IMG/VR virus record: IMGVR_UViG_3300025127_000213
Span: 1 to 27,047 of that record
DNA: 27,047 nt
Reading direction: 5' to 3' (one strand)
Source of the DNA: a virus
In this document: positions 1 through 27,047 of the stretch, in pieces
Numbering within the stretch: position 1 is the stretch's first letter
Layout: the number at the start of each line of letters is the position of its first letter
The notes under the pieces: model-generated
The model's input: only the letters and a program-made list of their open reading frames with translations
The model's database searches: none
What the model was told of the DNA's origin: nothing
Position numbers and translations under genes: made by a program

Positions 1-599
1 TAGATCGACCCGCCAGCCGCGATATGACTGACGTGATTGACCGCCATGACGTGGTGATCTGCACTCGGCTTGACCGATTGAGCCGCTCCAGCTCTGATCT
101 TCTTGGTCTGATTCCAGTGCTGCAAGATATCGGTATCACGCTGTACTTCTGCGAGCAATTTGGAGAGATGCCGATTGTTTACCCAGATGCAGGCAGATCG
201 AAGGGTTTGGACGCTAAATTCGATATGAACTCGATGGCCAACCAGATCATGCTGATGGTTTTATCAGCGGTTGCCGAGATCGAACACGCTACCATCAAGG
301 ATCGATTTGCCGCAGGTAAGCTCGATTGGGCCTCACGCGGCTACGCAATCGGCGGATCTGCGCCTTATGGCTTCAGGCACGAAGAGGTTAAGACGGGCAG
401 CAAGACCCGCAAGAAGCTCGTTGAGGTGCCCGAAGAGCAGGTGGTTTTGAAGACGATCTACAAGCTGCATAAGCGCGGCTTTGGCCCTCGCAAGATCGCT
501 AAGCAGGTCAACAGTATGCACAACATCCCGCCGCTGACGCATTCCAAGGTGCAGCGCATATTGAACCGAAAATTTCAGGGTGTCCCTAACGCAGCATAG
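1..599 (+). CDS. Serine recombinase, 5'-truncated by the window edge
   Basis: The frame is open to the left edge, so the N-terminus with the catalytic serine lies outside the window and the first ATG at 24 is probably internal. Visible are the resolvase motif RLDRLSRS, whose arginines belong to the active site, and the long E helix (MANQIMLMVLSAVAEIEH, as in gamma-delta resolvase LSAVAQAER). GSAPYGF then opens the Recombinase domain seen in large serine recombinases. The protein stops just after RILNRKFQG, the usual end of that domain, so the zinc-ribbon and coiled-coil region of true large serine integrases is absent. Such enzymes cut and rejoin DNA through a phosphoserine link. Role could be integration, resolution or inversion. 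The neighbours are tail-fibre genes, which makes inversion worth testing, but no inverted sites were found. Confidence 0.9.
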   Translation, partial: DRPASRDMTDVIDRHDVVICTRLDRLSRSSSDLLGLIPVLQDIGITLYFCEQFGEMPIVYPDAGRSKGLDAKFDMNSMANQIMLMVLSAVAEIEHATIKDRFAAGKLDWASRGYAIGGSAPYGFRHEEVKTGSKTRKKLVEVPEEQVVLKTIYKLHKRGFGPRKIAKQVNSMHNIPPLTHSKVQRILNRKFQGVPNAA

Positions 600-631
600 G
601 CCGTATCATGTTGTCTTGATTGGAGGTCATT

Positions 632-775
632 ATGACGGCTTTAGACGATATTGAAGAGGCCATCGAGACGATGGAGGCTTCGCTTGCGACAGATTTCATG
701 ACGAATGCGGTGCGCGACATCATGCACACGGCGGTGCAGCGCCTGAAAGATGCCAAAGAAAAGCTGACTGACTGA
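632..775 (+). CDS. Small acidic helical protein, 47 aa
   Basis: ATG at 632 is preceded by a strong TGGAGG at 621-626. The stop overlaps the next start as TGATG (773-777), so translation of the two is probably coupled. The product begins MTALDDIEEAIETMEASLA and is predicted almost entirely helical and amphipathic, with no cysteine and no membrane segment. I do not recognise the family. The position just before structural genes suggests a small virion or assembly factor, but that is only inference from context. Confidence 0.65.
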   Translation: MTALDDIEEAIETMEASLATDFMTNAVRDIMHTAVQRLKDAKEKLTD

Positions 776-1491
776 TGTCTCAGGAAGGTTGGGGTCGCGG
801 CACATGGGGGCAGGGCGCTTGGGGAACCCCGCTTTCGATTGATGTAACGCTTACGGGACAGCAGGCGACTGCTGGTGTGGGCGCTCTGACGGTTGACGCT
901 GAAGCAAAAGTTACTTTAACAGGTCTTGCGATCACATCTGGCGTCGGCGCTGTCACTGTTGATGCTGAGGCCAACGTCACGCCTACAGGTCAGGCAATCA
1001 CGTCAGGCGTTGGCGCTCTTACAGTAGATGCGGAAGCGAATGTTGCGCCCACTGGCCAAGCGATTACGTCAAGCCTTGGATCGATACAAGTGGTTGCAGG
1101 CGCTATCGTGCAGCTCACGGGACAGTCGATCACGTCTGGCCTTGGTGCGCCGACCACCGATGCAGAAGCTAACGTCACGCTCACGGGTCAAGCGATTACG
1201 GCAGGCGTAGGGACAGCGACGATCAAGACGATTAATTTCGTCCGTATTGACGGTCAGCAGATAAACTCGGCCATTGGTGACGCAACTACGGTTGCAGGCG
1301 CAATTGTTCAGCTTACTGGCTTGTCAATGGTTGCAAGTGTCGGTGATATTCTGGTATGGGGCGAGATAGACACCAACCAAGACCCGTCCTACAATCCAGT
1401 CAGCACAACACAATCTGCGAGCTACTCGGCTATTGATACCAGCCAGTCCGCAGGATACGAAGAAATTAAAGCTGGCCGTGATGCCGCATAA
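775..1491 (+). CDS. Repeat-built virion protein, 22-aa repeats
   Basis: A 238-aa protein with three parts. Residues 5-17 form a Trp/Gly motif, GWGRGTWGQGAWG. Residues 24-199 are eight consecutive 22-aa repeats of the type VTPTGQAITSGVGALTVDAE, rich in small residues and beta-prone. The tail (about 200-230) holds 11-residue repeats with Gln, Ser and Tyr (TTQSASYSAID, TSQSAGYEEIK). I remember similar Trp-Gly and Q-S-x-x-Y motifs from marine phage structural proteins. A fibrous or surface-exposed virion protein, such as a fibre or fibre base, fits the composition and the fibre gene 12 bases downstream. No enzymatic motif is visible. Confidence 0.75.
   Translation: MSQEGWGRGTWGQGAWGTPLSIDVTLTGQQATAGVGALTVDAEAKVTLTGLAITSGVGAVTVDAEANVTPTGQAITSGVGALTVDAEANVAPTGQAITSSLGSIQVVAGAIVQLTGQSITSGLGAPTTDAEANVTLTGQAITAGVGTATIKTINFVRIDGQQINSAIGDATTVAGAIVQLTGLSMVASVGDILVWGEIDTNQDPSYNPVSTTQSASYSAIDTSQSAGYEEIKAGRDAA
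844..1371 (+). repeat. Eight tandem 66-bp (22-aa) coding repeats
   Basis: Eight in-frame units of exactly 22 codons, with no insertion or deletion. Units 2 and 3 are closest (ITSGVGAVTVDAEAN against ITSGVGALTVDAEAN). The last three are the most diverged. The consensus is V-x-x-T-G-Q-x-I-T-S-G-V-G-A-x-T-V-D-A-E-A-N. Confidence 0.85.
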
Positions 1492-1503
1492 ACAGGTGAT
1501 TAA

Positions 1504-4500
1504 ATGGTAACTTACGTTAACGACCTCCGCTTGTCCGAATTAGCCACCGGCGAAGGCTCCGGCACTTGGGGCACGACCACAAACACCAACCTTGAGTTGA
1601 TAGGTGAAGCTTTTTCCTTTGGTACGGAGGCTATTACCACTAATGCTGATACGCATACTACTACTATTGCCGATGGCTCTACTGATCCCGGCAGGAGTAT
1701 GTTTCTCAAATATACTGGCACTCTTGATAGCACTTGCACCATCACTATAGGGCCGAATACGGTCAGCAAGATGTGGTTTATTGAGAACGCAACCAGCGGA
1801 TCGCAGTCGATCATTATCAGCCAAGGTTCTGGCGCGAACGTCACCATCCTTAATGGTCAAACCAAAGCTATCTACAGTGATGGTGCTGGATCAGGTGCTG
1901 CGATGGTTGATGCGTTTACTGATCTGTCTGTCCCGTCGTTTTTTGTGTCAGGTGATTTAGACGTTGATGGCACCACCAATCTTGACGCTGTAGACGTAGA
2001 CGGCACTGTAAACTTTGCAGCAGACGTAACCTTTGCAGACGGTGCAGACATCATCACCGCATCCGCAGGCACATCCAACGTCCGTGTAGGTGTCAACGCA
2101 GGTAACTCCATTACCTCTGGCGGCAACTACAACGTGGTTGTTGGCGATGAAGCAGGTACGGCTTTGACTACGGGCGATAACAACGTAGCCATTGGGTTTG
2201 AGGCGTTAAGCACAGAAGATGCTAACGGGAATAACGTAGCTGTCGGCTATAGGGCGCTCAAGACACTAAACGCTGGAGCAGAATCATATAGTGTAGCGGT
2301 TGGACTTGACGCAGGAACGTCTCTTACTACTGGTGTACGAAACACTCTTGTGGGTGCTTTTGCTGGTGACAATTTAACGGACGCTGATTTTAACGTAGCT
2401 GTTGGTTTTGGCGCACTAGACGTTGACACGAAAGGTAGTAAATCTACAGCCGTTGGTTATGGGACTTTAGAGAGTCAAAATTTTACTACCTCCACAGATA
2501 GTAATAATACAGCAGTGGGCTTTGAAGCTGGGCATGTAATCACCACGGGAATACGAAACGTCCTCGTGGGCAGTCTTGCTGGCGATGCTCTTACTACCGC
2601 AACTAGGAACACAGGGATTGGAGACCAAGCCCTTTCCAGCGATACGTTAGGTAGTAGGTCAGTAGCAGTTGGTTTCGGTGCTTTATTTAGTCAAAACTTC
2701 ACTACAGCTACTAATGCTTATAACGTAGCGGTAGGTGCTGATGCAGGTGTATCAGTCACCACGGGAGTTCAAAACACTCTCATTGGCGGTCTAGCTGGCG
2801 ATGCCCTTACCGACGCCGACTTCAATGTGGCTATGGGATACAGCGCCCTTAGCTCTGACACTTTAGGAAGTCAATCTGTTGCCGTTGGGCACGGAGCTTT
2901 AGAAACACAAAACTTCACCACTGCTACAAATACGTTTAATACGGCGATTGGTTATCAGTCTGGTAACGACATTACCACAGGTCAGCAGAACACTCTTGTT
3001 GGAAGCCTATCGGGTGATGCGATCACTGTAGGTACTAGAAATGTAGCGATGGGGGTTGCTGCATTAGGTGCGGATACGAAAGGAAGCAGATCAGTAGCTA
3101 TTGGTAATGCGGCTTTAGCGTTGCAAAACTTCACCACAGCAACCGATGCATACAATGTGGCAGTAGGGGTTGATGCAGGCACAAACGTCACTACGGGAAC
3201 CAGCAACACCCTGATCGGCGGTCTTGCAGGTGATGCGCTGACTGATGCTGACTCTAACGTGGCCGTTGGTAGATCTGCCTTAAGCGCAGATACATTAGGT
3301 AGCAGGTCTGTAGCCATAGGCGAAAAAACTTTAGAGATTCAAAACTTTACTACAGCAACAAATGCCTACAACACAGCCGTTGGCTATATAGCTGGGAATT
3401 CAATCACCACGGGTCAGTACAATGTCTTAGTTGGTAGTCTAGCTGGTGACGCTCTATCAGACTCAGACTATAGCGTAGCTTTAGGATACTCAGCATTAAC
3501 CTCCGACACTTTAGGAACTAGAAGTGTTGCGTTAGGTAGTTTTGCACTTAGTCAACAAAACTTCACTACAGCAACAGATAGTTACAATACTGCTGTTGGT
3601 CATAGTGCTGGTGGCAACGTCACATCAGGTACAGGTAACACTCTCCTTGGAGGTCTTGCAGGTGATGCGTTGACTCAGGGTGCGCGTAATGTAGCAGTTG
3701 GCACAGCAGCGTTAACTAACGACACTTTGGGTCAATACGCTGTTGCGGTTGGCTACGGCACTCTATCTGTTCAAAATTTCACTACCGCTACAAATAATTA
3801 CAATATCGGAATTGGATATTTGGCGGGAGAAAACGTCACCACAGGAATCCGCAATACCCTTGTCGGCGCTCATGCTGGTGACGGTTTAACCGACTCTGAT
3901 TTTAATACGGCAGTAGGTTATGGGGCATTAGACTCTGATACTTTAGGCAGTCAATCAACGGCAGTTGGTTATCAAGCCTTAACCAGTCAAAATTTTACTA
4001 CCGCTACGGAATCCCACAATACGGCGGTAGGGTATATAGCAGGTAATGGACTTACCACTGGAAACCATACAACTCTCGTTGGGTCTTTAGCTGGGTATAG
4101 GTTGACCACGGGGAACCTTAACGTTGCCATTGGATCTGCTGCATTAAGTTCTGAGACGAAAGGTGATCGATCAGTAGCAGTAGGCATGAACGCTTTAACT
4201 ACTCAAAATAACACCACCAACGTTGATGCTTACAACATAGGAATTGGGTTAAACGCAGGTTTTGCAATCACCACCGGAATTCAGAACACCCTCATGGGAG
4301 GAGAGGTGTTTGATACTTTAACAACAGGAGATCGTTGTACAGCAATAGGTTATAACCTTGCCCCAAGCGCCGTAGGTGTAGACCAAGAAGTAGTCCTAGG
4401 AAGCAACATTGTTGGAGGAGGAGCTAACACAGTCAGGATTGGCACCGCTGCTGGTAACGCAACTCTAAATTTAGACGGCGCAGACACCTCATGGGCAGCA

Positions 4501-4857
4501 TCTTCAGATGAACGTCTAAAGAAAGATATTGCAGATTCTACAGTAGGTCTTTCATTTGTTAATGCTTTACGTCCTGTTACCTTCAAGTGGAACGCTAAAA
4601 ACGCTGTTGCAACTACTTTGCCTCAATATGATGCAGATTCTTCAGATCCTGTATTTGGAGACGGAAAGGCACATCACGGCTTTATAGCCCAAGAAGTAAA
4701 GGCTGTCATTGATGCAAACTCTGATGTAGTCAACGGTCATAACATTTGGCATGAAGACCCAGACGGTACGCAGCAAGTTGCACCCGCAGCACTCATCCCA
4801 ATGCTTGTAAAAGCAATTCAAGAACTTACAGCGCGTGTCGCCGCGCTCGAATCATAG
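1504..4857 (+). CDS. Giant tail fibre with S74 chaperone domain
   Basis: A 1117-aa fibre. The N-terminus (residues 17-25, GEGSGTWGT) resembles the virion-attachment end of many phage fibres. Residues 263-910 are nine exact-length 72-aa repeats built from N-x-A-V-G-x-x-A and T-T-G motifs, resembling the left-handed beta-roll of YadA-type heads and trimeric fibres. The C-terminus is a Peptidase_S74 intramolecular chaperone: SSDERLKKDI (candidate cleavage serine 1001), HHGFIAQEV, then a trimerising helix PMLVKAIQELTARVAALES. In this family the domain helps the trimer fold and then cuts itself off, here releasing about 117 residues. The likely role is receptor binding. The start at 1504 has AGGTGA upstream. 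The gene ends 9 bases before the next one. Confidence 0.93.
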   Translation: MVTYVNDLRLSELATGEGSGTWGTTTNTNLELIGEAFSFGTEAITTNADTHTTTIADGSTDPGRSMFLKYTGTLDSTCTITIGPNTVSKMWFIENATSGSQSIIISQGSGANVTILNGQTKAIYSDGAGSGAAMVDAFTDLSVPSFFVSGDLDVDGTTNLDAVDVDGTVNFAADVTFADGADIITASAGTSNVRVGVNAGNSITSGGNYNVVVGDEAGTALTTGDNNVAIGFEALSTEDANGNNVAVGYRALKTLNAGAESYSVAVGLDAGTSLTTGVRNTLVGAFAGDNLTDADFNVAVGFGALDVDTKGSKSTAVGYGTLESQNFTTSTDSNNTAVGFEAGHVITTGIRNVLVGSLAGDALTTATRNTGIGDQALSSDTLGSRSVAVGFGALFSQNFTTATNAYNVAVGADAGVSVTTGVQNTLIGGLAGDALTDADFNVAMGYSALSSDTLGSQSVAVGHGALETQNFTTATNTFNTAIGYQSGNDITTGQQNTLVGSLSGDAITVGTRNVAMGVAALGADTKGSRSVAIGNAALALQNFTTATDAYNVAVGVDAGTNVTTGTSNTLIGGLAGDALTDADSNVAVGRSALSADTLGSRSVAIGEKTLEIQNFTTATNAYNTAVGYIAGNSITTGQYNVLVGSLAGDALSDSDYSVALGYSALTSDTLGTRSVALGSFALSQQNFTTATDSYNTAVGHSAGGNVTSGTGNTLLGGLAGDALTQGARNVAVGTAALTNDTLGQYAVAVGYGTLSVQNFTTATNNYNIGIGYLAGENVTTGIRNTLVGAHAGDGLTDSDFNTAVGYGALDSDTLGSQSTAVGYQALTSQNFTTATESHNTAVGYIAGNGLTTGNHTTLVGSLAGYRLTTGNLNVAIGSAALSSETKGDRSVAVGMNALTTQNNTTNVDAYNIGIGLNAGFAITTGIQNTLMGGEVFDTLTTGDRCTAIGYNLAPSAVGVDQEVVLGSNIVGGGANTVRIGTAAGNATLNLDGADTSWAASSDERLKKDIADSTVGLSFVNALRPVTFKWNAKNAVATTLPQYDADSSDPVFGDGKAHHGFIAQEVKAVIDANSDVVNGHNIWHEDPDGTQQVAPAALIPMLVKAIQELTARVAALES
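2290..4233 (+). repeat. Nine tandem 216-bp (72-aa) coding repeats
   Basis: Nine units of exactly 72 codons. Each starts near N-T/V-A-V-G and ends near QNFTTATxxY, and a tenth partial unit begins at 4234. Length is kept while codons differ, so selection acts on protein geometry. Units alternate in part between two types: LIGGLAG...DAD with NVAVGxDAG, and LVGSLAG with NTAVGYxAG. Confidence 0.9.
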
Positions 4858-4866
4858 GAGGACATC

Positions 4867-5121
4867 ATGTCTGAAGAAGCAAGAACCGACGAAGAAAAAG
4901 CACAGATGTATCAGGCCATGCTGGGTGGCGCGAATGTCATTACAAGTGTACTTGATGCCGACAATGAGTACGGCAACGATCTGACCAACACTGAAAAGCA
5001 AGAGCGTGTGTTACGCAGTGCTGGTTATCTTGAATACGGCAAGGCGCTTGACGATTGGGGTTCTGAGGACTTCAGCGCCATTGACTCTGCTGTAGCAGCC
5101 GCAAAAGCATACAAACCATAA
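4867..5121 (+). CDS. Acidic hypothetical protein, 84 aa
   Basis: ATG follows a perfect AGGAGG at 4857-4862, directly after the fibre stop, so strong translation is expected. The product is acidic and helical (starts MSEEARTDEEKAQMYQAML, with a central NTEKQERVLRSAGYLEYGK) and has no signal peptide, membrane segment or cysteine. The family is not recognised. Adjacency to the fibre suggests a fibre chaperone or small virion protein, but no motif supports either. Confidence 0.6.
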   Translation: MSEEARTDEEKAQMYQAMLGGANVITSVLDADNEYGNDLTNTEKQERVLRSAGYLEYGKALDDWGSEDFSAIDSAVAAAKAYKP

Positions 5122-5134
5122 GGAAAAATAGATC

Positions 5135-5320
5135 GTGCAAATCAACCTAGAAGAAAACGAAATCAATGCAATCCTAGCGATTCTTGGCGATCTGCCAAGT
5201 AAGTCAGGCACATGGCCTTTGATGATGAAGATTAAAGTGCAAGCTGACGCGCAACTGGTTGAGCCAGAAGAGAACGAGGAGGGCGAGGAAGAAGCTGCCG
5301 TCGAAGCCATAAATGGCTGA
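5135..5320 (+). CDS. Small acidic protein, 61 aa, GTG start
   Basis: Starts at GTG 5135 with AAGGAAAA about ten bases upstream. The first half (MQINLEENEINAILAILGDL) looks like a compact helical fold. The C-terminal third is a very acidic tail (EPEENEEGEEEAAVEA). Similar short proteins with a conserved LPSKSGTWPL-like core are familiar to me from marine phages, without known function. The stop overlaps the start of the next gene by 8 bases. Confidence 0.6.
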   Translation: MQINLEENEINAILAILGDLPSKSGTWPLMMKIKVQADAQLVEPEENEEGEEEAAVEAING

Positions 5321-6026
5321 AATACAGTTTCAGATGCACTCGCTGCCGTCAGTGTTTCTGATGGAGCTGGACATCCCGACAGAGTTTGTTGATTCGTGTA
5401 ACGATTACCTTGATGAGCTAGTTACACAAAACGATAAGGTCAGCGCAGCGCATACGCTAGTGGGCCAGATCAAGACAGGCGAGCAGCTAGTAATGGATCA
5501 CGAAGATCCAAGGCTAGCACCGTTTTCTAGGTTCTTGTGCGAGATGGGCGTGACGTATATCAACCAGTTCATGGCCCAATCTGGTCAGGTGCTGGACGGC
5601 AACAGAAACGTCGAAATGGATGAGCTATGGTCGGTGCATAGCTACGAGGGTGATTACAACCCGATCCATGACCACGGCACGAAAACTGTGATGGGCATTA
5701 GCTGCACGACATGGACGAGAGTGCCGCCCCAGATAGTGCAGGGGCCAAGGCCGGGATCGCAAGAGTACGGACTGTATAACGCCTCTGGCGAGAGTGATGG
5801 CTGTCTCTGCTTTAACTACGGACAGAGCAGCACATGGGATAGAGAGCGGCTTAAACCTACGCAGAACGTCGTGGTCAGGCCGCAGGTGGGGCGTTTATAT
5901 ATGTTCCCATCATGGATGCAGCACATGGTTTACCCCTTTCAAGGTGAGGGTGAACGAAGGACGGTAGCTGCCAATATAAATTGTTTTCCTGTAGAGGGAC
6001 GGCAAAATGGAAATAACGTCAGTTAG
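5313..6026 (+). CDS. Putative 2-oxoglutarate/Fe(II) dioxygenase
   Basis: A 237-aa protein matching the phage-type 2OG-Fe(II) oxygenase family (2OG-FeII_Oxy_5 type). The metal site is visible as NPIHDHG (H119, H121) and the distal histidine in FPSWMQHMVYPF (H204), followed by an arginine pair (R215/R216) placed to bind the 2-oxoglutarate carboxylate. The family's G-x-L-x-x-FPSW-x-x-H-x-V-x-P signature is intact. Enzymes of this class hydroxylate proteins, nucleic acids or small molecules with O2, Fe2+ and 2OG. The substrate here is unknown. The neighbours are fibre and lysis genes, so modification of a virion protein or host target is possible. The start overlaps the previous gene. Confidence 0.8.
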   Translation: MAEIQFQMHSLPSVFLMELDIPTEFVDSCNDYLDELVTQNDKVSAAHTLVGQIKTGEQLVMDHEDPRLAPFSRFLCEMGVTYINQFMAQSGQVLDGNRNVEMDELWSVHSYEGDYNPIHDHGTKTVMGISCTTWTRVPPQIVQGPRPGSQEYGLYNASGESDGCLCFNYGQSSTWDRERLKPTQNVVVRPQVGRLYMFPSWMQHMVYPFQGEGERRTVAANINCFPVEGRQNGNNVS

Positions 6027-6213
6027 CGATACTGCTAAAGTTAGTTGGAAGCAAGTCGCAGTACAAAAGCAAGAACGCCTACGAACAGGTGCAGACGGCG
6101 AAACCGTTAAAGAAACGGTAGAGACAATAATGCCTATTTTGTATACCCAAAAGGGCAATAAAATTGAAGCGCAGCCCCTTGCGCCTACACAACGAATAAA
6201 TATAACCGTTTAG
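6007..6213 (+). CDS. Hypothetical protein, 68 aa
   Basis: Starts inside the 3' end of the oxygenase gene (20-base overlap) with GAGGGACGG upstream. The product has a mixed beta/alpha appearance (VSWKQVAVQKQERLRTG, then IMPILYTQKGNKIEAQ), no cysteine and no membrane segment. No family is recognised. The strong ribosome site and tight packing support a real gene. Confidence 0.6.
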   Translation: MEITSVSDTAKVSWKQVAVQKQERLRTGADGETVKETVETIMPILYTQKGNKIEAQPLAPTQRINITV

Positions 6214-6224
6214 AGGATCGTTCG

Positions 6225-6347
6225 ATGGCTGAAATGACAACAGCGCAAAAGCGCAAGATGATAGCTGAACTGCGTAAAGCGTCTAAGTTACATGCGGGGC
6301 AAGCAGATAGGCTAGAAAAAACCTTACCCAACAAGAAGAAAAAATGA
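6225..6347 (+). CDS. Tiny basic protein, 40 aa
   Basis: ATG 6225 follows GAGGATCG. The 40-residue product begins MAEMTTAQKRKMIAELRKAS and ends in a lysine tail (NKKKK), and is helical and very basic. The stop overlaps the next start as ATGA (6344-6347), the usual coupling pattern here, which argues that the gene is real. It could be a nucleic-acid-binding or assembly peptide. Function is unknown. Confidence 0.55.
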   Translation: MAEMTTAQKRKMIAELRKASKLHAGQADRLEKTLPNKKKK

Positions 6348-6532
6348 GCGACAAAGGCGAACAAGCACTAAACGAAGTCAACGCGCATGAGCGGGAGTGC
6401 GCTTTGCGTTATCAACGCATTGAAGAGCGCCTTGCAGAAGGCTCTGCTAAGTTCAAGCACCTAGAAAATCTTATTTACGGACTGTACGCATTGATTGCAG
6501 CGGCAGCATTGCCGCAGTTTTTTATGGGGTAA
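6344..6532 (+). CDS. Small membrane protein, holin-accessory candidate
   Basis: A 62-aa protein: residues 1-42 form a charged amphipathic helix (RYQRIEERLAEGSAKFKHLE), followed by one hydrophobic segment at about 43-60 (LIYGLYALIAAAALPQFF). This helix-then-anchor layout resembles XhlA-type accessory lysis proteins, which partner a holin. It opens the lysis cassette and overlaps its upstream neighbour by ATGA. The assignment rests on topology and position, not a recognised motif. Confidence 0.55.
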   Translation: MSDKGEQALNEVNAHERECALRYQRIEERLAEGSAKFKHLENLIYGLYALIAAAALPQFFMG

Positions 6533-6535
6533 GCC

Positions 6536-7003
6536 ATGATTATTGAGTCTGTTGCAGCCGCTGGCATGTTGCTCCAGCAGATCAATTCGGTCATTCAGAA
6601 TGTGAACGAAGGCAAGGCTAATGTCGATCAGGCAATGGCTTTAGTATCCGATTTTGGCGAAGCACTTAACGCTTTTGAGATTGACCGCAAGTCTTCTGCA
6701 TTCAAGCCGCTATCTAAGAACGACATCTTGAAGCTGCAAATGCTTCGCAGGTCGCAGGAGCGATACCAAAAAGATTTGAGGGATTTGCTTCTTGTCGCAG
6801 ACCCTAAGCTGTTAAAAGATTACGATGACGCGATCATGCAGCAAGAAAGGGACAGAAAGGCTCATCAGGCTATGCTAAACAAGAAGCGCAAAGAACGTGA
6901 AAAACTCATGCACGACATTTCAGTTGGATTAGTGGCTTTAATTCTTGGCGGTGGTGTAGCCATCGGTATGATTTACTTAATTGTCAAAGCGTTTGGGCCG
7001 TAA
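6536..7003 (+). CDS. Helical protein with C-terminal membrane anchor
   Basis: A 155-aa protein. The first 120 residues are helical, with a long charged stretch (MQQERDRKAHQAMLNKKRKE). Residues about 127-150 form a single membrane segment (VGLVALILGGGVAIGMIYLI). It sits between two other small membrane proteins in the lysis cassette, with 2-3 base gaps on both sides. It could be a holin partner or an inner-membrane virion or entry factor. The family is not recognised. Confidence 0.6.
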   Translation: MIIESVAAAGMLLQQINSVIQNVNEGKANVDQAMALVSDFGEALNAFEIDRKSSAFKPLSKNDILKLQMLRRSQERYQKDLRDLLLVADPKLLKDYDDAIMQQERDRKAHQAMLNKKRKEREKLMHDISVGLVALILGGGVAIGMIYLIVKAFGP

Positions 7004-7005
7004 TT

Positions 7006-7335
7006 ATGAATGCAAAACGATTAGAAGAAGATAGCGAATACGCCGAATACGACGCGGATGGTGACGGCGTAGTTTCTGATGAAGAAATCGAAACTAGCAA
7101 AGAGTTACTGGAGCTACGGCTGCATCATGAACGAGCCGACGCGCAACGTGCTATGAGTTGGTTTGCGCTGTGGGGCATGTTGCTGTACCCCAGCTTGGTT
7201 GTCGCATCAGAGCTTTTCGGGCTGACTCAAGCTGCATCTATCTTAGGTGATATGGCGGCAGTCTACTTCGTATCCGTTGCGGGTATATTGGCTGCGTTTT
7301 TTGGCGCACAAGCATGGTCAAACAGGAAGCCGTAA
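7006..7335 (+). CDS. Putative holin with N-terminal EF-hand loop
   Basis: A 109-aa protein with two visible parts. Residues 16-27 (DADGDGVVSDEE) match the 12-position EF-hand loop: Asp at 1, 3 and 5, Gly at 6, Val at 8 and Glu at 12. Flanking helices are acidic. Then come two hydrophobic segments at about 50-68 (WFALWGMLLYPSLVVASEL) and 80-102 (LGDMAAVYFVSVAGILAAFFG). Two membrane helices, small size and position right before the spanins and endolysin fit a holin. The EF loop suggests Ca2+ binding on the soluble side. Both roles are inferred. The stop overlaps the preferred next start as TAATG. Confidence 0.65.
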   Translation: MNAKRLEEDSEYAEYDADGDGVVSDEEIETSKELLELRLHHERADAQRAMSWFALWGMLLYPSLVVASELFGLTQAASILGDMAAVYFVSVAGILAAFFGAQAWSNRKP

Positions 7336-7733
7336 TGTGGCAGATTACAGGGGTTCTAGGCATTGCTTTATTGGCTACTGTCGGAGCGTTCAAGATGTAC
7401 GCAGATAAAACAGAGGCTGAAAAGCAAGCTATGGCTATGGATTTACGTCAAGCGGCAGACAACGAGCTAGTTTTGGAAAGCAGCATATCTAGCCTGAATG
7501 AACAGCTTACGGAGGCTGAAGAGCGCCAACAGCGCATACTCAATCGAGTCAACGAGCTTCAGGCTGCTAACGCTCAGGCCCAGCAAGAGGTGGAGTCGAT
7601 CAGAAAAAAGTTCGCAAAGCACGATATAAATGTGCTTTCGCTACGCAAGCCGGGATTGATTGAGAACATTATCAACCGTGGCACCAAGGGGGTATTAAGT
7701 GATCTGGAAGCTATTACCGATCCTGCTTCTTAG
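7335..7733 (+). CDS. Inner-membrane spanin (Rz-like)
   Basis: I start this at ATG 7335, which has AGGAAG seven bases upstream and overlaps the previous stop (TAATG), rather than the in-frame ATG 7314. The 132-aa product has an N-terminal membrane anchor (about residues 4-20, ITGVLGIALLATVGAFKMY) and a long heptad coiled coil (about 25-100, with ESSISSLNEQLTEAEERQQ). This is the layout of an i-spanin, which spans the periplasm and fuses inner and outer membranes at lysis together with a lipoprotein partner. The overlapping next gene supplies that partner. Confidence 0.8.
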   Translation: MWQITGVLGIALLATVGAFKMYADKTEAEKQAMAMDLRQAADNELVLESSISSLNEQLTEAEERQQRILNRVNELQAANAQAQQEVESIRKKFAKHDINVLSLRKPGLIENIINRGTKGVLSDLEAITDPAS

Positions 7734-8100
7734 TGGTTGCGGCCTAATAGGTCGAGAGCCGTACATCCCTGAGACCAAGCCTGTCGAAGTTGTCACGGTC
7801 ATCAAGCCAGCAGCCGTTTATCATCCTGCATTACCAAACGCTATATCCACGCTGCCTGTCGAATGGAAGGTTCTAACGCCTCAAACGATGCAAGAATATC
7901 TTGATGATCTTGAAGAGGGCAACGCCCCGACAAACGCTTACTATGGCTTATCGACCAAAGGCTATGAAAACCTTTCGGCAAACATGGCCGAAGTTAAAAG
8001 ATATATTCGCCAAGTGCTCACTATTGTACAATACTATAAAAATTTGGACGAGGAACTCGAAGATGAGAGTGACCAGCGAGGAAGGGATATCCCTGATTAA
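7699..8100 (+). CDS. Outer-membrane spanin lipoprotein (Rz1-like)
   Basis: Starts at GTG 7699, inside the 3' end of the i-spanin gene in another frame (35-base overlap), with AAGGGGG upstream. The N-terminus reads MIWKLLPILLLSGC, a type II signal peptide with lipobox LSGC, so Cys14 is expected to be lipidated. The mature 120-residue part is Pro-rich near its start (PYIPETKPVEV) and ends acidic. Overlapping i-/o-spanin genes just before an endolysin are diagnostic of Gram-negative phage lysis cassettes. The protein is longer than lambda Rz1. Its 3' end overlaps the endolysin start by 38 bases. Confidence 0.8.
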   Translation: MIWKLLPILLLSGCGLIGREPYIPETKPVEVVTVIKPAAVYHPALPNAISTLPVEWKVLTPQTMQEYLDDLEEGNAPTNAYYGLSTKGYENLSANMAEVKRYIRQVLTIVQYYKNLDEELEDESDQRGRDIPD

Positions 8101-8509
8101 AAAGTTTGAGGGCTGTGAGCTGAAGGCATATCAATGCTCGGCTGACGTATGGACGATTGGCTATGGGCATACGGCTGGAGTCGCGGAGGGAGACAGTTGT
8201 ACGGCTGAAGATGCGGAAGCAATGCTCACAGAGGATTTGTCAGAATTTGAGGGCTACATTAACGACTTGGTGACGGTTGATTTGTCACAAAATCAGTTCG
8301 ACGCATTGGTCGCATGGGTTTACAACCTCGGCCCCGGTGCTTTGAAAGAATCGACTTTGCTTCGCAAGCTGAATGAAGGCGACTACAAAGACGCGCCATA
8401 TCAGATCAAACGGTGGAATCGCGCAGGCGGTAAGGTGCTAGACGGTTTAGTCAGAAGACGTGAAGCGGAGGCGCTGTTGTTCCAAGGAGAAGCTTGGGAA
8501 AATGTCTGA
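8063..8509 (+). CDS. Endolysin, GH24 lysozyme
   Basis: The 148-aa protein starts at ATG 8063 (GAGGA at 8050-8054). The same frame is open further upstream, but that part is shadowed by the o-spanin. It shows the phage muramidase signature IKKFEGCELKAYQCSADVW then TIGYGHT: catalytic Glu17, threonine in the TIGYGHT motif, and Cys at the place where T4 lysozyme has Asp20. Later motifs (FDALVAWVYNLGPGALKEST, RRREAEALLF) are typical. It cleaves the MurNAc-GlcNAc bond. No signal peptide or SAR anchor is seen, so it should depend on a holin for export. Confidence 0.93.
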   Translation: MRVTSEEGISLIKKFEGCELKAYQCSADVWTIGYGHTAGVAEGDSCTAEDAEAMLTEDLSEFEGYINDLVTVDLSQNQFDALVAWVYNLGPGALKESTLLRKLNEGDYKDAPYQIKRWNRAGGKVLDGLVRRREAEALLFQGEAWENV

Positions 8510-9986
8510 GCTTTCCCTCAAAGATTTTGAGATTCTATCGGAGCAAGATCAAAACGAAGCCTTGGCACTGCTCTCCCGCTATGACCAGATGGAGAAGCAG
8601 GACAAGTGCCAGAACGACTTCATCGAGTTTGTTAAGCATATGTGGCCTGAGTGCATCTTGGGCCGTCATCACAAAATCATTGGCGACAAGTTCAACAAGA
8701 TTGCACAGGGCAAACTCAAGCGCCTGATCGTCTGCCTACCCCCTCGACACTCCAAGTCTGAGTTTGCGAGCACTTACTTTCCTGCTTGGATGATGGGCCG
8801 CAAGGGTGATCTCAAGATCATCCAAACCACGCACACGGCTGAGCTTGCGGTAAGATTCGGCAGGAAGGTGCGAAACATCATAGACTCTGATGATTACTCT
8901 CAGGTTTTTCCAGATCTGCAATTGCAGGCCGACAACAAGTCTGCTGGCCGATGGACAACAAACCAAGAGGGCGAATCGTTTTACGCAGGCGTCGGCGGGG
9001 CGATCACGGGTCGAGGCGCTGACCTTTTGATCATTGACGACCCGCACTCGGAACAAGACGCGATGTCGCCTACCGCGATGGAATCAGCTTACGAGTGGTA
9101 CACATCTGGCCCTCGACAGCGTTTGCAGCCGGGCGGGACAATCATCATCGTAATGACTCGATGGTCACAAAAAGATTTGGTTGCCAAGGTCTTGAAGAAG
9201 CAGGGTGATGACCACGCAGATCAGTGGGAGGTAATCGAGTTCCCCGCAATAATGCCCGAATCTGATACTCCGCTATGGCCTGAATTTTGGAAAAAAGACG
9301 AGTTGTTATCGGTCAAGGCTTCACTACCGCCAAGCAAGTGGAACGCCCAGTGGATGCAAAATCCGACGGCAGAGGCTGGTTCTATCGTAAAGCGAGAGTG
9401 GTGGCGCAAGTGGGAGAAGGACTGGGTGCCGTCATACGAGTACGTCATTCAAAGCTATGACACCGCCTTCAGCAAGAAAGAAACCGCCGACTACTCCGCA
9501 ATCACTACATGGGCGATATTTCAGTCGCCAGATGACAACGTGCAAGCAATCATCTTGCTGGACGCGAAACGGGTTAGATTGGACTTCCCTGAGCTAAAAC
9601 GACTGGCTTATGAAGAGTACAAATACTGGGAGCCAGACTGCATTCTCATCGAGGCCAAAGCCAGCGGTACGCCACTGACTCAAGAGCTTCGGCGCATGGG
9701 CATCCCAGTGACGGCCTATACACCATCGAGAGGTCAAGATAAGATCGCACGAATGAACAGCGTTGCGCCGATTTTTGAGTCGGGCATGGTTTGGGCACCA
9801 GACGAAAGTTTTGCCGAAGAGGTCGTTGAAGAGATGGCAAGCTTCCCGTTTGGCGATAATGACGATTACTGTGACTCAGCAACAATGGCGTTGATGCGTT
9901 TTCGTCAGGGCGGGTTCTTGAGTTTGCAAGACGATTACCCTGAAGAGGTTGAGTTTTTGAGGCGTGACAGACAGGTATATTACTAA
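8502..9986 (+). CDS. terL: Terminase large subunit
   Basis: ATG 8502 is chosen (AAGGAGA at 8484-8490; overlaps the endolysin end by 8 bases). An in-frame ATG at 8460 would add a Cys/Arg-rich stretch unlikely to be protein. The 494-aa product has a Walker A-like PPRHSKSE (about 80-87), Walker B LLIIDDP (175-181), motif VMTRWSQ (217-223), and a C-terminal RNase H-like nuclease with SYDTAFSKK (Asp320), ILIEAK (Glu384) and DDYCDSATMAL near the end. It drives ATP-dependent DNA packaging and cuts the concatemer. No small terminase gene is recognised nearby. Confidence 0.95.
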   Translation: MSELSLKDFEILSEQDQNEALALLSRYDQMEKQDKCQNDFIEFVKHMWPECILGRHHKIIGDKFNKIAQGKLKRLIVCLPPRHSKSEFASTYFPAWMMGRKGDLKIIQTTHTAELAVRFGRKVRNIIDSDDYSQVFPDLQLQADNKSAGRWTTNQEGESFYAGVGGAITGRGADLLIIDDPHSEQDAMSPTAMESAYEWYTSGPRQRLQPGGTIIIVMTRWSQKDLVAKVLKKQGDDHADQWEVIEFPAIMPESDTPLWPEFWKKDELLSVKASLPPSKWNAQWMQNPTAEAGSIVKREWWRKWEKDWVPSYEYVIQSYDTAFSKKETADYSAITTWAIFQSPDDNVQAIILLDAKRVRLDFPELKRLAYEEYKYWEPDCILIEAKASGTPLTQELRRMGIPVTAYTPSRGQDKIARMNSVAPIFESGMVWAPDESFAEEVVEEMASFPFGDNDDYCDSATMALMRFRQGGFLSLQDDYPEEVEFLRRDRQVYY

Positions 9987-12490
9987 TGGCTATTGAGAAA
10001 AAAGGCTTGGGCACTGAAAGCGATCCCGACGTGATGCCTATGGGTAGCGCGATGGAGATCGAGCCTGAGATGACTCGCAATGACGAGATTCGTAACGCAG
10101 CCGAGATACTGGTTCGTGAAGAAGAAATTCTGGTTGATGATGAGATCGATGCCGTTGAGGAGCAAATAGACACAGATTTTAATGCAAACCTAGTCGATTT
10201 TATTTCTGACAGCGATCTGTCAAAGCTGGCTAGTGACGTTATCAGCTCCATCAAGTCCGACAAGGAAAGCAGATCCGAATGGGAAAAGACCTACACTGAC
10301 GGGCTGAAGTATCTTGGCATGAAGTTCGATGATTCCCGCAGCCAGCCGTTTGAAGGGTCTTCTGGCGTGATTCACCCAATACTGGCCGAATCTGTCACGC
10401 AGTTTCAGGCTCAGGCTTACAAAGAATTATTGCCAGCCAAAGGGCCAGTTAAGACCGAAGTTGTGGGTGTACGCAACCCAGAGGTCGAGATGCAAGCTGG
10501 TCGCGTTCAAGACTTCATGAATTATTACATTATGAACATTATGGAAGAGTACGATCCAGAGTTGGATATGTTGCTCTTCTACCTGCCGCTTGCAGGGTCT
10601 GCGTTCAAGAAAGTGTATTTTGACACTGGCACAAGCCGCGCAATGAGCAAGTTCATCGAGCCTCAAGACCTCGTGGTTCCTTACGAAGCGCCTGATTTGT
10701 TCTCGGCTGAGCGAGTTACTCATGTCTTAAACATGAGCCGCAACGAGATCAAAAAGCAGCAGCTCAGTGGTTTTTATGCTGATGTCGAGCTGAAAGGCGG
10801 CTCAATGACCGTGAATCGAAGCGACATTGAAGAGCAGATTGACGAGATCGAGGGCATGGAGCCTTCTTATCAAGAAGACCGAGACCACGTTGTATTTGAG
10901 ACGCACACCATCCTCGACATACCCGGTTTTGAAGACGTAGGGGAGGATGGAGAGCCTACGGGCCTCAAGCTGCCTTATATCGTTACAATTGACGAGCAAA
11001 GCCAAAAGGTTTTGTCGATTCGACGCAATTATGTCGAGAATGACCCTCGCAAAGCTAAGATTAACTTCTTCGTACAATACAAGTTCTTGCCGGGCCTTGG
11101 CTTTTACGGTCTGGGCTTGAGCCACATGATTGGCGGCATTTCCAAGTCGGCCACGTCTATTCTGCGCCAGCTTATCGATGCGGGTACGCTGGCTAACCTA
11201 CCAGCAGGCTTCAAGGCTCGCGGGATGCGTATTCGTGACGAGGACAGCCCATTACAGCCGGGCGAGTTCCGCGACATCGACACCACAGGTGCGTCATTGC
11301 GAGAAAACCTGATACCGCTGCCGATCAAAGAACCCAGCAACGTGCTCATGCAGCTCTTAGGGCTGCTTGTAGAGTCCGGTAAGCGATTTGCGTCGATAGC
11401 TGACATGAATGTCGGGGACATGAACCAAGCCATGCCAGTGGGCACCACAGTGGCCCTGCTGGAGCGTGGCACCAAGGTAATGAGTGCGATACACAAGCGC
11501 CTGCACTACAGCCAGAAGCTTGAGTTTCAGCTTCTTGCCAAAGTGTTTGCCGAGTATCTCCCGCCCAGTTACCCGTATGTTTCACGAAATGGCCCACAAG
11601 AAATCATGGGTCAAGACTTTGATGGCCGCGTTGATGTAATCCCTGTGTCAGATCCCAACATCTTCAGCCAGTCACAGCGCATCACAATGGCTCAAGAGCT
11701 ACTGACGATGGTGCAGTCTAACCCTGAAATTCACGGGCCAAACGGCATGTACGAGGCTTACAGGCGTATGTACTCAGCACTGGGCGTGGATGATGTGGAT
11801 AGCCTCATTCAGCCTCCACCCCCGCCGCCTCAGCCTATGCCCGTAGATGCGGGTATTGAAAACAGTGGTTTCTTGATGGGTCAGCCTGCACAAGCGTTTG
11901 AGGGCCAGAACCATCAGGCGCACATCGACGCTCACAGATCTTTGTTTTTAACAGACGTTGTGAAGCAGAATCCGCCGCTCCAAGGTATGATTATTGGTCA
12001 CATGATGCAGCATTTGCAGTTTATGGCTGGCCAGATGGTTCAAGATCAGATACCACCAGAGCTGAACCAGCAGATGCAAGATTTGCAAGCCGCCCAACAG
12101 TCTGGACAGGTGCCACCCGATCAGCTCCAACAGATGCAAAGCCAAGTTCAAATGCAGATGGAGCAGATATCGTCGCCAGTGCTGGCTCAATTGACGCAAG
12201 AGCTGCTTGAGTCGATTGGACAGGGCGACGAGACCGACCCACTGGTTCAGATACGACAGCAAGAGCTGATGCTGAAAGAAAAGACTATTGATTCTGAGAA
12301 CCAACGGTTTGAAGCTAAGCAGCAACAACGTGCTGAAGAAAAACTTTTAGAGACCGAGATTGCCAAGCAGCGCCTTGGCGTTCAAAAAGAAGTTGCAGAC
12401 GATAAACTTGATGTAGCAATTCGTCGCCTTGAGCAACAAGCGGAGCTGAAGCTCCTTGACATGCAAAACAAGAACATGGGAGGCCGATAG
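9986..12490 (+). CDS. Portal protein, long P22-like type
   Basis: An 834-aa protein directly after the terminase (TAATG overlap). The core (about 80-560) has portal-type sequence: SRSEWEKTYTDGLKYLGMK, VIHPILAESVTQFQAQAY and PLAGSAFKKVYFD. A proline run near 610-620 (PPPPPPQPMP) precedes a Gln-rich, mostly helical C-terminal region of more than 150 residues. That resembles the helical barrel of the P22 portal and fits a short-tailed phage. Twelve copies form the DNA entry channel at one capsid vertex and bind terminase, then the tail adaptors. Confidence 0.9.
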   Translation: MAIEKKGLGTESDPDVMPMGSAMEIEPEMTRNDEIRNAAEILVREEEILVDDEIDAVEEQIDTDFNANLVDFISDSDLSKLASDVISSIKSDKESRSEWEKTYTDGLKYLGMKFDDSRSQPFEGSSGVIHPILAESVTQFQAQAYKELLPAKGPVKTEVVGVRNPEVEMQAGRVQDFMNYYIMNIMEEYDPELDMLLFYLPLAGSAFKKVYFDTGTSRAMSKFIEPQDLVVPYEAPDLFSAERVTHVLNMSRNEIKKQQLSGFYADVELKGGSMTVNRSDIEEQIDEIEGMEPSYQEDRDHVVFETHTILDIPGFEDVGEDGEPTGLKLPYIVTIDEQSQKVLSIRRNYVENDPRKAKINFFVQYKFLPGLGFYGLGLSHMIGGISKSATSILRQLIDAGTLANLPAGFKARGMRIRDEDSPLQPGEFRDIDTTGASLRENLIPLPIKEPSNVLMQLLGLLVESGKRFASIADMNVGDMNQAMPVGTTVALLERGTKVMSAIHKRLHYSQKLEFQLLAKVFAEYLPPSYPYVSRNGPQEIMGQDFDGRVDVIPVSDPNIFSQSQRITMAQELLTMVQSNPEIHGPNGMYEAYRRMYSALGVDDVDSLIQPPPPPPQPMPVDAGIENSGFLMGQPAQAFEGQNHQAHIDAHRSLFLTDVVKQNPPLQGMIIGHMMQHLQFMAGQMVQDQIPPELNQQMQDLQAAQQSGQVPPDQLQQMQSQVQMQMEQISSPVLAQLTQELLESIGQGDETDPLVQIRQQELMLKEKTIDSENQRFEAKQQQRAEEKLLETEIAKQRLGVQKEVADDKLDVAIRRLEQQAELKLLDMQNKNMGGR

Positions 12491-12837
12491 TGGCTAAAAT
12501 TATTTCATCAAATAGCATTGACCGAGAGCGAATTGTTGCCCTGAAAGAGCGCAAGAAGTTAGCTCGACAAGTTGAAGCTGCCTTGGAATCTAAGAAACAA
12601 GCAGACCTTCAAGAAAAAAAGAGACTCAGCGACCATCGAATTGCAACGAAGATGGCTAGAATCAACGGCACAGCAGCTCCAGCGCCCTTGCAGGCAAAAG
12701 CGCCTGTTGCAGAGCCAGAAGTCGTTGCTGAGCCTGTGACAGAGGGCGCTGTGGATCAAGAGGCGGAAGCGGTAATTGAAAAGCCAGCGCCAAAGCAGCC
12801 AGCTAAAAGAACCTACAAGAAAAGGACGAAGAAATGA
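12490..12837 (+). CDS. Basic Ala/Pro/Lys-rich protein, 115 aa
   Basis: Starts at GTG 12490, overlapping the portal stop (TAGTG). The first half is a charged helix (KKLARQVEAALESKKQADLQ). The second half is low-complexity Ala/Pro/Glu/Val and ends in a strongly basic tail (KPAKRTYKKRTKK) like those of histone H1-type proteins. It could bind DNA or RNA, or act as a disordered assembly factor. No family is recognised. The stop overlaps the next start as ATGA. Confidence 0.6.
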   Translation: MAKIISSNSIDRERIVALKERKKLARQVEAALESKKQADLQEKKRLSDHRIATKMARINGTAAPAPLQAKAPVAEPEVVAEPVTEGAVDQEAEAVIEKPAPKQPAKRTYKKRTKK

Positions 12838-13010
12838 CAATCAAAGATATGAGCCGAGTTGAAAAGGTTGAGTCGCCAACTAAAAGCATCAAAACAACCC
12901 CAACAGCACCTGAGCTGGTTCGTCGCACGATGGGTGGTGAGATTAAGGTAATCAAAGCCCGTGGCGCTGGTGCAGCAACCCGTGGCTTTGACTTTCATGA
13001 GAAAGTTTAG
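12834..13010 (+). CDS. Small hypothetical protein, 58 aa
   Basis: ATG 12834 overlaps the previous stop (ATGA), and the TAG at 13008-13010 shares its last base with the next GTG. AAGGACGAAG upstream serves as ribosome site. The product is basic, with a conserved-looking centre and end (TAPELVRRTMGGEIKVIKA, GAATRGFDFHEKV). Function is unknown. It lies in the portal-to-scaffold segment, so a minor head role is possible. Confidence 0.6.
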   Translation: MTIKDMSRVEKVESPTKSIKTTPTAPELVRRTMGGEIKVIKARGAGAATRGFDFHEKV

Positions 13011-13192
13011 TGGATGATATTGACCTTGGTTCGCGCCTGAAGAGAGTCATGGCTGAGCGGAGAGAGCTTATCCGCGAGGTCATGATGGACGGTATGCTCA
13101 AAGATATAGAACATTATAAAAGTTTGCAGGGCGAGCTAACTGTTATAAACTTGGTCGAGGAAACCATCAAAGAATTCTATAAGGAAATCTAA
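13010..13192 (+). CDS. Small helical protein, 60 aa, GTG start
   Basis: GTG 13010 overlaps the previous TAG. The product (MDDIDLGSRLKRVMAERREL...) is nearly all helical, with two amphipathic stretches separated around residues 38-42, and carries no cysteine. It resembles small phage head-morphogenesis helpers only in size and position. The family is not recognised. Confidence 0.6.
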   Translation: MDDIDLGSRLKRVMAERRELIREVMMDGMLKDIEHYKSLQGELTVINLVEETIKEFYKEI

Positions 13193-13193
13193 A

Positions 13194-13613
13194 TTGACAA
13201 CCCCGACCACTGAGTCCGCCTACGTCCCGAATGACGAGCGCGTTCTCGACCCCACCCTGCTCGACAAATCCGCCTTAGAACGCATGCCAGACCCTACGGG
13301 TTGGCGAATGCTGGTTCTGCCCTACAAGGGCAAAGCTCAGTCTGATGGCGGCATCCACCTCCTGAAAGAAACTGTAGACCGTGAGGCGCTTGCTACGGTT
13401 GTAGCCTATGTTGTAAAAATGGGGCCACTTTGCTACGGCGACACGGAAAAGTTTGGTGACAAACCGTGGTGCGAAGAAAAGCAGTGGGTTCTGATTGGCC
13501 GCTACTCAGGCGCTCGATTCAAGCTCGAAGACGGTGGCGAGGTCAGAATCATCAATGATGACGAGGTGATTGGCACCATTCTTAACCCAGATGACATAGT
13601 GAGTTTCACATGA
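13194..13613 (+). CDS. GroES-like co-chaperonin
   Basis: Starts at TTG 13194 with AAGGAAAT upstream. The 139-aa product fits the Cpn10/GroES fold: PTGWRMLVLPYKGKAQSDGG corresponds to the first strand leading into the mobile loop, with GGIHLLKET in the loop position. A glycine-ended strand pair follows (VVAYVVKMGPLCYGD), then the late beta segment FKLEDGGEVRIINDDEVIG. An N-terminal extension of about 33 residues is not in bacterial GroES. Phage co-chaperonins such as T4 gp31 replace GroES so that host GroEL can fold the capsid protein. The location beside scaffold and capsid genes agrees. A stand-alone beta-barrel head protein is the alternative. Confidence 0.75.
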   Translation: MTTPTTESAYVPNDERVLDPTLLDKSALERMPDPTGWRMLVLPYKGKAQSDGGIHLLKETVDREALATVVAYVVKMGPLCYGDTEKFGDKPWCEEKQWVLIGRYSGARFKLEDGGEVRIINDDEVIGTILNPDDIVSFT

Positions 13614-14566
13614 TTGAGAATCAAAACGCTGAGCAGATCGAAGAAGAGCAGGTTTCTATTGAGGTCACAGAAGATCCAGTAGAAGAGTCTGGAGCTGCGA
13701 ATGACGGCGATGAGCTTGAGAACTACACCAAATCGGTTTCCAAGCGCATTAACAAGCTTAATGCTAAGCATCGAGAGGCAGAGCAACGAGCGCAGCAGCT
13801 TGAGCAGATTGCTCTGCAAAAAGAAGCAGAGCTTCAGCAATATCGACAGTATTCTGCTCAGCAGTCAAACCAAGTTTTGGCTAAAGAAGAAGAGGCTTTG
13901 GTCTCGAAAGAATCTCAGATCGATGACGTGTATCGCAAGGCTGTCGAAAGCGGCGATGCAGACCTCATAACTAAAGCGGCAAAGCTTCAAAGCGACATAT
14001 CAATTCAGAAAGAAAAGCTGCGAGTAGCCAAGGCTAGGCAGCAGACCGCAGCTCAAGAGCAAGAGTATATCTCGCAGGGCAATGAACAACTTGTTCAGCA
14101 AGAGCAGTATCAAGAGGTTGAGCAAGAGGTTACCCCGACTGAAGACGCTTTGGAGTGGCATGCGAGAAACCCTTGGTATGCCAACAAAGATGACGAGGAG
14201 GACATGAAGGCCACTCAGTACGCCTATTATGTTCACTATAATCTGGCCAACGAGGGCTACGACGTAGGCTCAGACGAGTATTACGAAGAATTGGACAGCC
14301 GTGTAGGTACGGTTTATCCTCATACCAAATCCGCTGATGGTGGATCTAAGACCGTTCAAAGTGGAAGCAGACCCGCTGTGCAAAGAGTCGCTTCCGCCCC
14401 CCAAGGGGGTCGGTCAAAAACACAAGGCAAAAAGAACGGCGTAAGCTTTTCTAAGTCAGAACTAGAGCGACTTCGAGGTCTCAAGCCGCACAATATGTCT
14501 GAAGAGGCATGGTTGCAGCGAGTGGCTAAAGAGAAGCAAAAAATTGCAGCAAGAGAGGCAAGCTAA
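13610..14566 (+). CDS. Scaffolding protein candidate
   Basis: A 318-aa protein between portal and capsid genes, the usual scaffold place. The first 40 residues are acidic. Residues about 40-175 are a Gln/Glu/Lys/Ala-rich coiled coil (KLNAKHREAEQRAQQLEQIA and onward). A globular Tyr-rich segment follows (WHARNPWYANKDDEEDM), and the C-terminus is basic (KKNGVSFSKSELERLRGL), the kind of capsid-binding helical tail known from P22-type scaffolds. It probably directs coat assembly and is then lost from the head. The start overlaps the previous stop as ATGA. Confidence 0.75.
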   Translation: MIENQNAEQIEEEQVSIEVTEDPVEESGAANDGDELENYTKSVSKRINKLNAKHREAEQRAQQLEQIALQKEAELQQYRQYSAQQSNQVLAKEEEALVSKESQIDDVYRKAVESGDADLITKAAKLQSDISIQKEKLRVAKARQQTAAQEQEYISQGNEQLVQQEQYQEVEQEVTPTEDALEWHARNPWYANKDDEEDMKATQYAYYVHYNLANEGYDVGSDEYYEELDSRVGTVYPHTKSADGGSKTVQSGSRPAVQRVASAPQGGRSKTQGKKNGVSFSKSELERLRGLKPHNMSEEAWLQRVAKEKQKIAAREAS

Positions 14567-14567
14567 A

Positions 14568-15041
14568 ATGGCAGAAGCAAAAGCAAGCGCACGTTCATCC
14601 CGTGATTCGCAGTCACACGATAATCAGACTCGCAGAAAACCGTGGCGTCCAGTGCGTTCATTAGAAACTCCACCACCACCCGCAGGTTATACCTATCGGT
14701 GGATCAGGGAGTCCATGTTGGGACAAGAAGACCGAGCTAATGTCTCGCGTCGGCTTCGAGAGGGATGGGATCTCGTAAGAGGCACCGATCTTCCTGAAGA
14801 ATGGCGTTCTTTACCGACAATGGATAATGGCCGACACGAAGGCGTGGTTTACAACGAAGGGTTGCTATTAGCGAAGATCCCTAACGAAACGGTTGAAGAG
14901 CGAAGAGCCTATTACAAGGCGAAGAGCCAACAAGCCACTGATGCGTTGGACAACACTATGTTCAATGAAACCCGTGGCGATAGCCGTTATGTTAAATACG
15001 ATCCTCAGCGCGATAGCAACGTCACATTTGGACGACGATAG
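14568..15041 (+). CDS. Hypothetical head-module protein, 157 aa
   Basis: I use ATG 14568, just after the scaffold stop and preceded by GAGAGG, rather than the in-frame 14544. The N-terminus is disordered and basic (residues 1-30). Then come PPPPAGYTYRWIRESMLGQED and an alpha-rich core (RANVSRRLREGWDLVRG, VEERRAYYKAKSQQATDALD), ending in DSNVTFGRR. I remember similar proteins from marine phage capsid regions without function. A minor head or capsid-vertex role is inferred from place. Confidence 0.65.
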   Translation: MAEAKASARSSRDSQSHDNQTRRKPWRPVRSLETPPPPAGYTYRWIRESMLGQEDRANVSRRLREGWDLVRGTDLPEEWRSLPTMDNGRHEGVVYNEGLLLAKIPNETVEERRAYYKAKSQQATDALDNTMFNETRGDSRYVKYDPQRDSNVTFGRR

Positions 15042-15053
15042 AGGTAATTACAA

Positions 15054-15638
15054 ATGGCGAATAAAGACGCTGCATTTGGAATGAAGCCGGTCAGAATGAT
15101 CGGTGGCGCACCTTACTCGGGTGGCTCAAGTCGATATCGTATTGCTGCGAACTATGGAACCTCCATTTTTCAAGGCGATATGGTCGCTCAAGTCACTGGT
15201 GGTACGGTGGAAGTTCACGCTGACGGAGGCACTGTGCCTGTAGTTGGTGTTTTCAACGGTTGCCAGTACACCGACCCCACCACTGGTGAGCAGGTATTTA
15301 GCAACTTTTACCCCGCAAGCACTAACGCTTCAGACATCATTGCTTTCATCATCGATGATCCGAATGTCGTTTATGAAGTGCAGGCTGATGACACGTTCCC
15401 AGTTACCGATCTATTCGGCAACTTCGATATTGTCTACACCAGCAGCGGCAGCACTCAAACAGGCATCTCTGGTGCCGAGTTGGACGTAACCACTGGTGCG
15501 ACCAACACGAACCTGCCAATCAAAGCGATTGACATCTCGCAAGATCCGAATAACTCGGACACAGGGGCTGCAAACACCAACGTGCTTGTGGTTATTCAAA
15601 ACTCAGTATTCGGCGTCAAGGGCGCTGGCTTAGCTTAA
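15054..15638 (+). CDS. Head decoration-like protein
   Basis: A 194-aa, cysteine-poor, beta-rich protein (ANKDAAFGMKPVRMIGGAPY, VTGGTVEVHADGGTVPVVGV) with many Gly, Thr, Val and Asp residues and no charged helix. It has GAGGTAATTACAA before its ATG and lies 15 bases before the major capsid gene. Decoration or stabilisation proteins of tailed phages usually sit at this place and have this composition. It would bind the outside of the expanded capsid. No specific family motif was identified. Confidence 0.7.
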   Translation: MANKDAAFGMKPVRMIGGAPYSGGSSRYRIAANYGTSIFQGDMVAQVTGGTVEVHADGGTVPVVGVFNGCQYTDPTTGEQVFSNFYPASTNASDIIAFIIDDPNVVYEVQADDTFPVTDLFGNFDIVYTSSGSTQTGISGAELDVTTGATNTNLPIKAIDISQDPNNSDTGAANTNVLVVIQNSVFGVKGAGLA

Positions 15639-15653
15639 ATAGGAGGCTAGACA

Positions 15654-16571
15654 ATGGCTATTTCAAGAGCACAACTAGCTAAAGAGCTAGAGCCGGGTCT
15701 GAACTCGCTTTTCGGCATGAGCTATGACTCATATGACCGCGAGTACGAAGAAATCTTTGCTATCGAAGACTCGCAGCGAGCCTTCGAAGAAGAGGTTTTG
15801 ATCACTGGTTTCGGTGGAGCACCGACCAAAACTGAAGGCCAAGGCGTTGCATTTGACAACGCTTCTGAGTCTTTTACCGCTCGTTACACGCACGACACTG
15901 TTGCGTTGGCGTTCGCGCTGACCGATGAAGCGGTTGAAGACAACCTTTACGACTCACTGGGCAAGCGATATGTGAAGGCTTTGGCCCGATCTATGGCTAA
16001 CACCAAGGAAGTTAAAGGCGCTGACGTATTGAACAATGCGTTTGACACCAACTTCACTGGCGGTGATGGCGTAACATTGATCAACACGGCACACCCCTTA
16101 GCGGGTGGCGGCACTGCTGCAAACCGTGCGGCTTCAATGGCTGACTTGAACGAAACGTCCTTGGAAGACGCGCTGATCGACATCAGTACGTTTACCGATG
16201 ACAAAGGTCTGACGATCTCTGTTCAAGCCACGAAGCTGGTTGTTCCACCTCAGTTGACGTTTGTTGCTGACCGCATTCTAAGCTCTACGCTTCGTAGCGG
16301 CACGGCTGACAACGACATCAACGCAATTCGCAACACGGGTGTATTGCCCGGTGGCTACACGGTCAATCACTACCTGACTGACCCTGATGCCTTCTTCCTG
16401 CTGACTAGCGTCACCGACGCTGGCGAAGGCTTGAAGATGTTCCAGCGTACTGCGATGGAAACCACGATGGAGCCAGACTTTACGACTGGTAACATCCGTT
16501 ACAAGGCCCGTGAGCGTTACAGCTTCGGCTTTAGTGACTGGCGCGGCATCTACGGCTCACAAGGCGCGTAG
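15654..16571 (+). CDS. Major capsid protein
   Basis: A 305-aa protein with a very strong ribosome site (TAGGAGGC) and a strong terminator just after its stop, as expected for the most abundant protein. It starts MAISRAQLAKELEPGLNSLF. It contains an acidic E-loop-like region (YDREYEEIFAIEDSQRAFEE) and a core with DKGLTISVQATKLVVPPQLT, and ends with a P-loop/beta segment (KARERYSFGFSDWRGIYGSQ). The C-terminal part resembles Mu gpT-type HK97-fold coat proteins. No protease gene is seen and no cleavage site is obvious, so the protein may assemble with the separate scaffold as in P22. Confidence 0.88.
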   Translation: MAISRAQLAKELEPGLNSLFGMSYDSYDREYEEIFAIEDSQRAFEEEVLITGFGGAPTKTEGQGVAFDNASESFTARYTHDTVALAFALTDEAVEDNLYDSLGKRYVKALARSMANTKEVKGADVLNNAFDTNFTGGDGVTLINTAHPLAGGGTAANRAASMADLNETSLEDALIDISTFTDDKGLTISVQATKLVVPPQLTFVADRILSSTLRSGTADNDINAIRNTGVLPGGYTVNHYLTDPDAFFLLTSVTDAGEGLKMFQRTAMETTMEPDFTTGNIRYKARERYSFGFSDWRGIYGSQGA

Positions 16572-16586
16572 ATACCAAGCAAAAAG

Positions 16587-16612
16587 AAAGGGGGCTTATG
16601 CCCCCTTTTTTT
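16587..16612. terminator. Bidirectional intrinsic terminator
   Basis: Perfect stem AAAGGGGGC (16587-16595), loop TTAT, and GCCCCCTTT (16600-16608), followed by a T run to 16612 on the plus strand. Read on the minus strand the stem is followed by CTTTCTTTTT, also a usable U tract. It lies between two convergent genes and can end both transcripts. Confidence 0.92.
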
Positions 16613-16619
16613 GTGCCGT

Positions 16620-17477
16620 TTATGCGGCCTCTTCCTTTGTGATGATTTCGGCTTTCGTGGGTCGCTTGAAGAAACCGAACTTCGCGTCTTTGTCCGACGC
16701 TGTGACTGTGGCGGTGAACGTGATACGGCTCTCGCGCTCCGCATCATCAAGGCTCTTGGGAGCTGAACCCCAAACCCGAAACCCTCGATCATCCTGTACT
16801 AACATCTTGAGCACGTCACCGAAATGCGATGACTGCCATTTGAACGCCAGCACGGTGCCAGTGATAACAACGCGTCCCTCTGGCGCATCCTCTCCAGTTT
16901 CATGGGCGGCGTCACGCTTTTCGCGCTCAGACTCCTGCTGCTCCTGAGCATACTTCTGCAACCTGACCAGATCACCAATCAGCTTTTCTTCGATGGCATC
17001 ACAGATGTCTTCGGGGCATTTAGAGATGGTCAGGAAGCGCATTGGCTGGCCCGGTAAGCCATATCGTCCCTTGTCATTGAAAACCCGAGACTGATAGATG
17101 CAGACAATCTCGCGGGTCGCCGCTGGCAACTCCTGCCACTGCGACATGAACTTGTCGGCGCGATCAACAGGCACTTTGAACTCGGTTTTACCCGTGAATC
17201 CGCCTCTGGTGATGCTTTCGCGCTCTTTCGGGAATGGAAGATACTGACCCGCTAGATATTCGCCCTCGAACTCACTGTCACCCTCGCACCAGTTCCAAAC
17301 GTAGCCGTCGCAAGGCGCGTGTAACCGACCAGACTTTTCCGAGTAAATAGGCTCCAAATCCTCGTTGTGCTCCGCCGCCATACGCTTGATGCGAGTGTCA
17401 TAAGCTTTCACGCCGCGCTGACGAGCAACCTCGTACTCATCGATGCGGTTTTCCAGCCAGTTCCAAAAATTACCCAT
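16620..17477 (-). CDS. Hypothetical protein with C-terminal OB-like region
   Basis: On the minus strand I start at the ATG at 17477, which has AAGGAG seven bases upstream; the frame is open to 17537. The 285-aa product begins MGNFWNWLENRIDEYEVARQ (helical). The middle has Trp/Cys-rich APCDGYVWNWCEGD and a Cys-containing ISKCPEDICDAIEEKL helix. The last 80 residues form a beta-rich module (VVITGTVLAFKWQSSHFGDV, RGFRVWGSAPKSL, KFGFFKRPTKAEI) that looks like an OB-type fold of the kind I recall in actinophage and proteobacterial phage proteins of unknown function. Nucleic-acid binding is possible. It is the second gene of a two-gene accessory unit opposite to the structural genes. Confidence 0.75.
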   Translation of the reverse strand: MGNFWNWLENRIDEYEVARQRGVKAYDTRIKRMAAEHNEDLEPIYSEKSGRLHAPCDGYVWNWCEGDSEFEGEYLAGQYLPFPKERESITRGGFTGKTEFKVPVDRADKFMSQWQELPAATREIVCIYQSRVFNDKGRYGLPGQPMRFLTISKCPEDICDAIEEKLIGDLVRLQKYAQEQQESEREKRDAAHETGEDAPEGRVVITGTVLAFKWQSSHFGDVLKMLVQDDRGFRVWGSAPKSLDDAERESRITFTATVTASDKDAKFGFFKRPTKAEIITKEEAA

Positions 17478-17491
17478 CACTTTCTCCTTCG

Positions 17492-17507
17492 GGCGGCTTA
17501 CGCCGCC
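17492..17507 (-). promoter_or_regulatory. Intercistronic GNRA-loop hairpin
   Basis: On the minus-strand transcript, six perfect GC pairs (GGCGGC/GCCGCC) close a GUAA tetraloop, a GNRA type. The loop contains the UAA stop of the upstream gene, and the Shine-Dalgarno AAGGAG of the downstream gene follows directly. There is no U tract, so this is not a terminator. It may control re-initiation or protect the mRNA end. Confidence 0.65.
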
Positions 17508-17845
17508 TTGTTTATGTTGACTGTCTCGAAGCCGCAATTTGCGACCAAGTAAAACTGACCGTCCATTTCAAGCACGTCCCCGACCGATACGCTGCTCATT
17601 TGCGCGTGTTTTTGAACTAGCTCTGGCTTTTCCCAAAGGTTTGTCAGCCGAAAAACCTCGCCCAAGTCCGTAGCATCTACCGTGGCAACATGGTCATAAG
17701 CGTGGAACCATTGAGTCGGGTCAATTTTGCCCATGCCCTTGTCTGCAAAAGCCATAGTCTTTTCTGAAGCGCCCCATCCCTCTTTGTTCAAAAGATCGAT
17801 GTCTTCTTGCGTGAGGTGAAACTGGTAGATTTTTACTGTCATCAT
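17498..17845 (-). CDS. YodL-like small protein, accessory
   Basis: A 115-aa minus-strand protein, first gene of the cassette, with GGAG before a tandem ATGATG start (17845 or 17842). It starts MMTVKIYQFHLTQEDIDLLN. The C-terminal half has DLGEVFRLTNLW followed by SSVSVGDVLEMDGQFYLVAN and CGFETV. This order resembles the YodL-type domain, in which an L-x-x-I-F stretch, an S-V-x-D-V-x-x-x-x-G strand and a G-F-x-x-V end are conserved. Such domains occur in mobile-element and antirestriction-type proteins. Function is not established. A moron-type role (host takeover or defence) is a guess from orientation and own promoter. Confidence 0.7.
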   Translation of the reverse strand: MMTVKIYQFHLTQEDIDLLNKEGWGASEKTMAFADKGMGKIDPTQWFHAYDHVATVDATDLGEVFRLTNLWEKPELVQKHAQMSSVSVGDVLEMDGQFYLVANCGFETVNINKAA

Positions 17846-17868
17846 CGTTCTCCGTTGTTATGGCCCTA

Positions 17869-17896
17869 ATTATACAGATCCCGTGTCTATGTGCAA
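17869..17896 (-). promoter_or_regulatory. Promoter for the minus-strand cassette
   Basis: Read leftwards: TTGCAC (17896-17891), a 16-base spacer, then a perfect TATAAT (17874-17869). It ends 24 bases before the first ATG of the cassette. The -35 matches the sigma-70 consensus in only three of six positions; the -10 is perfect. Confidence 0.7.
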
Positions 17897-17899
17897 CTA

Positions 17900-17909
17900 T
17901 GTGTACACA
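17900..17909. promoter_or_regulatory. Palindrome TGTGTACACA, operator candidate
   Basis: A perfect 10-base palindrome four bases upstream of the -35 of the leftward promoter, inside the divergent control region. The neighbouring TATGTGCA half-site adds partial symmetry. It could bind a dimeric regulator acting on one or both promoters. No repressor gene is in the window. Confidence 0.4.
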
Positions 17910-17953
17910 CAAAAGTACAAATAAATGAACTTTTTTTTGGTAGATCGTTGGCA

Positions 17954-17959
17954 TACACT
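17954..17959 (+). promoter_or_regulatory. Weak candidate -10 of the rightward promoter
   Basis: TACACT matches TATAAT in four of six positions. A start about seven bases downstream would put the RNA 5' end at about 17966, exactly where the leader stem begins. The -35 region is only a T run (about 17931-17936). A promoter is needed here because the upstream terminator and the reversed cassette cut this operon off. Confidence 0.4.
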
Positions 17960-17965
17960 GAGGCT

Positions 17966-18047
17966 CTGAGATAAATCCAGCCCCGGCGACTGGCTCAGCA
18001 GACGTTACGAAGACTCTGGGGCGAATCCTTTCGTAAGAGGTAATACC
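17966..18047 (+). ncRNA. Structured 5' leader with possible pseudoknot
   Basis: An 82-base leader of the 18048 gene. Stem P1 pairs CTGAG (17966-17970) with CTCAG (17994-17998). Inside it, P2 pairs CCAG (17977-17980) with CTGG (17990-17993). P3 pairs TTACGAA (18005-18011) with TTCGTAA (18030-18036). The P2 loop has CCCC (17981-17984) and the P3 loop GGGG (18018-18021), so the loops can kiss. A second CTGG at 18016-18019 can compete for CCAG, giving an alternative fold. The 3' strand of P3 touches the ribosome site AGAGG (18036-18040), seven bases from the ATG. A cis-regulator or mRNA-stabilising leader is likely. I could not match a known riboswitch. Confidence 0.5.
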
Positions 18048-18557
18048 ATGTCACAGACAACATTTTCAGGCCCAGTCAGATCGCTGGGCGGCTTCATCAC
18101 CGCAGGCGTAAATAGCAGCGTCAGTCTGTCCGCAGACACCACGCTGACCGTGGCGGCTCATGCTGGCAAGATCATTCTGCTCAACGACGCAGACGGCAAG
18201 TTTACTTTGCCATCAATCGTTTCTACGACCCCGACAGATCCCACGTCGCCTAACCAAGACAACAACATTGGTGCGTCTTTCTTTTTCTACATTGAAACCG
18301 CTGCAACTGACTTAGACATCAAGACCGATGGCACTGACAAGTTCAAAGGCGCAGCTATGGTTGCTGTAGATGACAGCACTAAAAAAGCTTTCTTCCCAGC
18401 CGCAGCAAATGACGTGATGACTTTTAACGGCTCAACCAAAGGCGGTTTGGTCGGCAGTGTCATTCAGGTAACGGCAATCGATGCTGCCAGCTACCTCGTT
18501 CATAACACTTTGTTGCTTGGTTCAGGAACGATTGTTACGCCTTTCGCTGACGCTTAA
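18048..18557 (+). CDS. Virion protein candidate, beta-rich, 169 aa
   Basis: First gene after the structured leader. The product (MSQTTFSGPVRSLGGFITAG...) is beta-rich, acidic and Thr/Ala/Gly/Asp-rich. Repeated strand-like pieces (ADTTLTVAAHAGKIILLNDA, TDLDIKTDGTDKF) and an aromatic SFFFYIE strand suggest a compact beta sandwich. Similar proteins in marine phages are annotated as structural. It may be a capsid decoration or head-fibre protein. No catalytic motif is visible. Its own leader and promoter suggest it is separately regulated or highly expressed. Confidence 0.65.
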   Translation: MSQTTFSGPVRSLGGFITAGVNSSVSLSADTTLTVAAHAGKIILLNDADGKFTLPSIVSTTPTDPTSPNQDNNIGASFFFYIETAATDLDIKTDGTDKFKGAAMVAVDDSTKKAFFPAAANDVMTFNGSTKGGLVGSVIQVTAIDAASYLVHNTLLLGSGTIVTPFADA

Positions 18558-18579
18558 TCCACAAAATAGGAGATAGGCA

Positions 18580-18984
18580 ATGGCAGATGCAGTAACAAGC
18601 CAAACCATTCAGGACGGCGAGCGCAAAGCCGTCCTTAAATTCACTAATATCAGCGATGGTAGCGGTGAGTCTGCGGTAACAAAGATTGACGTAAGCGCGT
18701 TGACTGCGAACAGCGCAGGAAAAGCTTGCACAGAAGTGGCTGTCGCCAAGATTTGGTGGCAGTGCGTCGGCATGGGCGTTGAGTTGCTCAACGACGCTAC
18801 TTCAGACACGTTGATCATTGGGCTTTCGCCTGACTCGAATGGCTTTCACGATTACTCAGACTTTTCTGGCATCCCCAACGACGCGGGAAGCGGAAAGACA
18901 GGTGACGTAAAGTTTACGACGATTGGCGCAAGCAGCAGCGACACCTATACTGTGATCGTTGAAGTGTTGAAGACTTACGGCTAA
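18580..18984 (+). CDS. Virion protein candidate, 134 aa
   Basis: ATG 18580 is preceded by TAGGAGATAG, a strong ribosome site. The protein is beta-rich (RKAVLKFTNISDGSGESAV, TYTVIVEVLKTYG), with a conserved-looking AKIWWQCVGMGVELL. Ser, Asp and Gly are abundant. It resembles small beta proteins found between coat and tail genes in marine phages. The role is probably structural. The stop overlaps the next start as TAATG. Confidence 0.65.
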   Translation: MADAVTSQTIQDGERKAVLKFTNISDGSGESAVTKIDVSALTANSAGKACTEVAVAKIWWQCVGMGVELLNDATSDTLIIGLSPDSNGFHDYSDFSGIPNDAGSGKTGDVKFTTIGASSSDTYTVIVEVLKTYG

Positions 18985-19277
18985 TGGCTGACACAAGCGA
19001 CGTTAAGAGAACTAAGTCGGGCAGGCTCGTCTACCGAGGCGAGTCTTTCCCCGGCTATAACCAGCAGAAAAGAACGCCCGGCGAGAACAAGAAGTTTGCG
19101 GTTCTAGCCAAAAAGGGCGATCAGGTGAAGATTGTGCGCTACGGTGACCCCAATATGGAGATCAAGCGCGACAGCCCAGAGCGTCGGCGCAACTTTCGCG
19201 CTCGCCACAACTGTGATGCGGTTCAAAAGAAGAAGGACGTATTCGCAGCTTCTTATTGGTCTTGCAAAAACTGGTGA
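18984..19277 (+). CDS. Small basic protein with Cys/His end, 97 aa
   Basis: A strongly basic protein. The central motif VKIVRYGDPNMEIKRDSPER and the C-terminal RRNFRARHNCD...SYWSCKNW are features of a small family I know from marine and T4-like phages, without function. Two cysteines and a histidine near the end could bind a metal, but four ligands are not evident. Positive charge suggests contact with DNA. The start overlaps the previous stop. Confidence 0.7.
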   Translation: MADTSDVKRTKSGRLVYRGESFPGYNQQKRTPGENKKFAVLAKKGDQVKIVRYGDPNMEIKRDSPERRRNFRARHNCDAVQKKKDVFAASYWSCKNW

Positions 19278-19282
19278 TGTAG

Positions 19283-20707
19283 ATGGCTGAATCCAATGAC
19301 TTACAGGCTGCGCTAGACGAGTACGGAAGCTCGGCTTCGCCATACTCGGCTCTCGATAAGTATTTGATGCAGCAGCCAGTGTATGACAGGGGGCCAAGAG
19401 AAGCGCCAGTAGCGCCTACCATGCGAACCCTTGAAGCCAACATGCCTGACGTTGATGATCAGCTCGCCAGTCAGTATGAAAAAATTATGGCAGAGCAAAC
19501 AGCGGCAAACGAAGCTGCTGAGGCTTCACGTCAAGCCGAGATCGACGGCCTGCGAGATTTATTGCGCCAAGAGCTTGCGACCTCCGAAGAGGCGGCGCTT
19601 GGTCAGCGGTCAGAGCTGACAAAAACACTAGAAGATCAGATAGAAAGTATGCGTCGAGGCGTTGACGCAGAGAATTTGGATCTACGCCAAGCTGGTTTGG
19701 ATGAGAGAGCTGCGCTGGCGCAACAGATAGAAGAGGGCGACAGATTAGTGCGTCAAGCACAAGAAACTGCCGCTGGATCTTTGCAGGATCGCATTGCCAC
19801 TTTGTCTGGCGACTTGTCAGACATAACAGGCACGATTGACGCAAATTACGCTCAGCTCGATGAGGTTCAAAAGAACGCCGCTGATGCAACTCAAAGCGAA
19901 ATAGATTCTCTTAATCAACAACTTGAGAGCCTGTACACCGATGTGGAGTCTGGAAACGCAGCCCAGTCTGAAGCTATAAAAAGCGATACAGCCGATCTCG
20001 TTGCTGGATTAGAGGAGAAGATTGGCGGTCTGGCAGACAACCTCGGCGCGTTGCCACTGGAGTCAATTCAATCACAGCTTGCGGCGGTAAACGATCAAAC
20101 AGCTCAGTTTCAACAGGCGGTGGATTCGGCTGCTACCGAAAGAGCTGACTTAGCTTCTCGCATTGACGCTTTGCAATCTTCTGGGCTGACCCAAGACGAC
20201 TTGAGCGGCTTGTCGCAAACTATCGCGGGGCAGCGTCAGACAGAGATATCATCCGCACTGAATCCTGTACAGCAGCAGATTGAAGAGCTGCGAGGACAAA
20301 TACCCACAGAGATTGATACTGAGGCGCTACGCAAACAAATTACTGATGATGTCGTAGCGCAAATGGCGAGCCAGCAACCGCCTGCAACCACTACTCCGCC
20401 TGCAACCACTTCTTCGCCAATCACGGTTGGTTCTGCTGAAGGGCAACAAGGTATCGTCGTAGAGCCAGAGGCGGGTGCCTATGGCTTTGGCCCATCAGCA
20501 TCCGAAGCTGGAGGGTTCAATCCTTACGGCGGGGCTGGTTCTGACGCAAGGAATTACATGCAATATGACCGAGGAGACTACGCCAGAGGCACAGCTCCTC
20601 AACAAAATACTATGGCCCAAAGTCAAATGACTGGGCGAACTGGGCCTTTCGTTCCTGACATGAGGGATATCATGCAGGGCATCAACGTGCGAGGAGCAGG
20701 ACTGTAA
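19283..20707 (+). CDS. Long coiled-coil virion protein candidate
   Basis: A 474-aa acidic protein. Residues about 50-345 are continuous coiled coil (Ala/Glu/Gln/Asp/Leu), with few helix breakers (GLADNLGALPLE, QSSGLTQDDLSGL). A Pro/Thr hinge follows (PATTTPPATTSS), then a Gly/Tyr-rich tail (FGPSASEAGGFNPYGGAGSD) ending in a conserved-looking RTGPFVPDMRDIMQGINVRG. It could be a fibre, an internal virion or ejection protein, or an assembly chaperone. The gene is too short, and the order wrong, for a siphovirus tape measure. Confidence 0.65.
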   Translation: MAESNDLQAALDEYGSSASPYSALDKYLMQQPVYDRGPREAPVAPTMRTLEANMPDVDDQLASQYEKIMAEQTAANEAAEASRQAEIDGLRDLLRQELATSEEAALGQRSELTKTLEDQIESMRRGVDAENLDLRQAGLDERAALAQQIEEGDRLVRQAQETAAGSLQDRIATLSGDLSDITGTIDANYAQLDEVQKNAADATQSEIDSLNQQLESLYTDVESGNAAQSEAIKSDTADLVAGLEEKIGGLADNLGALPLESIQSQLAAVNDQTAQFQQAVDSAATERADLASRIDALQSSGLTQDDLSGLSQTIAGQRQTEISSALNPVQQQIEELRGQIPTEIDTEALRKQITDDVVAQMASQQPPATTTPPATTSSPITVGSAEGQQGIVVEPEAGAYGFGPSASEAGGFNPYGGAGSDARNYMQYDRGDYARGTAPQQNTMAQSQMTGRTGPFVPDMRDIMQGINVRGAGL

Positions 20708-21069
20708 TGGCTAGTGATGTACCAAAGAACGTAGCGAACCCTTCTCTTTACAAGAAGGCGAAGGCAAAAGCCAAGGCCAAGTTTGACGTTTACCCAAGCG
20801 CATACGCCAACGGCTGGATGGTGCAGGAGTACAAGCGGATGGGCGGAACATACAAAGGCGCTACAGGGGGCGAAGTAACACTCGACCCTGTGAAAAGTGA
20901 TTTGGACAAAGACGGCAAGCTGAGCGGCTACGAGCGTAAGCGCGGCACCGCAATCGCCAAGAGCATGGCAAAAAAAATGAATATGGGCGGAACTGTCATG
21001 GTTCAAAGCCGTGGCTGTGGCGCTATCATGCCAAGCAAGCAAAAGAAAACGAGAGTGCCCCGTGGGTAA
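20707..21069 (+). CDS. Basic protein with EF-hand-like loop, 120 aa
   Basis: Overlaps the previous stop (TAATG). Residues 12-50 (SLYKKAKAKAKAKFDVYPSA, GWMVQEYKRMGGTYKG) match a short family I recall from marine phages and giant viruses (a DUF, possibly DUF5872). Residues 65-76, DLDKDGKLSGYE, fit the 12-residue EF-hand loop (Asp 1, 3 and 5, Gly 6, Leu 8, Glu 12), followed by a basic helix. The rest of the remembered family (K-W-F...W-V-D) appears at the start of the next gene, so one domain family may be split over two genes. Function is unknown; it is probably a virion or DNA-associated protein. Confidence 0.65.
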   Translation: MASDVPKNVANPSLYKKAKAKAKAKFDVYPSAYANGWMVQEYKRMGGTYKGATGGEVTLDPVKSDLDKDGKLSGYERKRGTAIAKSMAKKMNMGGTVMVQSRGCGAIMPSKQKKTRVPRG

Positions 21070-21595
21070 ACCGCAAGGCGGACTCAAAAAGTGGTTTGGG
21101 AAGGGCAAAGGTGGCAACTGGGTTGACATCTCAGCGCCCAAAGAGGGCGGTGGCTTTGAAAAGTGTGGTCGCAGTAGCGCCAGCGACTCTGATCGCGGTT
21201 ACCCTAAGTGTGTACCCGCAGACAAAGCTGCAACTATGAGCAAGAAAGAGATTGCTTCTGCGGTTCGCCGCAAGCGGTCAAAGAAACAAGGTGTTGGTGG
21301 AAAGCCCACCAATGTCGCAACTTTCGCTAAAGACGGAGGCGAGATTATGAAGAGCAAGATGGGCACTAAAGGCGGCGCGATGGGCGGCAAAAAAAAGATG
21401 AAAATGCCCGGCGGCATGAAGAAAGGCGGGTCAGCCATGAAAGCCAAAGGTATGGCTAAAGGCGGGGCCATGAAGACCAAGGGCTACGCGAAAGGCGGGG
21501 CCATGAAAGCTAAGGGCATGGCTAAAGGCGGAGCAGCTAAGGGCGGCATGAGAAAGCCTTCTAGCAAGAACAGTGGTCTATATGGCCGCAGGTAG
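21062..21595 (+). CDS. Lys/Gly/Met-rich basic protein, 177 aa
   Basis: I start at GTG 21062, which overlaps the previous stop by eight bases. Upstream in-frame ATGs lie inside the neighbour. The N-terminus (GGLKKWFGKGKGGNWVDISA, then KCGRSSASDSDRGYPKCVPA) is a Cys-containing small domain. The centre reads SAVRRKRSKKQGVGGKPTNV. The C-terminal 80 residues are almost only Lys, Gly, Met and Ala, including three 11-residue repeats. With such charge the protein probably binds DNA or capsid and is likely disordered in its tail. It is common in my memory of marine phages but without known role. Confidence 0.65.
   Translation: MGKPQGGLKKWFGKGKGGNWVDISAPKEGGGFEKCGRSSASDSDRGYPKCVPADKAATMSKKEIASAVRRKRSKKQGVGGKPTNVATFAKDGGEIMKSKMGTKGGAMGGKKKMKMPGGMKKGGSAMKAKGMAKGGAMKTKGYAKGGAMKAKGMAKGGAAKGGMRKPSSKNSGLYGRR
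21434..21532 (+). repeat. Three tandem 33-bp (11-aa) repeats
   Basis: Units at 21434, 21467 and 21500 encode AMKAKGMAKGG, AMKTKGYAKGG and AMKAKGMAKGG. Units one and three give identical protein with different codons, so this is not a very recent duplication. Related shorter Lys-Gly pieces extend on both sides. Confidence 0.85.
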
Positions 21596-22293
21596 TGGCT
21601 TATCTTCAAAGCAATATCCCACACTTTAAGGCGTGGGTTAGAAGAGAGTACACGGTCAACCATGAGCGATACCACGGCGAGTTTTTACACGCTATGGTTA
21701 TCGCTGTGACCACAATGCCGACAAGGTGCTTGAGCTTTCAGGTCATATTTACGGGCGCTGAGACTTACGACGATGACGAAGAACCAAACGTACACGGCGG
21801 AGCTATGTGGGCAAGAATGCCGATTACGGCGCTGGTTGCCGACACGCCCTTTGATGAGTGGCCTGAACCGATGCCTGTTTGGGCGGCGCAGCCTTGGGAC
21901 TGTTCTTCTCATAACCACTCTGTTTATGTCTTAGACCGCGCAACACCGTGCCCTTGGCTCGCCAAGATTGATGGCGAGTTCTATCCCGCAAAGTATTATT
22001 TCACCGTTGATTACACGGAAAATGAGATAGCGGATGATCCAGCGCAGCACAAGCAAAGCCATGTTATGGAGCTTTTAGATGCTGGCAAGTGGACGGGGAA
22101 TATCGTGGCTTTGCCAAATAATCGAGTGAGAGTGACACACCCAGCTTGGTTTGAGACGGGCGACGGCGCTCCAGACTTCAGGCCAAGCCAGCATATCCAT
22201 TACAGCAAAAGCGATTTAGACTACACTCTTGACGTAAATCAGGTTTTCGACAACCTATACGCAGGAAAGAAAAATGGCCGTAAGCGGAAGTAA
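21595..22293 (+). CDS. Hypothetical protein, 232 aa, GTG start
   Basis: GTG 21595 overlaps the previous TAG. The product is a Trp/His/Tyr-rich globular protein (HFKAWVRREYTVNHERYHGE, PMPVWAAQPWDCSSHNHSVY, RVRVTHPAWFETGDGAPDF). Two halves can be seen, joined by WLAKIDGEFYPAKYYFTVDY, with a basic C-terminus (KKNGRKRK). I remember homologues in marine podoviruses in the tail region, of unknown function. No catalytic triad or metal site can be named with confidence. It overlaps the next gene by 20 bases. Confidence 0.65.
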   Translation: MAYLQSNIPHFKAWVRREYTVNHERYHGEFLHAMVIAVTTMPTRCLSFQVIFTGAETYDDDEEPNVHGGAMWARMPITALVADTPFDEWPEPMPVWAAQPWDCSSHNHSVYVLDRATPCPWLAKIDGEFYPAKYYFTVDYTENEIADDPAQHKQSHVMELLDAGKWTGNIVALPNNRVRVTHPAWFETGDGAPDFRPSQHIHYSKSDLDYTLDVNQVFDNLYAGKKNGRKRK

Positions 22294-22969
22294 GGATTTT
22301 GAGTTAGACGTAGCCGACTACGTTGAAGAGGCGTTTGAGCGTTGTGGCTTAGAGCTTCGTACGGGTTATGACCTTAAAACGGCTAATCGCTCTTTGAACC
22401 TGATGCTCGCAGAGTGGGCCAACCGTGGCCTGAACCAATGGACGATAAACCAAAAAGTTTTGTCGATGGTGAAAGACACGACTACTTACACTATTGACGC
22501 AACCACACCGACTGCAACGATTGACGTGCTGGACGTGTTTATTCGTGAGACTTTGGGCGGCGTATCAACAGACGTACCGCTGACGCGCATGTCGCGTTCA
22601 GAGTATGCAAACCTGTCAACCAAGACCAGCACAGGCAAACCTAATCAATATCTTATTGACAAGCAGATCAGCCCAACCATCACGGTTTGGCCTGCGCCAG
22701 ACCAAAGCTCGAAGTACGAATTGTATCTAAACGTGCTAAGCCGCATGGATGACGCTGATGCTGGGGCAAACACCTTGCAGATACCGTTTCGGTTTTACCC
22801 GTGCTTGGCCGCTGGCCTTGCCTACTACTTGGCGTTAAAGCGAGCGCCTGAAAAAGTCGGTATGCTCAAGCAGCTTTACGAAGAAGAGTTTGAGAGGGCG
22901 CTAAGCCAAGACCAAGATCGAGTATCGTTTAGAGTTGCTCCTGACTTGCGCGGGTATAATTTAGGCTAA
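22274..22969 (+). CDS. Head-tail adaptor candidate (P22 gp4/T7 gp11-like)
   Basis: A 231-aa protein. The N-terminal helices (DYVEEAFERCGLELRTGYDL, LNLMLAEWANRGLNQW) match the pattern of P22 gp4-type adaptors (Leu-rich helix, then M-x-x-E-W-x-x-x-G). A beta domain follows (MVKDTTTYTIDATTPTATID, QISPTITVWPAPDQ) as in T7 gp11-like proteins, then a C-terminal helix (YLALKRAPEKVGMLKQLYEE). It would form the ring directly under the portal. The start lies within the previous gene. Confidence 0.7.
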   Translation: MAVSGSKDFELDVADYVEEAFERCGLELRTGYDLKTANRSLNLMLAEWANRGLNQWTINQKVLSMVKDTTTYTIDATTPTATIDVLDVFIRETLGGVSTDVPLTRMSRSEYANLSTKTSTGKPNQYLIDKQISPTITVWPAPDQSSKYELYLNVLSRMDDADAGANTLQIPFRFYPCLAAGLAYYLALKRAPEKVGMLKQLYEEEFERALSQDQDRVSFRVAPDLRGYNLG

Positions 22970-23292
22970 TGGCGTACGCATCGAACAAACGCGCTTACGG
23001 CATTTGCGATATCACAGGCTTTCGCTATCGCCTGCGTGACATGAAGATGACTTGGGACGGCTTGCTGGTAGGCCCAGACCAGTGGTCGCCAAAGCACCCA
23101 CAGCTTATGCCACGACCAACACCGATTGATCCGCAGGCGTTGCAGATTACTCGGCCAGATCAAGCTGCCGACGGGAACGACAACAATTTTTTTACCGTCT
23201 ATACCAATGTTGGAAATGGTAAATTGGGCACAACTTTGCAAACTTTTGGAATAACCTGTAGTGTTGGCACCGTGGAGGTAACAACGTCATGA
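22969..23292 (+). CDS. Small tail-module protein, degenerate Zn-ribbon-like
   Basis: A 107-aa protein overlapping both neighbours (TAATG, ATGA). The N-terminal GICDITGFRYRLRDMKMTWD, then LLVGPDQWSPKHPQ, aligns by eye with a phage family having C-x-x-C...C-x-x-C zinc ligands (CDRCGF...W-x-G-x-x-V-C-x-x-C...HPQ). Here only the first cysteine remains. The middle has PIDPQALQITRPDQA, and the end is beta-rich. It is probably a small virion protein between the two connector genes. Confidence 0.65.
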   Translation: MAYASNKRAYGICDITGFRYRLRDMKMTWDGLLVGPDQWSPKHPQLMPRPTPIDPQALQITRPDQAADGNDNNFFTVYTNVGNGKLGTTLQTFGITCSVGTVEVTTS

Positions 23293-23939
23293 GCTTCACA
23301 TTGGCAACGCTAAAATCGACTGTGCAAGATTACTTGCAGGTCAATGAGACTACGTTTAACAACAACCTGAACACGTTTATTAAGGAAGCTGAGAGCCGCA
23401 TATTTAAGCTGGTTCAGTTACCAGAGCAACGAAAAAACGTGCAGGGTACGTTGACGGCGAGCAACCGCTTTTTGGCAACACCAAGCGATTTCTTTGCGCC
23501 TTTCTCATTGGCAGTCATTGATAGCAACAACAAGTACCACTATCTGGACTTCAAGCACCCATCATTCATCAAGGAATACAGCCCGACCACGACAACGACG
23601 GGCAGACCAAAGTATTACTCTTTGTTTGATGAAACAGCGTTTGAGCTGTCGCCTGTCCCAGATTCTGGTTACACCGCAGAGTTGCACTACTTGTTCAAGC
23701 CAGCGTCCTTGACGGCTGGCAGCGATTCGGGCACTACAATTCTGTCAACGGATCACCCTGATCCCTTGCTTTACGGCACCTTAGTTGAGGCTGCTGTGTT
23801 CTTAAAAGAAGCTCCTGACGTGATAGCCAACTTCGAGGCTCGGTTCAAGGAAGGCGTCTCTCGGATGAAGAATCTGAGCGAAGGCCGTGGAACCAGAGAC
23901 GAGTTTCGATACGACTTATTGCGTACAGGGGTAACCTAA
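23289..23939 (+). CDS. Tail adaptor/connector protein, second copy type
   Basis: A 216-aa protein. N-terminal helices (MSFTLATLKSTVQDYLQVNE, FIKEAESRIFKLVQLPEQRK) lead into a beta domain (RPKYYSLFDETAFELSPVPD, YTAELHYLFKPASLT) and a last helical part (FEARFKEGVSRMKNLSEGRG). The architecture parallels the 22274 gene (helices, beta domain with P-x-P-D, helices), which suggests two related ring proteins stacked below the portal. Gene order before the hub protein agrees. ATGA overlap upstream. Confidence 0.7.
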   Translation: MSFTLATLKSTVQDYLQVNETTFNNNLNTFIKEAESRIFKLVQLPEQRKNVQGTLTASNRFLATPSDFFAPFSLAVIDSNNKYHYLDFKHPSFIKEYSPTTTTTGRPKYYSLFDETAFELSPVPDSGYTAELHYLFKPASLTAGSDSGTTILSTDHPDPLLYGTLVEAAVFLKEAPDVIANFEARFKEGVSRMKNLSEGRGTRDEFRYDLLRTGVT

Positions 23940-24662
23940 TTGGAACCAATCAAAGAACTTGAAGGCAAAAAAATAGCAATCATCGGTCTGGGAGCCTCTC
24001 AGATCGACTATGTAATCGGAAAAGAAAATAGCGTCGAATGGGACGAGGTTTGGGTCATAAATTCGGCCTTGTCGGTTTTTGAGTGTGATCGTGTGTTCAT
24101 GCTTGACCCCGCCAGTCGCTTTTTAGATACCGATGATGCAGGCAACCAAACCGATGTGATGCGTAAGCTTCTGCCTGCTTTCGACAAGCCCATATACACC
24201 TGTCAGCTAGACGAGCGCGTACCTGCGCTGGTTGAGTACCCGCTCGAAGAAGTTATCAAAGACCAACGCTGCGCTTACATGAACACCACGGTAGCTTACG
24301 CCTTGGCCTTTGCTGCGTGGAACAAAGTAGGCGAAGTCGATCTGTTTGGCATGGATTTCAGCTACAAAAACAACTTGCACTTCGCAGAGGCTGGCAGAGC
24401 ATGCCTTGAGTTCTGGATATGTAAGATGATTGCCATTGGCATCAAGGTTGGTGTAAGCCCAAGGTCTTCGTTGCTCGATCAGAATGTCGAGATGCAGGAT
24501 AGGCTGTATGGCTACCATCGCCTGCCTAACCCGAAAATAGCAATGCCAAGCCCAGAGGGTGAATGGGTAGTCTGCAACCGATCAGAGCTGGCGCAGATGG
24601 TTAAAAAACATAAATTAGAGACGGTTGAGCTACCGTCCTCGCCAGAACCGTATAAGGGGTAG
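23940..24662 (+). CDS. Rossmann-like protein, MptE/DUF115 type
   Basis: Starts at TTG 23940 directly after the previous stop. The 240-aa product opens with a nucleotide-binding-like strand-loop (KKIAIIGLGASQIDYVIGKE), then WDEVWVINSALSVFECDRVF and DLFGMDFSYKNNLHFAEAGR, ending in a variable Pro-rich tail. The N-T-x-x-A-Y-A-L...D-L-F-G-x-D-F-S-Y pattern resembles DUF115/MptE-like and sialyltransferase-like folds seen in phages. No catalytic site can be assigned with confidence. A sugar- or nucleotide-related activity on the tail or host surface is possible. Confidence 0.65.
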   Translation: MEPIKELEGKKIAIIGLGASQIDYVIGKENSVEWDEVWVINSALSVFECDRVFMLDPASRFLDTDDAGNQTDVMRKLLPAFDKPIYTCQLDERVPALVEYPLEEVIKDQRCAYMNTTVAYALAFAAWNKVGEVDLFGMDFSYKNNLHFAEAGRACLEFWICKMIAIGIKVGVSPRSSLLDQNVEMQDRLYGYHRLPNPKIAMPSPEGEWVVCNRSELAQMVKKHKLETVELPSSPEPYKG

Positions 24663-24664
24663 TC

Positions 24665-24949
24665 ATGTCACAGGGTGTTTTTCAGGTCGGTCAGGTGATG
24701 GTTTCAACGACCGATAACCGTGGCCATGATGTAGAATTTTGGGCAAAAGAGACGACCAAGAAGATTTTGGGTATATCGGAAGAGGCTGAGCCGCACATTC
24801 GTTTGCAAGCTGAGGCTTTTCGCAATCAGGTTTATACGCTAATCTTGCTAGGTATGAAGAACGCTATAGCTTCTGACCGAGTTACGATTCGTGGTTTACT
24901 TGCGTCTCAGGGGCATGAAGACATGGCAAAGATAATCAAGGAGCTTTGA
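24665..24949 (+). CDS. Small conserved tail-module protein, 94 aa
   Basis: GGGGTAG upstream, ATG 24665. The first third is beta-like (GVFQVGQVMVSTTDNRGHD), the rest helical, with AIASDRVTIRGLLASQGHED at the end. I remember this end motif (S-D-R-x-T-I-x-x-L-L...G-H-E-D) from small phage proteins beside tail genes. Function is unknown. It is probably an assembly factor or minor virion protein. Confidence 0.65.
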   Translation: MSQGVFQVGQVMVSTTDNRGHDVEFWAKETTKKILGISEEAEPHIRLQAEAFRNQVYTLILLGMKNAIASDRVTIRGLLASQGHEDMAKIIKEL

Positions 24950-24950
24950 T

Positions 24951-25379
24951 ATGGCCATCACTTCCGCAATTCCTACCAGCTTTAAGCAAGAGCTTTTGGT
25001 TGGGACTCATAACTTTACAGCTACCAGTGGCAACGCTTTCAAGCTTGCGCTCTACACGTCTAGCGCGACCCTTGGTGCTGCTACTACAGCATTCACCACG
25101 ACGGGCCAAGCCAGCGGCACCAACTACACTTCTGGCGGCGCTACTGTTACTTCGGTCACTCCAACGACCTCTGGAACAACGGCGGTGTGCGACTTTGCCG
25201 ATCTTACGTTTGGCACAGCAACTGTCACAGCTCGCGGCTGCATGATTTACAACGATACTCAGTCCGACAAAGCGGTTGCGGTCATAGACTTCGGTGGTGA
25301 CAAAACCAGCACGGCTGGCGACTTTACCGTTGTATTTCCCAGCCCTACGGCCACTGGCGCGATCATTCGGCTGGCGTAA
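24951..25379 (+). CDS. Virion protein candidate, beta-rich, 142 aa
   Basis: AAGGAG is placed well before ATG 24951. The protein is Thr/Ala/Ser/Gly-rich and beta-prone: TSFKQELLVGTHNFTATSGN, FKLALYTSSATLGA, VCDFADLTFGTATVTARGCM. The F-K-x-E-L-L-x-G-x-H-N-F...A-L-Y-T pattern is one I know from many marine phage structural clusters, where it is called a structural protein. It lies immediately before the tail hub gene, so a tail or fibre-base role is probable. Confidence 0.7.
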   Translation: MAITSAIPTSFKQELLVGTHNFTATSGNAFKLALYTSSATLGAATTAFTTTGQASGTNYTSGGATVTSVTPTTSGTTAVCDFADLTFGTATVTARGCMIYNDTQSDKAVAVIDFGGDKTSTAGDFTVVFPSPTATGAIIRLA

Positions 25380-25385
25380 TGGCTT

Positions 25386-27047
25386 ATGCCGCTACAAACA
25401 CTAGATTTTCAACCGGGCATCGACAAGGAAAGCACCGACTACGCGGCTAAAGGCGGTTGGGTAGACGGCAACCTTGTCAGATTTAGAAAAGGCCGTGTCG
25501 AAAAGGTAGGCGGCTGGAAAAAGCTTGGTACAAACTTTTACTTAGGCACAGGTCGCGCCCTTCACTCTTGGATCAGCCTTGGCGGTGTGCGCTACCTTGG
25601 CGTCGGCTCGACATTTAAGTATTACATCGAGGAGGGTAACGCCTACTACGACATCACGCCAATTAGGGCAACCACATCCGCTGGCGATGTCACGTTTGCC
25701 GCAACCAACGGCTCTTCAACGATTACGGTTACCGACACTTCTCACGGTGCGGTGAACAACGACTTTGTGACGTTCAGCGGAGCGGTCAGCCTTGGCGGTA
25801 ACGTGACAGCGGATGTTTTGAATCAGGAATATCAAATATCTCTAGTTACTGGCATAAACACCTACGAGATAACCGCCAAAGACACGTCTGGAGCGACAGT
25901 CACAGCTAACGCATCTGACAGCGGAAATGGCGGTTCAAGCGTAGTTGGTGCCTATCAAATCAATGTAGGGTTAGACACTTTCGTCAAATCGTCTGGCTGG
26001 GGCGTTGGCACTTGGGGTGCTGGCGGCTTTGGCTCTGCATCGTCAATCAGCGCGGTGAACCAGCTCAGGTTGTGGACGCACGATAATTATGGCGAAAACC
26101 TGATCATCAACCCTCGCGGCGCAGGCATTTATCGTTGGGTCGAGAACAACGGAACCAGCGTTAGGGCGCTTGAGCTTTCTGGCGTTAGTGGTGCCAACTT
26201 GGTTCCAACAGTGGCGCTTCAGGTAGTTACATCAGAGACAGACCGACACTTGGTCGTTCTTGGCGCAGACCCAATCTCTGGCAGCAGCAGGACTGGTGTG
26301 ATTGATCCCATGTTAGTGGCGTTCTCAGACCAAGAGAACGAGCTGGACTTTGAGCCAAGAGCTACCAATACAGCGGGTTCTTTACGGCTATCCTCTGGCT
26401 CTTTCATTGTCGGCGGCATCAAGTCTCGTCAAGAGATCCTGATTTTTACCGACACCAGCCTCTACAGCATGAACTTTATCGGGCCACCGCTTACCTTTGC
26501 GATTAACTTGATCAACGAGGGTTCTGGCCTGTTGTCGCCCAAGTCTGCGGTAAACGCGCCAAACGGTGTGTTTTATGCCAGCAAGACAGGGTTTTACTTC
26601 TACAGTGGTTCAGTTAAACGCCTGCCTTGTACCGTGCAAGAGTACGTCTTTGAAGACTTAGACTTAGCGCAGGCGTTCAAGTGCCACATGGGAGTGAACA
26701 CAGAGTTCAGTGAGATATGGTTCTTCTATCCAAGCCTTGCAGACGGTACTGGAGAGATCAGCCGATACGTTATCTACAACTACGAGGAAAACCACTGGTC
26801 AGTGGGCAGCTTGGTTCGCTACGCATGGCTTGACGCAGGTATTGAGGATCAACCGCTTGCGACGGTAACCAGCGGTACTCAGCAGTGTGTATTTGAGCAT
26901 GAAACTGGTTTTGATGACTACGAAGACGCCATGACAGGGGTTTTTATCGAAAGCGCCGACTTGGATATCTCGTCTGGGGATTCGTTCACCTTCATAAAAC
27001 AGATTATTCCCGACATGAAGTTTGTGACTGAGACGGGAGTCAACCCG
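25386..27047 (+). CDS. Tail hub/stabilisation protein (P22 gp10-like), 3' partial
   Basis: The frame is open from ATG 25386 through the right edge (554 codons), so the C-terminus is missing. The ATG at 25379 is out of frame. It starts MPLQTLDFQPGIDKESTDYA and soon has GGWVDGNLVRFRKGRVEKVG, an N-terminus conserved in marine podovirus tail proteins. Residues 204-216 carry GWGVGTWGAGGFG. Later come RQEILIFTDTSLYSMNFIGP, NGVFYASKTGFYFYSGS and YNYEENHWSVGSL, which look like beta-propeller blades as in P22 gp10. The position after the adaptor genes matches gp10, the hub that seals DNA in the head and carries the needle and spikes. Confidence 0.8.
   Translation, partial: MPLQTLDFQPGIDKESTDYAAKGGWVDGNLVRFRKGRVEKVGGWKKLGTNFYLGTGRALHSWISLGGVRYLGVGSTFKYYIEEGNAYYDITPIRATTSAGDVTFAATNGSSTITVTDTSHGAVNNDFVTFSGAVSLGGNVTADVLNQEYQISLVTGINTYEITAKDTSGATVTANASDSGNGGSSVVGAYQINVGLDTFVKSSGWGVGTWGAGGFGSASSISAVNQLRLWTHDNYGENLIINPRGAGIYRWVENNGTSVRALELSGVSGANLVPTVALQVVTSETDRHLVVLGADPISGSSRTGVIDPMLVAFSDQENELDFEPRATNTAGSLRLSSGSFIVGGIKSRQEILIFTDTSLYSMNFIGPPLTFAINLINEGSGLLSPKSAVNAPNGVFYASKTGFYFYSGSVKRLPCTVQEYVFEDLDLAQAFKCHMGVNTEFSEIWFFYPSLADGTGEISRYVIYNYEENHWSVGSLVRYAWLDAGIEDQPLATVTSGTQQCVFEHETGFDDYEDAMTGVFIESADLDISSGDSFTFIKQIIPDMKFVTETGVNP

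Follow-up and report, generated by a model that had tools for sequence, protein, structure and literature searches.

The locus analyzed here raises the question of whether a small two-helix membrane protein, encoded among phage lysis genes, acts as a holin, and of what the calcium loop ahead of its helices contributes. The window, by which we mean the whole stretch of DNA that was analyzed, is a virus record of 27,047 bases in which open reading frames were called mechanically. It contains a compact operon composed of P2, P3, the EF-loop gene, Rz, Rz1, and a GH24 endolysin gene, with the large terminase gene next (Table 1). The stop codon of the EF-loop gene overlaps the start codon of Rz (TAATG). 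Two repeat-rich proteins (TLTGQAITSGVG and VAVGxxAL repeats) are encoded upstream of the lysis region (775-1491 and 1504-4857), and the larger of them, the 1504-4857 product, appeared to be tail-fibre-like by eye.

Table 1. Positions of the EF-loop gene, its predicted elements, and the surrounding operon genes in the window
Feature	Positions	Strand	Evidence
Two-TM protein of 109 aa with EF loop, candidate holin	7006..7335	+	ORF translation, conservation, AlphaFold2, hydropathy
EF-hand loop DADGDGVVSDEE, residues 16-27	7051..7086	+	motif and conservation
TM helix 1, approximately residues 53-71	7162..7218	+	hydropathy; AlphaFold2 helix 25-70
TM helix 2, approximately residues 83-106	7252..7323	+	hydropathy; AlphaFold2 helix 84-106
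P2, 62 aa, helical toward the N-terminus, with a single C-terminal TM	6344..6532	+	by eye
P3, 155 aa, one C-terminal TM	6536..7003	+	TM by eye; relatedness to phrog_32327 proteins
Rz-like inner-membrane spanin	7335..7733	+	phrog_739, E 1.4e-9
Rz1-like outer-membrane lipoprotein spanin	7699..8100	+	phrog_812, E 1.9e-14
GH24 endolysin without export signal	8063..8509	+	PF00959, E 2.6e-51; N-terminal hydropathy

The EF-loop protein begins with 15 residues ahead of the loop; a charged, helical region follows the loop, and then come two hydrophobic segments. The loop comprises 12 residues with oxygen ligands at positions 1, 3, 5, and 9, glycine at position 6, and glutamate at position 12; it is thus canonical, and an earlier note on this DNA, which described a textbook calcium loop ahead of two membrane helices, was correct. 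When the 109 residues were shuffled 200,000 times, 205 of the products held any match to the EF-hand signature and 17 a strict one, and the six frames of the window contain only two matches, one in the EF-loop gene and one at position 20899. The latter marks the start of an EF-hand-type loop, DLDKDGKLSGYE, in a 120-aa protein (20707-21069) that has a DUF5872-like N-terminus (E 3.6e-7). The Pfam EF-hand models score the EF-loop protein of the window below their cut-offs (15.5 vs 25.9 bits and 14.5 vs 25.4 bits; E 0.012 and 0.026), and its relatives likewise stay under these cut-offs.

Better evidence against a chance motif than the shuffles is the conservation of the loop. The first searches (viral contigs with the full-length protein, and annotated phages) revealed the loop in 88 of 88 loci. 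As a precaution against bias, the searches were repeated with the post-loop part alone as the query, in three diverged versions, and a full-alignment scan of genomes was added; the loop was kept in 238 of the 240 loci from the tail-only scans (L090-L329). In total, the canonical loop was present in 333 of 337 related loci. These loci are not independent, since each viral-contig scan contributed its 80 best matches out of a larger number. Related viral contigs numbered from at least 578 to at least 595 per scan in three scans. The four exceptions are two contig ends (L256 and L337), an unread loop base (L334), and a glutamine at position 12 (L106).

For residue-level comparison we selected 54 representatives under 82% identity and aligned 52 of them (alignment A5), omitting two with long N-terminal extensions (L132 and L146) and using the window protein in place of L001. 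Only loop positions 1, 6, and 12 (D1, G6, E12) and Gln47 are invariant among the 52 members, and variation at the other ligand positions is restricted to N/D at position 3, D/N/S at position 5, and S/D/T/E at position 9. Entropy averages 0.58 bits over loop positions 1, 3, 5, 6, 9, and 12 vs 2.05 bits over the remaining six. G6 and E12 were found in 314 of 314 counted members; these were chosen by a loop pattern permitting D or E at position 12 and several residues at position 6, so that D1 is present by construction, whereas G6 and E12 are not. The invariant residues are specified by varying synonymous codons (GAT/GAC for aspartate, four glycine codons, GAA/GAG for glutamate). Loop conservation together with synonymous variation is the pattern expected of purifying selection on a putative Ca2+ site, and an invariant glutamate at position 12 fits Ca2+ better than Mg2+. 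A chance motif is thus ruled out by conservation. The architecture described in the earlier note stands, but it recurs in hundreds of phage contigs and is a family trait rather than an oddity of one phage.

The second part of the described layout, the two membrane helices, was recovered both by hydropathy, which was used in place of a TM predictor, and by structure prediction. Hydrophobic 19-residue peaks begin at residues 53 and 83, and AlphaFold2 places helices at residues 25-70, 74-82, and 84-106, that is, two long helices and one short (mean pLDDT 77.8, pTM 0.44, with the loop region in the 60s). The exiting helix of the loop and TM1 form a single, confidently predicted helix (25-70). The entering helix is short (residues 11-15, at low pLDDT), and members of the CRP-1 type have only about 5 residues ahead of the loop. 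In the model, therefore, a single N-terminal EF loop caps one long helix running into TM1, and through this continuity a Ca2+-dependent change in the loop might be passed straight to TM1. Foldseek returned nothing from PDB at E <= 0.001 and one unnamed 84-residue protein from BFVD (E 1.6e-4).

Averaged over the 52 members, the C-terminal tail has 2.4 K/R vs 0.2 D/E, and the TM1-TM2 connector has 0.6 K/R vs 1.9 D/E. By the positive-inside rule, this charge bias suggests that both ends, and hence the loop, are located in the cytoplasm; the N-in/C-in topology is a tendency, since K or R occurs within the connector in 31 of 52 members. So placed, the loop would be exposed to little Ca2+ before leakage of the membrane begins, and thus the argument that sea water is rich in Ca2+ does not apply directly. 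An adaptation to sea water only is also weakened by the presence of the loop in the freshwater Limnohabitans phage DC31.

The neighborhoods of the related genes were described using HMMs built from recurring genes of the EF loci themselves, and representatives were scanned against Pfam and PHROGs to name the neighbors (PF11351, the holin neighbor, at E 2.7e-15). Four large groups were distinguished: (i) in the closest group (80 loci), P3 is directly upstream in 56 and PF11351 directly downstream in 56, Rz is downstream in 14, and GH24 is present in 69; (ii) in the CRP-345-like group (82 loci), phrog_2524 is downstream in 61, P3 directly upstream in 54, and an endolysin present in 76; (iii) in the CRP-1-like group (83 loci), an M15-type endolysin is present in 80 and a unimolecular-spanin-like protein in 81; and (iv) in the HTVC008M-like group (82 loci), gp51 is directly upstream in 41, the tape measure gene downstream in 10, and an endolysin present in 4. 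The other 10 loci, from nine genome contigs and CRP-207, include an endolysin in 2. Overall, one of four endolysin types was observed in 231 of 337 loci, some of the remaining loci being short contigs. The neighbor HMMs found neither PF11351 nor phrog_2524 in the 83 CRP-1-like loci, and neither occurs in the window. The T4-like pelagimyophages (HTVC008M, Melnitz-2, and many contigs) carry the gene between gp51 and the tape measure gene, within a baseplate/tape-measure operon that is distant from the endolysin genes. The holin position assigned by the earlier note therefore describes the window and most non-T4-like loci but not the T4-like pelagimyophages. The holin identity is likewise qualified, because in many relatives the predicted holin PF11351 or the phrog_2524 protein adjoins the EF-loop gene, and there the EF-loop protein may be a partner or an antiholin.

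Several further features of these neighborhoods were observed. The genes following the EF-loop gene vary across the closest group (L001-L080; PF11351 in 56, Rz in 14, and Rz1 in 13 of 80), and none of the gene patterns listed for this group has PF11351 and Rz/Rz1 together. The P3 family (phrog_32327), with one C-terminal TM, is widespread, being present in 17 phage records, many of them without an EF-loop protein, and in loci including L342, L343, L344, L345, L347, L352, and L353; in CRP-345, P3 is located about 22 kb away from the lysis genes. Four relatives of the window by terminase, 023Pt_psg01, HTVC027P, DSL-LC04, and HTVC023P, gave no match to the EF family model and have no lysis-annotated gene in the stretch upstream of the terminase.

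The endolysins encoded with the EF-loop protein bear on the need for a holin. A hydrophobic N-terminal stretch is absent from 221 of 222 endolysin ORFs of the EF loci (hydropathy below 1.8; 0.45 for the window endolysin), and in the same test 26 of 29 Rz proteins, used as a control, scored above 1.8. Soluble endolysins require a large hole; thus, without export signals, these endolysins should need a true holin. The CRP-1 genome, which was scanned piece by piece, has three ORFs of up to 260 aa with at least two hydrophobic segments, namely, the EF-loop protein, a lipobox spanin, and an 84-aa mechanically called ORF (3486-3740). The argument is weaker in CRP-345, CRP-9, CRP-207, and HTVC008M, because further two-TM ORFs are present there. 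The T4 holin t was scored as one TM in the same hydropathy scan, and one-TM holins, including P2 and P3 in the window, are other candidates. The EF-loop protein is the best holin candidate both for the window and for CRP-1.

The pelagimyophages differ in gene arrangement. In the 147-kb record of HTVC008M, the EF-loop gene is at 16 kb and the annotated endolysins are at 141-144 kb, which on a circular genome would put them about 22 kb from each other; no holin is annotated. Neither PF11351 nor PF11031 (T4-type holin) matched HTVC008M or Melnitz-2, the respective controls CRP-810 and T4 being positive; in Mosig, PF11351 gave a borderline score of 24.9 bits against a cut-off of 24.8. In the passages of the Melnitz description considered here, the authors propose a curli pore as a pinholin analogue and name no holin for this phage (PMC9004378).

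Among known systems, the closest likeness is to class II holins of the S21 type, which have two TM helices in an N-in, C-in arrangement. The EF-loop protein shares with them its size (109 aa) and two hydrophobic segments, and its charge bias tends toward the same topology. Its gene stands in a lysis operon beside a gene for a soluble endolysin; besides the window, 231 of 337 loci hold an endolysin, the T4-like loci being exceptions. It differs by the EF loop and by having no sequence match over the cut-off. In addition, the partner endolysin of the S21 pinholin is a SAR, that is, exported, protein, whereas the endolysins beside the EF-loop protein, with one exception in 222, show no export signal. 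No named holin family of Pfam or PHROGs matched the window protein or its relatives over the cut-offs, the best score being for Phage_holin_3_6 with two relatives (E 0.019 and 0.051, below the cut-off). The nearest PHROG is phrog_27150, a profile of 139 positions with unnamed function (E 9e-12 for CRP-1, 5e-7 for L338, and 0.031 for the window protein). GTA_holin_3TM (PF11351) and phrog_2524 are membrane proteins of the same operons, encoded by separate adjoining genes; PF11351 has three TMs by its family name, and no EF loop was noted in either. Compared with EF-hand proteins, the EF-loop protein has every ligand position of the 12-residue loop but differs in its single loop, its short or absent entering helix, and its Pfam scores under the cut-offs.

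A second family was found to occupy the same genomic slots. In the pelagimyophage Mosig, the slot between gp51 and the likely tape measure gene is taken by Mosig_00135, which has two TMs but no calcium loop, and in CRP-901 gp43 is directly upstream of phrog_2524. Both proteins match phrog_10198 (function unnamed) and resemble the EF family in size and in having two TM helices but lack the calcium loop; we claim no kinship between the families. Two further scans yielded 160 loop-less loci (the best 80 each of the CRP-901 and Mosig types). Of the 80 CRP-901-type loci, 72 have P3 upstream and 51 have phrog_2524 downstream; of the 80 Mosig-type loci, 36 have gp51 upstream. Thus, both slots of the EF family, the lysis-type and the gp51/tape-measure one, are used. 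None of 112 distinct loop-less sequences has the calcium loop. The EF model had no match in the 160 loop-less loci or in the whole records of CRP-901, CRP-13, Mosig, and Vibrio phage D2; the loop-less model had none in the 337 EF loci or in the whole records of 8 EF phages, and it matched 4 loop-less phages as a control. Since the slots are shared and the two families were never found together in these loci and records, the simplest reading is that both would do the same job, one of them bearing a calcium loop.

Similarity between these families was also examined at the profile level. In hhalign, the EF TM hairpin gave P 1.2e-4 against the C-terminal half of phrog_2524 and 0.011 against the loop-less family; in HMO-2011, a weak match of the EF model (E 0.003), located inside the phrog_2524 gene, points the same way. 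Homology of the hairpin to either family was set aside, given P 0.016 with phrog_2524 as the query and 3.8e-4 for a reversed control. The annotation of the loop-less two-TM gene of HMO-2011 (L342, 46020-46202 of the record) begins at an internal GTG (gp57, 37 aa), its open frame extends further upstream than the annotation, and the model match crosses one TGA at its end. The loop-less record of Vibrio phage D2 has no annotated lysis gene near the match.

Computation establishes the gene, its loop and the near-absolute conservation of that loop, the lysis-operon setting, and the loop-less replacement family. From this we give about even chances to the EF-loop protein being a membrane component of the lysis machinery, either a holin or a regulatory partner, with commitment to lysis driven by the loop. 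Several points count against it: no named holin family matches over its cut-off, PF11351 or phrog_2524 is the next gene in many loci, T4-like phages have the gene in a tail operon, the window offers P2 and P3 as alternative candidates, K or R occurs in the connector of 31 of 52 members, and a lone EF loop might have only weak affinity for Ca2+ or a purely structural role. The main rival for the protein is an antiholin or timing partner, with the hole made by PF11351, phrog_2524, P3, or P2 and the EF-loop protein restraining or tuning it. The frequent placement of PF11351 (56/80) or phrog_2524 (61/82) directly after the gene and of P3 directly before it (56/80 and 54/82) is what such a partner would lead one to expect, but PF11351 and phrog_2524 are both absent from the CRP-1-like loci and from the window, and P3 is both distant from the lysis genes in CRP-345 and found in phages without the EF-loop protein; we consider this role unlikely. 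Still less probable, in our estimate, is a membrane protein of tail or baseplate assembly rather than of lysis. Such a role is suggested by the T4-like operon position, where gp51 immediately precedes the gene in 41 of 82 loci, and T4 hub assembly is itself linked to the membrane; in most other loci, however, the gene adjoins endolysin and spanin genes, and the loop-less family shares both settings, in keeping with a single interchangeable function.

For the loop, the main rival is a static clip that is always bound to Ca2+ (or Mg2+) and stiffens the helix preceding TM1, with no gating. Many bacterial single EF-type loops are structural, the entering helix of the model is short, and CRP-1-type members have almost nothing before the loop, all of which makes a static clip a serious contender at somewhat under even chances. 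Two indirect observations argue against it, namely, the charge rule that puts the loop in the low-Ca2+ cytoplasm and the loop-less family that fills the slot without any loop.

Returning to the lysis component with a loop-driven switch, we consider a holin or holin partner that binds Ca2+ likely, and gating by Ca2+ plausible; Ca2+ binding, membrane topology, and holin activity are what we infer for the protein. The mechanism is the least certain part of this proposal. The loop would be empty during infection, while cytosolic Ca2+ is sub-micromolar; a first membrane leak or depolarization would let Ca2+ enter and the loop fold; the filled loops of adjacent subunits would pair and pull the helix into a hole-forming arrangement; and a small leak would thereby be turned into an all-or-none commitment to lysis. 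The stronger form, in which the protein is itself a calcium-gated holin that uses Ca2+ inflow through the first leak as a positive-feedback signal in hundreds of marine phage contigs, seems to us rather doubtful. Its users would include pelagimyophages without a recognized holin, and the loop-less family would fill the same role with no such signal.

Holins set the time of lysis. No calcium-gated holin or EF-hand holin is described in the titles, abstracts, and selected passages of the open-licence literature that we covered. The EF-loop family is common in marine phage contigs, and its loop is nearly always perfect, which suggests that Ca2+ may help to time the bursting of their hosts. The EF-loop protein also provides a holin candidate for pelagimyophages such as HTVC008M and Melnitz. 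Isolates with and without the loop infect the same host strains (HTVC008M with and Mosig without it on HTCC1062; CRP-1 and CRP-9 with and CRP-13 without it on FZCC0023), and this makes the question of gating directly testable.
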